Part shown: positions 1-64,000 of the stretch, one piece after another | Numbering within the stretch: position 1 is the stretch's first letter | How the letters are laid out: each line of letters begins with the position of its first letter | From: Acidithiobacillus marinus | GTDB taxonomy: Bacteria; Pseudomonadota; Gammaproteobacteria; Acidithiobacillales; Acidithiobacillaceae | DNA: 64,000 nucleotides | Direction: 5' to 3' | Assembly (NCBI RefSeq): GCF_002847505.1 | Contig: NZ_MXAV01000013.1 | Span: 62,001-126,000 of the forward strand | Translations under genes and position numbers: made by a program | The notes under the pieces: generated by a model | Told to the model about the DNA's origin: nothing | The model's input: the letters and a program-made list of their open reading frames with translations, nothing else | Database searches by the model: none

Positions 1-256
1 CGAGCACTGCTCCGCCACCAGTGGCCAGTACCATGGGGTTTGCCTGTTCTTGCAGGTCGGCAATCACTTTGGCTTCGCGCTCGCGGAAGCCGGCCTCGCC
101 TTCTATTTCAAAAATGGTGGGAATATCTACCCCGGTATGATTGACGATGAGCTGGTCACTATCCACATAGGGAATATGTAAACGGGCGGCCAGCAGCCGC
201 CCGATAGTCGATTTGCCCGAGCCCATGGGCCCGATGAGGACTATCGTTCTGGTCAT
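1..256 (-). CDS. aroK: shikimate kinase, partial (C-terminus beyond window)
   Basis: Shikimate kinase phosphorylates shikimate with ATP in the cytosolic chorismate pathway. The 85 visible residues begin [17 protein letters not shown], with a P-loop at about residues 9-17. They continue through an aspartate likely to bind shikimate (YVDSD), a GFRERE motif and a TGGGAV motif, all characteristic of AroK. The ATG overlaps the pilQ stop by 4 bp (ATGA), so aroK is translationally coupled to the pilus operon. A pilMNOPQ-aroK order is common in Proteobacteria. The gene leaves the window at base 1, so the lid and C-terminus are not seen. Confidence 0.93.
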
Positions 257-2631
257 TGTCCGAGGTTGCTGTTACCACTCGCACCGGCCAGATCATCCTG
301 AACATCACCACCGATGACTTTCGGCGTGATGAAAACCAGCAGTTCAGTCTTGGCGACGCTATCCACATTACTCTTGAACAGCCAGCCCAACAGCGGAATA
401 TCTTTCAACAGGGGAATCCCGGTCTGATTGTGGTTGGTGGTATCGGTATAAATACCGCCAATGACCACAGTCTGACCATCGTTGACCAAGAGTTTGGTTT
501 TGACTTCCTGGGTCTGAATGGGAATACCCGAAGGCAAGGCATCCGCATAGTTGGGCTGATTGTTTTGCGCCGTTACATCCAGAGTGATTTTGCCATTGGG
601 GGAAATATGCGGCGTGACATCCAGGCTCAACTCCGCTTTCTTGAAAGATACCGAGGTGGTGCCACTGCTGGTGGATTGTTGATAGGGAATTTCCTGACCC
701 TGGGAGATGACCGCCTTTTCATTGTCTTCGGTTAGTACTTTCGGGCTGGATATGATCTTGGCCCGGTTGTCCACCTGCAGGGCCTGGAGTTGCAGGCTCA
801 GAATCCGGTTACCGGCTGCCGTGCCCAGGGCAAAGCCCAACGAGGCGGGCGTAGCGCTGGCCAGTGCCGTTCCGGCATTGGAAGCGGCGAGGTTGGCCAG
901 AGCGGGGACAGTGAAACCGGTACCCGTTGTAGAGCTGCCGCCGCTGCTGCCGGAAATGGGATAAGACCCACCCTGAGTTGCCGTAGTACCAGTCGCGCCG
1001 GTGCCGGAAAGGTTAACTACGCCGCCAGCACCATTGGAAGTATAGGTGCCCCCCCAATTGACACCCAGAGAATGGGCGGCGCTGGTGGTGATCTGGACAA
1101 TGCGCGCCTCGATCAGCACCTGTGGTACCGGCTTGTCGATTTTGGCGATCAGTTTTTTGATGTTATCGATATCACGGGGAGTATCCCGGACCAGCAGGCT
1201 GTTGGTACGGTTCACGACGGCCACGCTGCCACGAGGTCCCAACAGGGAATTGCCAATGATGCTGGATTTGGGCAGTCCCAGAGCACTGGCCAGGGATTGT
1301 TGCTGATAGGCGCTCATCTGATCATCAGAAGAGCCGGAACTGTTATGGTCAAAACCTTGCAGCAGTGCCGCGATGCTGGAAGCTCTGGCGTATTTAATCT
1401 GTATCAGTTGGGTTTCCAGGGGCTCCAGCTTGCGCTTGCTGGCATCCGCCTTGAGTTCGGCCTCTTCCTGGCTGGTGATTTGACTGGCCGGGGCCACCCA
1501 GAGGATGTTGCCGATATGTTTGACCGCCAGTCCCTGGGATTCCAGAATGACCTTGAAAGCCTGCTCCCAGGGTTCGTTTTTGAGGCGAATGGACAGACTG
1601 CCCGTGACATTGTTGGAAACCACAATATTCTGGTGGGTAAAGTCGGCAATGACCTGCAGGGCATCACGCACGCTGATGTTCTGGAAATCCATGCTCAACC
1701 GTGCACCGGCATTGGGATTTTGCGCCGCAGTGGCCGTCTTGGGGTGGACATCAATCAGGGTATGCTGACCGAGCTGATAAGCCGAATATTCATAGGGACC
1801 GTGAATGGCGAATACCATACGGGTATTGCGTCCGATGGGGTAACTGTCCACATACTGCACGGGGGTGCCAAACTGAGTCACCCCGAAACGGTGAGTATAG
1901 CTGGCGGGCAGAGTGGTATTTTTGAGTTCCACGACCAGGCGGCCATCTTCCCGGGTGACATTCATTTCCGGCTGCGGGCCGGCAATGGATAAATCGAGAA
2001 TGCCACCACCCTGTTTGCCACGTTTGAAATTCAAGCCGTTGACGGTGGTGCCATAGGTCATGACCGGAGTTGATGCAGCCGGCTTTGCGGGATTGGTTAC
2101 GGCTGTCGAACTTGTCGTCGTTGGGCTGGCTGATGGGCGCGAAACCGCAGAAAGCTTGCTTTTGTTGTCGACCAGGGCCAGACGGTAACCGCCCATGGTG
2201 GGTTCCATCATGATTGCCTGGGGCGATTTGAGCAGCAAGTCGAGGCGGGCATTTTGTCCCTGGTTTTCAGTCAGCACATTTTCGACAGCCCCGTTGGGCA
2301 TTACGGTGCCTACTGAGGAGAGGAAATGCGTATTGTTAAAAACAATTTGCACCCGATATCCGCCATTGAGCGTGTTGACATCATAGACGGGGCGGGAGTC
2401 ACTATGGATGATGAAAGCCGTGCCGTGCTGGTCCGAACTGGGAGTGATGCTGCTGATCAGACTTTCCGCCCAGGCTGCACCTGAACTCAAGCACAACGCA
2501 GCAGCCAGAATGGCGCTGGTCGCTGGCCGCAGAGAGGGCATGAAGGGACGGCTACTGAGATGAAGGCGGGCATTCTTGGCTGTGCGCATCTTTTTACAAT
2601 CCTCTGTATTCTTCGGGTTCAGGCTCGTCAT
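253..2631 (-). CDS. pilQ: type IV pilus secretin PilQ
   Basis: Outer-membrane secretin that forms the channel through which type IV pili pass. Of 792 residues, about 36-55 form the hydrophobic core of a signal peptide ending AWA-E. Two AMIN-like beta segments follow (about 58-160 and 195-300), probably for peptidoglycan binding. Next come an STN domain (from about 312), an N-type secretin domain and the C-terminal secretin core, which ends in a strand containing [11 protein letters not shown] Ser/Gly/Thr-rich loop lies inside the secretin core at about residues 535-570. The start is uncertain. Met15 (2589) has an AGAGG about 11 nt upstream, and Met31 (2541) would give a shorter n-region. The gene follows pilP by 2 bp and is the fifth gene of the operon. 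Confidence 0.95.
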
Positions 2632-2633
2632 GT

Positions 2634-3245
2634 TTAGTTACCGCTCTGCATGTGCAAGATGGTTTGCTCTTTCTTGTAGCCCCCAAATGCGTTGGGGAGA
2701 TACTGCTCTATAGTGACAGATTGTTTGGTCTGAGAGTCATCAATGCCGGTAATGCGCCCGTCATGGGTACCGATGTAACTGCCGATGCTGGCGCGATAGA
2801 CCTTGTTGTCAGGCGTCTGAATGATCGCCCATAACTGGCCGTTGGCCGAGCGCATGATACCGGTCACCTGCATACTGGAGAGTGCATATTTCTCCAACGG
2901 CTGAACTGGGCCATGAGATGCCGGACGCGGTCCGTGATTGCTTTCAGCCGCAGCCTCCTTACGCAACAGGATTTCGGAAAAACTGGTAAAGGGGTCACGA
3001 TTGGCCAGATTGTTGTAAACCGTGGGCTGATACGCCGGAGTTTTGGGCAAGGGCGTAATATGGTCGTTGGTTTTGGGTCCATTGGCGACGAAAGCGCGCA
3101 GATGGCTCAAATCATCACTTTGGGAACAGCCTGCCAGGACCGCGAGGCTGGCACTGATGGCCAGAACATTGAGGACTTTACGCCAAATACTGATGCTGTT
3201 GCGGGCGGCAGTCGGTTTACCGAAACTCACTGCGTTCGTTCTCAT
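2634..3245 (-). CDS. pilP: type IV pilus assembly lipoprotein PilP
   Basis: PilP is an inner-membrane lipoprotein that links the PilNO heterodimer to the PilQ secretin. The 203-residue product has an N-terminal hydrophobic stretch followed by a lipobox, LAGC, with Cys40 as the predicted lipidated residue. A proline-rich unstructured linker (about 55-110) leads to a C-terminal beta domain (GIMRSANGQLWAII) typical of PilP. The start overlaps the pilO stop by 4 bp. The 30-residue n-region before the hydrophobic segment is long for a lipoprotein, so a later start is possible, but I see no better in-frame ATG. Confidence 0.92.
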   Translation of the reverse strand: MRTNAVSFGKPTAARNSISIWRKVLNVLAISASLAVLAGCSQSDDLSHLRAFVANGPKTNDHITPLPKTPAYQPTVYNNLANRDPFTSFSEILLRKEAAAESNHGPRPASHGPVQPLEKYALSSMQVTGIMRSANGQLWAIIQTPDNKVYRASIGSYIGTHDGRITGIDDSQTKQSVTIEQYLPNAFGGYKKEQTILHMQSGN

Positions 3246-3892
3246 GGCTTGCTCCCGTCCTGGGCTGAGCCGGTCTTGTCACCACTATCCAGATAGCGGT
3301 AGGTGGTGGCCGTACATTGCATGACCAGTTGCTGGGCAGCCAGGGCTTTGGCTGCCAGTGTGCTACCGGTTTCGGGAACCCGGGAGATATCGATGCCACT
3401 GATGGTGACAATGCGCGGCATCGCGGCCACAGCAGCTGCGAAACGGCCGATATCGTTGTAGGTGCCCACGACTTTGAGCTTGACGGGAATTTCGGCGTAA
3501 AAGTTTTTGTTGATTTCACCGGTAGGTTGAAACAATTCAAAATCCAGGCCGCGACTACGTCCCGCCAGGGTGACATCATCCAGCAGGGAAGGGATTTGGG
3601 TCCGGTTGGGAAGCTGTTCCAGAAACTTCTGAAAGCGGACATTCATTTCCTTGATTTGCGCCTGATAGGCCGGTAGAGATGCGGCCAGCAATTGTTTCTG
3701 CCGAATCTGGATTTTCAAACTTTCTTCCTGGGTTTGTAGGGCGTCGTACTTGTCATTTTCGGGAGAAATGAATTCAAACCAGACGACAATGCCGAGAATC
3801 ACGATAATAATGGCAATGGCGATCAGCTTGGTTTTCAGGGGCCAGCGGAGGATGTCTTCCACCTGGAGATTACGTATTTCGTCGAAAGTCAC
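3242..3892 (-). CDS. pilO: type IV pilus inner-membrane protein PilO
   Basis: PilO pairs with PilN to form the periplasmic alignment complex between the cytoplasmic motor platform and the secretin. In 216 residues it has a short cytosolic N-terminus, one membrane segment (about 22-43, rich in Ile/Val/Ala), a coiled-coil region (about 48-95) and a C-terminal ferredoxin-like domain with VKLKVVGTYNDIGRF, the recognisable PilO core. It overlaps pilN and pilP by 4 bp on either side, fitting stoichiometric translation. Confidence 0.93.
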   Translation of the reverse strand: MTFDEIRNLQVEDILRWPLKTKLIAIAIIIVILGIVVWFEFISPENDKYDALQTQEESLKIQIRQKQLLAASLPAYQAQIKEMNVRFQKFLEQLPNRTQIPSLLDDVTLAGRSRGLDFELFQPTGEINKNFYAEIPVKLKVVGTYNDIGRFAAAVAAMPRIVTISGIDISRVPETGSTLAAKALAAQQLVMQCTATTYRYLDSGDKTGSAQDGSKP

Positions 3893-4482
3893 GGCTGGAC
3901 CTCCTGTTTGCCCGGGGTCTGGGCACTTTTATCGGCGGCGGTGGGTTTGCGGATGGTCATTTGCAAGGTGAATTGTCCGACGTCCTCACTGCCCAGCTTG
4001 GATTTGCTGATGATGTTCAACTGGGGATTGGTGAAGATTTTGGAGGCCTGAATATTGCGCATGAAGGCTGCCACCTGGTCGTTATCTTGACTATAGCCAT
4101 TCACCGTCAGGGCATCACCGGATTGCTGGAGATGGGTCAGGAAAACGCCATCCGGTGTTTCTGCAGCCAGGGCGTTAAATACCTGAACGACCATATCCCG
4201 CTTGGCCTGAAGATCGGTAATGATGCCTTCCCGGGCCAGTAGTTCGTCGCGTTTTTTGCGCAGGTCGGCAATGGAGGCAATCTGGGTATTCAGTTGATTG
4301 GTAACGCCCTGCAGATAATCGACTTTCGCTTGCTCTGTGTCCACGCGGGCGCTGAAAATGCTGTAAATCCCGTAGTAGAAAGCAGCAGCAAGAAGCAGGA
4401 TGCCTATGAGGGCGGCACCCAGCACCTGACTACGCTGGGCGCGGCGGGCTTCGCGATAGGGTAGTAAGTTGATGCGAATCAT
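3889..4482 (-). CDS. pilN: type IV pilus inner-membrane protein PilN
   Basis: PilN is a bitopic inner-membrane protein. Its N-terminal cytoplasmic motif binds PilM and its periplasmic domain pairs with PilO. The first residues, MIRINLLPYREARR, are the diagnostic PilN motif (INLLPYRE) that docks on PilM. One membrane helix (about 21-44), a coiled coil and a ferredoxin-like domain (ANGYSQDNDQVAAFMRN region) follow in 197 residues. It overlaps pilM and pilO by 4 bp each. Confidence 0.94.
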   Translation of the reverse strand: MIRINLLPYREARRAQRSQVLGAALIGILLLAAAFYYGIYSIFSARVDTEQAKVDYLQGVTNQLNTQIASIADLRKKRDELLAREGIITDLQAKRDMVVQVFNALAAETPDGVFLTHLQQSGDALTVNGYSQDNDQVAAFMRNIQASKIFTNPQLNIISKSKLGSEDVGQFTLQMTIRKPTAADKSAQTPGKQEVQP

Positions 4483-5543
4483 GCCAAAACCCTCCGCAGG
4501 GCCAAGCCGCAGGCAACCGCCAGGGACGAACGGTCAGCATCCATGAAACGCCGGCTGATTTGCGGGGATAATTCCATGCCGGTAAAGGGGTCGGGTACAA
4601 AAACCGGATAACTGACCAGTTGCCGCAATTGATCGGCCAGTTGTGGGATTTTCGCGCCGACGCCAAACAAATGCACGGTGGCTGTAGGTACATCGGGCAT
4701 GCTGGCCTGAAAAAAATCCAGGGAACGGAACAGCTCCTGAGCCATGTTACGGGCAAAAGGCTGGAGCACATCTTTTTCATATTCCGGGGGCAGGCCGCCA
4801 AAGCGCTCCATGCGCTGGGCGTCATTACTATCGAGATTGTAGCGGCGTTGAATTTCTTCGAGGAGGCGTCCCAGGCCAAAATTATGCTCTCTGGAGTACA
4901 CCGGATGTCCATCCTGAAACACATAAATGTTGGTGGTGATGCTGCCGATTTCGACCAGCACGATTCCCTTGCCACTCAGGCTCTTATCCGGAGCTTTGGT
5001 GCTGGCCAGATGTTCATGCAGGAGCCACAAGGCAAAGGGTTTGACGTCCACAATGTGGGGTTTGAGTCCGGCTTCTTCAATGACTGCCGCGCTGTCTTCG
5101 ACGGCTTCTTTTTTGCTGACCACGAGCAGAACGTGATTATAACCTTTGCGGCTATCGTCCGGACCTAAAATGGAAAAATCAAAGTTCACGGCGTCGATAC
5201 TATAAGGAATATATTGGCTCCCTTCGTAACGAATCTGGTCTTCAATGCCCACTTCATCAAGATCGGCGGGCAGCGAGATGACTTTGACGATGGCAGAGTT
5301 GGCAGGAAGCGCTGTAGCCACGGCTTTGCTGCGAATGCGCGAGCGTTCGAGAATGTTGCGTAGAGCCCGGGAAACCGATTCGCTATCCACAATATCCCGA
5401 TCACTGACAGCGCCTGGAGGCAAGGTTTCGGAATCAGCATGCTCCACCCGGATTTTCCCGCGACTTTGGGCGAGGGAAACGAGTTTTACCGCATCTGTAC
5501 TGATATCCAGGCCCAGCAAAGGAGAACTTGGTATGCGTAGCAC
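4479..5543 (-). CDS. pilM: type IV pilus assembly ATPase-like protein PilM
   Basis: PilM is a cytoplasmic actin/FtsA-fold protein that binds the PilN N-terminus and forms the inner ring of the pilus machine. The 354-residue product starts near LLGLDISTDAVKLV, the phosphate-1-like loop. A second nucleotide-loop motif, VLVEIGSITTNIYVF, lies near residue 190 and a third glycine-rich segment (HLFGVGAK) near 285. It is the first gene of pilMNOPQ-aroK. The roughly 205 bp upstream, shared with divergent tadA, must hold the operon promoter. Confidence 0.93.
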   Translation of the reverse strand: MLRIPSSPLLGLDISTDAVKLVSLAQSRGKIRVEHADSETLPPGAVSDRDIVDSESVSRALRNILERSRIRSKAVATALPANSAIVKVISLPADLDEVGIEDQIRYEGSQYIPYSIDAVNFDFSILGPDDSRKGYNHVLLVVSKKEAVEDSAAVIEEAGLKPHIVDVKPFALWLLHEHLASTKAPDKSLSGKGIVLVEIGSITTNIYVFQDGHPVYSREHNFGLGRLLEEIQRRYNLDSNDAQRMERFGGLPPEYEKDVLQPFARNMAQELFRSLDFFQASMPDVPTATVHLFGVGAKIPQLADQLRQLVSYPVFVPDPFTGMELSPQISRRFMDADRSSLAVACGLALRRVLA

Positions 5544-5748
5544 GTCGATTTCCTTATTTTATGGTCTGACCAATGTTATAATATTTGCCTTGCAAACAGG
5601 ATGATGAATTATCTGCAGGGCCAGTATCATTTTTGCAACTTGCGGGGGAAATTAGCAGCATTCCGCATTCTGTCAAGGCGCGCAGTGCTAAAAAGTGATA
5701 GCAGAGAACCGGAAACCTGTATATCTGAGGCCAATCATTGAGAACAGG
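5544..5748. promoter_or_regulatory. divergent intergenic region pilM / tadA
   Basis: This 205-bp stretch separates the divergent pilM and tadA starts, so it should hold promoters in both directions. It is AT-rich near pilM, with a TATAAT at 5577-5582 on the plus strand (TATTAT/TATAAC on the minus strand). I cannot pair it with a convincing -35 hexamer. I see no operator palindrome or riboswitch-like structure. Confidence 0.35.
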
Positions 5749-6237
5749 ATGAATGCAAAACAACCATTAGCCGATACCCGCTGGATGCGGCTGGCTCTGG
5801 ATATGGCGGCACAAGCGGTGGCCGTGGGGGAGGTGCCGGTGGGCGCAGTGCTGGTGAGCGCTGCCGGAGAATATCTGGCAGGGGCGCATAATGCGCCGAT
5901 TGCCACGCATGACCCCAGCGCTCATGCCGAAATGCGGGCGTTGCGCGCCGCTGGCTTGCAGGTAGAGAATTATCGTCTGACGGGGTCCACGCTTTATGTG
6001 ACCCTAGAACCCTGCGTGATGTGTGCGGGAGCTATACTCCATGCCAGAGTGGCCAGAGTGGTGTATGGAGCGGCGGATCCCAAGGCAGGCGCGGTAGAAA
6101 GTCTTTACCAGCTGTTTGATGATCCGCGTTTCAATCATCGTATTCAAGTGGAGGCCGGGTTGCTGGCTGATGCGTCGGCAACTCTTCTAAAAGATTTTTT
6201 TCGGGCGCGGCGTGCCCGCCCAAGAGAGGAAGCATGA
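5749..6237 (+). CDS. tadA: tRNA-specific adenosine deaminase TadA
   Basis: TadA deaminates adenosine-34 of tRNA-Arg(ACG) to inosine. The CDA-fold zinc site is complete: H59-A-E61 supplies the histidine ligand and proton-shuttling glutamate, and P88-C89-V-M-C92 supplies two cysteine ligands. The ATG at 5749 (MNAKQPLADT) gives a normal 162-residue TadA. A start 54 bp upstream is open but would add an atypical N-terminus. The stop overlaps yjbQ by 4 bp. Confidence 0.93.
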   Translation: MNAKQPLADTRWMRLALDMAAQAVAVGEVPVGAVLVSAAGEYLAGAHNAPIATHDPSAHAEMRALRAAGLQVENYRLTGSTLYVTLEPCVMCAGAILHARVARVVYGAADPKAGAVESLYQLFDDPRFNHRIQVEAGLLADASATLLKDFFRARRARPREEA

Positions 6238-6662
6238 AGCATCTCAGTACCGAGTGGAAAATTACTGCGGGAGGCCGGAGATTGTATGAGCTGACCGGAG
6301 ACCTGCAGTCCTGGTTACAGGTCATTGCAGCCCGGGAAGGACTGGTGAACCTCTTTGTACCACATACTTCAGCGAGCCTGATCCTTCAGGAAAATGCCGA
6401 CCCGGATGTGCAGCATGATATTCTCGACTACTTTGCCCGTCTGGTGCCCGATGATGATCCGCATTTCCGCCATCGTAATGAAGGCCCGGATGATATGTCT
6501 GCGCATTTGCGCTGTGTCCTGACCCAGAATAGTCTGGTCATACCGGTCAGGGAAGGGCGTGCCGCCCTGGGTGTCTGGCAGGGGGTGTTTTTGTTTGAGC
6601 AGCGTACCCGCCCACTCAGCAGGCAAATTTTGCTCAGTTTTCAGGGCGTGACAAGAACGTGA
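6234..6662 (+). CDS. yjbQ: YjbQ family protein (UPF0047)
   Basis: A 142-residue member of the YjbQ/UPF0047 family, small beta-barrel proteins that form trimers. Some are reported to have weak thiamine-phosphate-synthase-like activity, but the true role is unsettled. Family signatures seen here are FVPHTSASLILQENADP, the DD-HFRHRNEGPDD segment, and GVWQGVFLFEQRTRP near the C-terminus. It is coupled to tadA by a 4-bp overlap. It has no signal peptide or membrane segment. Confidence 0.88.
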   Translation: MKHLSTEWKITAGGRRLYELTGDLQSWLQVIAAREGLVNLFVPHTSASLILQENADPDVQHDILDYFARLVPDDDPHFRHRNEGPDDMSAHLRCVLTQNSLVIPVREGRAALGVWQGVFLFEQRTRPLSRQILLSFQGVTRT

Positions 6663-6676
6663 CAGGAGAAAAATGA

Positions 6677-7102
6677 ATGTCCAGTTTTGCAGAGCGGTAT
6701 CGGGGAATGCTTTGGGGAATCAAGGAATGGTCGCGTTGGGATGCTTTCGTCGAAACCCTTAGCGCTCATGCGGATGATGGCTGGTATGTGTATTTTGTGG
6801 GAGTGGATTACCCTAAAGCGCCCCTCAAAGCGACACTTTTCCGCCAGCGCCTGGAGGCCATCAGCGTCCTTCTGCATCAGGATCATCGCGAAAAATATCT
6901 GGGGATTGTCTATGTAGATGACTTTGACAATCCCCAATTGATCAAGATTTATGATCCCAATAATCTGGGTGCGTCTTGTGGCAGCAGTGGCAAGCTGGTG
7001 CCTCCCGGCTGGATTTTATCACGCATGGCGCCGGATAATCTGGGCGATTTCATCGTTCCCGAAGGACGCAAACGCTGGTGGCGAGAGTTGCCCCAGGGCT
7101 GA
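6677..7102 (+). CDS. conserved-looking hypothetical protein, 141 aa
   Basis: I do not recognise this family. The 141-residue product is soluble, rich in Trp (two near WGIKEWSRW, one near GWYVYFVG) and acidic. A beta-rich centre (KYLGIVYVDDFDNPQLIKIYD) is followed by a short cysteine/serine/glycine segment (GASCGSSGK). A GGAG ribosome-binding site sits 9 nt before the ATG, and the gene lies 14 bp after yjbQ in the same direction, so it is probably co-transcribed. No catalytic motif is apparent. Confidence 0.7.
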   Translation: MSSFAERYRGMLWGIKEWSRWDAFVETLSAHADDGWYVYFVGVDYPKAPLKATLFRQRLEAISVLLHQDHREKYLGIVYVDDFDNPQLIKIYDPNNLGASCGSSGKLVPPGWILSRMAPDNLGDFIVPEGRKRWWRELPQG

Positions 7103-7164
7103 ATGCATGGCCATGAAGATTCAGCCTTTTGTACGCTGTAAAAATTCCAAGCCGAGGAGAACCC

Positions 7165-8706
7165 ATGGAAGCTGACCTGAAACCCCTGGAATTTGAGGGT
7201 ATTCGTCGATTACTGGAAAAATTATGTGCGACGCCTTTTGGTGCCGATGCGGCCCGTAATTTGGGGCCAGCACCCACGGTGGGTGTGGCCCGCCAGTTGC
7301 AGGATGCCATTAGTGCTGCACGCCTGGGTCTGGAGTCTGGGGAGGGTCCGGTGCTCCCGGAATTGCCCGATGTACGCGCTGCCATCCGCCAGGTGGCCAG
7401 TCCGGGGGCGGCTTTGGCAGGCACGGCATTTCGTAATCTGGCCCTGGTCTTGCGCGTGGGCAAGGAGTTACGGCCTTTTGTTGAAAAGCGCCCCGGACTT
7501 TTGCCCACCGGGGCGGCGCGCCTGGATGCGGCTGCCGACCTCCTGCCCAAAATCGACGCGGTATTGATGCCCAATGGTGCTGTGCGTGAAGATGGCAACG
7601 CGCAGCTCCGGCAATTACATACAGAGCTGAAAGGCGAGCGTGAGCAGATTCAAAAGGCCATGCAGTCCCACCTGTCAGCACCGGGAGCCAAATTGCACTG
7701 GTCCGGTCAGCGCGCCTGCGTTCATCTGCCCGACGGTGCTACCGATCAGATTCGCGGCGTGCGCCGGGGAACCGGTCCCGGAGGCCACGGTTATCTGATT
7801 GAGCCCATGGAGCTGGTGGCAAGCAACAATCGCTTGGAGAAAACAGCGGGCAGTATCGAGCAGGAAAACCAGGCGATTTTGCGGGCGTTGAGTGATGAGG
7901 GGCGTGAGCGCCTAGTCGGCTTGCAACATCTGGTAGAGTCACTGACCTGGCTGGATCTGGCCATTGCCGGAGCGCAGTTGTCCATTCATCTAAACGCCAA
8001 GGCGGCTGAAATGGTGGATGCGCCCGTTTTGACGCTGGAAGAAGCTTATCATCCCCAGCTGATTCTCGCCTATGCCGAAAAGCGCGGTCCGCAGCCCAAG
8101 CCCTTGTCAGTCCACATTAATGCCGATTGTCCGATTCTGGTGGTGACGGGACCCAATACCGGCGGCAAGAGTGTTTCCCTGAAAACCGTTGGGCTGTTGA
8201 CGGTGATGGCTCACTGCGGACTGCACATTCCGGTGGGCGGACGGGCGCAGGTCGGCAATTTCACCCGGGTTTTTGTAGATATGGGCGATCCTCAGAGTGT
8301 GGCCTTTGAGCTTTCCACCTATTCCGGACATGTGGAAGTGCTCAAGCGGCTTCTTGCTGATGCTGATGAGCATACCCTGATCCTCTTGGACGAATTGGGT
8401 ACCGGGACTGATCCGGAAGAGGGCGCAGCTTTGGCGATGGCGGTACTCGATCATCTCGCCGAACGGGGAGTCAGGGGGATGGTGACCACCCATCTCACTC
8501 CGCTTAAATCCTTTGCGGATCAGCATGGATCCCTGCGCAATGCGTCCATGCGCTTTGATCATGAACGTCTGGAACCTACCTATGAGCTGGAAATTGGTAT
8601 ACCTGGACGTTCTTTGGGGCTGGTGATCGCTGCCAAGCGGGGTCTGCCGGAAAATTTGGTGAACAAGGCCCGCCATTATCTCGAAACCTTGCATCAGCAT
8701 TCCTGA
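7165..8706 (+). CDS. MutS2-type ATPase lacking the Smr nuclease domain
   Basis: MutS2 proteins are DNA-structure-binding ATPases linked to recombination control or ribosome rescue, not to mismatch repair. The 513-residue product has the MutS2 N-terminus (LEFEGIRRLL), a MutS core/clamp region, Walker A GPNTGGKS at 329-336, Walker B LILLDELGTG at 405-414, and an STYSGH segment before it. The ATG at 7165 is preceded by GAGGAGA, which favours it over an upstream in-frame codon. Typical MutS2 is about 780 residues with a C-terminal coiled coil and Smr endonuclease. Here the protein ends just after the ATPase, at ARHYLETLHQHS. Only about 100 bp separate it from ilvB, so the missing domains are not encoded next to it. 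Confidence 0.86.
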   Translation: MEADLKPLEFEGIRRLLEKLCATPFGADAARNLGPAPTVGVARQLQDAISAARLGLESGEGPVLPELPDVRAAIRQVASPGAALAGTAFRNLALVLRVGKELRPFVEKRPGLLPTGAARLDAAADLLPKIDAVLMPNGAVREDGNAQLRQLHTELKGEREQIQKAMQSHLSAPGAKLHWSGQRACVHLPDGATDQIRGVRRGTGPGGHGYLIEPMELVASNNRLEKTAGSIEQENQAILRALSDEGRERLVGLQHLVESLTWLDLAIAGAQLSIHLNAKAAEMVDAPVLTLEEAYHPQLILAYAEKRGPQPKPLSVHINADCPILVVTGPNTGGKSVSLKTVGLLTVMAHCGLHIPVGGRAQVGNFTRVFVDMGDPQSVAFELSTYSGHVEVLKRLLADADEHTLILLDELGTGTDPEEGAALAMAVLDHLAERGVRGMVTTHLTPLKSFADQHGSLRNASMRFDHERLEPTYELEIGIPGRSLGLVIAAKRGLPENLVNKARHYLETLHQHS

Positions 8707-8810
8707 TGACTGGCTATAGATGCCGGACCCAGTACGCCAAGGCTTTTTTATTTGACCTGCCTGGGAAAACTGTCTAATTTTTTGCGCTAGTACTTTATTC
8801 CCTGAGGAGT

Positions 8811-10562
8811 ATGACGATGACTTCCCCGACCAGCATCACTGAGCGTTTAAACGTGCAAACCAAATCCGAAACCCTGACCGGCGCCGAGATTGTGGTGCGC
8901 GCTCTACGTGACGAAGGTGTGGAATTCGTATTTGGTTATCCCGGCGGCGCAGTGCTGTATATTTATGATGAACTGGATAAGCAAGAAGCGGTGCAGCACA
9001 TCCTGGTCCGTCATGAGCAGGCGGCGGTGCATGCCGCCGATGCCTATTCCCGGGTGACCGGCAAGGTCGGTGTGGCTCTGGTGACCAGCGGCCCCGGGGC
9101 GACCAATGCGGTCACGGGTATTGCTACGGCCTATATGGATTCTGTACCCCTGGTGGTGATCAGTGGACAGGTGCCCGTTGCTCTGATTGGGAATGATGCC
9201 TTTCAGGAAGTGGATACGGTGGGCATTACCCGCCCCTGTACCAAGCACAATTTTCTGGTCAAGGATGTTAAGGATCTGGCCAGCACCCTGAAAGCCGCCT
9301 TTTACCTGGCGGCCACCGGCCGGCCCGGCCCGGTGCTGGTGGACATTCCCAAGGATGTAACGGCCCATCAGTGTGCCTATCATTATCCTGACAAGATTTC
9401 CCTGCGTTCCTACAAGCCGACGGTCAAAGGCCATCCCGGGCAGGTGCGCAAGGCCATGCAGCTGATTGCCAGTGCCCAGCGGCCCATGTTTTACACAGGT
9501 GGTGGGGTAGTCCTGGGTAACGCGTCAGAAGAACTGCGCAAGCTGGTCCGCGCCCTGAATGTGCCGATTACCCATACTCTTATGGGCTTGGGCGCCTATC
9601 CGGCGACGGATCCCCAGTTTGTGGGCATGTTGGGCATGCATGGGACCTATGAAGCCAATATGGCCGTGCAGCACTGCGATGTGCTGGTGGCTCTGGGCGC
9701 ACGCTTTGATGACCGGGTTACCGGAAATCTCGCCAAGTTCGCTCCTCATGCCAAAATTGTCCATGTAGATGTGGATCCTGCTTCCATTTCCAAGAACGTC
9801 CGGGTGGATGTGCCCATTGTCGGTGATTTGCAGCAGGTGTTGACGGAAATGAATCAGGTTCTGGCTGAACTGGATGCGCTCAATGATCGTCATGCCATGC
9901 AAGCCTGGTGGGGGCAAATCACAGAATGGCGCCAGCGTGACTGCCTCCATTACCAGCAGGATGAGCTGATCATCAAGCCCCAGTTTGTCGTGCAGAAGCT
10001 CTATGAACTCACTGCCGGAGAGGCCATTGTCACCTCGGACGTGGGTCAGCATCAGATGTGGGCTGCGCAGTTTTATGGTTTTGATCATCCCCGCCGTTGG
10101 GTGAACAGTGGGGGACTGGGGACCATGGGTTTTGGTTTGCCTGCGGCCATGGGTGCCCAGGTGGCAGAGCCTGATGCGACGGTGGTCTGTATTACCGGCG
10201 ATGGCAGTATCCAGATGAATATTCAGGAACTGTCCACCTGCCAGCAATACAAATTGCCCCTCAAGGTGGCTTGCCTGAATAACCACTACCTGGGCATGGT
10301 TCGCCAGTGGCAGGAGTTTTTCTATGAAGACCGTTACGCCATGAGCTATGTGGACGCCTTACCGGACTTCGTCAAATTGGCAGAAGCCTATGGCCATATC
10401 GGTTTGCGGGCAGACAAGCCTGCCGATGTAGAGCCGGTCATCCGCGAAGCCCTGCGTCTCAAGGATCGCATGGTCTTCATGGATTTCCGGGTGGATGCCA
10501 AGGAGAATGTCTATCCCATGGTGCCAGCTGGTGCTGCTCTCTCTGAAATGATCCTGGTGTAA
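8811..10562 (+). CDS. ilvB: acetolactate synthase large (catalytic) subunit
   Basis: Thiamine-diphosphate- and FAD-dependent enzyme that condenses pyruvate to acetolactate, or with 2-oxobutyrate to acetohydroxybutyrate, the first common step of branched-chain amino-acid synthesis. The 583-residue product has the catalytic Glu in HILVRHEQAA (E69), an FGYPGGAVL loop, the FAD-region motif RFDDRVTG and the ThDP motif GDGSIQMN ending in NN. GAGGAG precedes the ATG. It is 2 bp from ilvH and part of an ilvBHC operon. The gene could equally be named ilvI. Confidence 0.96.
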   Translation: MTMTSPTSITERLNVQTKSETLTGAEIVVRALRDEGVEFVFGYPGGAVLYIYDELDKQEAVQHILVRHEQAAVHAADAYSRVTGKVGVALVTSGPGATNAVTGIATAYMDSVPLVVISGQVPVALIGNDAFQEVDTVGITRPCTKHNFLVKDVKDLASTLKAAFYLAATGRPGPVLVDIPKDVTAHQCAYHYPDKISLRSYKPTVKGHPGQVRKAMQLIASAQRPMFYTGGGVVLGNASEELRKLVRALNVPITHTLMGLGAYPATDPQFVGMLGMHGTYEANMAVQHCDVLVALGARFDDRVTGNLAKFAPHAKIVHVDVDPASISKNVRVDVPIVGDLQQVLTEMNQVLAELDALNDRHAMQAWWGQITEWRQRDCLHYQQDELIIKPQFVVQKLYELTAGEAIVTSDVGQHQMWAAQFYGFDHPRRWVNSGGLGTMGFGLPAAMGAQVAEPDATVVCITGDGSIQMNIQELSTCQQYKLPLKVACLNNHYLGMVRQWQEFFYEDRYAMSYVDALPDFVKLAEAYGHIGLRADKPADVEPVIREALRLKDRMVFMDFRVDAKENVYPMVPAGAALSEMILV

Positions 10563-10564
10563 GC

Positions 10565-12111
<1,547 letters not shown>

Positions 12112-12140
12112 GATTGTTTGATTTTTTTGAAGAATATCCG

Positions 12141-12190
12141 GGCGAATCCCTCGGGACAAAGTTTTTGTCCCGAGGATGTTCGCCCTTTTC
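12141..12190 (+). terminator. rho-independent terminator of the ilvBHC operon
   Basis: A nearly perfect inverted repeat pairs GGCGAATCCCTCGGGACAAA (12141-12160) with 12164-12184. The loop is four nucleotides (GTTT), the only irregularities are near the base of the stem, and CTTTTC follows. It lies 29 bp after ilvC. It also argues against a psd start at 12176, which would fall inside the stem. Confidence 0.88.
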
Positions 12191-12220
12191 TCATGGCCCC
12201 GGTCCTGCTACGCTCCGCCC

Positions 12221-12892
12221 ATGAAAACTGATTATCCTTATCCTATTCTGGCGCGTGAAGGCTGGCCCTTTTTACTGTTGTTTCTGGCCATCGCCATTGT
12301 CCTGCAGATTTTTCTGACGGGTTGGTGGCTGGTTTTCGCTGCCCTGTTTTATTTGTTGTTTTTGTTCAGTCTGCAGTTTTTTCGCGATCCCCGGCGGCCC
12401 CTGCCGGATTTGTCGTCACAGTCGGTGCTCTGTCCTGCCGACGGCCGGGTTATTGCCATTGAACAGGTCGAAGATCCTTATCTCTCCCGTCCAGCCCTCA
12501 AGGTCAGCATTTTCATGAATGTGTTTGACGTGCATGTGAATCGCATGCCGGTCAGTGGACTGGTACAGAATGTCTGGTATTTTCCGGGTCGGTTTTTCAA
12601 TGCAGCCCTGGACAAGGCTTCGCTGGAAAATGAGCGCAATGCACTCTGGATCAAAACGCCTGACGGGCAGGATGTGACGGTGGTTCAGGTCGCGGGCCTG
12701 GTAGCGCGACGGATTGTGTGTCATGTCCGGAAGGGAAATGATGTCGGCATCGGGCAGCGATTTGGTTTCATACGCTTTGGCTCGCGGGTCGATACTTATC
12801 TGCCCCTGGATACCCAAGTTCAGGTGCGGATTGGTGAACGGGTGCGCTCCGGTGCCCAGTGTCTGGCAACCCTGCCTGTGACGGCTCCATGA
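12221..12892 (+). CDS. psd: phosphatidylserine decarboxylase (short, PSD-A type)
   Basis: Decarboxylates phosphatidylserine to phosphatidylethanolamine at the inner membrane. It is self-processed to give a pyruvoyl prosthetic group. The 223-residue product has two membrane helices near the N-terminus (about 16-52), CPADGRV (D74), DVHVNRMP (H105) and the self-cleavage site FGSRVD with Gly187-Ser188. The GS-type site and short length match the archaetidylserine-decarboxylase-like subfamily rather than long E. coli Psd. The ATG at 12221 lies downstream of the ilvC terminator. The stop overlaps pssA by 4 bp, so consecutive steps of one pathway are coupled. Confidence 0.92.
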   Translation: MKTDYPYPILAREGWPFLLLFLAIAIVLQIFLTGWWLVFAALFYLLFLFSLQFFRDPRRPLPDLSSQSVLCPADGRVIAIEQVEDPYLSRPALKVSIFMNVFDVHVNRMPVSGLVQNVWYFPGRFFNAALDKASLENERNALWIKTPDGQDVTVVQVAGLVARRIVCHVRKGNDVGIGQRFGFIRFGSRVDTYLPLDTQVQVRIGERVRSGAQCLATLPVTAP

Positions 12893-13641
12893 ATTCGCGC
12901 TACCCCCGGCGTGGGGTTTATGTACTTCCTAATCTGTTTACCACTGCCAGCCTTTTTGCCGGTTTTTATTCCATTGTCGCTTCCATTCATGGCCATTACC
13001 GGATAGCCGCTATTGTCATTTTCATCGCCATGATTCTCGATGGTCTGGATGGCCGGGTAGCGCGCATGACCCATACCGAAAGTGCTTTTGGCGCGGAATA
13101 TGATTCTCTGGCGGATGTGATCGCATTTGGCATGGCGCCTGCTATCCTGGTCATGCTCTGGGGGCTTCAGGATTTTGGCAAATTCGGCTGGCTGGGTGCG
13201 TTTGTGTATATTGCCTGTGGTGCCCTGCGCCTGGCGCGATTCAATGCCCAGGTACATAGTGCTTCCAAGCGCTATTTTCAGGGTTTACCCATACCTACGG
13301 CCGCCGCAGTCCTGGCTAGTCTGGTTTGGGTGGCTGTCGGTGAGGGTTATCCCTGGCTGACCCAAGTCAGTGAATATATTGCCCTGGGCCTGGTGTATGT
13401 ATTGGGTCTGCTGATGGTAAGCAATGTTCGTTTCCGCAGCTTCAAGGACTTTGACCTCCACGGGCGGGTGCCCTTTGCTCTGGCTATTATCGTGGTTCTG
13501 GTAGTAGCTCTGATTGCGGTACATCCCCCACTAGTGCTGTTTTTGGCCGGTATTTCATACGTGCTGGTGGGTTTGATCCTCACCCTGTGGCAGATTCGCA
13601 GTCGTCGTCAGAGAAGGCGGCGGGGAATGCATTCGAACTGA
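12889..13641 (+). CDS. pssA: CDP-diacylglycerol-serine O-phosphatidyltransferase
   Basis: Makes phosphatidylserine from CDP-diacylglycerol and serine, supplying the Psd substrate. The 250-residue membrane protein carries the CDP-alcohol phosphotransferase signature: DGLDGRVAR with downstream GAEYDSLAD, i.e. the four conserved aspartates. There are about eight hydrophobic segments and a strongly basic C-terminus (SRRQRRRRG). The start ATGAATTCG overlaps the psd stop; an earlier in-frame codon at 12859 is less likely. Confidence 0.92.
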   Translation: MNSRYPRRGVYVLPNLFTTASLFAGFYSIVASIHGHYRIAAIVIFIAMILDGLDGRVARMTHTESAFGAEYDSLADVIAFGMAPAILVMLWGLQDFGKFGWLGAFVYIACGALRLARFNAQVHSASKRYFQGLPIPTAAAVLASLVWVAVGEGYPWLTQVSEYIALGLVYVLGLLMVSNVRFRSFKDFDLHGRVPFALAIIVVLVVALIAVHPPLVLFLAGISYVLVGLILTLWQIRSRRQRRRRGMHSN

Positions 13642-13664
13642 TAGCAGAATCCGGGAATAGGCTG

Positions 13665-14885
13665 ATGCGCGTCCATCATGAGCTGTTATCACGCGAACAA
13701 TTACCGTTCTTGGCTTTGTGGCTGGTATTGCTGAGTATTCCTCTGGCTATTGCGTTGACCAAGTTTGCTGCCGTGATTTTTCTGCTGGCTTTTGTCTGGG
13801 CCGGATATATTCGCAATCTGCGTTCCCATGTGTTTTTGTTGTCAGTCGGCCTGATTTCGCTGATCAACATCTATGATTTGTTTCATTATCATTTGTTTGC
13901 TGATCATCTCGGTCCGGTAAGGCATATCTGGTACTTATGGTTCTTACCGCTGGTGGCTGCCATGCCCTGGAGTCGACAGCGTTTTGTTGATCTGCTCAGG
14001 GCTTTTATTCTGGCCCTGACTGTCAACGGCTTGATTGGTGTTGCCCAGGTACTGGGCTGGCATTTTCGCAATTTATTGGGTCAGGGACCCATTGGTCTGG
14101 CGCAGACCCATATTACCTTCAGCATGATGCTGGCTTCCGGTTTGTTGCTGCTGCTCTTTGCCATCAAGGATAAAAAACTGTTCTGGAGTCCAAGCGTCGC
14201 GGTGTTTATATTCCTGTTATTGCTCTGGCAGTTGATGTTCACCATTGGTAGAACGGGTCAGGCAGTGTTTTTTATACTGGCACTGCTCGTATTGCTGTGG
14301 ATGTTTCCCCGATATCGAATCGCCGGAGCGCTGAGTGTTTTTGTTGTGGCAGGAATTGCTCTTTTGTCTCCCGTATTGCGGAGCCGCTGGGTGCAGGCGG
14401 TTTTTGATGTGTACCTGTTTTTCAATGGCTGGGTGATTACCAGTGTGGGATTGCGTCTGGTTTATGCGCATTCCGCACTGCAGATGTTTGCCGAACATCC
14501 GTTTTTCGGGGTGGGGGCCGGGCAATTTCGTGCCGCTTATTATGATCTGGCCCAGCGGGGTCTGGAGCCCAAATTACCGCCCGTTGTGGATAGCATGATC
14601 GGACCGAATAATTCTTTCCTGGCCTATTTGTCGGAATTGGGTTTGTTTGGATTTGTCCCGCTGATCGTTTTAATGGGATATTTATGGATCAGGGCATGGC
14701 GACAAAGTGAGCCCCTCCTCCGCTATGTGCAGGTGGTGACCTGGCTATGGTTTGTCCTGGGTAGCTTTGCCGACACCTTCATCTGGCTGGAAGGGCAGGC
14801 CATACCCTTTGCCATTCTGATGGCCGTGCACTATGTATCTTCCGAAGAAGAAACCCCGGTGACCGCTTGCGAAGGCGTCCATTGA
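13665..14885 (+). CDS. O-antigen ligase / polymerase-like membrane protein
   Basis: A 406-residue polytopic membrane protein with about eleven hydrophobic segments and a larger periplasmic loop. The segment HPFFGVGAGQFRAAYYDL matches the Wzy_C/WaaL domain of O-antigen ligases, as does PNNSFLAYLSELGLFGF. The enzyme probably transfers or polymerises lipid-linked glycans in the periplasm, but ligase and polymerase cannot be told apart by eye. The ATG at 13665, 23 bp after pssA, is chosen over a GTG at 13587 that would overlap pssA by 55 bp. The 3' end overlaps the convergent propeller gene by 55 bp. Confidence 0.8.
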   Translation: MRVHHELLSREQLPFLALWLVLLSIPLAIALTKFAAVIFLLAFVWAGYIRNLRSHVFLLSVGLISLINIYDLFHYHLFADHLGPVRHIWYLWFLPLVAAMPWSRQRFVDLLRAFILALTVNGLIGVAQVLGWHFRNLLGQGPIGLAQTHITFSMMLASGLLLLLFAIKDKKLFWSPSVAVFIFLLLLWQLMFTIGRTGQAVFFILALLVLLWMFPRYRIAGALSVFVVAGIALLSPVLRSRWVQAVFDVYLFFNGWVITSVGLRLVYAHSALQMFAEHPFFGVGAGQFRAAYYDLAQRGLEPKLPPVVDSMIGPNNSFLAYLSELGLFGFVPLIVLMGYLWIRAWRQSEPLLRYVQVVTWLWFVLGSFADTFIWLEGQAIPFAILMAVHYVSSEEETPVTACEGVH

Positions 14886-16840
14886 TACACCAGATTTTTA
14901 CCCCGCGCATCTTCCTCAACTATAATGAGATATTGGCCGTTTTTACGGCGGAGTGCGTGAATAGCGTGGATCATGTCAATCCAGCCGCTGTGGCTGCCAA
15001 CGGACTCATCTGGTGACAGGGTTCCCACTTTTTTACCATCTTCGAGTCGGAAGATAGTCACTACGGCATCCTTCCCGTGAGTTGGGAATACTGCGACGGT
15101 AAACAAACAATCTCCGGCAATATCAAAAGCTTTGGGTGGCAGGTCGTGCCCGTCCAAAGGCGTGTTGATGACCCAGCGCAGTTGCGGTTGGGTGCTGGTC
15201 CAGTGATCGTAGCGGGCAATGACGGCACCAATCAGCCCCCAGCTTTTTTTGGGCTTTTCATTGGTGTACCCACCCATATACAGGCTATCGCTGGCACTGT
15301 CGTAATGTGCCCGGGTCACCCGCGTAAACAGGGCAGGGATGGGATAGCGGACGGGTTCCTTGAATCGGGGTATTCCAGAATCTGACCACGATGCGAAAGC
15401 ATAATGCCAGATAGTTTGATCGGGCGTCTGACCGCGCCAGATTCCCCCCTGGGCATCGACATTCCAGGCAAAGCCATCGCCTTTGACTGCGGCCACCGGA
15501 TAAGCGATTTGACTGGGCGATGCTTCAAAAGCATACAGATCATATCCCCCGCCAGTTTGGCCCATAGTATAGAGGAGGCGCTTGCCCTGAATATGGCGTA
15601 TTTCCGTTGAGCAGGCATTTTTCCCCATGATTCGTGGGTCATGAGGATAGCGAATAGCGTCCAGAGTAATGGCAGTAGCTTTCCAGCCCTTTCCCGGTGC
15701 CTTTTCGGGGTCATAGGAGAATATGGATTCGGGTCCATACACAACCGTCCCATTATGAAGGGGATCGAAACAAAATGCGGTAACCCAGGCATATTTGGAG
15801 AGCTCCCAGCGTGGTTTTGTTTGCCGGTCCAGAGAACGAATGACAACCGGTGAATTCGGGTTAGGTCCGAAACACATGCCCACGTACAGGTTTCCCAGAG
15901 TGTCCATGCCCGCCCCACGCAAGGCAAAGAACTTGTCGGGCGCCATTTTTCCGGGAGTCCCCGCGCGTAATCCCCCTTTGAGACCATAGCGGGCGACAAT
16001 ATGGGGTGTAGAGTCAATATTGTATTGCAAAACCTGTTGGCTGGGGCCGTTGTCGCATATCAGGAGCGTATTATCCGGGCCGATGGCCAAGGCAGTGGCC
16101 TGATCCATATGGGGAATAGTCCCCGGCAGGCGCTGCCCACTCATGCTGACGTGGTGGATACTGCCGCCTTGCAATATCCATAAGGTATTTTGCGCATCCA
16201 TGGTTATTCCGCGCACGCTAGGGATAGGCAGAACCCGTTCAAGGTGCATATTCTGTGTTTGCCGAATCTGGATTTTCCCGTTTTTGCCGGCAATGGCCAA
16301 AAAATCGGATCTGGCTGCCATGGCTGTGACCAGGCCCGTTTTTTCATAGCCTTGGTAATGAATGGTTGACTGGATATTGCCAGGCTCAGTCCAGCGAAAC
16401 TGCAGCAAGTTTCCAGCCGTGTTGCTGATAAAAATCCAGTCGTTCACTGCAGCAACACTGGTACCAGCGGTTCCCCATCCCCAGGCATTGGCTTTGCCTT
16501 CGCCTTCAGCCATGAGGCACTGCTGATTGGTGTCGCCATCCTTGTAAAGACCCGTGCAGCGCCCCGCCTCGTCCCACAAAGAGGCTGTCAAAACCGTACC
16601 ATCCCCAGTGACCGTCATGGCCACGATTTCATCCTGTACCCAACGTCCCTGACCATTGCTTCCCTTGCCGGCAAAGCTGTTGCCAATCCATGAGGTGCGA
16701 TAGTGACCGGGCGGTGTTACGAGGGCGGAACCTGCGTAGGCTCTGGATATCAGTTTGCCGGAATGCAGAGCCAGCTCTGCCACGGGTATGGAAATAGCCC
16801 CTAATCCGATAAGCTTCAGGAAAGTGCGGCGTTTGTGCAT
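14831..16840 (-). CDS. Tat-exported propeller-like protein of unknown function
   Basis: A 669-residue product with a twin-arginine signal, KRRTFLKLIGLGA, followed by a hydrophobic stretch, indicating folded export to the periplasm. The body is a series of beta-rich repeats of the type GITMDAQNTLWIL, ALAIGPDNTLLI and GMDTLGNLYVG, like NHL or similar six-bladed propellers. No catalytic motif is evident. Six cysteines are scattered in the mature part. The gene stands alone between convergent and tandem neighbours, and its 3' end overlaps the O-antigen-ligase gene by 55 bp. Export of a folded propeller hints at a bound cofactor or metal, but none can be assigned. Confidence 0.72.
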   Translation of the reverse strand: MHKRRTFLKLIGLGAISIPVAELALHSGKLISRAYAGSALVTPPGHYRTSWIGNSFAGKGSNGQGRWVQDEIVAMTVTGDGTVLTASLWDEAGRCTGLYKDGDTNQQCLMAEGEGKANAWGWGTAGTSVAAVNDWIFISNTAGNLLQFRWTEPGNIQSTIHYQGYEKTGLVTAMAARSDFLAIAGKNGKIQIRQTQNMHLERVLPIPSVRGITMDAQNTLWILQGGSIHHVSMSGQRLPGTIPHMDQATALAIGPDNTLLICDNGPSQQVLQYNIDSTPHIVARYGLKGGLRAGTPGKMAPDKFFALRGAGMDTLGNLYVGMCFGPNPNSPVVIRSLDRQTKPRWELSKYAWVTAFCFDPLHNGTVVYGPESIFSYDPEKAPGKGWKATAITLDAIRYPHDPRIMGKNACSTEIRHIQGKRLLYTMGQTGGGYDLYAFEASPSQIAYPVAAVKGDGFAWNVDAQGGIWRGQTPDQTIWHYAFASWSDSGIPRFKEPVRYPIPALFTRVTRAHYDSASDSLYMGGYTNEKPKKSWGLIGAVIARYDHWTSTQPQLRWVINTPLDGHDLPPKAFDIAGDCLFTVAVFPTHGKDAVVTIFRLEDGKKVGTLSPDESVGSHSGWIDMIHAIHALRRKNGQYLIIVEEDARGKNLVYQWTPSQAVTGVSSSEDT

Positions 16841-16934
16841 CTGTCCCTCGTCAATAATGGGTGTTGAAGTCGCCAGGCTGGTTCACGAAGTTTGCAAATG
16901 CGCTCTCTGAATGTCACGAATCATCCGGCAAAAG

Positions 16935-17315
16935 TCAACTTTCCTTTTGCCGCTGGCAGGCGTCGAGAAACGACTGAAGCACCAATGCGCCATTGTGCAG
17001 TTTGTTCTGAGCGGCATAGAGAAGAATCAGCGGCCTGCCTGCAGCGCTATCCAGCAAGTGTCCGGCCTCAGTAGTTTGCAGGGCTAACTCCTGCAGGTAG
17101 CGTTGGCGAAACTCCTCCCAGAGGGTGATATCATGATGAAACCACTGCCTTAACGCCGTACTGGGGGTCAGAATCTTGGGCCAGGCATCCAGAGGCAGGT
17201 CTTCCTTGCGGACTCCGCGTGGCCAGAGGCGTTCGGCCAATACCCGAAAGCCTCTGGGTAAGGGGCGTTCATACACGCGCCAGGGAATGATTTCGATGCG
17301 TTGTTGCTTCTCCAT
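16935..17315 (-). CDS. DUF488 (YeaO-like) family protein
   Basis: A 126-residue soluble protein with the DUF488 signatures RVLAERLWPRGVRKEDL, a W-K segment (LDAWPKILTPS) and RQWFHHD, plus a C-terminal strand ILLYAAQN. The family is widespread, often near stress or metal genes, and its function is unknown. The gene follows an unrelated propeller gene and has its own short upstream region. Confidence 0.85.
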   Translation of the reverse strand: MEKQQRIEIIPWRVYERPLPRGFRVLAERLWPRGVRKEDLPLDAWPKILTPSTALRQWFHHDITLWEEFRQRYLQELALQTTEAGHLLDSAAGRPLILLYAAQNKLHNGALVLQSFLDACQRQKES

Positions 17316-17396
17316 AAATTTATTCTAGTCAGTGCCTATAGCCTTGTCGAAAATGATTCGCTGGTGAATGATTGCCTATTGATTTGTAAATTAATT

Positions 17397-17990
17397 TTAT
17401 GGTTCTAGAATTTTTGCAACGCTTTCTTGCAGCGCTGGCAGAACTTCCTCGACAAACCAGGGGTTGCGGCGCAGCCAGAGGGTATTGCGGGGACTGGGGT
17501 GGGGTAGAGGAATCAGGTCCGGCCAGTATTGGCGCCAGTTGCTGACCAGATCCTGCAGGGAGCCGCGCGTATCCGGCAGATGGTACTTCCGGGCGTACTG
17601 GCCGATGACCAGTGTCAGTTCGACTTGATTTAAATGACGGAGAAGCGGAGCGCGCCAGTGTGATGCGCACTCCGGCCGGGGCGGGAGGTCCCCCGCATGG
17701 CCTTTTCCGGGATAACAGAATCCCATCGGTACCAGCGCAAATAGATGCGGATCGTAAAACTGTGCCCGACTGACCCCCAGCCATTCGCGCAGGCGCTCGC
17801 CACTTTGATCATCAAAGGGAAGCCCGCTGGCATGAGCGCGCCGTCCCGGTGCCTGGGCAGCAATGAGAATGCGTGCCTGTGGGTGGATTTGCAGAACCGG
17901 ACGCGGTGCCTGGGGCAGCGCTGCAGCACAGATTTCACAATGCTGGAGTTTCTGGAGTAGTTCCGTCAGTTCTGCTTTTGGTGTTGCCAT
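17397..17990 (-). CDS. uracil-DNA glycosylase family protein
   Basis: A 197-residue member of the UDG superfamily, which removes deaminated bases from DNA. It has AQAPGRRAHASGLPF (glycosylase motif 1 and water-activating region), GERLREWLGV, and PHPSPRN as the intercalation-loop motif near residue 165. Two cysteines near the N-terminus (HCEIC) resemble half of the Fe-S cluster set of family 4/5 enzymes. I do not see a full four-cysteine set, so this is probably one of the small uncharacterised UDG-like families. Confidence 0.8.
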   Translation of the reverse strand: MATPKAELTELLQKLQHCEICAAALPQAPRPVLQIHPQARILIAAQAPGRRAHASGLPFDDQSGERLREWLGVSRAQFYDPHLFALVPMGFCYPGKGHAGDLPPRPECASHWRAPLLRHLNQVELTLVIGQYARKYHLPDTRGSLQDLVSNWRQYWPDLIPLPHPSPRNTLWLRRNPWFVEEVLPALQESVAKILEP

Positions 17991-18058
17991 AGCGGTTCGT
18001 TATCCCCCGAAAGTTCGAGAGGGATGCGTGGGTAAAATAGTAGCCATGAAAGAATCTC

Positions 18059-18090
18059 CGCGACAGCGCTTTTGATGGCTTGCTGTCGCG
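18059..18090. repeat. 9-bp inverted repeat upstream of tRNA-Arg
   Basis: CGCGACAGC (18059-18067) and GCTGTCGCG (18082-18090) are a perfect inverted repeat around a 14-nt loop. No T-run follows on either strand, so it is not a standard terminator. It lies between the UDG gene start and the tRNA on the same strand and may be an RNA hairpin or protein site of unknown role. Confidence 0.5.
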
Positions 18091-18158
18091 CCAGTATCGC
18101 GAAAAATCAACAGGCAAATAAAAAGGGCTTGGAATTGTTCATAACCATTTGTTTTATA

Positions 18159-18235
18159 TGGTGCGCCTGAAGGGACTCGAACCCCTGACCTACGGCTTAG
18201 AAGGCCGTTGCTCTATCCAGTTGAGCTACAGGCGC
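18159..18235 (-). tRNA. tRNA-Arg (TCT)
   Basis: On the minus strand a full cloverleaf starts with GCGCCTGTAGCTCA. The anticodon stem is ACGGC/GCCGT with loop CTTCTAA, giving anticodon TCT, which reads AGA/AGG. The T arm is GGGGTTCGAGTCCC. The acceptor stem closes with GGCGC, discriminator A, and an encoded CCA at 18159-18161. Confidence 0.96.
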
Positions 18236-18360
18236 ATGAATGAGCGTATGCTTATATCAGCCCATCTATTGTAAAGTAGGCATCAACATCAGGGAAGGGT
18301 AGGTTTGGTGGAATGATGCCACGGTATCCAAAGTGATACATGATTCATGCGGAGGTATAA

Positions 18361-20388
18361 ATGGATAAACGCTTCATTCTGGAAAGCGAGTTCGCGCCCC
18401 AGGGCGACCAACCAGAGGCGATTCGCCAGCTGGTTAAAGGGCTGACCGACGGAGAGTTTTTTCAGACCCTGCTGGGGGTGACGGGCTCGGGCAAAACCTT
18501 TTCGGTCGCCAATGTCATTGCCGCAACCCAGCGTCCGGCCATCATCATGGCGCCCAACAAGACCCTGGCGGCACAGCTCTATGCGGAGATGCGCGCCTTT
18601 TTCCCGCACAATGCTGTGGAGTATTTCGTCAGCTATTACGATTATTACCAGCCCGAAGCCTATGTGCCGTCTTCCGATACCTTTATTGAAAAAGACGCTT
18701 CCATTAACGACCACATCGAGCAGATGCGCCTTTCCGCAACCAAGGCTCTGCTGGAAAGACCCGATGTCATTATCGTAGCCACTGTCTCTGCCATTTATGG
18801 TTTGGGTGACCCCGCTTCTTACCATGGCATGATTTTGCATTTGCGGGAATCCGACACCATGGACCAGCGCGCCATTCTCCAGCGCCTCGCCGAAATGCAG
18901 TATTCGCGCAACCCTCTGGAATTGAAGCGCGGTACATTTCGCGTCAACGGTGACGTCATTGATATCTGGCCCGCCGAAAGTGAAGAAGAAGCGGTACGGG
19001 TGGAATTATTCGGGGATGAAATCGAGCGGGTGTCCCTTTTTGACCCGCTCACCGGAAAAACCATTGTGCGCCTGCCGCGTTATACCATTTATCCCAAAAG
19101 CCACTATGTGACGCCTCGCGAGACCATTCTGGAGGCCCTGGAAAGTATCAAGGAAGAACTGCGCGAAAGGCTTGAAGATTTACGCAAAGCCAATAAGCTC
19201 GTAGAAGCCCAGCGCCTGGAACAGCGTACCCGTTTTGACCTGGAAATGATGGCCGAGCTGGGTTATTGCTCCGGGATTGAAAATTATTCCCGTTACTTGT
19301 CGGGGCGGGCACCGGGGCAGCCACCACCGACTTTGATGGATTATCTACCGGTCAACGCGCTGCTGTTTATTGATGAATCCCATGTCACCGTTCCCCAGTT
19401 CGGGGGGATGTACAAGGGCGATCGCTCACGCAAGGAAACCCTGGTGGAATATGGTTTTCGCCTGCCTTCTGCGCTGGATAACCGGCCCTTGATGTTTCCT
19501 GAATTTGAGGCTTTGATGCCCCAGACCGTGATGATTTCCGCTACTCCAGGCCCCTATGAGATGGCGCATTCCGGGCAGATTGTCGAGCAGGTGGTACGTC
19601 CTACCGGGTTGGTGGATCCGGAGGTGGAGGTGCGTCCGGCCAAGGGTCAGGTCGATGATCTGATCAGTGAAATCCAGGTCGTGATCCAGAGTGGTTGGCG
19701 GATTCTGGTCACGACGCTGACCAAGCGCATGGCCGAAGACTTGACCGATTATTTACATGATCTGGGGATTAAATGCCGCTACTTGCACTCGGATATTGAA
19801 ACCGTCGAACGGGTGGAAATCATTCGTGATTTGCGCGCCGGTGTTTTTGATGTACTCATCGGTATCAACCTCTTACGGGAGGGGTTGGATATGCCGGAAG
19901 TGGCACTGGTCGCCATTCTCGATGCCGACAAGGAGGGCTTTTTGCGCTCGGAGCGGTCGCTGATCCAAACCATTGGTCGGGCCGCACGGAACTTGCACGG
20001 GCGCGCGATCTTGTATGCGGATCAGGTGACCAAATCCATGGCCGCCGCCATGCGGGAAACCGAACGTCGTCGCGAAAAACAGGTGCAATTCAATCAGGCC
20101 CACCATATTATCCCCAAGGGAATTGTGAAGCCGGTGGCGGATATCATCGAGGGGGTTTATCGGCGCAATGCCCAGCCTGCTGCGAAAGTGGCCGAAAAAA
20201 ACAGCAGTTATCAGCTGCTCAATGATCCGAAAGCGATGGCCAAAAAAATCAAGGAGCTGGAAGAAAACATGTACCGCCATGCGCGTAACCTGGAGTTTGA
20301 GCAGGCGGCAGCATTGCGGGACGAAATCAAAAAGCTGGAAAAGCGCCTCTTGGGTACCGACTTGGAGGTCTCTCTGGTAGAAGATTAA
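18361..20388 (+). CDS. uvrB: excinuclease ABC subunit B
   Basis: UvrB is the damage-verifying helicase-like subunit of nucleotide excision repair. The 675-residue product has Walker [10 protein letters not shown] (about 39-47), the damage-binding beta-hairpin [11 protein letters not shown], Walker-B-like LLFIDESH, helicase motif [11 protein letters not shown], and a C-terminal UVR domain ([13 protein letters not shown]) that contacts UvrC, whose gene is at 30 kb. The ATG follows GGAGG with about 5 nt spacing. No recognisable LexA box precedes it. Confidence 0.97.
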
Positions 20389-20413
20389 CCCCCAGCAGGT
20401 GCTTCCGGGTTTT

Positions 20414-20899
20414 TCAAGGAGTGGGTGCAGCTCCGAGAACCAGAAAAATCGGTTCCTGATCGGCGGGCATTTCCGCCAACTCCGCATCATTCAGGCGGGC
20501 GTAAATCTCCAGATTATAACCGGTAGGATCGCGCAGCCAGAGTTCATGCAGCGGTGTGCCGCGCCAGGTGGTGCGGGGGGCCTTGACGATTTCAGCGCCG
20601 GCTGCCAAAGCACGATGATAACTTTCGATGACCGCCGCCCGGTCCTTAACCCCCAGACCCACATGGTACAAACTATAAGTGTCGAGAGGCTCATCCCGAT
20701 CATTGACCAGAATGACCAGGTTCAAACATAAATGCGGCACAATGAAGGTGCTGAAGCGCGCCGTACTCTGCTTGGGAGCAACATCTAGAAACTGCGTATA
20801 GAATCGGGTGCTGATGGCCAGGTCGGCTACCCGGAAGCTGAGATGAAACTCCTGGGTAGCCGGAATCATGGCCGGATTGACTTCAGGCGTGGCCATCAT
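20414..20899 (-). CDS. VOC-family (glyoxalase-fold) protein in ars operon
   Basis: A 161-residue vicinal-oxygen-chelate protein with a likely metal triad of H19, H79 and E131 (HLSFRV, YHVGLGV, LEIYARL). It overlaps the arsC stop by 4 bp, so it is the last gene of arsR-arsC-VOC and may act in arsenic or thiol-adduct metabolism. ArsI C-As lyases need a vicinal cysteine pair, but this protein has only one cysteine (C58), so it is unlikely to be a typical ArsI. A general glyoxalase/dioxygenase-like role is the safe call. Confidence 0.8.
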   Translation of the reverse strand: MMATPEVNPAMIPATQEFHLSFRVADLAISTRFYTQFLDVAPKQSTARFSTFIVPHLCLNLVILVNDRDEPLDTYSLYHVGLGVKDRAAVIESYHRALAAGAEIVKAPRTTWRGTPLHELWLRDPTGYNLEIYARLNDAELAEMPADQEPIFLVLGAAPTP

Positions 20900-21390
20900 T
20901 GGGCTTCCAGTTTCCCGATGCGGTCCAGCGCCTGCTTTAATTGCGCAGGATCTTTTTCGAGCAGTTCGGCCACGGGCAGTTTCAGCAAGGCTTCAATGCG
21001 GGTCCGGAGAATGTGGTAGGCCGTTTGAAAAGCCGCATTGATTTCCGCTTCAGAGCCGGTGGCTTTCGCCGGATCGTCCACGCCCCAATGGGCACGCAGG
21101 GCTGGTCCCAGATAGGCCGGGCAAGTTTCTCCGGCAGCACTGGCACATACGGTGATGACCACATCCGGGGTGTTCTGAAGGTCATCCCAGGACTTGCTGC
21201 GCAGGCCTTCCGTGGCAAAATCTTCCTGCTGCAGGAGTTGAATGGAGCGCGGGTGGACGTAACCGGCGGGATGACTGCCTGCACTCGTCGCGTGCAGGCG
21301 TGCAGCAGCCAGTCCATTGAGAGTGACTTCCGCGAGAATGGATCGACAGGAGTTTCCTGTACATAGAAACAGAATTTCAGGCGTCTTCAT
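20896..21390 (-). CDS. arsC: arsenate reductase (LMW-phosphatase type)
   Basis: Reduces arsenate to arsenite in the cytosol using a thiol relay. The 164-residue product has the P-loop C10-T-G-N-S-C15-R-S at its N-terminus and the relay cysteines C82 (TVCASAAGE) and C90. This is the thioredoxin-coupled pI258/B. subtilis-type set, not the glutaredoxin-dependent R773 type. The ATG at 21390 is preceded by GAGGAA; an earlier in-frame codon at 21441 would overlap arsR. It lies 22 bp after arsR and overlaps the VOC gene by 4 bp. Confidence 0.93.
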   Translation of the reverse strand: MKTPEILFLCTGNSCRSILAEVTLNGLAAARLHATSAGSHPAGYVHPRSIQLLQQEDFATEGLRSKSWDDLQNTPDVVITVCASAAGETCPAYLGPALRAHWGVDDPAKATGSEAEINAAFQTAYHILRTRIEALLKLPVAELLEKDPAQLKQALDRIGKLEAQ

Positions 21391-21412
21391 GAACGCATTC
21401 CTCTTCAAGAGG

Positions 21413-21730
21413 TTAGGGTAAGGCGCAATTCTGGGTGCCACGACAACAATTTTCGGTCAGATAGGCGACTAATTTCCGCACCACAGGCATGTCCGCACGG
21501 TATCGCTGATAGCGACCCTCCCGTTGCACCGTCACCAGGCCGGCATGTTGCAGGCTTTTCAAATGAAAAGAGATACCGTTGTGAGGTTGCTGCAGATGCT
21601 CGGCAATCTCTCCGGAAACCAGTCCCGTGGGCTCCTGCTCCACCAGCAGACGAAAAATTTCCAGGCGAACAGAAGAGGCCAGAGATTCCAGCTGGTGAAC
21701 GACATTTTCGGTTTCTTTTGAGATTTCCAT
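21413..21730 (-). CDS. arsR: ArsR arsenite-responsive repressor (atypical C-terminal Cys site)
   Basis: A winged-helix repressor of 105 residues that dissociates from DNA on binding As(III). The recognition helix lies around NGISFHLKSLQHAGLV. It lacks the usual CVC motif in the DNA-binding helix. Instead its only cysteines are C95, C96 and C102 near the C-terminus. This is exactly the arrangement known for A. ferrooxidans ArsR. It starts the arsRC-VOC operon and is divergent from arsB, so it should control both directions from one intergenic region. Confidence 0.93.
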   Translation of the reverse strand: MEISKETENVVHQLESLASSVRLEIFRLLVEQEPTGLVSGEIAEHLQQPHNGISFHLKSLQHAGLVTVQREGRYQRYRADMPVVRKLVAYLTENCCRGTQNCALP

Positions 21731-21822
21731 AATTCAATCCAAGAATATTTCTTGTAGTATTGACAAATATCCTTGCCTCGTCAAGACTGGCGCCAATTTC
21801 CACCGCTGCGGAGTGTGCCACC
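21731..21822. promoter_or_regulatory. arsR/arsB divergent control region
   Basis: The intergenic segment contains CAAGAA-TAT-TTCTTG (21740-21754), a perfect 6-bp inverted repeat and a plausible ArsR operator. A TTGACA at 21760-21765 would serve as an arsB -35 element. The arsR ATG is only 10 bp from the repeat. GGAG at about 21810 is the likely arsB ribosome-binding site. The assignment is by position and symmetry; no promoter data exist. Confidence 0.6.
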
Positions 21823-23130
21823 ATGCTGGCCATGATCATTTTTCTCGTGACTCTGATTCTGGTCATCTGGCAACCCAAGGGGCTGAGTATTGGCTGGAGT
21901 GCCATGGGTGGTGCAGTGCTGGCCCTGGCTACAGGAGTCATCACCTGGGCCGATATTCCCATTGTCTGGCATATTGTCTGGGATGCGACTTTTACCTTTG
22001 TGGCCCTGATTATCATTTCCCTGATTCTTGATGAAGCCGGATTTTTCCACTGGGCGGCCCTGCATGTGGCCCGCTGGGGAGGCGGGCAGGGGCGACGGCT
22101 GTTTATGCTGATCGTGTTGTTGGGGGCCTGTATTGCTGCGGTATTTGCCAATGATGGCGCTGCTTTGCTACTGACACCAATTGTTATGGCGATTCTGCTG
22201 CGTCTGGATTTTTCAGCGAAGGCAACTTTTGCGTTTATCATTGCCACCGGATTTGTCGCGGATACCACCAGTTTACCCTTGATGATTTCCAATTTGGTAA
22301 ATATCGTCAGCGCCAACTATTTTAATATCAGCTTTTCCCGCTATGCGGCGGTCATGGTCCCGGTAGATATGATGGCCTTACTGACCACGCTGATTGTGCT
22401 CTGGCTGTATTTCCGGCGCGGCGTACCGGGCAGTTATCCTACGGCGCATTTACCGGCTCCCGCCTCGGTCATCAAAGATCCAGTGGTATTTCGTGCCAGT
22501 TTTCCGGTGCTGATTTTGTTGCTGGTGGCCTATTTTGTGACGGCACATTGGAATGTGCCGGTCTCTGTGGTCACCGGTACCGGCGCGCTGATCATGCTGA
22601 TTCTGGCGGGACGTTGGTGGCAGGGCGGACGAGGCGCGCAAATTCCGGTGCGTAAAGTACTGCGCGAGGCACCCTGGGCCATTGTGGTTTTCAGTCTGGG
22701 TATGTATCTGGTGGTCTATGGTTTGCGCAATGCGGGCCTGACCCATTATGTGAGCATGGCCCTGCATGATTTCGCGCAGCATGGCCCCGTGGTGGCCGCT
22801 TTGGGCACAGGTTTTATGGCGGCGCTGCTGTCTTCTATCATGAACAACATGCCTGCGGTGCTGGTGGGCGCGCTGGCAATCCATCACCTGCCCGCTACGG
22901 CAGACCCCATGCTGCGGGAAATCATGATTTACGCCAACATCATCGGTTGTGATCTGGGGCCGAAATTCACCCCAATAGGGAGTCTGGCGACATTGCTCTG
23001 GTTGCATGTACTCAGCCGTAAAGGCGTGACCGTTGGCTGGGGGCAGTATATGAAAACGGGTTTGCTCATCACCCCACCGGTATTGTTTCTGACCCTGCTG
23101 ATGCTGGCCTGGTGGCTACCGCACATATAG
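21823..23130 (+). CDS. arsB: arsenite efflux permease ArsB
   Basis: Expels arsenite across the inner membrane, driven by the membrane potential or, with ArsA, by ATP. No arsA is seen here. The 435-residue product has about 12 membrane segments and ArsB-type motifs: [13 protein letters not shown], a [13 protein letters not shown] segment and [14 protein letters not shown] in the second half. The ATG at 21823 with GGAG upstream is preferred. An upstream TTG at 21760 coincides with a -35 hexamer. Confidence 0.95.
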
Positions 23131-23138
23131 CAAGGGAT

Positions 23139-23170
23139 GCTCTGCCACGTCGACAGCTTGACGTGGGAGC
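23139..23170 (+). terminator. hairpin after arsB, overlapping next promoter
   Basis: GCTC-tg-CCACGTC (23139-23151) pairs with GACGTGG-GAGC (23160-23170) around an 8-nt loop. It starts 9 bp after the arsB stop. No U-tract follows, so termination would be weak or factor-dependent. The right arm contains the TTGACG proposed as -35 of the cupin operon. Confidence 0.4.
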
Positions 23171-23206
23171 CGTCATTCCCTAAAATTTATACCAACCAGA
23201 CGGTAT
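23158..23206 (+). promoter_or_regulatory. promoter and 18-bp operator of the cupin-ADH operon
   Basis: TTGACG (23158-23163), a 17-bp spacer and TAAAAT (23181-23186) form a plausible sigma-70 promoter. Just downstream, at the expected transcription start, is ATACCAACCAGACGGTAT (23189-23206), an imperfect palindrome with ATACC/GGTAT outer arms. The same 18-mer, with one change, lies in reverse orientation at 36459-36476 inside another promoter. Position and symmetry suggest a repressor operator, of a kind common for TetR-family proteins. Confidence 0.6.
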
Positions 23207-23225
23207 GTAATAACAGGAGATGATG

Positions 23226-23924
23226 ATGCAGCTCAATACCGATTGGTCTCAGTCGGTCATTATTTATACGCCGGATTTGCCCTGGCAGGGTTCACCAGCG
23301 GGCGGCATTGAGCGGCGTCTGCTGGAGCGCGATGGCGCAGAGCAGGCCCGGGCGACTTCTGTGGTGCGTTATGCGGCGGGTGCCCATTTCCCTGAACACA
23401 CTCATCCTCTCGGCGAAGAGATTTTTGTGCTGGTGGGAACATTTTCTGACAGTACCGGAAGCTATGGTCCTGGAACCTATATCCGCAACCCGCCAGGCTC
23501 CACCCACGCTCCCTATTCGGAGGAGGGCTGTATTCTTTTTGTGAAGTTACGTCATTTCAACCCTCGGGATTTGCAGCCGGTACGCATCAACATGGCGGAA
23601 GCGCGCTGGTCTCCCGGGCTGGTGGATGGGCTGACGGTGTTACCCCTGGCAGATTTTGAAGGCGAGCATACGGCTTTGGTACGCTGGCAGCCGGACACTT
23701 ATTTTCAGCCCCATCGCCATTACGGCGGTGAAGAAATCCTGGTTTTGGAAGGGATATTTGCCGATGAGCATGGGCAGTATCCCGCTGGAACCTGGATGCG
23801 CAGCCCGCATGGCAGTCAACATCAACCTTTCAGCAAGGAGGGTTGTCTGATACTGGTCAAGACCGGGCATCTTCCTGTTCCGGAAGATGCTTCTCAAGTA
23901 CGCAAGATGAAGGAGATAATATGA
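23226..23924 (+). CDS. tandem-cupin protein (ChrR-like cupin fold)
   Basis: A 232-residue protein made of two similar cupin domains. The first carries HFPEHTHPLGEEIFVLVG and the second YFQPHRHYGGEEILVLEG. Each is followed by a GTY/GTW-RxPxGSxH segment, so each has the H-x-H...E...H metal set of cupins. ChrR-type anti-sigma factors have one such domain, but the N-terminal zinc anti-sigma part is absent. A role in binding or degrading a small oxidised compound is possible. Of three consecutive ATGs, the third (23226) has the best spacing from AGGAG. Its stop overlaps the dehydrogenase start (ATGA). Confidence 0.8.
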   Translation: MQLNTDWSQSVIIYTPDLPWQGSPAGGIERRLLERDGAEQARATSVVRYAAGAHFPEHTHPLGEEIFVLVGTFSDSTGSYGPGTYIRNPPGSTHAPYSEEGCILFVKLRHFNPRDLQPVRINMAEARWSPGLVDGLTVLPLADFEGEHTALVRWQPDTYFQPHRHYGGEEILVLEGIFADEHGQYPAGTWMRSPHGSQHQPFSKEGCLILVKTGHLPVPEDASQVRKMKEII

Positions 23925-24964
23925 CGAAAGCTTATGCAGCCCAATCTTCCACCAGCCCTTTGGCCCCCCACGACATTGAAAGACGTGAGCCGGGTCCGGA
24001 AGATATCAAAATTGAGATTCTGTACTGTGGAGTTTGTCATTCCGATTTACACACGGCCCGCAATGAATGGCATAACACCCTTTATCCATCGGTTCCCGGA
24101 CACGAGATTGTCGGCAAGGTGGTGGCCGTTGGTGATCAGGTCAAAAACTTCAAGGTAGGAGACTATGCCGGAGTGGGATGTATGGTCGACAGCTGTGGTC
24201 ATTGCAGTTCCTGCCACGATGGCGATGAACAATATTGCGAAAACGGTTTTACCGGTACCTACAACGGCCCCATGTTTGGTGGAGAAAACACCTATGGCGG
24301 CTATTCCCAAAGCATTGTCGTCAAGGAATCTTTTGTATTGAAAGTCCGGCACGACGCCAAGGATCTTGCCAGTGTGGCACCACTGCTCTGTGCCGGCATC
24401 ACCACCTATTCCCCTCTGCGTCACTGGAAAGTCGGCCCGGGCAAGAAAGTCGGTATTGTCGGCCTGGGGGGCTTGGGTCACATGGGGGTCAAGTTAGCTC
24501 ATGCCATGGGAGCGCATGTTGTATTATTTACCACGTCTCCCGGCAAGGTTGAGGATGGCAAGCGGCTGGGTGCGGATGAGGTGTGCATATCTACGGATCC
24601 AGAACAAATGGCAAAACATGCCAATAGTTTTGATTTTATTCTCAATACGGTTGCCGCCTCCCATGATCTCGATGCTTTTATGAGTCTTTTGCAGCGGGAT
24701 GGCACCATGACTCTGGTGGGGGTGCCTGCTGAACCCCATCCCTCTCCGGCCGTGTTCAATCTGATTGGCAAGCGTCGGCAACTGGCGGGTTCGTTGATTG
24801 GTGGTATTCAGGAAACTCAGGAAATGCTGGACTTTTGTGCGGAACATGGCATTGGTTCAGACATTGAAATGATCCCCATGGACTACATCAATACGGCCTA
24901 TGAACGGATGCTGAAAAGCGACGTGAAATACCGTTTTGTCATTGATATGGCTACCTTGAACTAG
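23921..24964 (+). CDS. zinc-dependent alcohol/aldehyde dehydrogenase (YahK/CAD type)
   Basis: A 347-residue medium-chain dehydrogenase/reductase. Catalytic zinc ligands lie in YCGVCHSDLH and GHE. The structural zinc site is CGHCSSCHDGDEQYC, and the cofactor motif is GLGGLGHMGV. Sequence style matches the cinnamyl-alcohol-dehydrogenase/YahK branch, which are broad NADPH aldehyde reductases. It is coupled to the tandem-cupin gene by a 4-bp overlap, and AGGAG lies about 5 nt upstream. The operon may detoxify reactive aldehydes, but this is inferred. Confidence 0.88.
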   Translation: MTKAYAAQSSTSPLAPHDIERREPGPEDIKIEILYCGVCHSDLHTARNEWHNTLYPSVPGHEIVGKVVAVGDQVKNFKVGDYAGVGCMVDSCGHCSSCHDGDEQYCENGFTGTYNGPMFGGENTYGGYSQSIVVKESFVLKVRHDAKDLASVAPLLCAGITTYSPLRHWKVGPGKKVGIVGLGGLGHMGVKLAHAMGAHVVLFTTSPGKVEDGKRLGADEVCISTDPEQMAKHANSFDFILNTVAASHDLDAFMSLLQRDGTMTLVGVPAEPHPSPAVFNLIGKRRQLAGSLIGGIQETQEMLDFCAEHGIGSDIEMIPMDYINTAYERMLKSDVKYRFVIDMATLN

Positions 24965-24987
24965 GCGATTTTCCTGGCCGTAAACCA

Positions 24988-25015
24988 CCGGGGATGGATG
25001 GTTATCCTACCCCGG
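24988..25015 (+). terminator. weak hairpin after the cupin-ADH operon
   Basis: CCGGGG (24988-24993) pairs with CCCCGG (25010-25015) about 25 bp after the dehydrogenase stop. No T-run follows. It may end the operon, or be a chance repeat in the pyrG upstream region. Confidence 0.3.
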
Positions 25016-25066
25016 TCTCGCGCCGATCATTTCTCTGCCGCAGTCATTCTTCGCGTTGTGCCGTAG

Positions 25067-28588
<3,522 letters not shown>

Positions 28589-28650
28589 AAGGATAGTTAA
28601 AGTTAAGGCGCTGAATAGCGGCGCCTGCCATTTTTGGAGATTATTTCAGT

Positions 28651-29019
28651 ATGTGGGATTGGGCGCAGTTCAAAGCCAAAGTGAGTATGGCAAAATCGGA
28701 AATGCGACTGATCGATTTCATGCTGCTCGCCGCTCTGTGCGCTCTGCAATATCCCCTCTGGTTCGGAACGGGCAGCTGGCTGAATGCCGGTGAATTACAT
28801 CAAAAGCTGGATAGCCGGCTGGCTGTTTTACAAAAGCTGGAAACCCGCAATGACCATCTGGAAGCCAAGGTGGTCAGCTTGCAAAGTGGAGATCGTGCCG
28901 TGGAAGAACTGGCTCGGCGCCATCTAGGTATGGTCAGCAAAGGGGAAATTTTTGTCTGGGTTATTCCGGCAAAATCTCAGAATACCGACGATTCTTCTGT
29001 TCCTGCCGAAATTTCCTGA
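28651..29019 (+). CDS. ftsB: cell division protein FtsB (DivIC family)
   Basis: A small bitopic divisome protein that pairs with FtsL and FtsQ. Of 122 residues, about 20-42 form the single membrane helix (LIDFMLLAALCALQYPLWFG). A leucine-zipper coiled coil (AVLQKLETRNDHLEAKV) and the family motif EELARRHLGMVSKGEIFV follow. This is longer at the N-terminus than E. coli FtsB. It follows eno in the usual order with a 62-bp gap. Confidence 0.88.
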   Translation: MWDWAQFKAKVSMAKSEMRLIDFMLLAALCALQYPLWFGTGSWLNAGELHQKLDSRLAVLQKLETRNDHLEAKVVSLQSGDRAVEELARRHLGMVSKGEIFVWVIPAKSQNTDDSSVPAEIS

Positions 29020-29029
29020 AAACACGTGT

Positions 29030-29053
29030 CTACATCCCGGTCAGGGGATGTAG
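29030..29053. terminator. hairpin between convergent ftsB and efp
   Basis: CTACATCCC (29030-29038) and GGGATGTAG (29045-29053) form a perfect 9-bp stem with a 6-nt loop in the 39-bp gap between two convergent genes. On the minus strand a TTTT lies about 8 nt after the stem. It probably terminates efp, and perhaps both genes. Confidence 0.5.
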
Positions 29054-29058
29054 CTCAG

Positions 29059-29619
29059 TCAGGCGCGATCTATATACGTGCCATCCGTGGTATTAACTCG
29101 GATTTTCTCACCGGAGTTGACAAATTGCGGCACCATCACCGTAATGCCGGTTTCCATGCGCGCAGATTTGTAGGAACCCGTGGCCGTCTGACCTTTGATG
29201 GCCGGATCTGCTTCGGCAACCTCCAGGACCACGATTGAAGGTAATTCCACGCCTATGGGGCGGTCATTATGCAAATTGACCTGGATTTCTGTGTTGGGCA
29301 AAAGGTAACCTGTTTGTCCTTCCAGTAGATCCTCGCTGAGAATGCTCTGTTCGAAGGTTTCATTATCCATGAATACATAGCCGGTAGCGTCGGCATACAA
29401 ATATTGCATGGTTCGGGCTTCTACCACCGCTTTTTCCATAGTTTCGCCGGAGCGGAAGCGCGTATTGGATTTGGTGCCGGTCTCGATGTTTTTCATTTCG
29501 ACCTGGACGAAAGCCCCACCCTTACCCGGCTTCACAAAATCGGTTTTGAGTACACGCCAAAGCCCCTTTTCGTGCTCCAGGATATTGCCTGGGCGAATAT
29601 CAAAGGCGGAAATCTTCAT
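29059..29619 (-). CDS. efp: elongation factor P
   Basis: EF-P binds the ribosomal E/P site and relieves stalling at polyproline stretches. The 186-residue product has the KOW-like domain I with the modification loop KPGKGGAF (K33), then two OB domains ending in RVNTTDGTYIDRA. A lysine at the tip suggests EpmA/EpmB-type beta-lysylation rather than rhamnosylation, but the modifying genes are not in this window. The gene stands alone on the minus strand. Confidence 0.96.
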   Translation of the reverse strand: MKISAFDIRPGNILEHEKGLWRVLKTDFVKPGKGGAFVQVEMKNIETGTKSNTRFRSGETMEKAVVEARTMQYLYADATGYVFMDNETFEQSILSEDLLEGQTGYLLPNTEIQVNLHNDRPIGVELPSIVVLEVAEADPAIKGQTATGSYKSARMETGITVMVPQFVNSGEKIRVNTTDGTYIDRA

Positions 29620-29709
29620 ACCATCATCCTTATGGGCATTCCCTTTAGAGGGCGTGAATTGTACCCTAGAGGTTTATTGATGACCAGACCGGTCCTTGCG
29701 AGGTTTTAC

Positions 29710-30027
29710 ATGTCTGATGCCCATACCCAGCCCTTGGAAATTCGTCCGCTGATGATCAGCCGCCTCATGGAAATCGACTGGGCCGATGGCCATACCAGTC
29801 AATTATCCTTTGAGCATTTGCGGGTGGAATGTCCCTGTGCAGAATGCAAGGGGCATACGCCCGATGAAGCGCAGGTCATTACCGGTAAGGAAGACGTCAG
29901 TATTGTGGACGTGCTGCCAATTGGCAATTATGCCATTCAGATTCACTTCAGTGATGGCCACAGTACCGGGATTTTTACCTGGGAATATTTGCGGCGACTG
30001 GATGCGCAGGCGGCGGGTGTACAGTAA
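29710..30027 (+). CDS. DUF971 family protein
   Basis: A 105-residue soluble protein with the DUF971 (gamma-butyrobetaine-hydroxylase N-terminal-like) fold: LEIDWADGHTSQLSFEHLR and HFSDGHSTGIFTWEYLR. Such domains usually carry a metal or Fe-S-related site, and the cysteine cluster CPCAECKGH here could bind metal. Function is unknown. A second ATG at 29680 with AGAGG is possible, but the family normally starts near 29710, where GCGAGG precedes the ATG. The gene ends 8 bp before uvrC. Confidence 0.8.
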   Translation: MSDAHTQPLEIRPLMISRLMEIDWADGHTSQLSFEHLRVECPCAECKGHTPDEAQVITGKEDVSIVDVLPIGNYAIQIHFSDGHSTGIFTWEYLRRLDAQAAGVQ

Positions 30028-30035
30028 ATGCCGGT

Positions 30036-31904
30036 ATGATAATGACCCAGAATCTGCCTGAAAAACCGGCGCACGCCCTAGCCGATTCAGAAGAACCTTT
30101 TGATCTGCCGGGTTTTTTGCGCACCCTGACCAGCCATCCTGGTATTTATCAGATGTATGGCAAGGGCCGGCGTCTACTTTATGTGGGCAAAGCCCGCAAT
30201 CTGAAACGGCGGGTGAGTTCGTATTTCCAGAAGCAGCGTCATAGTCCCAAAACCCTGGCCATGCTGGCGCAGGTGCAGCGAGTAGAGGTGTTGGTTACCC
30301 ATACGGAAACCGAGGCCCTGGTGCTGGAGGCCAACCTCATCAAGCGCCATCATCCCCCCTATAATATTTTGCTGCGCGATGATAAAAGTTATCCGTATTT
30401 GTTGATTGCGTCAGCGGAACCTTTCCCGCCCATGCGTCTGCATCGTGGCGCACAAAAGCAAAAAGGCCAATATTTTGGTCCCTATCCCGCCGTGACTGCC
30501 TTGCGTGAGAGTATGGTATTACTGCAAAAAGCCTTTCGGCTGCGCACTTGCGAAGAGCATACCTTTCGCAACCGCAGCAGAGCTTGCCTGCAATACCAGA
30601 TCCAGCGCTGTAGTGGTCCCTGTGTCGGGCATATTCTTCCCGAAGATTACGCGCGGGATGTGAGCGATACCATTCGATTTCTGGAGGGGCGTAGCGATGA
30701 GGCTATCCGCAACCTCGGAGAACGGATGCAGAAAGCGGCAGAGCGGCTGGATTTTGAGGAAGCGGCCCTGCGAAGGGATCAAATTGCCGCTTTGTCGAAA
30801 ATTCAGGAGCGTCAGTATGTGGCTCAGGCTGGTGGCGGTGATTTTGATGTGATCGCCTTGCTTCAGGAAAATGGGCAATGGGTGATTTTCATCAGTTTTA
30901 TTCGTAATGGACGACAACTGGGTGGCAGATCGCTTTTCCCCCAGCATGCCGAAGACCTGCGTGGACCCGATGTCATGGCCGGTTTCCTCATGCAGTTCTA
31001 TACTAACAAGGATATTCCAGGGAATTTGCTGGTGAATGTGCTACCTAGGAACCACGCGGCTGTCAGCGAGGCTTTAGTCGCCCAGTCTGGTCATAAAGTG
31101 GTGATGGATGCGCCACAGCGAGGGCCGCGTAAGCGCTGGATGGCCATGGCGCAGACCAATGCCCTGAGTACCCTGCGCCAGCGTGGTCAGCAAGCCAGCG
31201 CCGGACGGAGAAGGATGTTGCTGCTGCAGGAGTTTTTTGAACTCCCGGAATTACCGCAGCGAGTCGAATGTTTTGATATCAGCCACACTCGTGGTGAGGC
31301 TGCGGTGGCCTCCTGTGTGGTTTTCGGTGAAGATGGCGCCATGAAAGAGGCTTATCGCCGTTTCAATATCCGCGATGTCACGGGTGGAGATGATTATGCG
31401 GCCATCGAGCAAGCGGTTTATCGTCGCTACGGTCGTCTCAAAAAAGAGGGGTTGGCCCTGCCGGAAATCGTCCTGATAGACGGTGGACCGGGACAGTTGG
31501 CCCGTGCTCAGGCAGCGCTGGCCCTGTTGGAAATTGAGCAACAGATTCAGCTATGCGGGGTTTCCAAAGGCACAACGCGGCGCCCGGGGCTGGAGTTGTT
31601 GCATGTACCTGGTTGGGCAGAAGCGCGGCAATTGCCGCCGGATGATCCGGCCTTGTTGGTGATTCAGGAAATCAGGGATGAGGCCCATCGCTTTGCGATT
31701 ACCGGGCATCGCGCCAGGCGCGCCAAAACCCGGCAGGAGTCAGAGCTGGATCATATTGACGGTATTGGTCCCAAGCGACGCACAGCCTTGCTGCGCGCTT
31801 TTGGTGGATTGAAGGGAATTCGCGCTGCGGGTCTGGAAGACCTGCAAAGAGTGGGGGGGATTCATCAGGAATTGGCCCAGCGCATTTACGAGCATTTTCA
31901 TTAA
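30036..31904 (+). CDS. uvrC: excinuclease ABC subunit C
   Basis: UvrC makes the two incisions in nucleotide excision repair. The 622-residue product has an N-terminal GIY-YIG domain (PGIYQMYGKGRRLLYVGKA), a UvrB-contacting UVR motif (LDFEEAALRRDQIA), an RNase-H-like endonuclease half (VECFDISHTRGE) and two C-terminal helix-hairpin-helix motifs (IDGIGPKRRTALL). ATGs at 30036 and 30042 are both possible starts. Confidence 0.96.
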   Translation: MIMTQNLPEKPAHALADSEEPFDLPGFLRTLTSHPGIYQMYGKGRRLLYVGKARNLKRRVSSYFQKQRHSPKTLAMLAQVQRVEVLVTHTETEALVLEANLIKRHHPPYNILLRDDKSYPYLLIASAEPFPPMRLHRGAQKQKGQYFGPYPAVTALRESMVLLQKAFRLRTCEEHTFRNRSRACLQYQIQRCSGPCVGHILPEDYARDVSDTIRFLEGRSDEAIRNLGERMQKAAERLDFEEAALRRDQIAALSKIQERQYVAQAGGGDFDVIALLQENGQWVIFISFIRNGRQLGGRSLFPQHAEDLRGPDVMAGFLMQFYTNKDIPGNLLVNVLPRNHAAVSEALVAQSGHKVVMDAPQRGPRKRWMAMAQTNALSTLRQRGQQASAGRRRMLLLQEFFELPELPQRVECFDISHTRGEAAVASCVVFGEDGAMKEAYRRFNIRDVTGGDDYAAIEQAVYRRYGRLKKEGLALPEIVLIDGGPGQLARAQAALALLEIEQQIQLCGVSKGTTRRPGLELLHVPGWAEARQLPPDDPALLVIQEIRDEAHRFAITGHRARRAKTRQESELDHIDGIGPKRRTALLRAFGGLKGIRAAGLEDLQRVGGIHQELAQRIYEHFH

Positions 31905-31919
31905 GGAAGCCAGCGGACC

Positions 31920-32507
31920 GTGATAAAGCGTATACCCAATTATCTGACCATTCTCCGCATTCTGTTGGTGCCTATTTTTGTCGCTTTGTTTTATTGGGGC
32001 GGGGAAGCACGTACCTATGCAGCCACTGCAGTTTTTGCGGTTGCGGCTATCACTGACTGGGCAGACGGTTACCTGGCGCGGCGTTATCAGGGGGTGTCTC
32101 CTTTTGGGACTTTCCTTGATCCGGTAGCGGATAAGATCATGGTGGTGACGGCATTGATATTGATTGCCTCCTCGCGAGAGATGCCACCCTTGCTGGCGGG
32201 CATTCTGATTAGTGTGATTGTGGGCCGGGAGATTACGGTGTCGGCTCTGCGGGAATGGATGGCGGAGCTGGGTGAGCGCAAGAAGGTAGCGGTTTCCTGG
32301 CTGGGCAAGGCCAAGGCAACCACGCAAATGCTGGCTATTTTGTTGCTGGTCTATCGTGAGCCCCTGCTCGGGCTCTCGGCACGAACCCTGGGGATTGTCC
32401 TCCTGGTGATTGCTGCTTTCATGACCCTGTGGAGCATGCTGGGTTATCTGCGGGCTGCCTGGCCGAGTCTGATGGCCCATGGCGTTGACCTTGACAAGGA
32501 AAGTTGA
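31920..32507 (+). CDS. pgsA: CDP-diacylglycerol-glycerol-3-phosphate 3-phosphatidyltransferase
   Basis: Makes phosphatidylglycerophosphate, the committed step to phosphatidylglycerol and cardiolipin, at the inner membrane. The 195-residue product has the CDP-alcohol phosphotransferase motif TDWADGYLARR with GTFLDPVADK, and about five membrane helices. It starts with GTG at 31920. Together with psd and pssA, the window covers both phosphatidylethanolamine and phosphatidylglycerol branches. tRNA-Gly follows closely, as in many gammaproteobacteria. Confidence 0.95.
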   Translation: MIKRIPNYLTILRILLVPIFVALFYWGGEARTYAATAVFAVAAITDWADGYLARRYQGVSPFGTFLDPVADKIMVVTALILIASSREMPPLLAGILISVIVGREITVSALREWMAELGERKKVAVSWLGKAKATTQMLAILLLVYREPLLGLSARTLGIVLLVIAAFMTLWSMLGYLRAAWPSLMAHGVDLDKES

Positions 32508-32528
32508 TCCCTTTATCTTTGCGCTCAT

Positions 32529-32603
32529 GCGGGAATAGCTCAGTGGTAGAGCACAACCTTGCCAAGGTTGGGGTCGCGAGTTCGAGCCTCGTTTCCCGCT
32601 CCA
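32529..32603 (+). tRNA. tRNA-Gly (GCC)
   Basis: Starts GCGGGAATAGCTCAGT. The anticodon stem is CAACC/GGTTG with loop TTGCCAA, giving anticodon GCC. The T arm is CGAGTTCGAGCCTCG. The acceptor stem closes with TTCCCGC and discriminator T, with encoded CCA at 32601-32603. It probably lies in the pgsA transcript. Confidence 0.97.
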
Positions 32604-32642
32604 ATACCGAGGGAAAGTTTCATGCTTTCCCTTTTCTTTTAA

Positions 32643-32716
32643 GGCTGGGTGGCAGAGTGGTCATGCAGCGGCCTGCAAAGCCGCGTACCTCGGTTCGATT
32701 CCGGGCCCAGCCTCCA
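32643..32716 (+). tRNA. tRNA-Cys (GCA)
   Basis: Starts GGCTGGGTGGCAGAGTGG. The anticodon stem is GCGGC/GCCGC with loop CTGCAAA, giving anticodon GCA. The acceptor stem closes with CCCAGCC and discriminator T, with encoded CCA at 32714-32716. The pgsA-glyW-cysT arrangement is a familiar one. Confidence 0.96.
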
Positions 32717-32957
32717 ATATCCATATAAAAATTCCCCCTACCGATTTTACTGGTACTTTTCCTTCATCCAGGCATTGTATTTGCGCTAATTGCATTCTTT
32801 TATGCCGGGAAAATAGATTCATTGTTTATTTTTCCATGATTATTTTGTGCGGTTTTTATGTTAAGTAATTGACAAATTCACTTAACTATGAGATAACTAA
32901 AAGTAAGAATAATAAATTTCAGATATAATATCACTATTATTCAGGGAGATTGTGCAT
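32717..32957 (+). promoter_or_regulatory. AT-rich promoter region of the APC permease
   Basis: The 241-bp AT-rich region holds TTGACA (32869-32874), a 17-bp spacer and GATAAC (32892-32897). A perfect 7-bp inverted repeat, GTTAAGT (32860-32866) and ACTTAAC (32880-32886), flanks the -35 hexamer, which suggests an operator. A second TATAAT lies at 32924-32929. AGGGAG at 32943-32948 precedes the ATG at 32958. Confidence 0.55.
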
Positions 32958-34574
32958 ATGTCTATCAAGATTTCTGGCAAGAATAAATTGAAGCGTGAAG
33001 GAGGATTGGTCGGGCTAATATTGGCTTGCGTTGGTGCATCCATAGGTTCCGGCTGGCTTTTTGGCCCTTTGTTTACGGCAAAAATGGCTGGTCCTTTGGC
33101 TATCGGTTCCTGGATTTTAGGTGCTGCTGCTATTCTTTTGCTGGCCCTGGTATTCGCCGAGCTGGCCCCGATGATTCCGCGAGCTGGTGCAGTAGTGCAT
33201 CTCGCGCACGTCGGTAATGGCCCGATTGTCGGACACATGTGGAGCTGGATATTGTTTCTGTCCTATGCCTCCATTGCCCCTCTGGAAGTGACTGCGGTGT
33301 TGACTTACGCCAATAACTATTGGCCGGGATTGTTACAACCGCACACGGATTTACTGAGTGGGTTTGGTTTTTTTATTGCAGTTATTATGCTCGGTTTGTT
33401 TGTGGTGACCAATTTCATGGTAATTGGTTGGGTGCTCAAGGTGAATAACGCGGCCACCTGGTGGAAAATAGGCATTCCATTACTGACGGCGCTCATGCTG
33501 ATTATTGTGGCGTGGCATCCAGGCAATTTTCACATGCATGTGCACAATACCATGAGTGATGTGCATGGGATGTTTATTGCCATCGCCAGCGGCGGGGTGA
33601 TTTTCAGCTTACTGGGCTTTCGCCACGCCATAGATCTGGCAGGAGAAAGTAAAAATCCCAAGAGAGATGTTCCCATTGCGGTGATCGGCTCGGTGTTGAT
33701 TGCTTCGGCGGTATACATTGCTGTGCAGGTGGCTTTTTTGGGTGCTGTGAATCCTGCAGATCTCGCCAAGGACGGTTGGCAACATTTACATTTTCAAGGA
33801 GTAAACGGTCCTTTTGCGGCATTGGCGGCAGCGGTAGGTATTGGCTGGCTGGCTACCTTGCTTTATGTAGACGCATTTATTTCTCCCGCGGGTACGGGGC
33901 TGATTTATACCACCACGGCGGCGCGTGTAACGCTCGCTACTGCCGAGACTGGCGCCGCTCCTCTGTGGCTGAATAAAATCAATCGGCATGGGGTTCCCTG
34001 GGTGACGCTGATCGTATTATTTCTGGTGGGTATCATCTTTTTCCTACCGTTTCCTTCCTGGCAGAAAATGGTGGGTTATATCGCGTCCATGACCGTACTT
34101 TCTTATTCTATTGGCCCTATTGCCCTGATCCAGATTCGTAAAGCCATGCCTAATCTTGAGCGCCCATTCCGTTTGTGGGGTGCGCCCGTTCTTGCTCCTC
34201 TGGCTTTTGTGGTTTCTACCTGGATCGTTTACTGGTCTGGTTTGAGAACACTGAACTTCATTTTTATTACTTTGTTTGTTTTATTGGCTATTTATGCCTT
34301 TACCGGTATTTTTAGAAAAGAACGCTGGTTGGAAATGGGCTGGCAATATATGTGGTGGATATTTCCATACTTCATAGGCTTATGGGTGCTGAGCTGGATT
34401 GGTCCTAAAGATCTTGGTGGTGAGGGTTTATTGGCTTTTTTCCCAAGTATGGGAGCATTGGCAATACTGGCTCTTGGGGTTTTTTACTTGGCGATTCGGG
34501 ATTCAGTGGCTGATAAAACTATGCGTGTTTACATGCGCCAGTTTGGCAATAAAGTGCCTCCATCTGCGCCATAA
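32958..34574 (+). CDS. APC-superfamily amino acid permease
   Basis: A 538-residue inner-membrane transporter with about 12-14 hydrophobic helices. The N-terminal motif GGLVGLILACVGASIGSGWLFGP is typical of APC carriers (the unwound GSG helix 1). The FRHAIDLAGESKNPKRDVP motif in loop 6/7 is the diagnostic amino-acid-permease signature with conserved Glu. Histidine-rich HMHVHN lies in a periplasmic loop. The substrate cannot be inferred. An earlier GTG at 32952 is less likely than the ATG. Confidence 0.88.
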   Translation: MSIKISGKNKLKREGGLVGLILACVGASIGSGWLFGPLFTAKMAGPLAIGSWILGAAAILLLALVFAELAPMIPRAGAVVHLAHVGNGPIVGHMWSWILFLSYASIAPLEVTAVLTYANNYWPGLLQPHTDLLSGFGFFIAVIMLGLFVVTNFMVIGWVLKVNNAATWWKIGIPLLTALMLIIVAWHPGNFHMHVHNTMSDVHGMFIAIASGGVIFSLLGFRHAIDLAGESKNPKRDVPIAVIGSVLIASAVYIAVQVAFLGAVNPADLAKDGWQHLHFQGVNGPFAALAAAVGIGWLATLLYVDAFISPAGTGLIYTTTAARVTLATAETGAAPLWLNKINRHGVPWVTLIVLFLVGIIFFLPFPSWQKMVGYIASMTVLSYSIGPIALIQIRKAMPNLERPFRLWGAPVLAPLAFVVSTWIVYWSGLRTLNFIFITLFVLLAIYAFTGIFRKERWLEMGWQYMWWIFPYFIGLWVLSWIGPKDLGGEGLLAFFPSMGALAILALGVFYLAIRDSVADKTMRVYMRQFGNKVPPSAP

Positions 34575-34618
34575 TGATGCCATGACCAGAAACGAAGCAG
34601 CGCATCTCGTATTGTAGT

Positions 34619-35260
34619 ATGCTGCTGCTAAAACATCTGCCGACCGTTCGTGAGCCCAGGCTCTATTTGAGCATGGAAAGGACGTATCTGGCTTACCTGA
34701 AGTTTCTGTTCATTGCTTTTGGTACGGGTATTATCTCTGAAAAAATGACTTTGCTGCTGGCGGCCTTGCATTTTTATGAGTTAGTACCCTTTTTTCAGGA
34801 CTTATATCGATTGTTGACCTGGCCAGTGCTGGTTCTACTGTTCATGATTTTTTATTTTTTTGTGCGTGATTTGCGCTACATCAATCGTGGCTCTCCGGTG
34901 ACCAGCAAAGAAATCCAGGATCCGCGCATCTATTTTTCGGCAGAACGTACTTTTCTCTCCTGGATCCGAACCGGTATCAGTATTGTGATTTTCGGATTTA
35001 TCATGGAAAAGTTTGACTTTTTTCTCACCAAGCTGGCACTGATGATGCACCGGATTATTACGCTGAAGGCCAGCTTCTCCGGGATGGATGAGATTTTTCT
35101 GGCATTGGGGATCATCAGCATTGCGGTCGGTCTGGTGGGGTTCCTTCTCACGGTACATCAGGTAGATCAGGGCGCATATTATCCCCATCATAAACTCTAT
35201 GGAATTTATGGCCTGATACTGCTGGTTTGCCTATCATTATTGAGCTATTTTCTGGTTTGA
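34619..35260 (+). CDS. DUF202-type membrane protein with internal duplication
   Basis: A 213-residue membrane protein with two homologous halves. EPRLYLSMERTYLAYLKF near residue 12 and DPRIYFSAERTFLSWIRT near residue 100 are each followed by a glycine-containing helix ending in an E-K pair. The second half keeps the DUF202 motif (R-T-F-L-x-W-I-R-T-G), while the first has lost W-I-R. About five or six helices in all. DUF202 proteins have no settled function. The 3' end overlaps the opposite-strand gene by 24 bp. Confidence 0.72.
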   Translation: MLLLKHLPTVREPRLYLSMERTYLAYLKFLFIAFGTGIISEKMTLLLAALHFYELVPFFQDLYRLLTWPVLVLLFMIFYFFVRDLRYINRGSPVTSKEIQDPRIYFSAERTFLSWIRTGISIVIFGFIMEKFDFFLTKLALMMHRIITLKASFSGMDEIFLALGIISIAVGLVGFLLTVHQVDQGAYYPHHKLYGIYGLILLVCLSLLSYFLV

Positions 35261-35599
35261 TGCCTTTGTTTCTTGCGTGCTTCGCATTACGCGGTAGTTT
35301 TTTTCATCATCATCGCAGAGTAAAGCACAGGTGCCAACCATAAAGACATGAATCATGCATATGGAAAGCAGCAGCCCACCCATGACGGCAGTCGCAACAA
35401 CCAGCAACACACCGAGAAAAGCCGTACTGTCGAAATCCAGACCACAAAGCCAGACCAAGAGGAAAAAAGCAGGTGCTGCCAGAACGATGGACACAAGTGC
35501 CGCCAAGGCAGCCCTTTGACTTGTTGAAAGAGCGGCAACTCCGGCGCTGTTAGCTGAGAAACTGCCGACGCGAAACACAGGAGCTATCAGTTTTTTCAA
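35237..35599 (-). CDS. small hypothetical membrane protein
   Basis: I do not recognise a family. The 120-residue product has two strongly hydrophobic stretches (about 33-53 and 60-90), an N-terminal polar segment and an acidic/polar tail containing DDDEKNYRVMRSTQE. Its 3' end overlaps the DUF202 gene by 24 bp, and its start faces the b561 gene across 170 bp. It may be genuine given the divergent promoter region, but the evidence is only an open frame with membrane-like composition. Confidence 0.5.
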   Translation of the reverse strand: MKKLIAPVFRVGSFSANSAGVAALSTSQRAALAALVSIVLAAPAFFLLVWLCGLDFDSTAFLGVLLVVATAVMGGLLLSICMIHVFMVGTCALLCDDDEKNYRVMRSTQETKASNQKIAQ

Positions 35600-35668
35600 T
35601 AAGGTGTTTTGCGTTATGCTCTTCGCTTGCTGGTCAAAAATAGATGAAGCATGTTGTGTCTGATCGTG

Positions 35669-35708
35669 TGGTAGACTTTTGCTGGCTATTTGTCGTTATA
35701 ATCTACCA
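35669..35708 (+). promoter_or_regulatory. inverted repeat around candidate promoter of b561 gene
   Basis: TGGTAGA (35669-35675) and TCTACCA (35702-35708) are a perfect 7-bp inverted repeat enclosing a possible promoter with TATAAT at 35697-35702. The -35 (around GACTTT, 35674-35679) is poor, which would suit a regulated promoter. It lies about 60 bp upstream of the b561 start. Confidence 0.4.
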
Positions 35709-35769
35709 ATTTTCGAGAAAATTACTTCTGAAAGTAGTCAATCTGATATTTTAAAAGAGGATTTTATTG

Positions 35770-36351
35770 ATGCATGGAGCAGATAGCTTGCCTTGGCCTC
35801 GCAGTGTCAAGTGGCTACATATTTTTTTGGCGGTATTCATCACCTATCAGTTGATGAGTGAGCTGGACATGAAAGCCATCTGGAAACATGTGGGAATATC
35901 TGCCTTTCGGCACTTTCTGTTCATATCCCATATGTGGGTGGGAATCGCCAGCAGCATTGTGATTGTCCTGTTTTGGCTGGTAGTGTTTCGTAATGCCCAG
36001 TTGCGTGCCCATTTGTTTCCTTATCATGGTGTTTATTTTTCACGCATTGTGAAAGATATTCAGGGCGCCACGCGGGGTGTTTTGCCTCCGGGTGGGATGC
36101 GTGGCGGATTACCAGGCCTGATACATGGTCTGGGCCTTTTGGCGATTTCGGGCATGGGCGTTTCAGGTGTGGTGATGTTCGTCCTGATTTATGCGGCTGG
36201 CGGTGTAAAACCCGGGGATGCGTATGCTATTCCGCATGCGGTTCATTCGCTGATTGCCAATCTGGTATGGGCTTACTGGTGGGGCCATATTGCCATGGCT
36301 TTTCTGCATACACTCCGTACCCCACGGATATTGCGAATTTTTATTCCCTGA
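35770..36351 (+). CDS. cytochrome b561-like membrane protein
   Basis: A 193-residue inner-membrane protein with four main helices, like the di-heme cytochrome b561/b family. Histidines that could ligate heme lie within helices: WLHIFLAVF, FISHMWVGIAS, LIHGLGLLA and AVHSLIANLVWAYWWGHIAMAFLH. The family transfers electrons between quinol and periplasmic or cytosolic partners. Which partner is unknown. The ATG at 35770 follows AGAGG. The gene is monocistronic or precedes the AhpD-like gene with a 160-bp gap. Confidence 0.75.
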   Translation: MHGADSLPWPRSVKWLHIFLAVFITYQLMSELDMKAIWKHVGISAFRHFLFISHMWVGIASSIVIVLFWLVVFRNAQLRAHLFPYHGVYFSRIVKDIQGATRGVLPPGGMRGGLPGLIHGLGLLAISGMGVSGVVMFVLIYAAGGVKPGDAYAIPHAVHSLIANLVWAYWWGHIAMAFLHTLRTPRILRIFIP

Positions 36352-36450
36352 ATGACGGGGCGGAGCATCCAGTATGGATTGTCCGCCCTGATAAGTGCCA
36401 ATTTTTGCTGAACCGCTTGGAGAGACTGATGCGGAAAATAAAGTACAGCT

Positions 36451-36479
36451 TTGACAGCATACCGTCTAGTTGGTATCTT
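36451..36479 (+). promoter_or_regulatory. promoter with embedded 18-bp operator (AhpD-like gene)
   Basis: TTGACA (36451-36456), a 17-bp spacer and TATCTT (36474-36479) form a good sigma-70 promoter. The spacer and -10 contain ATACCGTCTAGTTGGTAT (36459-36476). Its reverse complement matches the site at 23189-23206 in 17 of 18 positions. A protein bound here would block RNA polymerase directly. Confidence 0.68.
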
Positions 36480-36511
36480 CAGGATTCCTTCAATCAGCGC
36501 AGGAGAAAATC

Positions 36512-37048
36512 ATGACCACATTGACGTTGACTTCCCCTTCAGAAGCTACCGGCGAACTTGCAGAGCTCTATGCAGCCATTGAAAAATCATTTGGTGGGGT
36601 TCCAGAAGGTCTGCAGTTATTTGGGGTCAGTCCCAAATTGCTGGCCATACAAATGCAGCTCCTGGGATATTTTGGTCAGCATCCCCGCCTTTCAGCCAAT
36701 TTCTTGGCCCTTTTGCGTTATGTGTTGTCAGAAGACGGTCATTGCCAGTTTTGCATCGGTTTTAATCAGTCGCTGCTGGTGAATGCGGGTATTGCCCCTG
36801 AAGCTATCCAGCAAGCACTGAAAAATCCGCGCAATGGCCCCCTTGAAGACCGTGAAAACCAGTTGCTGGATTATGTGCTGCGTGCCGTGCGCAATCCCCA
36901 TTCAGTCGAGGATGCAGAGGTGGATCAACTGCGCAAACTGGGCTGGACCGATCAGGATATTTTTGATGCGGTAGCGCATGGGGCGCAGCATAGTGCTGTA
37001 GATATCCTCTTTGAAACTTTTCGGGTAGCCCCTTTTTCGGCGAGTTGA
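36512..37048 (+). CDS. AhpD-like / carboxymuconolactone-decarboxylase family protein
   Basis: A 178-residue alpha-helical protein with the AhpD-type redox motif C-Q-F-C-I-G-F-N and a following helix (EAIQQALKN). In AhpD the CxxC plus a nearby His transfers electrons to peroxiredoxin; other members are uncharacterised peroxidase-like proteins. The ATG at 36512 has AGGAG upstream. The promoter contains the 18-bp motif shared with the cupin-ADH operon, suggesting a common stress signal. Confidence 0.83.
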   Translation: MTTLTLTSPSEATGELAELYAAIEKSFGGVPEGLQLFGVSPKLLAIQMQLLGYFGQHPRLSANFLALLRYVLSEDGHCQFCIGFNQSLLVNAGIAPEAIQQALKNPRNGPLEDRENQLLDYVLRAVRNPHSVEDAEVDQLRKLGWTDQDIFDAVAHGAQHSAVDILFETFRVAPFSAS

Positions 37049-37075
37049 TCAAGCTTCGGGTGAGCCAGCTTTGGG

Positions 37076-37104
37076 TTGACAACGGGGGAGTTCCTTTCTA
37101 GTCT
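37076..37104 (+). promoter_or_regulatory. promoter of the remnant-ArsR-MFS operon
   Basis: TTGACA (37076-37081), a 17-bp spacer and TAGTCT (37099-37104). The -10 overlaps the small palindrome CTAG-T-CTAG (37098-37106), a possible autoregulatory site for the ArsR-family gene downstream. It starts 28 bp after the AhpD-like stop. Confidence 0.5.
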
Positions 37105-37131
37105 AGGAGTTTCTAAATTTGTTAACTATTG

Positions 37132-37323
37132 ATGAGCTGGCCCATGTTTTTCAAACAGCGGAGCGATGTCGCCGGAATTTCAACCTACAGCTGCGGCGTT
37201 AAAGATTTTGCTGCAGCGGTAGCTGGAGTCGCTGGTGACGAATTGTCGTTTCCGATCGTCATGTTAATCGATACCCATGTTCATGCTGACGATGTGACCA
37301 CCAATCTAGGTGCGGCGGCATGA
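37132..37323 (+). pseudogene. short remnant resembling an MBL-fold hydrolase
   Basis: The 63-codon frame reads MFFKQRSDVAGISTYSCGV near its start and LIDTHVHADDVT near its end. These resemble the start of persulfide-dioxygenase/glyoxalase-II-type metallo-beta-lactamase proteins and their T-H-x-H-A-D-H motif, here with the last His changed to Asp and the intervening strands lost. The rest of the domain is missing. The stop overlaps the following ArsR gene (ATGA), so it may persist as a translated leader. It could also be an unrelated small protein. Confidence 0.4.
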
Positions 37324-37676
37324 GCGTGGAAACGGAGCGTTTTGCTCTGTTTGCCGAGGTCTTTGCGGCCCTGGCTCATCCCAAGCGTCTGGAGATCATC
37401 CATTATCTGGGAGAAAAGCAACATACAGCCGGGGAGTTGACGGAATTGACCGGCCTGTCCAAGGCCAATGTCTCTCAACATTTGAGTATTCTCAAGGCTC
37501 GTGGCCTGGTGCACTGTGACAAGTGTGGCACTTTCTGTCATTACCGCCTCACCAGCCCCGAGCTGCTGCAGACCTGTGAAATTGTACGGCATCTGATCCT
37601 TGAACAAATGGACCTGACCGTTGCCAGTCGGCAAAAACTGGCCGAGCTTGTCCCTTTACGCAAGCAACCGTCATGA
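37320..37676 (+). CDS. ArsR-family transcriptional regulator with four cysteines
   Basis: A 118-residue winged-helix regulator. The recognition helix is in TGLSKANVSQHLSILKARGLV. Cysteines C66, C69 and C73 lie in the wing (HCDKCGTFCHY) and C86 in the dimer helix. This cluster could bind a metal or sense sulfane sulfur, as related BigR/SqrR-type regulators do with two cysteines. It overlaps the upstream remnant and the downstream MFS gene by 4 bp each, so it probably controls that operon. Confidence 0.85.
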   Translation: MSVETERFALFAEVFAALAHPKRLEIIHYLGEKQHTAGELTELTGLSKANVSQHLSILKARGLVHCDKCGTFCHYRLTSPELLQTCEIVRHLILEQMDLTVASRQKLAELVPLRKQPS

Positions 37677-38932
37677 GTGCGGACCCGGCACTCGCCGTAC
37701 ACTATCAAAGGGGCATTGCCCAGAATCGTGCTCAGTTTCTGCTACAGACGGTGCAAGTGTTTTTTGTGGGGCTGATTATTGGTATGGAGCGCACCGTGCT
37801 CCCCGGACTTGCCCACAATTTTGGTGTAGATAAAGGTCAGTTTTTGTTTCTCGCCAGCTTCGTGATTTCTTTCGGCCTGGTCAAGGGTGCCTTGAATCTG
37901 GTGGCCGGTGCTCTCTCAGATGGTATGGGCCGCAAGCGAGTCTTGTTGCTGGGTTGGATGGCTGGCATCCCGATCCCCTTGCTGATCTTTTTTTCGCCCA
38001 ACTGGTGGTGGATCATTGCGGCCAACGTCTTTCTCGGGATCAACCAGGGTTTCACCTGGACCATGACGGTGACCAGTCAGATTGACCTGGCCGGTAGCCG
38101 CCAACGCGGCCTCGCCGTGGGCATCAATGAAGCTGCCGGTTATGTGGGCATGGGTCTGGCCGGTCTGAGCACCGGCTATCTGGCGGTTGCCTATGGTCCG
38201 CGCTGGGCCCTGTTAGGTTTTGGCCTGGCAGTCATTGCTCTGGCTTTGTTTCTATGCTTGCGGGTGCAGGATACCATTGCCTGGGTACGGGCCGAGCATG
38301 CTGCCCATCCTGGTTCTGCCCCAGCCTCCAGCGCGCCCTGGTGGCAGAGCTTCATCGCTGTCTCCTTCCAAAATCCGCGTTATCGCGCCCTCTGTCAGGC
38401 CGGAGTCGCTAACAAGGTGGCAGATACTCTGGTCTGGGTACTATTCCCTCTCTACTTTCTGCAGCATGCCTTGGGGGTGGTGGCCATCGGCTGGATCACT
38501 GGAACCTATGGAGCCGTTTGGGGACTTTCGCAACTCTGGACGGGACACCTGGCAGATCGAATCGGACGTAAGCTCCCCATTGTCTGCGGCTTTTTTCTGC
38601 TTTCGGCAGGGTTGGTGTTGACCGCACTGGTGCAGAGTTTTGTTGATTGGCTTGGCGCTGCAGCCATCATGGGCCTCGGCATGGCGTTGCTCTATCCCAA
38701 TCTGGTGACGGCCATGTCCGATACCGCTCCGCCCCTGGAACGTGGTCGCATTCTTGGAGTCTACCGCTATTGGCGGGATACGGGTTATGCCATCGGTGGA
38801 CTGTTGCTGGGCCTGGTCGCCCAGTGGAATGACAAAATTCTGCCCGCCATTTGGGTGACTGCCGGTATTGTCGCCTTGTCCGGGGTATGGATTGTCTTTG
38901 CAGTCCAGGAAACCTATACCCGAAAAATATGA
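37673..38932 (+). CDS. MFS transporter
   Basis: A 419-residue major-facilitator protein with 12 predicted helices. The loop 2/3 motif is present as GALSDGMGRKRVLLLG (G-x-x-x-D-x-x-G-R-K/R) and repeats in the second half as GHLADRIGRKLPI. The substrate is unknown. Coupling to an ArsR-family gene suggests efflux of whatever that regulator senses. Confidence 0.88.
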   Translation: MSADPALAVHYQRGIAQNRAQFLLQTVQVFFVGLIIGMERTVLPGLAHNFGVDKGQFLFLASFVISFGLVKGALNLVAGALSDGMGRKRVLLLGWMAGIPIPLLIFFSPNWWWIIAANVFLGINQGFTWTMTVTSQIDLAGSRQRGLAVGINEAAGYVGMGLAGLSTGYLAVAYGPRWALLGFGLAVIALALFLCLRVQDTIAWVRAEHAAHPGSAPASSAPWWQSFIAVSFQNPRYRALCQAGVANKVADTLVWVLFPLYFLQHALGVVAIGWITGTYGAVWGLSQLWTGHLADRIGRKLPIVCGFFLLSAGLVLTALVQSFVDWLGAAAIMGLGMALLYPNLVTAMSDTAPPLERGRILGVYRYWRDTGYAIGGLLLGLVAQWNDKILPAIWVTAGIVALSGVWIVFAVQETYTRKI

Positions 38933-39012
38933 TGAATCAGTTTTTTATCAAGACCGATGATGAGATGCCCATCTTTCATTTTTCCTCCAGTTTGAGGTGC
39001 TATTACAAAATA

Positions 39013-39039
39013 CCTCGCGCAAAGCGTGAGTGCGCGAGG
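39013..39039 (+). terminator. hairpin between MFS and Crp/Fnr genes
   Basis: CCTCGCGC (39013-39020) and GCGCGAGG (39032-39039) form a perfect 8-bp GC-rich stem with an 11-nt loop, 80 bp after the MFS stop. No U-tract follows, so it is an imperfect terminator candidate or a leader structure of the Crp/Fnr gene. The rest of the 226-bp gap shows nothing else I can support. Confidence 0.4.
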
Positions 39040-39158
39040 ACTTCATTGTCCAGACTGCAGACTTAGCAACTCCCGAGCCAATTTGCCGTGGATCGGGCCC
39101 CGGTGTCAGGGTAGGTGTGTGCATAGCAGCCCCTCTTTGCGGCTTGCGGCTTAGCCAG

Positions 39159-39890
39159 ATGATGACTATGCTGCTTTTTTCCAGATCAGAAAGCGCCCTT
39201 ATGGAAGCCGTTGCCGACAATTTATTCCCCATCCTGCGCGAAACCTCACTGTTTTCTGCCTGGCCGGAAGACTTGCTGCATGCCTTGCTGCTACAAAGCA
39301 AAAAAGTCACCCTGGATTCCGGAGAGATTTTGTTTGTCGAGAAAGCCGCTGCGAGCGCTTTTTATCTGGTGCTTTCCGGTCGCATCCACCTGATTGCGGC
39401 GGCAAGCACCGGGCAGGAAAAAATTGTGGAAATCATTGAGCAGCATGACCTGTTTGCCGAAGCCGTCGCTTTTCTGGGTGGACGTTATCCGGTGACCGCT
39501 GCTGCGGACGGGAGTACAAGCGTTCTGGAAATTCCCCTCGCCCTGTTCCTGGAAATCCTGGAGCAAAAACCCCTGTTGATGCGTCAGATGTTGGCGCGTC
39601 TGAGTATGCGTCTGCATTTTCTGGTCAAGGAGCTGCGCCATCTCAGTGTTGAATCCGCCGAACAGCGCTTGGTCAGTTATTTGCTGGAATTGTGTCCACA
39701 GGCTAATGGTTCTGCAGTCATTGAATTTCCCACCAAAAAATCGGCGGTCGCCGCACGCTTGGGTCTGACCCCGGAAACTTTATCGCGGGTGCTGGCCCGC
39801 ATGCGTAAAGCCGGAGTGATAGAAATGCAGGGACGAACCATCCATGTGCCTGATCTGCAGGCCCTGGAACGCTGGGTGGCCGGTCATTGA
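39159..39890 (+). CDS. Crp/Fnr-family regulator (Dnr-like)
   Basis: A 243-residue regulator with an N-terminal cyclic-nucleotide-binding-type jelly roll (LDSGEILFVEKAAASAFYLVLSG shown by the motifs GEILF and YLVLSG) and a C-terminal HTH. The recognition helix has TPETLSRVLARM, the E-x-x-S-R pattern that reads Fnr-type TTGAT half-sites. The N-terminal Fe-S cysteines of Fnr are absent, so a Dnr-type NO-sensing or other role is more likely. A matching box lies upstream of the globin gene 3 kb away, and the intervening redox genes face it. Several ATGs cluster at 39159-39170; upstream in-frame codons back to 39030 look non-coding. Confidence 0.82.
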   Translation: MMTMLLFSRSESALMEAVADNLFPILRETSLFSAWPEDLLHALLLQSKKVTLDSGEILFVEKAAASAFYLVLSGRIHLIAAASTGQEKIVEIIEQHDLFAEAVAFLGGRYPVTAAADGSTSVLEIPLALFLEILEQKPLLMRQMLARLSMRLHFLVKELRHLSVESAEQRLVSYLLELCPQANGSAVIEFPTKKSAVAARLGLTPETLSRVLARMRKAGVIEMQGRTIHVPDLQALERWVAGH

Positions 39891-39895
39891 TCCGG

Positions 39896-40342
39896 TTATT
39901 CTGAACAACGCATGCATTGCACACCGTATCTTTTGATCCACTCTTCCAGTGCCGCGATGGCTACATTACCGGTGCTGACATTGTCGAGAGCATGTGCTGG
40001 ATCATCGGGTTTCACGCGAGCGATCCAGGCATCATTGTAGGGATCAATATTGATCAGGTGGGGATCTTCCAGCAGTTTTTCATTGCGGTCCATGACTTCA
40101 CCCGCAAAAGGCACCGGAACACCGCCTGCCCATTTGCCGCTCTCCAGGGTGGCCACATGCCGTCCGGCCTCCAGGTGTGTGCCGACTTTTTTGATGCGGG
40201 CTTTTTGCAGGCGGCCTGACATGGTCTGGGCGGGATCTGTGATTCCGATCGTCAAGGTACCATCCTCTTCGGGGCGTACCCACACATAATCCAGATCATA
40301 AAAAAGATCCTCCAGCAATTCGCAGCCGTGATATTCACTCAT
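39896..40342 (-). CDS. lipoyl-carrier (GcvH-like) protein with C-terminal CxxC
   Basis: A 148-residue GcvH-fold protein. The lipoylation lysine is in TLESGKWAGG, followed by PFAGEV, which is normal for lipoyl-domain hairpins. No other glycine-cleavage genes are nearby. The protein ends in C-M-R-C-S-E, an extra CxxC not expected in GcvH. It is the last gene of a minus-strand run with hemerythrin, thioredoxin and reductase genes. Stand-alone GcvH-like carriers also act in sulfur oxidation (LbpA of the sHdr pathway). In this setting a redox role is inferred. Confidence 0.8.
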   Translation of the reverse strand: MSEYHGCELLEDLFYDLDYVWVRPEEDGTLTIGITDPAQTMSGRLQKARIKKVGTHLEAGRHVATLESGKWAGGVPVPFAGEVMDRNEKLLEDPHLINIDPYNDAWIARVKPDDPAHALDNVSTGNVAIAALEEWIKRYGVQCMRCSE

Positions 40343-40800
40343 GATTCTGCCTCCGCCTCAAAATCGAGAATACGCCTTCCTGCAGCTTCACCATGATCGG
40401 TCAAGGCAGTTGCCAAAATTGGATAAAGTTCATTTTCTTCCTTGGCATCATGTTGTTTGAGAATGGTTTGTACGGTACTTAGAAGATCGTCAAAGGTTTC
40501 TGCGTCCTGCTCCTGAATAGCTTCCGCCATTTCCTCAAAAAAAATACGTAAATCCTGATGACCCTTGCGGAGGAGGGCGGTCAGGGATTGGGCTTCATCC
40601 CCTTTCTGGCGCTCAAAGGCCGGAAATAATGTGCTTTCTTCCACGGCCATATGGCCATCCACGATGCCATGGCGGAAGGTCTCCAGTAAATGCGCCGCTT
40701 CCGGCCATGCGCCTTGGCTCACCGCTTCTGCGCCTTGTTCCAGAAGCTGGTCCAGGCGTTCATGGTCGTGTTGCATGATCTGATCAATGGGTTCCATCAT
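40339..40800 (-). CDS. hemerythrin-like domain protein
   Basis: A 153-residue four-helix-bundle protein with the hemerythrin ligand pattern: HDHERLD, GHMAVEESTLFP (H-x-x-x-E), KGHQDL and QHDAKEENELYP. It would hold a non-heme di-iron site that binds O2 or NO or reacts with peroxides. The ATG at 40800 has GGAG upstream; a longer frame starts at 40863. The stop overlaps the GcvH-like gene by 4 bp. Confidence 0.88.
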   Translation of the reverse strand: MMEPIDQIMQHDHERLDQLLEQGAEAVSQGAWPEAAHLLETFRHGIVDGHMAVEESTLFPAFERQKGDEAQSLTALLRKGHQDLRIFFEEMAEAIQEQDAETFDDLLSTVQTILKQHDAKEENELYPILATALTDHGEAAGRRILDFEAEAES

Positions 40801-40876
40801 AATCTCCGATGTTGGTGCGATCCTGTGCGGTATGCGCGTGACCGAAGTGCGTTTCTTGAGCATTTGGATGTCATTG

Positions 40877-41122
40877 TTATGACGCTCCGAGCATTTTCAA
40901 CACGTCTCCCAAGGGTTGTGCGCCTACGGTTTTCAGGCTGCCATCCACGACAATGGCGGGGACGGTTTTAATGCGCAGGTTACTGACGATTTCCCGCCCC
41001 TCCCGTTCCGCGATATCCAGAACTTCCAGTTCCATGGGCACTTTTTCTGAAGCTTCCTTCCAGACCTTTTCAGCTTGCGGGCAAACGGGACACCATTTTG
41101 AAACAAGGACTTGTACTTTCAT
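40877..41122 (-). CDS. small thioredoxin-fold protein
   Basis: An 81-residue glutaredoxin/thioredoxin-like protein. The active site is W-C-P-V-C-P near residues 10-15 and the cis-proline is in TVPAIVV. Such small proteins reduce disulfides or transfer electrons to partners. It lies between the hemerythrin and reductase genes on the same strand. The start at 41122 is the only one that places the fold at the N-terminus; the longer frame is not supported. Confidence 0.86.
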   Translation of the reverse strand: MKVQVLVSKWCPVCPQAEKVWKEASEKVPMELEVLDIAEREGREIVSNLRIKTVPAIVVDGSLKTVGAQPLGDVLKMLGAS

Positions 41123-41165
41123 CTTGTGTACTCCTGAGTGGTTGTCATATAGCAACGCAGAATGA

Positions 41166-42149
41166 CTAGCCATTGGGTGCAAAGGCATCAAAGTGGATGT
41201 GTGCATGGGAGACCCCATGGGAGAGCAGCAGATCAATAGCCGCTTCGATCATGCCGGGGCTTCCGCAAAGATAGACTTCATGGTTTTGCCAGTGGCCTCG
41301 GGCGGCTACGCTGGGCAACAGTCGGCGTGCTCCGGTCCAATGGGTGTCTTCCATGTCGGAAATGGTGGGTGTCACGGTAATCTGAGGATATTGTTGTGCC
41401 CATTGCTGCAATTGATCGAGATGATAAAAATCCGCCTGTTTTTTGGCTCCGTAAAACAGATGAACAGGACGATTCTGACCCTGAAGAATACTTTCCTGAA
41501 TGATGGCTTCAATGGGAGCCAATCCGGTACCGGCGGCAATGCAGAGCATGGGCCTGTTCTGCTCCGGGTGGAGAGCGAAGTCTCCTTGTGGTGGCCCGAG
41601 CGTGATGCTGTCACCGCATTGGGCCTTTTTAAAAAGCCACTGACTGAACAGTCCTCCCGGAATTTCGCGGATATGAAAAACCAGCTCGCCATGATCCTGT
41701 GGTGGCGTAGCCATGGAATAAGAGCGCCACTGATCCTGATGCTCCGGGACAGCCATACGGGCATATTGGCCGGTACGATATGGATAGGCATTTTCCGGTT
41801 TCAAGGTTAATTCCAATACATTCCAGGCCAGCTTGTTCAAGCTGACTATGTGGCTATTCCAGATATTTCCGGAAATGACTTCAGCGCGCAGTCGCATAGG
41901 GCTACGTGGATAAAGCTTGCATAATATGCCCATGCCTGCAGCCCGTTCTGCGGGTGTCAAAAGCAGCGGCATAAATGGCCCCTGCTCACTCTCTCCAGAC
42001 AAAATGGTTCCCTTGCAATCTCCACAGGAACCGCTGGCGCAGCCATGTTTAATGGCCACATCATGGGCTTTGGCCGCTTCGACAATATTCTGATTTTCAT
42101 TGGCCATAAAACAGATGCCGGAGGGTTCCAGACAAATTTCATATTCCAT
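41166..42149 (-). CDS. [2Fe-2S] ferredoxin-NAD(P)H reductase (flavin oxidoreductase)
   Basis: A 327-residue electron-transfer protein. A plant-type ferredoxin domain (GCASGSCGDC with a later C in ILCKLYP) supplies a [2Fe-2S] cluster. An FAD domain follows with WRSYSMA, and an NAD(P) domain with AAGTGLAPIEA and LCGSPGMIEAA. The layout matches phenol-hydroxylase or methane-monooxygenase reductases. It follows the globin gene, so it may reduce the globin in place of the fused domain of flavohemoglobin. GAGG precedes the ATG. An intrinsic terminator lies just upstream. Confidence 0.88.
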   Translation of the reverse strand: MEYEICLEPSGICFMANENQNIVEAAKAHDVAIKHGCASGSCGDCKGTILSGESEQGPFMPLLLTPAERAAGMGILCKLYPRSPMRLRAEVISGNIWNSHIVSLNKLAWNVLELTLKPENAYPYRTGQYARMAVPEHQDQWRSYSMATPPQDHGELVFHIREIPGGLFSQWLFKKAQCGDSITLGPPQGDFALHPEQNRPMLCIAAGTGLAPIEAIIQESILQGQNRPVHLFYGAKKQADFYHLDQLQQWAQQYPQITVTPTISDMEDTHWTGARRLLPSVAARGHWQNHEVYLCGSPGMIEAAIDLLLSHGVSHAHIHFDAFAPNG

Positions 42150-42174
42150 CCATTGACCTCACTTCGTTTTCACC

Positions 42175-42226
42175 AAAAAAACGGCGCGGGCCAAAGTCGC
42201 AAAAAGGATCCCGGCCAAGCACCGTT
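42175..42226 (-). terminator. rho-independent terminator between globin and reductase
   Basis: On the minus strand AACGGTGC-TT-GGCC pairs with GGCC-CGCGCCGTT, leaving a small internal bulge, across a roughly 20-nt loop. It is followed directly by seven T (bases 42175-42181 are A on the plus strand). It starts about 11 nt after the globin stop and ends 26 nt before the reductase start. It should end most globin transcripts or act as an attenuator. Confidence 0.72.
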
Positions 42227-42236
42227 TTGTGTTAAA

Positions 42237-42698
42237 TCAAACAGCAGGAGGGACGTCGTCAATGGTTACCGGCACAAAGCGGGAAGGGGCCATTGCTTCA
42301 TAGGCCGCCTCAATGCATACCGTAGAAGCCAGGTTGTAGGCCTCAATCCAGGATTCCGCCATTTCCCGGGTCCAGGCAGCACCCAGAAAATGCTTCAGGG
42401 TATTGAGCAGGCTTTTGCCGACGATGGGATAATGTTCCGGGCGAGTATCATACTTGATATGGGCAATCCCGAGATCTTTCAAATAGGGCACCAGTACTTC
42501 CAGATTGTCGATGCTGGTCGCAATCAGAATGACAGAGTTAAACAAACGGATACGCTGCTCGGTCATGTCTCCGGGAAACATTTTCCGGACTTCCGGAAAA
42601 TGCGTGAACATATAATCATAAAAATGCTCAGCTACCTGTACACCGAGATCCTTTACAGCAGCGCCACTGGATTGAATCAATTGAATATTGATGGTCAT
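42237..42698 (-). CDS. single-domain globin (bacterial hemoglobin type)
   Basis: A 153-residue globin resembling the heme domain of flavohemoglobin and Vitreoscilla hemoglobin. The proximal His is in RPEHYPIVGKSLL, a Phe/Tyr-rich N-half holds FYDYMFTHFPEVRKMFP, and the C-terminal helix is W-I-E-A-Y. No reductase domain is fused. It likely binds O2 and NO and may act as NO dioxygenase with the separate reductase downstream. AAGGAG precedes the ATG. An Fnr/Dnr-like box lies 89 bp upstream. Confidence 0.92.
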   Translation of the reverse strand: MTINIQLIQSSGAAVKDLGVQVAEHFYDYMFTHFPEVRKMFPGDMTEQRIRLFNSVILIATSIDNLEVLVPYLKDLGIAHIKYDTRPEHYPIVGKSLLNTLKHFLGAAWTREMAESWIEAYNLASTVCIEAAYEAMAPSRFVPVTIDDVPPAV

Positions 42699-42786
42699 GA
42701 CAAATTACTCCTTGTGCTTGGGGTGTGGATGGACTGTGCTTGACGCGCTACGTGGTGAAAGATAAAGCAGGTTGTGCAGCTATTCC

Positions 42787-42800
42787 TTGATTTCGGTCAA
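42787..42800 (-). promoter_or_regulatory. Fnr/Dnr-type box upstream of the globin gene
   Basis: TTGAT-TTCG-GTCAA differs from the TTGAT-N4-ATCAA consensus at one base. It lies 89 bp upstream of the globin ATG in a 123-bp gap. The other flanking gene ends here, so the site can only serve the globin operon. The Crp/Fnr protein encoded at 39159 has the E-x-x-S-R recognition residues expected for this box. Confidence 0.72.
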
Positions 42801-42821
42801 TTTTGAAAATGGCGGCCATGC

Positions 42822-43994
42822 TTACAGGTTCTTCTGGATAATGCGCCGGGCGCGATTTTGCGCGCGTTGTACTTCATCCTGGTATATGGATGTTTCATAT
42901 CCCTGTTTCGGAGTGCTGGTCAGAGGTTGCAGAACCGAATGCGGATGCTCGGGCTGCCAGTGGACTTCGGCAATCATGGAGAGCCCGGGCCGGAGTGGGT
43001 GTTTGCGCAATTCTGCAGCAGGTATGGCAATACGTACCGGCACCCGTTCCACAATATGGATATAATTCCCGGTGGCATTTTGTGGCGGCAGAATACTGAA
43101 AGCGCTCCCCGCTCCGGGAAGCAGACCCAGGACGGTGCCATGAAAATGCACAGAACCTCCGTAATAATCACTGGTCAATTGTACCGATTGTCCGGGGTAG
43201 ATATGACGCATGACGGTTTCCTTGAAATTGGCGACTACCCATAAATCGTTCAAGGGCACGACGGAGAACAGGCGCTGACCATTTTTAACTTTTAACCCTG
43301 GATAGGCAGAGCGCTGGGCGATAAAACCCGAAATGGGGGCGCGGATCAGGTGACGTTGCCAGGTGATGTCGGCCTGCTCATATGCCGCAACAGCCTGCTG
43401 CACCAGAGGATTGTCATAAAGCGTGGTGCCTGCTACCAGGGCTTCAGCGCCTTGCAGTTTGGCTTGCGCTTGTGCCACGGCTGCGCTTGCGGCAGTGATT
43501 TCTTGTCGGGTATTTTCAAGGCGGATCATAGAAACGGCGCCACTGGGCAGAGATTGCTGATAGCGTGTTAAGTCTATCTGCAGTTGGCGCAGCGTGGCTT
43601 TCTTGGCCTGGATATTTTGTTGCAGAGCATGGACCTCCGCGAAATCCTGGCGCACTTGTCGTACTGTCGCGGCCAGATGGGCTTCTGCTTTTTTCATCTG
43701 CAGCCGGGAATGACTGCTTTGCAAGATGGCCAGTACCTGACCGGCATGCACAAATTCCGTATTTTCTGCCAGCACCTGCTGGATAGTGCCCTCTGACAAA
43801 CTGTCCACGGGGCTGATATTGCCGTTCACGTAGGCATCATTGGTTTCAATCCAGTACTGCCCCCGTAAAAACCACCAGAAGATACCGATGAGGCTAACTA
43901 GGAAAAGGAGGATGGCAACCCCGAGCAGCCCTCTTCGGCGCTTTTTTTCCAAAGGGTGTTTTTCAGAATCCGGGACAAGCTGCGCTGTACTCAT
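42822..43994 (-). CDS. membrane-fusion protein of an EmrAB-type pump
   Basis: A 390-residue HlyD/EmrA-family adaptor bridging an MFS pump and an outer-membrane channel. One N-terminal membrane helix (about 22-44) is followed by a lipoyl-like half (WIETNDAYVNGNISPVDS), a long coiled coil (about 95-190), the second lipoyl half (LIRAPISGFIAQRSAYPG) and a beta-barrel region. It is the third gene of emrB-tolC-emrA on the minus strand, overlapping the channel gene by 4 bp. Confidence 0.9.
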   Translation of the reverse strand: MSTAQLVPDSEKHPLEKKRRRGLLGVAILLFLVSLIGIFWWFLRGQYWIETNDAYVNGNISPVDSLSEGTIQQVLAENTEFVHAGQVLAILQSSHSRLQMKKAEAHLAATVRQVRQDFAEVHALQQNIQAKKATLRQLQIDLTRYQQSLPSGAVSMIRLENTRQEITAASAAVAQAQAKLQGAEALVAGTTLYDNPLVQQAVAAYEQADITWQRHLIRAPISGFIAQRSAYPGLKVKNGQRLFSVVPLNDLWVVANFKETVMRHIYPGQSVQLTSDYYGGSVHFHGTVLGLLPGAGSAFSILPPQNATGNYIHIVERVPVRIAIPAAELRKHPLRPGLSMIAEVHWQPEHPHSVLQPLTSTPKQGYETSIYQDEVQRAQNRARRIIQKNL

Positions 43995-45421
43995 TCTGCT
44001 TTGCCTTTAGTCGCATATCCGCCTCCCAGCGCCTCATGTAGTAATGTCCAGGATTGGGCATTTTGGATCTGCAAAAGGAGTTTATGGCTTTGCATGGTTG
44101 TTTCCTGAATACGGGTTTGATAAACGGCCATTTTATTGGCGGTTCCTGCACGAAAAGCCGCCTCAGCCAGGACTCGGCTCTGTCTGGCAGCCTGCATGAT
44201 CTGCGCTTGTTCATGGAGCTGCTGATGAATTTTTTTCCAGCTCGCCAGGTAACGGGCAATTTCCCGCACGGCGCTGAGGATGTTCTGGCGATAATGATCC
44301 TGTGCGGCCATATACACGGCATTTTGTGCCTTGAGTCGGGCGCGGAGTTTTCCGCCTTCAAAAACCGGCAAGGTGATCACCGGACCCACCGCATGGGCCA
44401 GATTCCCCGGGCTGAATAAATCACCCAGATCAATGCTGTTCCAGCCCGAAAACAGGGCGATATTCACATCCGGATAAAAAGCCGCCCGCGCCGCCTTGAT
44501 CTGTTGGGCGGCGATTGTCATTTCCCAACGGGCCGCGACAATGTCGGGGCGGTGAGTGATGAGGCGCAAGGGAAGATCCCGAGGAATGGGCATCCGCGAC
44601 AGCTCCGGTAGCGGAGCGATGGGGATCTGCTCTCCCCAATCAGGTCCGTGTCCGGCCAGAGCCGCTAGAATATAGCGTTGCCGGGCAACAGCGTCCTGTA
44701 ATTGAGCGCTATTTTGTCGCGCTTCGGCGTAGCGTTCTTCCTGAGCAAAAACCGGACGCGCATCGGCCAGACCATCATGCCAGCGTTGATTCTCCAGCAG
44801 AAGCAGGGACTTTTGCAGGTTTTCCAGATGCTGTGCCAGATGCAGACGTTGGGATGTGCCGATCAGCAGAAAATAATGCCAGGTCAGTTGTGATTCCAGT
44901 TGCAGTTTTGCTTCGGCATAATCGGCTTGGTGCACCCGCACTTTTCCTATGGTGGCACGGATCTGGTCGCTGTCCCGACCCCATAAATCCAGGTGATAAC
45001 GCAGCTCCAGCGGGTTGATCTCGGCATAGTCAAAATGCTGGCCATTGGCTTGGAGATGGAGTCCCTGTTTAGAAAAATACTGCCGGGTGAAAGACGCACT
45101 GGCATTCCATTGTGGAAGAAGGGCGGCATGTTGTTCCGCAGCAAAGGCTTTTGCCTTGAGAATGCGGGCGCTGACCATCTGCAGCGAGGGGTTATTCCGC
45201 AACGCCGCATCAATCAGTTGATTGAGGGCAGGCAATTGCGCCTTTTCCCACCACCGGGATTCGGGCCATGGACCCGGATGAATGCCATCATGCCCCTCAG
45301 CTTGAGCCAATACTTGACGGATTTGCGGAGCATGGGCCAGGTGCTTGTTGGGCAGATGTTCTGGCAGGCGCGCGCAGGCGCTGAGTAACAGGCAGGATAG
45401 AAGCAGAAAAAATTTATGCAT
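43991..45421 (-). CDS. outer-membrane efflux lipoprotein (NodT/OprM type)
   Basis: A 476-residue TolC-superfamily protein. The signal peptide ends in a lipobox (LLSAC, Cys16), so it is a lipoprotein as in OprM. Two structural repeats of coiled-coil and beta strands are visible, e.g. DAALRNNPSLQMVSARI and ITHRPDIVAARWEM. It would form the channel for the pump encoded on either side. Its ATG shares one base with the emrB-type stop (TGATG). Confidence 0.9.
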   Translation of the reverse strand: MHKFFLLLSCLLLSACARLPEHLPNKHLAHAPQIRQVLAQAEGHDGIHPGPWPESRWWEKAQLPALNQLIDAALRNNPSLQMVSARILKAKAFAAEQHAALLPQWNASASFTRQYFSKQGLHLQANGQHFDYAEINPLELRYHLDLWGRDSDQIRATIGKVRVHQADYAEAKLQLESQLTWHYFLLIGTSQRLHLAQHLENLQKSLLLLENQRWHDGLADARPVFAQEERYAEARQNSAQLQDAVARQRYILAALAGHGPDWGEQIPIAPLPELSRMPIPRDLPLRLITHRPDIVAARWEMTIAAQQIKAARAAFYPDVNIALFSGWNSIDLGDLFSPGNLAHAVGPVITLPVFEGGKLRARLKAQNAVYMAAQDHYRQNILSAVREIARYLASWKKIHQQLHEQAQIMQAARQSRVLAEAAFRAGTANKMAVYQTRIQETTMQSHKLLLQIQNAQSWTLLHEALGGGYATKGKAE

Positions 45422-46962
45422 CAGAGGTCAACCAGTTCTTCTATGGCGCGGCGCAGACGAATATCCGGTTCTGCGTAAACCACAGCCTTGCTGAGTAGCA
45501 AGAGACCGGCCCCTATCAAAAATCCCCAGGCGGCGATGTAAAAAATCTCATTGAAAGCCAACATGGCCGCATGCTGCTTTATCAGCGCTGCTGTGCGTAT
45601 ATGGCCGATCAGCGTACCGGGTAAGTCCGCAATGCTGCTTTTCCCTTCGGCCAGAAAATGCGCATGGAAAATCATGCGCCGGTCAAATAAGGTGGCAATA
45701 AGAGGAATGCCCATAGCCTGTCCACTCAGGCGTAATACATTCAAGAGCACTGTTCCGCGTATTTCGGCCGGACCCGATAATCCCGACAAGGCAATGGCAA
45801 TGATGGAGGGAAACAAACTGCCCAGGAAAATGCCTACAAATGCCTGGGGCCAGAGCAACTCGGTGAAGGACGCCGGATGATTATAGGAAGCCACCCAAAA
45901 ACTTGCGGCTGAAAATCCTGTCAGAGAGAGGACAGCCAGGATGCGGGCATCCAGGCGATTCAACAAGCGCTGGGTCAGCATGAAGCTGATTTTTGAGAAA
46001 ATGGCCATAGGTAATATCAACAGGCCCACCATCCAGGCGCTATAGCCCATCACTAACTGAAAGCCGACAATGTAAATGGCGATGCTGCCCTGAAAAAACA
46101 AAGCGGTGAAAAACAGCACCACACTGCCTATCAGAAAATTGCGCCGTTTCAGAAGGCGCAGATCCAGGAGGGGTTGGGGGGTGTACCATTCGGCGATAAT
46201 CAACAGCAGCAGAGCGATGAGGCTGATAATGCCAAGGAAAATAATGGTCTGAGAGCGCCACCAACTGAGGGTTTCGCCGATGTTCAGGGCGGATTCTCCG
46301 GCAGCCAGAGCGATGACCAGGAAGATCAGGCCGCGCCAGTCCAGTGCTGGATGGCGATGTTCCATTTCACGCTCAAAAAGCAGAATCATGCTGACCAGGG
46401 CTACGGTAATGGCAATGGGTATGTTTACATAAAACAGCCAGCGCCAACCGATGGTATCCGTAATCCAGCCGCCGATGACCGGGCCGAGGGTGAACGGGGT
46501 AAGGGCAGCAATTCCCCACAGACCCAGTCCGATATTGCGGCGCTGAGGATGGTAGTGGCGCAGAATAATCTGCAAGGAAACGGGAATGGTCAGTCCTCCC
46601 ACATAACCCTGAACAATCCGTGCGATCAGGAAGCTGTCATAGTGATTGGTGACGGCACATACGCCTGAAGCCAGGGCGAACATGACAAAAGCCGCCGTCA
46701 GAACACGCATTTCCCCCCAGCGATGTAATAACCAGGGCGATGTGGGAAAGGCCAGGGCCATGGCCAGAAAAAAATCAGCCTGTGTCCAGTCGGCAAAATC
46801 GGGGTTGACCCCTAAACTACCCGCAACATGGGGGATCATGGGCAGATAGGCGCCGGTATTGAAGAGCACCAGGAAATGTCCCAGACCAATGACCAGATTC
46901 AGCAGCACTACCATGCCGGTACTCAACGGAGAAACTGTCTGGGCGTTTTGAGGAAAGGTCAT
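45421..46962 (-). CDS. DHA2-family MFS drug transporter (EmrB type)
   Basis: A 513-residue inner-membrane pump with about 14 helices, as in EmrB/QacA. Motif C-like and DHA2 signatures appear around RIVQGYVGGLTIPVS and GPVIGGWITDTIGWRWLFYVNIP. It is the first gene of the three-part pump operon. The ATG at 46962 is chosen; an upstream TTG at 46995 has no better ribosome-binding site. A LysR gene diverges from it, as is usual for regulated efflux. Confidence 0.9.
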   Translation of the reverse strand: MTFPQNAQTVSPLSTGMVVLLNLVIGLGHFLVLFNTGAYLPMIPHVAGSLGVNPDFADWTQADFFLAMALAFPTSPWLLHRWGEMRVLTAAFVMFALASGVCAVTNHYDSFLIARIVQGYVGGLTIPVSLQIILRHYHPQRRNIGLGLWGIAALTPFTLGPVIGGWITDTIGWRWLFYVNIPIAITVALVSMILLFEREMEHRHPALDWRGLIFLVIALAAGESALNIGETLSWWRSQTIIFLGIISLIALLLLIIAEWYTPQPLLDLRLLKRRNFLIGSVVLFFTALFFQGSIAIYIVGFQLVMGYSAWMVGLLILPMAIFSKISFMLTQRLLNRLDARILAVLSLTGFSAASFWVASYNHPASFTELLWPQAFVGIFLGSLFPSIIAIALSGLSGPAEIRGTVLLNVLRLSGQAMGIPLIATLFDRRMIFHAHFLAEGKSSIADLPGTLIGHIRTAALIKQHAAMLAFNEIFYIAAWGFLIGAGLLLLSKAVVYAEPDIRLRRAIEELVDL

Positions 46963-47037
46963 TATGGGGTATCCGCTTCTATGCTTATTTGCCAAACGGG
47001 CCGATAATGCAGGGGCTGCAAATATAGATCAAATTGG

Positions 47038-47070
47038 TTATATATATATAAACTATCGGGTATAGCGATA
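47038..47070. promoter_or_regulatory. LysR/efflux divergent control region
   Basis: The 109-bp gap contains an alternating TA tract (47038-47050) and the inverted repeat TATCG-N7-CGATA (47054-47070), which ends at the LysR ATG. Sites overlapping the start of a LysR gene often mediate autorepression. A TATA-N12-TATA element further left could be the activator half. Assignment is by symmetry only. Confidence 0.45.
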
Positions 47071-47071
47071 T

Positions 47072-47983
47072 ATGGATACGGAATTACTGCTGACTTTTCT
47101 TACGGTGGCCAAAAGTGGCGGCATCAGTGCAGCGGCGCGAAGCCTGCACCGGAGTCAGCCGGCCATCACCGAGCGCTTGCAGAAGCTCAGCCAGATGGTG
47201 GGAGAGCCCTTGACCATGCGTCACGGACGCGGCATTCAGTTGACGCCGGCCGGCGAAGCGCTGCTCTCGACAGCGCAGCGGATGCGCGATGTGATTGATG
47301 AGTTCGAGGACATCATGTTGCGCCGCCAGCGTTTGCAGAGTGGTGTTTTGCGGATTGTTGCCACCAACACCGTGGCCAATTATTTTTTGCCGGAAAGACT
47401 GGTGTCTTTTCAACGGCAATTTCCCGATATAGAACTTCAGCTGCGGGGAGGGGTGATCGACTGGTCCAGTATTGCCCTGTCCGATTGGGATTTGTATTTT
47501 CTGGAAGGTGGCCTGGATCTGGAAGGTTTGCCTTCCTACTATTCGGTGACACCTTGGCTGGATGATGAAATCATGACCATTTTTCCCGAAGGGCATAGCC
47601 TCCTCCAGCAAGCGGAATTGACACTGGAAAATCTGCTACCTTATCCCCTGATCTGGCGCGAACCCGGGTCGGGTATTCGCCGTTCTGTAGAAAAAGCCTT
47701 TCAGGAAGCCCGTTTGACACCCCGACAATCCATTGAGGTTACCGGTGTTGAAGCAGTGGGCGCTGCCGTGGATGCCGGGCTGGGAATTGGCTTTGTAACG
47801 GCCGCCGCCTTGCGTTGCCGGAAAGACTGGCGGGTCGTGGCGCGCCGCCTGCCCGCACCCTTGGGCATTCAGTGGACCTTGTATATGGCCAGACCCCAAC
47901 CCGCCTATCAGTCCCACACTATCCGAGCCTTCCTGGAATTTCTGGATACCGGAACGGTACATCTGCAACAGGCCGGAGTGTGA
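47072..47983 (+). CDS. LysR-family transcriptional regulator
   Basis: A 303-residue LysR protein. The N-terminal HTH has GGISAAARSLHRSQPAITERL, shown by its key residues S-A-A-A and S-Q-P-A, followed by the linker helix and a two-lobed effector domain (VLRIVATNTVANYFLP, PLIWREPGSG). It is divergent from the EmrAB-TolC-type operon and probably controls it. The inducer is unknown. Its stop is 4 bp before dusA. Confidence 0.92.
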   Translation: MDTELLLTFLTVAKSGGISAAARSLHRSQPAITERLQKLSQMVGEPLTMRHGRGIQLTPAGEALLSTAQRMRDVIDEFEDIMLRRQRLQSGVLRIVATNTVANYFLPERLVSFQRQFPDIELQLRGGVIDWSSIALSDWDLYFLEGGLDLEGLPSYYSVTPWLDDEIMTIFPEGHSLLQQAELTLENLLPYPLIWREPGSGIRRSVEKAFQEARLTPRQSIEVTGVEAVGAAVDAGLGIGFVTAAALRCRKDWRVVARRLPAPLGIQWTLYMARPQPAYQSHTIRAFLEFLDTGTVHLQQAGV

Positions 47984-47987
47984 TTCC

Positions 47988-48947
47988 ATGGCAATGAATG
48001 AGAAGATTTTATCCGTAGCGCCCATGCTCGACTGGACGGATCGTCATTGCCGGCATTTTTTGCGACTGATCTGTCCCTCTTGTGTGCTCTTCACAGAGAT
48101 GCTGACCACCAACGCCCTTTTGCTGGGACGCGACCCGCAGCGTTTTCTGGAGTATTCAGCGGCGGAACATCCTCTGATTCTTCAAGTAGGGGGAGATGAC
48201 CCCGAGGCGATGCGCCGGGTCTCCTGGCTGGCCAGGGAATATCAATACGATGGCATTAATCTCAATGTGGGTTGTCCTTCGCCACGGGTGCAAAAAGGCA
48301 GTTTTGGGGCTTGTCTCATGGCGACTCCCGAGCATGTGGCCGAGTTGATGGCTGCCCTGGCCGATAGCGGCCTGGCGATCAGTATCAAACATCGGCTAGG
48401 ACTGGATCGGGAAGAAAATTATGCGGCCTTGCAGCAATTTGTAGACAGGGTGGCGCAGTCGGGGTGCAGGCATTTCATTGTCCATGCCCGCAATGCCTGG
48501 TTGAAGGGATTGAATCCGGCAGAAAATCGCGAAATCCCACCCTTGCGTTGGGATTGGGTACAACACCTGAAACAAGATTTCCCGCATCTGCAGATAGAAA
48601 TCAATGGGGGTTTCAAAACTCCCGCCACTGTGCTCGAACAGTATCCCTATGTGGACGGGGTGATGATTGGCCGTGCTGCCTACCATAACCCCCTGCTGCT
48701 GGCCGAAGTGGAAATGGCCATGGGCAGGCGCGCGCAGTTACCTGAGCGCGGACAAATTCTGGAAGGTCTGATGACCTATGCCGAAAGCTGGGGAGAAGCA
48801 CTACCGGCTCCAAGATTGAGCCGCCATTTGCATGGTCTTTACTACGGTGTTGCCGGCGCCGGGGAATGGCGTCGCTTTTTGGGTACTGCTGTCCTGAACG
48901 AAAGCGCCGCAGATTTTCTGCGGCGCGCATTGCAACAATTCGCGTAA
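47988..48947 (+). CDS. dusA: tRNA-dihydrouridine synthase A
   Basis: FMN-dependent reductase that makes dihydrouridine in the tRNA D-loop. The 319-residue TIM-barrel product has VAPMLDWTDRHCR at the N-terminus, catalytic Cys in LNVGCPSPRVQKG, phosphate-binding INGGFKT and GVMIGRAAYHNP. The N-terminal APML-W-TDRHCR motif is specific for DusA over DusB/C. A second ATG 6 bp downstream (47994) is also possible. Confidence 0.94.
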   Translation: MAMNEKILSVAPMLDWTDRHCRHFLRLICPSCVLFTEMLTTNALLLGRDPQRFLEYSAAEHPLILQVGGDDPEAMRRVSWLAREYQYDGINLNVGCPSPRVQKGSFGACLMATPEHVAELMAALADSGLAISIKHRLGLDREENYAALQQFVDRVAQSGCRHFIVHARNAWLKGLNPAENREIPPLRWDWVQHLKQDFPHLQIEINGGFKTPATVLEQYPYVDGVMIGRAAYHNPLLLAEVEMAMGRRAQLPERGQILEGLMTYAESWGEALPAPRLSRHLHGLYYGVAGAGEWRRFLGTAVLNESAADFLRRALQQFA

Positions 48948-48954
48948 AAGCCCA

Positions 48955-49257
48955 TCAGGCCAGGACGTGATGACTGATTTCCAGCAGGCGCAGGGTGCGC
49001 TGATCACGAATCCGGTAGTACACCCGACTGGCGACTTTGCGGACCAGAATCAGCCCAGAATCCTGGAGCAGGGCCAGATGCTGGGAGGCATTGCTGTGAC
49101 TGGTATTGATGGCCTTCACCAGATGCTGCATGCTCATTTCGCCGCGCCCCAGCAGGCAGATGATTTTATAGCGCAAAGGATGAGACATGGCCTTGATGAC
49201 TTCGGAGAGTTGCGCAATCTCCCGTTCGGGGATGATGGTATTTTCCGTGGTTTTCAT
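48955..49257 (-). CDS. ArsR-family transcriptional regulator
   Basis: A 100-residue winged-helix protein with EVIKAMSHPLRYKIICLL and SHSNASQHLALLQDSGLI. It has a single cysteine (in KIICLL), so it does not have an evident metal site and may sense something else. The ATG at 49257 follows AGGAG; a longer frame to 49302 is less likely. A palindrome 67 bp upstream may be its own operator. No target gene is coupled to it. Confidence 0.85.
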   Translation of the reverse strand: MKTTENTIIPEREIAQLSEVIKAMSHPLRYKIICLLGRGEMSMQHLVKAINTSHSNASQHLALLQDSGLILVRKVASRVYYRIRDQRTLRLLEISHHVLA

Positions 49258-49323
49258 GGTAGCTCCTTGCTTGAGTATCGTTGGATAACCTACTCCAGCC
49301 ATACAGCATGAACCGTGCCACGT

Positions 49324-49344
49324 TATTTATCGCTTTGATAAATA
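49324..49344. promoter_or_regulatory. candidate ArsR-type operator (TATTTATC-N5-GATAAATA)
   Basis: TATTTATC (49324-49331) and GATAAATA (49337-49344) are a perfect 8-bp inverted repeat with a 5-bp centre, upstream of the ArsR-family gene and downstream of zwf. Size and AT content fit ArsR-family operators. The rest of the 254-bp gap includes the GGCGACA/TGTCGCC hairpin near the zwf stop (49472-49501). Confidence 0.55.
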
Positions 49345-49471
49345 GTGAATAAAAATAAAACAGGGGGTTTTCGTGAAGGGTTTATCAGCGAATGCTGTAG
49401 ACGCTTGGCTACGGTTTTTTTGATGAAAATCTTGTCTACTGATTAATATACGGTTTTTGCTGTTTTCTGAA

Positions 49472-49501
49472 GGCGACAACCACGGTTCGGAGGCTGTCGC
49501 C
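49472..49501 (-). terminator. hairpin after zwf
   Basis: GGCGACA and TGTCGCC form a 7-bp stem with a 16-nt loop starting about 10 bp after the zwf stop on the minus strand. The following bases are TTC rather than a long U-run, so termination strength is uncertain. Confidence 0.4.
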
Positions 49502-49511
49502 ATGGCACTGC

Positions 49512-50978
49512 TTAGAGATGATTACGCCAGTACTGATCTTCCTTATCCATGATACGGATTGCCTCGTCGGGTCCCCAGGAGCCGGCGGGATAAGTCAGGA
49601 TATAATCTGAGTCCCGTCCCCAGGCCTTGATGATCGGATCTACAACACGCCAGGCCCACTCCACTTCGTCAAAGCGAATAAACAGCGCCTTATCGCCTTC
49701 CATGACATCCAGCAACAAGGCCTCATAAGCATCCAGCTCCTGTTCTCCATCCTTGCGATAGGAGGCATTGAGCTGTACCGGGCGAACGCGCATTTCCAGT
49801 CCCGGTTCCTTGATCTGGATTTCGGTTTTCATACTTTCCGGCTCCAGGGAGAGCAGAATCCAGTTAGGTTCGATTTTTTCGATGCTGGTTTCCCGAAAAA
49901 GCTGTTGCGGGGTATGGCGAAAGCGAATGGCGACACTGGATGTTTTGTTTTCCAGGCGCTTGCCAGTACGCAGATAAAAAGGCACACCACGCCAGCGCCA
50001 GTTATCGATGTAAAATTTTGCCGCTACATAGGTTTCGGTGACGGAGTTGGTTTCTACCCCGGCTTCGTCCTGATAGCCGGGAACATGCTGATCGTCCACG
50101 ACTCCCGGACCATATTGGGCACGCATGGCATAAGCCGTCACCGCCGATTTGGGGATGGGACGAATGGAGCGGAGCACCTTCACTTTTTCGTCGCGCAGGG
50201 TATCGGCTTCCAGAGAGGGCGGAGGTTCCATGGCCACCAGGGTCAGAATCTGCATCAGGTGATTCTGGAGCATGTCGCGCAACGCGCCAGCCTGATCATA
50301 ATAACCGGCCCGGCTTTCGATACCGCCTTTTTCGGCCACGGTAATTTGTACGTGGTCAATATAATTACGGTTCCAGAGTGATTCTATTGCCAGATTGGCA
50401 AAACGGTACACCATCAGATTCTGAACGATTTCCTTGCCTAGATAATGGTCAATGCGATAAATCTGTTCCTCGCGGAAATGATGGTGCAGTTGCTCGTTTA
50501 GATGTATGGCACTTTCCAAGTCATCGCCGAAGGGTTTTTCGATGACAATACGATAATCCCCCTCCTGATTGAACCCGGCACCCGAGAGCTGCTGGACGAC
50601 CGGAATGAAATCGGCGGGTCGGATAGCCAGATAAAATATGGTGGCAGCCGGTTTGTCCGCGCCTTCAGGAGTGAGAGCGCTGCGCAGTTGTTGATAGGAT
50701 TCCTTGTCGTGAATTTCGCCCCGTACATAACTGAAATGTCGGCAAAAATCATCGAAGTGCTCGGGATGGTAATTTGTGGCATAGGTTTCCAGCTGTTCGC
50801 GGAGAAAGTCCTGCCAGCCATGATCGTCCCAGGGACGCCGACCAAAGGCGAGAATGCGCATTTCTTTAGGCATCATCCCGGCACATTCCAGATGATAGAG
50901 GGCGGGAAGCAATTTTTTGCTGGCCAGATCGCCGGTGGCGCCAAAAATGACAAACTGGCAAATGCACTGATTATCCAC
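49512..50978 (-). CDS. zwf: glucose-6-phosphate dehydrogenase
   Basis: Oxidises glucose-6-phosphate to 6-phosphogluconolactone with NADP+, the first step of the oxidative pentose-phosphate pathway. The 488-residue product has the coenzyme motif GATGDLASKKL near residue 14 and the substrate motif RIDHYLGKEIVQN near 175, with catalytic His. It follows gnd directly: the gnd stop and zwf start are adjacent. In an autotroph the pair would supply NADPH when sugar phosphates or glycogen are used. Confidence 0.96.
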   Translation of the reverse strand: MDNQCICQFVIFGATGDLASKKLLPALYHLECAGMMPKEMRILAFGRRPWDDHGWQDFLREQLETYATNYHPEHFDDFCRHFSYVRGEIHDKESYQQLRSALTPEGADKPAATIFYLAIRPADFIPVVQQLSGAGFNQEGDYRIVIEKPFGDDLESAIHLNEQLHHHFREEQIYRIDHYLGKEIVQNLMVYRFANLAIESLWNRNYIDHVQITVAEKGGIESRAGYYDQAGALRDMLQNHLMQILTLVAMEPPPSLEADTLRDEKVKVLRSIRPIPKSAVTAYAMRAQYGPGVVDDQHVPGYQDEAGVETNSVTETYVAAKFYIDNWRWRGVPFYLRTGKRLENKTSSVAIRFRHTPQQLFRETSIEKIEPNWILLSLEPESMKTEIQIKEPGLEMRVRPVQLNASYRKDGEQELDAYEALLLDVMEGDKALFIRFDEVEWAWRVVDPIIKAWGRDSDYILTYPAGSWGPDEAIRIMDKEDQYWRNHL

Positions 50979-51899
50979 TCAGTCCTCCTTTTGTACGGCA
51001 TGGCCGCCAAACTGATTACGCATCATGGCCAACAATTTGGCCGCATAGTCGTCCTTCCCCTGTGAGGCCCAGCGCATCTGCAGGGCCAGGGTAATGACCG
51101 GTGCCGGGATTTTCATGGCCAATGCCGCCTGTGCCGTCCAGAGGCCTTCGCCGGAATCTGCCACCACCGGAGCAATGTCGTCCAGAACCTGATCCTTATG
51201 TAAGGTGTCCGCTGTCAGATCCAGTAGCCAGGAGCGCACGACACTCCCGTAGCGCCACATCTCGGCCACATTGGCGAGGTCCAGGTGGAATTCCTCTTTG
51301 GCCTGCAAAATAGCAAAGCCTTCCGCCAGCGCCTGCATCATGCCGTACTCGATCCCATTGTGAACCATTTTCACAAAGTGCCCGCTGCCCACGGGTCCAC
51401 AGTGGAGCCAGCCCTGATCTTCTCCGGGGGCCAGGGCTTTCAGGAAGGGGGTCACCCGGGCTACCGCTTCCTGACTGCCGCCCACCATCAGGGCATAGCC
51501 TTCTTTTAAGCCCCAAACGCCACCGGAAACGCCAGCGTCTATATAATGCACTCCTGCGGCTTCTACTTTAGCGGATTGGGCCATGGAATCTTCATAAAGC
51601 GCATTGGCACCATTGACCAGGATGTCTTCCTTACTGAGCAGCGGCAGCAACTGATCAATATGGGACTGAGTAGCTTCACCAGCAGGTAGCATCAACCAGA
51701 TGACCCGGGGGGCAGGGAGCTTCTGGACCAGTTCTTCCAAGGTGCTGGCCGCATGCATGCCCGTTTCCTGGGCCAGATCGGTGGCCTTTTGCGCATGGCG
51801 ATTGTATACCGTGACATCCAAGCCCTTGAGGTGCAAGCGTCGCGCCATGTTGGCACCCATCCGACCAAGACCAACCATGCCAATTGCGGGTTTACTCAT
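50979..51899 (-). CDS. gnd: 6-phosphogluconate dehydrogenase, decarboxylating (short type)
   Basis: Oxidatively decarboxylates 6-phosphogluconate to ribulose-5-phosphate. The 306-residue product is the short, often NAD-preferring type rather than the 470-residue form. It has GLGRMGANMARRL, DAGVSGGVWGLKEGY, and VKMVHNGIEYGMMQ with the catalytic Lys and Asn. The ATG at 51899 has AGGAG upstream; the longer open frame is not coding. No pgl gene is adjacent. Confidence 0.95.
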   Translation of the reverse strand: MSKPAIGMVGLGRMGANMARRLHLKGLDVTVYNRHAQKATDLAQETGMHAASTLEELVQKLPAPRVIWLMLPAGEATQSHIDQLLPLLSKEDILVNGANALYEDSMAQSAKVEAAGVHYIDAGVSGGVWGLKEGYALMVGGSQEAVARVTPFLKALAPGEDQGWLHCGPVGSGHFVKMVHNGIEYGMMQALAEGFAILQAKEEFHLDLANVAEMWRYGSVVRSWLLDLTADTLHKDQVLDDIAPVVADSGEGLWTAQAALAMKIPAPVITLALQMRWASQGKDDYAAKLLAMMRNQFGGHAVQKED

Positions 51900-51996
51900 G
51901 TCCAACTCCTTCGCGTATGCGTCTGTCGGGAAAATGATATGCTTAGAGTATAGACTTGTTCTGCTTTCATTGTTTTCTGCATAAGGAAAAAACCGC

Positions 51997-53178
51997 ATGA
52001 AACTGGGTACTCCATGTTCTGCTTCGGCAACCAGACTGATGATGCTGGGTGCCGGAGAGCTGGGAAAAGAAGTGTTAATTGCCGCCCAACGTCTGGGTGT
52101 AGAGACCATTGCCGTGGATCGCTATGCGGATGCGCCCGCCATGCAGGTCGCCCATCGCGCCTATGTGCTGGATATGACTGATCCCGAAGCCATCCTCGCG
52201 TTGGTCAGGCGCGAGCAGCCTCACTACGTGGTGCCGGAGATCGAAGCCATTGCTACGTCTGCCCTGGAACACATTGAAAACTCGGACATGGCGATGGTGA
52301 TTCCCTCGGCACGGGCGGTGCAACTGACCATGGATCGCGAAGGTATTCGCCGTCTGGCTGCCGAACAACTGGAGCTGCCGACCTCCCCATATCGCTTTGC
52401 CGGAACTTTGCCGGAACTGGAAGCGGCTGCGGCGGAACTGGGTTTTCCCTGTGTGATCAAGCCGGTCATGTCCTCCAGTGGCAAGGGACAATCAGTGGCG
52501 CGCAGTGCAGCGGAATTACCCCTGGCCTGGCAGGAGGCACAAACTGCCGGGCGGGTAGGCGCGCAAAAAGTCATTGTCGAGGGTTTTGTGGATTTTGATT
52601 TTGAAATCACTGTGCTGACGGTGCGTTCGGCTTTTGGCACGGTGTTTTGCCCGCCTATCGGCCATCGTCAGGAAGCCGGTGATTATGTGGAGTCCTGGCA
52701 ACCCCAGGCGATGTCCCAGAAGGCTCTGGAAGATGCGCAAAATATGGCCCGGCAGGTGACGGATAACCTCGGCGGTCGGGGATTGTACGGGGTGGAGTTT
52801 TTTGTGCAGGGCGAGCAAGTCATTTTCAGTGAGTTGTCCCCCCGGCCCCATGATACCGGCCTGGTCACTCTGGCCAGTCAGCGTCAGAATGAGTTTGAAC
52901 TGCACCTGCGGGCCATTCTCGGCTTGCCAGTGGATCCGGGGTTTCGGCGGGCTTCGGCTTCGGCGGTGATTCGCGGCAAAAACCTGGGCTGGGGACCTTG
53001 TTACTCTGGCCTGGAAACGGCCCTGGCGGTGCCCGAGAGCGATATTCGCCTCTTCGGCAAACCCCAGGCCCAAAAACTCCGACGTCTGGGGGTGGCGGTC
53101 GCTTCCGGAGCTGATGTGGAAGAAGCCCGGGGCAGGGCGCGCAGCGCCGCTGCGGCCATTACCGTCAGTCCGTCTTAG
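51997..53178 (+). CDS. purT: formate-dependent phosphoribosylglycinamide formyltransferase
   Basis: ATP-grasp enzyme that formylates GAR with formate in purine synthesis, bypassing the folate-dependent PurN. The 393-residue product has [13 protein letters not shown] at the N-terminus, the ATP-grasp core ([15 protein letters not shown]) and [22 protein letters not shown]. This is full length. It overlaps the convergent aminotransferase gene by 4 bp at the 3' end. Confidence 0.95.
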
Positions 53179-54356
53179 TTGTTTACGAAGTGTTCGATGC
53201 GATCCAGAGCCATTTCCAGATTTTTGTCGCTGGTCGCAAAGGACAGGCGAATATGCCCCGGTGTGCCAAAGGCTGAGCCGGGTACTACCGCCACGCCTGC
53301 CTCCAGCAGAGCCTCGGCCAGCATCAGGTCGTCTTGTATGCCCTTGGCCTGCATCAGCTCCTGAAAGCCGGGAAAGCTGTAAAAGGTGCCATCTGATGGC
53401 AGTACGGCCACACCGGGGAGGCTTTGCAGGCGACCGTACACGTAATCATGGCGACGGCGGAAGGCGTGCACCATTTCATGAATGGCTGCATCTCCGCCTT
53501 CCAGGGCAGCCTGGGCGGCTACCTGGGAGATGGAAGTCGGATTGGAGGTGCTTTGCGACTGGACGGTGTCCATAGCGGTGATGAGTTCCCTGGGACCGGC
53601 GCAATAGCCAATCCGCCAGCCGGTCATGGCGTAGGCTTTGGATACGCCATTCATGACGATGCAGCGCTCTTTCAAGTCGGGACAGGCGTTGGCAATATTG
53701 ACGAAAGGTTCATTCTGAAACAGGATTTTTTCATACATGTCATCGCTGGCAATCAGAATGCGGGGATGACGGCGGAGTACTTCTCCCAGGGCTTCCAGCT
53801 CGCTGCGGCTGTAGGCCACACCGGACGGATTGGAAGGACTGTTGATGACCAGCAAGCGGGTATTTTCGGTGATGCTGGCTTCCAGTTGCTCGGGCAGGAT
53901 TTTGAAATGCTGGGTTGCACCGGTGTCAATGATCACCGGACAGGCTTCGGCGAGGAGGACCATGTCCGGATAGGATACCCAATAGGGAGCAGGAATGATG
54001 ACCTCATCTCCACTATCCAGCAACGCCTGACAAAGATTGAAAAAACTCTGTTTGCCACCAACCGAAACCAGTACCTCATGGGGTTGATAGTGGAGATGGT
54101 TATCCCGGGCGAATTTGGCAACGATGGCGGCTTTCAGCTCGGGAGTGCCACCGACAGCGGTATATTTGGTAAAGCCCCGCTGAATCGCCTGAATGGCGGC
54201 TTCCTTGATATATTCCGGCGTGTCGAAATCAGGTTCGCCGGCACCCAGACTGACAATGTCTTTTCCTTCTCGACGAAGTTGCTGTGCACGGGCAGTAACG
54301 GCAAGTGTCGGTGAAGGGCGCACCGCACTGACGCGGCGAGAAAGACGAATATCCAC
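53175..54356 (-). CDS. class I pyridoxal-phosphate aminotransferase (aspartate type)
   Basis: A 393-residue fold-type I aminotransferase of the aspartate/prephenate-type (subgroup Ib). It has [11 protein letters not shown] at the N-terminus, the PLP lysine in [15 protein letters not shown] and [12 protein letters not shown]. The substrate is most likely aspartate/2-oxoglutarate; some relatives use prephenate. Converges with purT over 4 bp. Confidence 0.92.
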
Positions 54357-54489
54357 GATTATTCACTCCAGCTTTCATTTTCAGCAGGTGCGTCTATTGC
54401 ACACAAGAGCGCAAATGATAAGCATCCGTCGCGTAAAATCAACTATTTTGCGGTAGATACAGTGGCGCTCAGGATGATGGATAGGCAGG

Positions 54490-54520
54490 TTGACATTACA
54501 ATTAGCTACAAGGATATGAT
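54490..54520 (+). promoter_or_regulatory. candidate MerR-type promoter of copA
   Basis: TTGACA (54490-54495) and TATGAT (54515-54520) are separated by 19 bp, the long spacer typical of MerR-family (e.g. CueR) promoters that need DNA distortion to fire. The centre of the spacer has AGCT but no strong dyad, so CueR binding is uncertain. No merR/cueR gene is in the window. A CAGGCA-N5-TGCCTG hairpin (54529-54545) lies in the leader. Confidence 0.5.
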
Positions 54521-54528
54521 CTGTCCAT

Positions 54529-54545
54529 CAGGCATATACTGCCTG
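54529..54545 (+). repeat. small inverted repeat in copA leader
   Basis: CAGGCA and TGCCTG are a perfect 6-bp inverted repeat around TATAC, about 30 bp before the copA ATG and just after the proposed start of transcription. It could be an operator or an RNA hairpin. Confidence 0.4.
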
Positions 54546-54574
54546 GCGCGGTCGGCAAGTGGAACGGGAGCGAG

Positions 54575-57028
54575 ATGAAGCATTTGGAAATTGGTGTGGA
54601 AGGGATGACCTGCGCGTCCTGCAGCAGTCGGGTGGAGCGCAGCCTGAATCGTTTACCAGGAGTGCAGGCCTCGGTGAATCTGGGGACAGAACGCGCGGCG
54701 GTGGATTTTGATCCGGCGCAAATTGATCCGCATGCACTTACGGCTGCTATAGCGGATATCGGTTATCAAGCCGTTGTCGCCCGGACGGAACTGGAGGTGG
54801 ACGGCATGACCTGCGCCTCCTGTAGCAGTCGGGTGGAAAGGGCTCTCGGTAAGGTGTCGGGTGTATTGTCAGCCAGCGTCAATTTGGCTACAGAACGCGC
54901 CATGGTGGATTATCTTCCCGCTAGCACTACCCCGCAGCAGTTGATTGCCGCCATTATTGACGCAGGTTATGCGGCGCGGTCCCTCCATGCGGGGGAACGC
55001 AACGAAGATCACAAAGCCCATGTCATTCGGCAAATGCGCCTTGACCTGATTCTGGCTGTTTTGTTGGCATTACCCATTTTGTTCCTGGCGATGGGGCCGA
55101 TGCTTTCTTCCAGTTTGGATCAGTGGTTGCGACATATGGCACCCTTTACCCATTTTTGGGATTGGGTGCAGGCAGTGCTGGCGACACTCACTCTGGCCGG
55201 CCCGGGACGACGATTTTTTCGTCCCGGTCTGATCGCCTATCGGCATTTATCCCCAGATATGAATTCACTGGTGGCTACAGGAACCGGATCTGCCTGGTTA
55301 TTCAGCATGATAGTACTGATTTTTCCAGAGTGGTTTCAGCAGGTGGGAGCCCATGTCTATTTTGACTCAGCTGCAGTAGTGATTGCTGCCATTCTTCTGG
55401 GTAAATATCTGGAAGAACTGGCCAAGGGGCGGGCGTCAGCGGCGATTCGGCACCTCGCCAGTCTGCAGGCCAGGGACGCTCTGCTGCTCCGGGATGGAGA
55501 AGAACAGCGAGTACCTTTAGACCAGATTCGGGTAGGGGATCATTTGTTGGTGAGACCCGGTGAACGCTTGCCGGTAGACGGCGTTGTCCTGGAAGGAGAA
55601 TCCGATGTAGATGCTTCCATGTTGACCGGCGAGCCGCTCCCAGAGCACAAGCAAGTGGGTGATACGGTCATTGGTGCGACCGTCAATGGTATGGGACGGC
55701 TTATCGTAGAGGCCGGGGCCGTTGGTCAGGATACGGTCATGGCGCATATTATTCATATGGTCGAGCAGGCCCAGGCGGGCAAATTGCCGATTCAGGGGCT
55801 GGCTGATCGCGTGGTTCGGGTGTTCACGCCTCTGGTGATTGGTATTGCCCTGCTCAGTTTTATTCTTTGGTTATTGCTGGGACCGAGCCCGGCCATCAGC
55901 ATCGCCGTGTTGTCGGCAGTGGCGGTGCTGGTGGTGGCCTGTCCCTGTGCCATGGGGCTTGCGACTCCTGCAGCCGTCATGGTGGGCACCGGGCGTGCGG
56001 CGGAACTGGGAGTGTTGTTCCGCAAAGGCTTGGCGCTGGAGACGCTGGCCCAGGTGCACACGATTTGTTTGGATAAGACGGGGACCCTGACTATGGGAAA
56101 ACCCGTTCTAGGCGAAATTAGAGCGGACAATCCGCAGCAGCTTCTTGAGCTGGCTGCTGCACTGGAATCTGTCTCGGAGCATCCGCTGGCCCAGGCCATT
56201 GTCAACGCAGCCAAAAAAAAGGGGATCGAAGTATCTCCGGTGCGTCAGTTTCAGGCTATCCCTGGACGGGGAGTGGCAGGTGTCGTGCAGGATCAGCAGG
56301 TACTGCTGGGCTCTGCGGCCTGGATGCAGGAACAGGGCATTGCCACGGACAAATTTGACCGGGCGGATGCGCAATTTGTCGGGACCTGGGTCTACCTGGC
56401 CGTAGGAGGGCTTCTGTCGGGTAAAATCGCCATTCAGGATCAATTGCGTCCTGAAGCAGCAGCCGTCATCCGCCAACTGACCCGCATGGGTTTGCAGCTG
56501 GTGATGATTACCGGTGACAGCAAGGCTGCGGCGCGGCAGCTGGCGGAAAGCCTGCAATTGCCGACATTCCATGCCGAGGTGCTCCCCCAGGACAAGGCCA
56601 ATATTGTCAAGCAGCTGCAAGGTCAGGGGAGCAAAGTGGCTTTTGTGGGGGACGGGATCAACGATGCACCAGCCCTCGCCCAGGCAGATGTGGGTTTGGC
56701 CATGGCCACCGGTACCGATATTGCGATGGAAACTGCCGACCTGACCCTGACCCATGGGGATCTGGCCGCACTGGTGACGGCCATTCAAGCGTCCCGAAAA
56801 ACCATGGCGACCATCCGTGGCAATTTATTCTGGGCGTTTTTTTACAACATCCTCTTGATTCCGGTGGCCGCTGGCATATTGATACCCTGGGGTTTTCAGC
56901 TCAATCCCATGCTGGCCGGACTGGCCATGGGCATGTCTTCGGTATTTGTGCTCAGCAACAGCTTACGCTTGAAATGGATGCGGCCCTGGATGGCCGCCCG
57001 TACTGAGTCCCCGCAGGCGCGCTTTTAG
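54575..57028 (+). CDS. copA: copper-exporting P1B-type ATPase
   Basis: Exports Cu(I) across the inner membrane. The 817-residue product has two N-terminal heavy-metal-associated domains, each with GMTCASCSS (about residues 10-18 and 76-84). Eight membrane helices follow, with CPC in [11 protein letters not shown], the phosphorylation site [11 protein letters not shown], an SEHPLAQAI nucleotide motif and [10 protein letters not shown]. Tandem HMA domains and CPC mark a CopA-type P1B-1 pump. It overlaps the convergent mutarotase gene by 4 bp. Confidence 0.96.
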
Positions 57029-57927
57029 AGCGGCTCCGCGCTGTAGCACACGCTCAGGGTGTGGGTCTGGCCAGAGGACAACTGTAGCGTATTCTCGGCG
57101 GCATTGGCCGATTCCACACAGAGCATCTGTCGCCATCCCTCCGGGGTGTAGTCGCCCATGGCGGCAGCCTTGTCGGCCCAGGGCGTCCATACGACTGTAG
57201 AATCTGCCTGTTTCTTGCTGATGCGAATACGGCGATGCATGCGCGGATCATGAATGACGCAATCACTCGGGCTGTTCACGTATATCCGGTCGGTTTCGCC
57301 GGTAAAAGTGAGCTTGCCTTCCTGGTGTTGACGCGCAAAACCGGCGGTTTTGTCGAGATAGTCACAGCCATCCAGCCCTTCCAGGTAAACCGACTGAATG
57401 TCCCCCACCAAGAAATAGGTGTGCAAGGCTTCACCCAAGACGACGCTTTCGCTGCCGGCATTGTGGGTTGTCAAATGCATTTCCAGGGTTTCGGAAACCA
57501 CGATCTCCAGGCTTACGGGGGTTTCATGGGGCCATTGCGTCCGGGTTTCTTCGTTGGGCTCCAGGGTCAGGATGATGCGGGTACTGGTATCGCTGCTAGA
57601 GCTTTCACTGACGATCCATAAATGGGTGCGGGCAAAACCATGGGCGGGTAATTGTGGATTATCGGGGTGCGGACCAAACCAGGGCCAGCAGACGGGAATT
57701 CCGCCGCGAATGGATTTGCCAACGGCAAAACGGGATTTTTCCGACAGCCAGATCAGGGGGTCGTACTGGGAACGCGGCTGAAAGGCGGTGAGATGGGCGC
57801 CCTGCAGGAACACACTGGCGCTGGCGCTACGATTGCGAATATCCGCAAAAATTTGTCCACCGGGGCCAAAGCGAAAAAAAAGGTGTTCGGGAATGGCATA
57901 ACGATTCAGCGCATCAAGTGATTGCAT
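57025..57927 (-). CDS. D-hexose-6-phosphate mutarotase (YeaD family)
   Basis: A 300-residue aldose-1-epimerase-like protein of the YeaD branch, interconverting anomers of glucose-6-phosphate-type sugars. It has [11 protein letters not shown] and HGFARTHLW with catalytic His, HTYFLVGD with the second His, and a Glu in LCVESAN. It could support the zwf-gnd pathway encoded 5 kb away. Confidence 0.9.
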
Positions 57928-58080
57928 GGATTTTCCAAGGCGTGAGAAAATTTTGAATATATTGCGGCGGGAGACGCTTGCCGGTCAATCAAGATCTGCT
58001 GCTGAACCTCTATCCGCAAGCTAAAATCTGCCAGCAGGCGTATACTGCAGCATCCCTGAAATTTATCGACAAGGTGACAA

Positions 58081-59958
58081 GTGGCTCAAAATCCCTGGCA
58101 GCGTCCGGTCAATAAAAATCTCTGGGTACTGTGGAAGCTCAAGCCCTTTCTGCGTTCGCGTCTGCTGCTGCTATCCGCGTATTTGCTGGCTATGCTCTTC
58201 AGTGCGGCGGCTTCTTTAGTGTTGCCCCAGGGCGCACGTTTCATTCTGGACAAGGGCTTTCATAGTTACCAGGCGCTGCTCTGGATCAGTATTGCCCTGT
58301 TGTTGTTGGGCATGTTTACCGTCGCCATGCGTGGCCTCCGCGATGGTTTGGCCACCTGGCTGGGGCAGGGGGTAGTGGCGGATTTGCGGACGGCGGTATT
58401 CAGCCATGCCTTGCATCTTCCCGCGATTTTTTACGAAACCTTCCGCACCGGTGAGGTGATTTCGCGCCTGAGCAGCGATGTCACCATTTTGCGATTTGGT
58501 TTGACGGGAGTGCTGGGGCGGAGTCTGCAAAGCGGAATCACCCTGATTGGCGCTCTGGTCATGATGCTGGTCACCATGCCGCAGTTGTTGATTCCGGGGT
58601 TGATCGCCTTGCCATTGCTGGTGTTTGTGAATCTGCGCTCCGGGCGTTTGCAACGCGGTTATAGCCGCAAAGAACAGGATTATCTGGCGGATCTCAGTGC
58701 CCATACGGAAGAATCCATCAACGGGATTCGGGTCATCCAGGCCCTGACTCTCGAACCTCAGACCGAAACCCGTTATCGCCAGGATATTCACCTCTTGCTG
58801 GGACAGGTTTGGGCGCGGGTAAAAGTGCAGTCCTGGTCGACCTTTTTGACGGGGAGTCTGGTATTTCTCGCACTGAGTGCCATGCTTTACCTGGGCGGAC
58901 TGGCGGTGCTGGAAAAGCAGATAGGGATGGGGGTGCTCGCTGCCTTTCTCCTCTATGCCCTGATGGCGGCGACTTCTCTGGCCTCCCTGGGAGAATTGTG
59001 GGGCAGCATGGCGCGTTTGGCCGGGGCGACGGAACGCCTGCTGGCCCTGCTGGATGAGCCAGCAGAGCATAGTGGCGCCGCCCTGCCCGATAGACGGGAC
59101 CCGGTTACCCTGAAAGCGGAATTAACCGCGCCCGACCGGGCGGAGGATTTTCCCACAACACCTGCATTTTCGCTGCGTTATCCCGCGCGTTTGACTTTGG
59201 AACATGTCGCTTTTTATTACCCGTCACGACCGGATGTACCCGCTATCACGGATATTTCCCTGGATGTGGAACCCGGCGAAACCATCGCTTTTGTGGGCGC
59301 TTCCGGAGCAGGTAAAAGTACGGTGTTTTCTTTGCTCATGCGCCATTATCAACCCAGTACAGGACGTATTTTGCTGGATGGCACCGCCATCGATGCCATG
59401 CCCCTGCGCAGCTTGCGTCAGCAGTTGGCGGTGGTCCCCCAGCATCCGGTCATTTTTTCCATGAGTATTGCCGAAAATATCCTGATGGCCCGGCCCGATG
59501 CCGACGAAGCCGCGTTAGAGGCGGCGGTACATGCTGCCCGGGTGGACGAATTTTCTGATCGACTGGAAGCCAAACTGCAAACCCATGTGGGCGAAAAAGG
59601 CGTGACCTTGTCGGGTGGACAACGTCAGCGCATTGCCATCGCCCGTGCCATTTTGCGCAATCCCCGGGTGCTGATTCTGGATGAGGCAACCAGTGCGCTG
59701 GATGCCGAAAACGAACGATTGATTCAGGAAGCGCTGGCCAACTTGACCGCCCAGCGGACTACCCTGGTGGCTGCCCATCGTTTGGCGACCATCGTCCATG
59801 CCTCCCGCATTGCCGTGCTGGATCAGGGGCAACTTATTGGCCTCGGGAGCCATGAAGATTTGCTGCATAGCTGTCCTACCTACCGCCAATTTGCCGAATT
59901 GCAGCGCCTGCACGAACAATCTTCGGAATTATCCGTAACCTCCAAAAAACGCGCCTGA
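58081..59958 (+). CDS. ABC exporter, MsbA/lipid-flippase-like
   Basis: A 625-residue half-transporter: six N-terminal helices (about 25-325), then an ATPase domain with Walker A GASGAGKST, signature LSGGQRQRIAIARA, Walker B VLILDEAT and H-loop AHRLATI. Family similarity is to MsbA-type lipid and multidrug exporters. A longer-than-usual proline/acid-rich linker (about 335-375) joins the domains. It starts with GTG at 58081. It is about 100 bp upstream of the PspA-linked genes but need not be in their operon. Confidence 0.9.
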   Translation: MAQNPWQRPVNKNLWVLWKLKPFLRSRLLLLSAYLLAMLFSAAASLVLPQGARFILDKGFHSYQALLWISIALLLLGMFTVAMRGLRDGLATWLGQGVVADLRTAVFSHALHLPAIFYETFRTGEVISRLSSDVTILRFGLTGVLGRSLQSGITLIGALVMMLVTMPQLLIPGLIALPLLVFVNLRSGRLQRGYSRKEQDYLADLSAHTEESINGIRVIQALTLEPQTETRYRQDIHLLLGQVWARVKVQSWSTFLTGSLVFLALSAMLYLGGLAVLEKQIGMGVLAAFLLYALMAATSLASLGELWGSMARLAGATERLLALLDEPAEHSGAALPDRRDPVTLKAELTAPDRAEDFPTTPAFSLRYPARLTLEHVAFYYPSRPDVPAITDISLDVEPGETIAFVGASGAGKSTVFSLLMRHYQPSTGRILLDGTAIDAMPLRSLRQQLAVVPQHPVIFSMSIAENILMARPDADEAALEAAVHAARVDEFSDRLEAKLQTHVGEKGVTLSGGQRQRIAIARAILRNPRVLILDEATSALDAENERLIQEALANLTAQRTTLVAAHRLATIVHASRIAVLDQGQLIGLGSHEDLLHSCPTYRQFAELQRLHEQSSELSVTSKKRA

Positions 59959-60056
59959 AGAAAATAACGAACTATAGTCAGAGCTGGCGGTCTCAAATAA
60001 GGTCTTTTGCTTTCAAGCAAAAAACAGATGGGGTAATAAAGGGTGGGAGGCCCTCC

Positions 60057-60437
60057 ATGAGCACAGATTTTGATCAAAGTACCGCCTGGATCAGGCGCGC
60101 GCAAAGCGACATGAAGGCTTTTATTGAAGGATTGGCGGCTCGACTGGAAGGGGATATGCCCGGCATGGTCGAAGTCGAACGCAAAAAAGATGGTTTTTTT
60201 GCCAAGACCAGTCATGTTCACATGATCACCATTCATACGGATAACAATGATTATCTGCTGACCCAGGATGGCGCACATGTTTCCACAGTCCGGGCCAAGA
60301 CGGTGCGTGGCGTGGTCCTCAAACACGAGGATTTACCCCTTACCGCCTGGTTGGAAAGTCTGGTGAAGGATCTCGCCGATTTATCCGGTGAAATGCAGGG
60401 CGCCAGCAATACATTGCACGATTTTCTCATGGGCTAA
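60057..60437 (+). CDS. hypothetical protein, first gene of YbjQ-PspA cassette
   Basis: I do not recognise a family. The 126-residue soluble product has an N-terminal helix (QSDMKAFIEGLAARLEG), a central beta hairpin (VHMITIHTDNNDYLLTQDG) and a C-terminal helix pair (LESLVKDLADLSGEMQGASN). It begins a plus-strand run of four genes with 15- to 30-bp gaps or overlaps, so it is probably part of that unit. Confidence 0.68.
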   Translation: MSTDFDQSTAWIRRAQSDMKAFIEGLAARLEGDMPGMVEVERKKDGFFAKTSHVHMITIHTDNNDYLLTQDGAHVSTVRAKTVRGVVLKHEDLPLTAWLESLVKDLADLSGEMQGASNTLHDFLMG

Positions 60438-60452
60438 GCCCAAGGAGGCGCT

Positions 60453-61430
60453 ATGTCCATTTGGGACAAAATCAAACACGGCATTGAAGAAGTCGCCCAG
60501 GACGCCCAGCGCGCGGCCGAAAATCTGGGACACAATGTGAGTCAGGGGGTTCGCTCGCAAACCCCCGAAGAAATGCAGCGCTATTCTGAGTGGGAACAGG
60601 CCTTGCAGCAGCATCGACTCCCCAATTTTGTGCAAAACCGCCTATTTCAGACCAGCCAGGGACATCTACCCTGGATCAGTACGGCCAACGCTGCCGAGTT
60701 GCTCTTGCAACGTAGTCATGGCGTTCAACCTATTGGCATGGTGACCGGTAATTGCTGGTACCACTTTGGTTATTCCTGGACCCAGGGGCACTACGATGGC
60801 TGGCATACAGCCGTTGAGCGCATGCGTCTGGAAGCTATTGCCCTCGGCGCCAATGCCATTGTCGATGTGCGCATGAAAGTGCGGCACGGCGAAGGGGATG
60901 ATATGGATTACGGGGTAACCGGCACGGCTATTCGTCTGGCAGGTATTCCTCCGGCGGCCGTGCCTGTGGTGGCTACCGTATCGGCTCTGGAATTTGTGCG
61001 CTTGCTGGAAGATGGCGTGGTTCCTGTGGGCATTGCCATTGGCGCCAATTTTGACTGGTATATGCCGTGGATGGGAACGGTGGTTGATCAGGCGGCGCAG
61101 CAGGCACCTTTTGCGGCGCGCTACTGGAACATGGAAATCACCGATCTTTCCACTTTTCAGGAAAATGTCCGGCGCCGGGCACTTTACGATCTGCGCGAGG
61201 ATGGCCGCAAGATGGCCGCCGGCGTTCTTGGCCACACCAGTTATACCCAGATGTTCAAGGTGCCCGCAGATCAGGATAACCCCGAACGCTTTCTCTGTCG
61301 CCACATCAGTATTGGCACCGCCATCAGCTATTTACCGAAAAACCCGCCGCAACATGAACTGCTGGCCATGGTGTCGCTGGCGGATCATCCCCTGACCCGT
61401 GCTGCTCACTTAAAAAAGGATTTGCTATGA
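60453..61430 (+). CDS. tandem YbjQ-like domain protein A
   Basis: A 325-residue protein. An amphipathic N-terminal region ([19 protein letters not shown]) leads to a clear YbjQ-like domain (about 85-170: [41 protein letters not shown]) and a second, more diverged copy (about 180-295, ending [10 protein letters not shown]). YbjQ/UPF0145 proteins form pentameric assemblies of unknown role. The family is sometimes labelled heavy-metal-binding, but I see no metal motif here. The stop overlaps the next gene by 4 bp. Confidence 0.72.
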
Positions 61431-62251
61431 CCGATAGTGCAGAACATCTTGCCCCCCATGCCGTGGAACGTCTCAAAGGGCTGCGTTCCCAGGGAAGTCA
61501 TGAGGGCATATTTACTTCAGATTTGTCCGTCAATGAATTTGTGATGGTGCGCAAGGCTAACTTTGAGCCCTTGGGATTGGTAGTCGGCTCCTGTATTTAT
61601 CACATGGGTATCCAGTATGGAAACTGGAATCAGAACATGGAAATGGATGTACTCTCCCAGGCCATGTACCAGGCCCGGGAACTGGCCATCAGCCGCATGG
61701 AACAGGAATCTATCTTGTTGCAAGCCGATGGGATCGTCGGGGTGCGTCTGGAAGTGAAGCGCATGGAATGGGATCAGGATATTCTTGAATTCATGGCCAT
61801 TGGTACGGCTATTGCCCATCGCAGTGGCGCATCGGGTTTCAAGGGAGTGGGTGGCAAGCCCTTTACCAGCGACCTGAGCGGCCAGGATTTCTGGATGCTC
61901 TTGCAGGCGGGGTATCGGCCCATGGAAATGGTCCTGGGGTCTTGCGTGTATCATGTGGCGCACCAGGGGCTGCTGAAATCCATGGGTAATATTGGCCGCA
62001 ATACAGAAATGGAGCAATTCACCCAGGCCATGTATGACGCTCGCGAACTGGCCATGGAGCGGATGCAGCATGAGGCCCAGGAAGCTCAGGCGGATGGGAT
62101 CACCGGCGTGCAACTACATGAAGGCAATCACAACTGGAAACCCCATATCATCGAATTTTTCGCCGTCGGTACGGCGGTGAAGGCCATGGAAAATGCCGAC
62201 GCACTGGTGGATGGTCTGAATCCACAATTGGTCATCCCGGTCAACGATTAA
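61427..62251 (+). CDS. tandem YbjQ-like domain protein B
   Basis: A 274-residue protein with two YbjQ-like domains: about 47-130 ([44 protein letters not shown]) and about 168-257 ([42 protein letters not shown]). The two copies are close to each other, so duplication looks fairly recent. Both contain a G-S-C-x-Y-H motif with a conserved Cys and His. It is translationally coupled to protein A and followed by pspA after 30 bp. Confidence 0.74.
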
Positions 62252-62281
62252 AGCGCGATCCAAATCGCAAGGAGTGTATTC

Positions 62282-63022
62282 ATGTCATTATTCAAACATG
62301 CTGCGGAAATACTGCAGGGCAAGGTCAATCATTTTCTCAATAATGCCGAAGATCCTGCGGAAACCCTGGATCTCTCCTATGAGAAAATGATCAGTAATCT
62401 GCAGGAAACCAAGCGCCATTTAGCCGATGTGGTCACCGAAAAGGTCTCTCTGGAAAGCCAGATGGCGCAGGCACAGAAAGCCGCAGACAAGGCCGATGCC
62501 GATGCCAAAACGGCGCTGGCGGCCAATCGCGAAGATCTGGCTCGGGCCGAACTGACCCAGAAGCAGTCGGAACTGCAGAAGCTCGCGAGCCTTAAAGAAG
62601 CCCACGATGCGATTTCGGCGCAGTCCCAAAAGCTCCAGGATTATGAACAAAAGCTGCAGGATCATATTGAACAGTTCCGCACCCAGAAAGAAGTCATGAA
62701 AAGCGAAATGACGGCAGCCTCTGCCGAAGTCAAGGCGGGCGAATCCCTGACCGGCATCGGCAAAGGCATGGATGACGCTGGCGAGGCCTTGCGCCGGGCC
62801 CAGGACCGTACTCAGCAGATGGAATCCAAGGCCACTGCCATGGATGGACTCATTGAATCGGGTGCTCTGAATGATCCCCTGGATCATCGCAGCCAAACGG
62901 ACAAGGAAATGGATCAGGTCCGGGCCAGCAGCGGGGTGGATGCGGATCTTGCCAGATTGAAAGCCGAAATGGCGACGGAAAAAGCTGGATCCAACACCCA
63001 CGGCGACTCTGGTAACGGCTAA
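62282..63022 (+). CDS. pspA: PspA/IM30 family membrane-stress protein
   Basis: A 246-residue coiled-coil protein. The amphipathic N-terminus LFKHAAEILQGKVNHFLN and the segment EDPAETLDLSYEKMI are the PspA/IM30/Vipp1 signatures. It forms ESCRT-III-like polymers that stabilise damaged membrane. The usual partners pspBC and the pspF activator are absent; instead it sits behind two tandem-YbjQ genes. No sigma-54-type -24/-12 promoter is visible upstream of the cassette. Confidence 0.9.
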   Translation: MSLFKHAAEILQGKVNHFLNNAEDPAETLDLSYEKMISNLQETKRHLADVVTEKVSLESQMAQAQKAADKADADAKTALAANREDLARAELTQKQSELQKLASLKEAHDAISAQSQKLQDYEQKLQDHIEQFRTQKEVMKSEMTAASAEVKAGESLTGIGKGMDDAGEALRRAQDRTQQMESKATAMDGLIESGALNDPLDHRSQTDKEMDQVRASSGVDADLARLKAEMATEKAGSNTHGDSGNG

Positions 63023-63044
63023 ACGGAATCAATGACCCATAGCG

Positions 63045-63073
63045 GGGGATGGAAGTTTTTTACTTCTATCCCC
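63045..63073. terminator. hairpin between convergent pspA and porin genes
   Basis: GGGGATGGAAGT and ACTTCTATCCCC form a 12-bp stem with one G-U pair and a T5 loop, in the 67-bp gap between convergent genes. It has no long U-tail on either strand but could serve both. Confidence 0.5.
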
Positions 63074-63089
63074 TGTGGCATTGGACTAT

Positions 63090-64000
63090 TTACAAGGCGC
63101 TAAAATAGAAGCCAACCGCGAGATTGAAGCGAGCGTGCCACTGATTATTGTCACTGCCAACGAAAGCCATTCCGGCGTTGCGGCCCAGAGCGTAGTCAGC
63201 CCAGATGTACAAGGGTTTGAGTATGAACTCTGTCCCGATCACGTTTAACTGAACATTGTTGTAACTATTCTCAGTGCTTTGGTTAACAATACTTTTCCCG
63301 ACGACATCCAGATAACCATAATCATCATACAGGTTTATTCCCTGGAGTGGACCGGCGTGAATGGGGATGTGCCGTTCGATGCTGGCGGAAAGCAGTAATC
63401 CGCGAGCCGGCATCTGGTAGGCAAAGCCATAGTTTTCTACGGTAATCAAATTTCTGGGAAGATATACACCATGTGCTTGCGCACGCGATGGAATATCAAA
63501 TGCATAATTAACGATCTGATCTTTGATATTCCAGTTGCCGAGTGAAACGTCGCTGGCTAATGTGGCGGCCCAACGGTTACCAGTGCGATTGCCGGCCAAT
63601 AGTTCTCCGCCTTTAATAGCGGCAGAAACATTCCCATGAATACCCAACGGTTTACCAAAGTGATACGCAAGCCTTAAATCTCCACCATTGATGCTTTGGA
63701 AATCTCCCGTAGGTACGCCTCCGGCATAAGTACTTGGTTGCCCCAGGTTATCATTTTTGAAAGCCGCTATAGCAAAGTGCCAAGGGCCGTGGTGGGTCTG
63801 GTATTCAAGTCCGGCTGCCTGATGGTCTGTGAAACCGGCATAGTATCCCAGACTACCCCAAAAGGAGTCATAACCGTAGGGCAGATTGCCGAAGGGTTCG
63901 TGGAAAAATCCAAAACGGATATGCTGTTGGGAATGGTGCCCAAAACTGTAGGCTATCCAGCCATAATGTAAGTAGGCATGATTGGCAATATTGCTCGTCG
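63090..64000 (-). CDS. outer-membrane beta-barrel protein, partial (N-terminus beyond window)
   Basis: The frame runs open on the minus strand from the right edge to 63090. Alternating hydrophobic/polar strands with many Tyr, Gly and His (HIRFGFFHEPFGNLPYG, GLEYQTHHGPWHFAIAAF, WHARFNLAVGFYFSAL) and an aromatic residue near the C-terminus mark a transmembrane beta barrel. A phosphate- or carbohydrate-porin-like role is possible but not assignable. The signal peptide and start lie outside the window. A TTG at 63647 is internal, not the start. Confidence 0.72.
   Translation of the reverse strand, partial: TSNIANHAYLHYGWIAYSFGHHSQQHIRFGFFHEPFGNLPYGYDSFWGSLGYYAGFTDHQAAGLEYQTHHGPWHFAIAAFKNDNLGQPSTYAGGVPTGDFQSINGGDLRLAYHFGKPLGIHGNVSAAIKGGELLAGNRTGNRWAATLASDVSLGNWNIKDQIVNYAFDIPSRAQAHGVYLPRNLITVENYGFAYQMPARGLLLSASIERHIPIHAGPLQGINLYDDYGYLDVVGKSIVNQSTENSYNNVQLNVIGTEFILKPLYIWADYALGRNAGMAFVGSDNNQWHARFNLAVGFYFSAL

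Follow-up and report, generated by a model that had tools for sequence, protein, structure and literature searches.

Gene layout of the locus

The window (the whole stretch of Acidithiobacillus marinus DNA that was analysed, 64,000 nucleotides) carries a Crp/Fnr gene on the plus strand, tail to tail with a five-gene minus-strand operon in the order globin, reductase, CPVC thioredoxin, hemerythrin and GcvH-fold lipoyl protein. This cluster had been described in the initial annotation, and all six genes were confirmed at the same positions by Pfam and NCBIfam. The features are as follows (positions are those of the window):

39201–39890, plus strand: DNR-like Crp/Fnr regulator, 229 aa (cNMP_binding and HTH_Crp_2)
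39896–40342, minus strand: LbpA-type lipoate-binding protein ("Lbp3"), 148 aa (GCV_H fold, below the GcvH cut-offs)
40339–40800, minus strand: single-domain hemerythrin (HHE), 153 aa (PF01814, E 2.7e-17)
40877–41122, minus strand: small thioredoxin with a CPVC motif, 81 aa (Thioredoxin_3, E 5.2e-13)
41166–42149, minus strand: BenC/MmoC-type NAD(P)H reductase, 327 aa (Fer2, FAD_binding_6, NAD_binding_1)
42237–42698, minus strand: single-domain globin of the flavohemoglobin/VHb class, 153 aa (PF00042)
42787–42800, no strand: DNR/FNR-type box TTGATTTCGGTCAA, ∼90 bp before the globin start

For the regulator, an alternative in-frame ATG is present at 39159 (the start given initially), and the hemerythrin gene could begin farther upstream, with an ATG at 40863. 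The TTGATTTCGGTCAA box sits in the emrA/globin intergenic space.

Directly upstream of the globin gene lies an efflux operon (EmrA, outer-membrane factor and EmrB; 42822–46962, minus strand) with a divergent LysR gene. An EmrA–EmrB operon occupies this position in many relatives of the genus; in other genera a divergent crp gene is found instead. Before crp, the plus strand of the window (36515–38932) encodes an AhpD-like peroxidase-related protein, an ArsR regulator and an MFS transporter, and the ArsR–MFS pair was seen again near the module in loci L096, L107, L218 and L219.

Globin and reductase

The globin matched the Hmp globin-domain profile with 96 bits, and its closest solved globin was VHb (1vhb). 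Pocket residues were placed by alignment to VHb and related globins; B10 Tyr27, CD1 Phe41, E7 Gln48, E11 Leu52, F8 His80 and G5 Tyr90 were the same in each of 18 family sequences. At H23, all 18 have Ala132 in place of the Glu that belongs to the flavohemoglobin His-Tyr-Glu set, so the triad is incomplete. The reductase consists of an N-terminal [2Fe-2S] domain followed by FAD and NAD domains, with 5ogx and 1krh as relatives. It corresponds to the FAD/NAD(P)H module of a flavohemoglobin, but is a protein in its own right and has the [2Fe-2S] domain in addition; globin and reductase are two genes, not a single-chain fusion. Fused flavohemoglobins above the NF009805 cut-off were found in none of the 29 Acidithiobacillaceae genomes.

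The proposal of a flavohemoglobin in two parts is partly supported, by the gene layout, by the lack of a fused Hmp in the family and by the pocket residues; the missing H23 Glu speaks against it. Because the NO dioxygenase pocket residues are invariant and the partner is a BenC/MmoC-type reductase, the globin and the separate reductase are, on balance, likely to form an NO dioxygenase even without H23 Glu.

Lipoyl protein, thioredoxin and hemerythrin

In the lipoyl protein the lysine motif reads ESGKWAGG, and Cys7, Cys143 and Cys146 are present. A lipoyl lysine and N- and C-terminal cysteines define LbpA as against GcvH (PMC6067878). These cysteines and the lysine motif (ESGKW) were kept in 33/33 family orthologues aligned, and the cysteines and an ES[GS]KW motif in 16 proteins from outside the family. 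In the tree, Lbp3 was grouped with LbpA and apart from GcvH; bootstrap support was 100 for the branch that separates GcvH and 73 for the Lbp3 clade. Its identity with the LbpA proteins of the family is 40–46%. The carrier is therefore of the LbpA type, a third paralogue besides LbpA1 and LbpA2, and is predicted to be lipoylated. LbpA1 and LbpA2 are encoded in the sHdr cluster of the source genome; Lbp3 lies outside the hdr cluster, with the thioredoxin, hemerythrin and globin genes. Assignment as GcvH was rejected (74 bits against the TIGR00527 cut-off of 115.85; motif ESGKW, not ESVKA).

The ligand residues of the hemerythrin are conserved in its orthologues, and a CPxC motif was found in nearly all complete thioredoxin orthologues. 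Identification of the hemerythrin as RIC/YtfE was rejected (24 bits against cut-offs of 204.7 and 254). The initial annotation held that most types of NO-reactive protein are gathered here. The genes are indeed present, but the hemerythrin is not RIC/YtfE, and the thioredoxin and the lipoyl protein are not established as NO-reactive.

Regulator and DNR/FNR-type box

The TTGAT-N4-GTCAA box that had been noticed before the globin gene proved to be a family-wide feature: an exact TTGAY-N4-RTCAA box was found 76–140 bp upstream of the globin in 35/35 Acidithiobacillaceae globin loci, despite differing upstream genes (emrA, divergent crp or hemerythrin). The chance expectation for this pattern was estimated at ∼0.001 per 350 bp. 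In loci in which the thioredoxin gene has been relocated beside crp (L107, L108, L126 and L131) it has a box of its own. The source genome contains 18 boxes, against three for a reversed control pattern. A wider regulon in this genome was considered and set aside: most of the sites that were read are intragenic; among them, only those near mraZ-like and methyltransferase-like genes looked intergenic beyond the globin.

The regulator lacks the N-terminal cysteine cluster of Fnr, as had been remarked, and its recognition helix PETLSRVLARM is of the FNR-type ExxSR form. Its best solved relatives were 3fx3 and 3h3z, and Pseudomonas aeruginosa DNR (3dkw) was matched at E 3.5e-31. The regulator, first suggested to be of the Fnr/Dnr type, is thus DNR-like. 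The source genome encodes a second Crp with a CxxC motif and a similar recognition helix, and because of it the pairing of the box with the adjacent Crp is a prediction. The adjacent Crp is the most likely regulator acting at the box, where it would sense NO and activate transcription.

Distribution in the Acidithiobacillaceae and nitrogen context

The globin was matched in 26/29 Acidithiobacillaceae genomes, and in most cases the reductase gene follows it immediately. Two sub-modules travel separately, globin–reductase and thioredoxin–hemerythrin–Lbp (the latter in L109–L111, L121 and L133–L135). One complete genome (G016) has three globin–reductase and four Lbp copies (L118, L119, L120 and L121), which derive in part from a 12 kb segmental duplication with 98.3% identity. 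A second globin, 37–39% identical, was seen in two Acidithiobacillus genomes (L139, 128–514; L140, 7703–8089), and no reductase was detected beside it. In L124 (7453–8664) and L125 (6847–8058) the globin–reductase pair is followed by an AIF/HcaD-like ferredoxin reductase and a DUF488 protein instead of the thioredoxin–hemerythrin–Lbp genes; the AIF/HcaD-like gene matches the COG0446 gene of a prediction from 2005 (PMC1274295).

In the loci of seven relatives, crp is followed by genes for an NrtA-like protein, a NarK-type transporter and a porin, and in four of these also by nirB. On a contig of Ca. Methylacidiphilaceae (L184, 2020–2472), a 68% identical globin gene stands directly after nirB–nirD. 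The nitrate/nitrite neighbours and the nirBD–globin order support a function connected with NO. No NIR_SIR nitrite/sulfite reductase match was obtained in the source genome; its own nitrite reductase was accordingly discarded as the NO source, and NO would have to come from outside or by another route. The globin is also present in Leptospirillum-like Nitrospirae, where its gene generally lacks an upstream box. When a close reductase was sought in these Nitrospirae and in Methylacidiphilaceae, only distant FNR-fold proteins were found.

The Lbp–thioredoxin–hemerythrin module outside the family

Proteins of the Lbp3 type were found in 18/369 genomes of the class Gammaproteobacteria. Sixteen Lbp3 loci lie outside the Acidithiobacillaceae, in about 13 other gammaproteobacterial genera. 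The thioredoxin gene is adjacent in 14 of the 16, hemerythrin genes are near in 11 and a crp gene is near in nine. These loci (244 kb) contain 18 boxes, mostly directly before module genes, against none for the reversed pattern used as control. A single box serves the divergent globin and Lbp3 genes of L219; a truncated globin occurs in L220, and a lipoate-protein ligase gene beside crp in L223. A small COX1/NnrS-like membrane protein is added in some loci, and in L229 (8236–8937) and L232 (8095–8790), beside COX1/NnrS-like proteins, the thioredoxin forms one chain with a membrane domain that is similar to the C-terminal half of NnrS, though below the Pfam cut-off.

Hemerythrins fused to DUF2249 or DUF1971 were observed beside Lbp–thioredoxin genes in L225 (6371–7138), L228 (2626–3318) and L232 (9768–10643).

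In the literature searched, neither a paper linking hemerythrin with lipoate-binding proteins nor a description of the Lbp–thioredoxin–hemerythrin extension was found; as far as this literature shows, the extension is apparently undescribed. We read it as part of a predicted DNR-type nitrosative-stress regulon, possibly as its arm for denitrosating thiols.

Proposed function

The interpretation starts from the gene content, the conservation of genes and box across the family, and the independent recurrence of the lipoyl–thioredoxin–hemerythrin arm beside the same type of box and regulator. The operon is quite probably a nitrosative-stress operon of the DNR type. We infer the following course of events. 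Build-up of NO, for example from acidified nitrite, would be sensed by the DNR-type regulator, which would activate the operon at the TTGAY-N4-RTCAA box. In a first arm, the globin would bind O2 and convert NO to nitrate, while the [2Fe-2S]/FAD reductase would hand electrons from NAD(P)H to the globin heme, so that the job of a flavohemoglobin would be done by two proteins. In a second arm, the LbpA-type protein, in its lipoylated form, and the CPVC thioredoxin may repair nitrosated thiols, and the hemerythrin may serve as an NO/O2-binding diiron protein. The two-arm NO defence as a whole is somewhat favoured. Counted against it are the missing H23 Glu, the lack of a NIR_SIR match in the source genome, the second Crp with its similar helix, the NnrS similarity below the Pfam cut-off, and the Leptospirillum-like globins that have neither a box nor a close reductase.

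The second arm is the more speculative. Thioredoxin and lipoic acid are known to catalyse denitrosation (as cited in PMC9598160). On account of this activity our preferred, though speculative, reading is that protein-bound lipoate and thioredoxin would denitrosate thiols. It is likewise possible, though far from assured, that lipoyl carrier, CPxC thioredoxin and hemerythrin constitute a conserved gammaproteobacterial system under control of the DNR box that repairs nitrosated thiols or handles NO in some other way, and that this system was merged with the two-part flavohemoglobin in Acidithiobacillus.

Alternative explanations

The globin and the hemerythrin could instead bind O2 for capture or for control of reactive oxygen species at low oxygen or in biofilms, with the reductase keeping the heme ferrous and the box signalling low oxygen, not NO. 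Vitreoscilla hemoglobin under FNR is the model for such an arrangement, and the relationship of the globin to VHb fits it. A study of pyrite biofilms of A. ferrooxidans found the largest increase of any protein for a globin; its authors explained this globin as a means of O2/ROS control, but proposed NO dioxygenase activity as well. From gene order and position in L125, the biofilm proteins appear to be the globin of this cluster and its downstream partner. The regulator without Fnr cysteines, the nitrate/nitrite neighbours, the nirBD–globin order and the NnrS-like partners of the Lbp module speak against it; we regard this explanation as rather unlikely.

Alternatively, the thioredoxin, hemerythrin and Lbp3 might form a sulfur-carrier module, in which a third LbpA passes sulfane sulfur or electrons to sulfur enzymes and stands next to the globin by chance or through co-occurring stress. 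The LbpA cysteines and lysine motif of Lbp3 would suit this role, LbpA1 and LbpA2 are encoded in the sHdr cluster of the same genome, and a rhodanese-like gene flanks some stand-alone Lbp copies. A gene that we take to be of the TauE type also flanks some of these copies and was counted in the same direction. LbpA proteins are, moreover, known from sulfur oxidation (PMC6067878). Against this, the DNR-type box, Crp, hemerythrins and globins recur around Lbp3 in about 13 other genera, and no sHdr genes were recognised in the 16 outside loci, which are partly annotated. A sulfur-carrier function is unlikely.

That the split is only apparent, with programmed stop-codon readthrough yielding a fused globin–reductase, is extremely improbable: the two genes share a frame in the window and in several relatives, with a single stop between them in L124, but the frame offset varies among relatives (0, 1 or 2), which rules out family-wide readthrough, and additional stops and altered linkers are frequent among them.

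Significance

If the two-arm NO defence is correct, acidophiles exposed to NO formed from acid nitrite rely on a flavohemoglobin in two parts together with a lipoate/thioredoxin arm, and protein-bound lipoate, with its roles in central metabolism and in sulfur oxidation, would gain a third one in nitrosative stress. Such a defence may also help to explain why a globin showed the largest increase in the pyrite biofilms of A. ferrooxidans. The Lbp–thioredoxin–hemerythrin genes under a DNR-type box are a defined and testable gene set, present in about 13 gammaproteobacterial genera outside the Acidithiobacillaceae.

Comparison with known systems

The cluster shares globin-domain residues and an FAD/NAD module with E. 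coli Hmp, and differs from it in being made up of two proteins, in the BenC/MmoC-type reductase with its N-terminal [2Fe-2S] domain and in the missing H23 Glu. A genetically tested two-part NO detoxifier is known from the Bradyrhizobium japonicum narK-bjgb-flp-nasC genes, in which the single-domain globin Bjgb works with the separate flavin reductase Flp next to nitrate assimilation genes (PMC4724949). Unlike the cluster described here, bjgb–flp is under NasS–NasT and has no DNR box, Flp also feeds NasC, and no Lbp, thioredoxin or hemerythrin is reported with it (PMC4724949).

In Campylobacter jejuni, a single-domain globin is likewise paired with a regulator of the Crp/Fnr family, NssR activating Cgb against NO; the box is different (TTAACnnnnGTTAA), and no linked reductase is described in the accounts cited in PMC1274295 and PMC3820574. 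The NO-controlled Legionella operon of GlbN and an FNR-type ferredoxin reductase also keeps globin and reductase separate, but its globin is truncated and its control is by NsrR (as cited in PMC3820574). With LbpA1 and LbpA2 of sHdr sulfur oxidation, Lbp3 shares the GcvH fold, the lipoyl-lysine motif and the N- and C-terminal cysteines (PMC6067878); unlike them, it forms a separate clade and is encoded outside the hdr cluster, with thioredoxin and hemerythrin under a DNR-type box.

The closest precedent is the prediction by Rodionov et al. (2005; PMC1274295) of an A. ferrooxidans dnr / cgb–COG0543–COG0446 operon with a DNR site for NO detoxification. It agrees with the present cluster in the DNR-type regulator, the single-domain globin, the FAD/NAD reductase, the candidate DNR site and the genus. 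Since it was already predicted there, the core (DNR, cgb, reductase and DNR site) is not new. The third gene of that operon encodes an AIF-like reductase (compare L124 and L125), and the thioredoxin–hemerythrin–Lbp genes are not mentioned. Beyond that prediction, the box is found here to be conserved in 35 loci, and the module has been followed outside the family.
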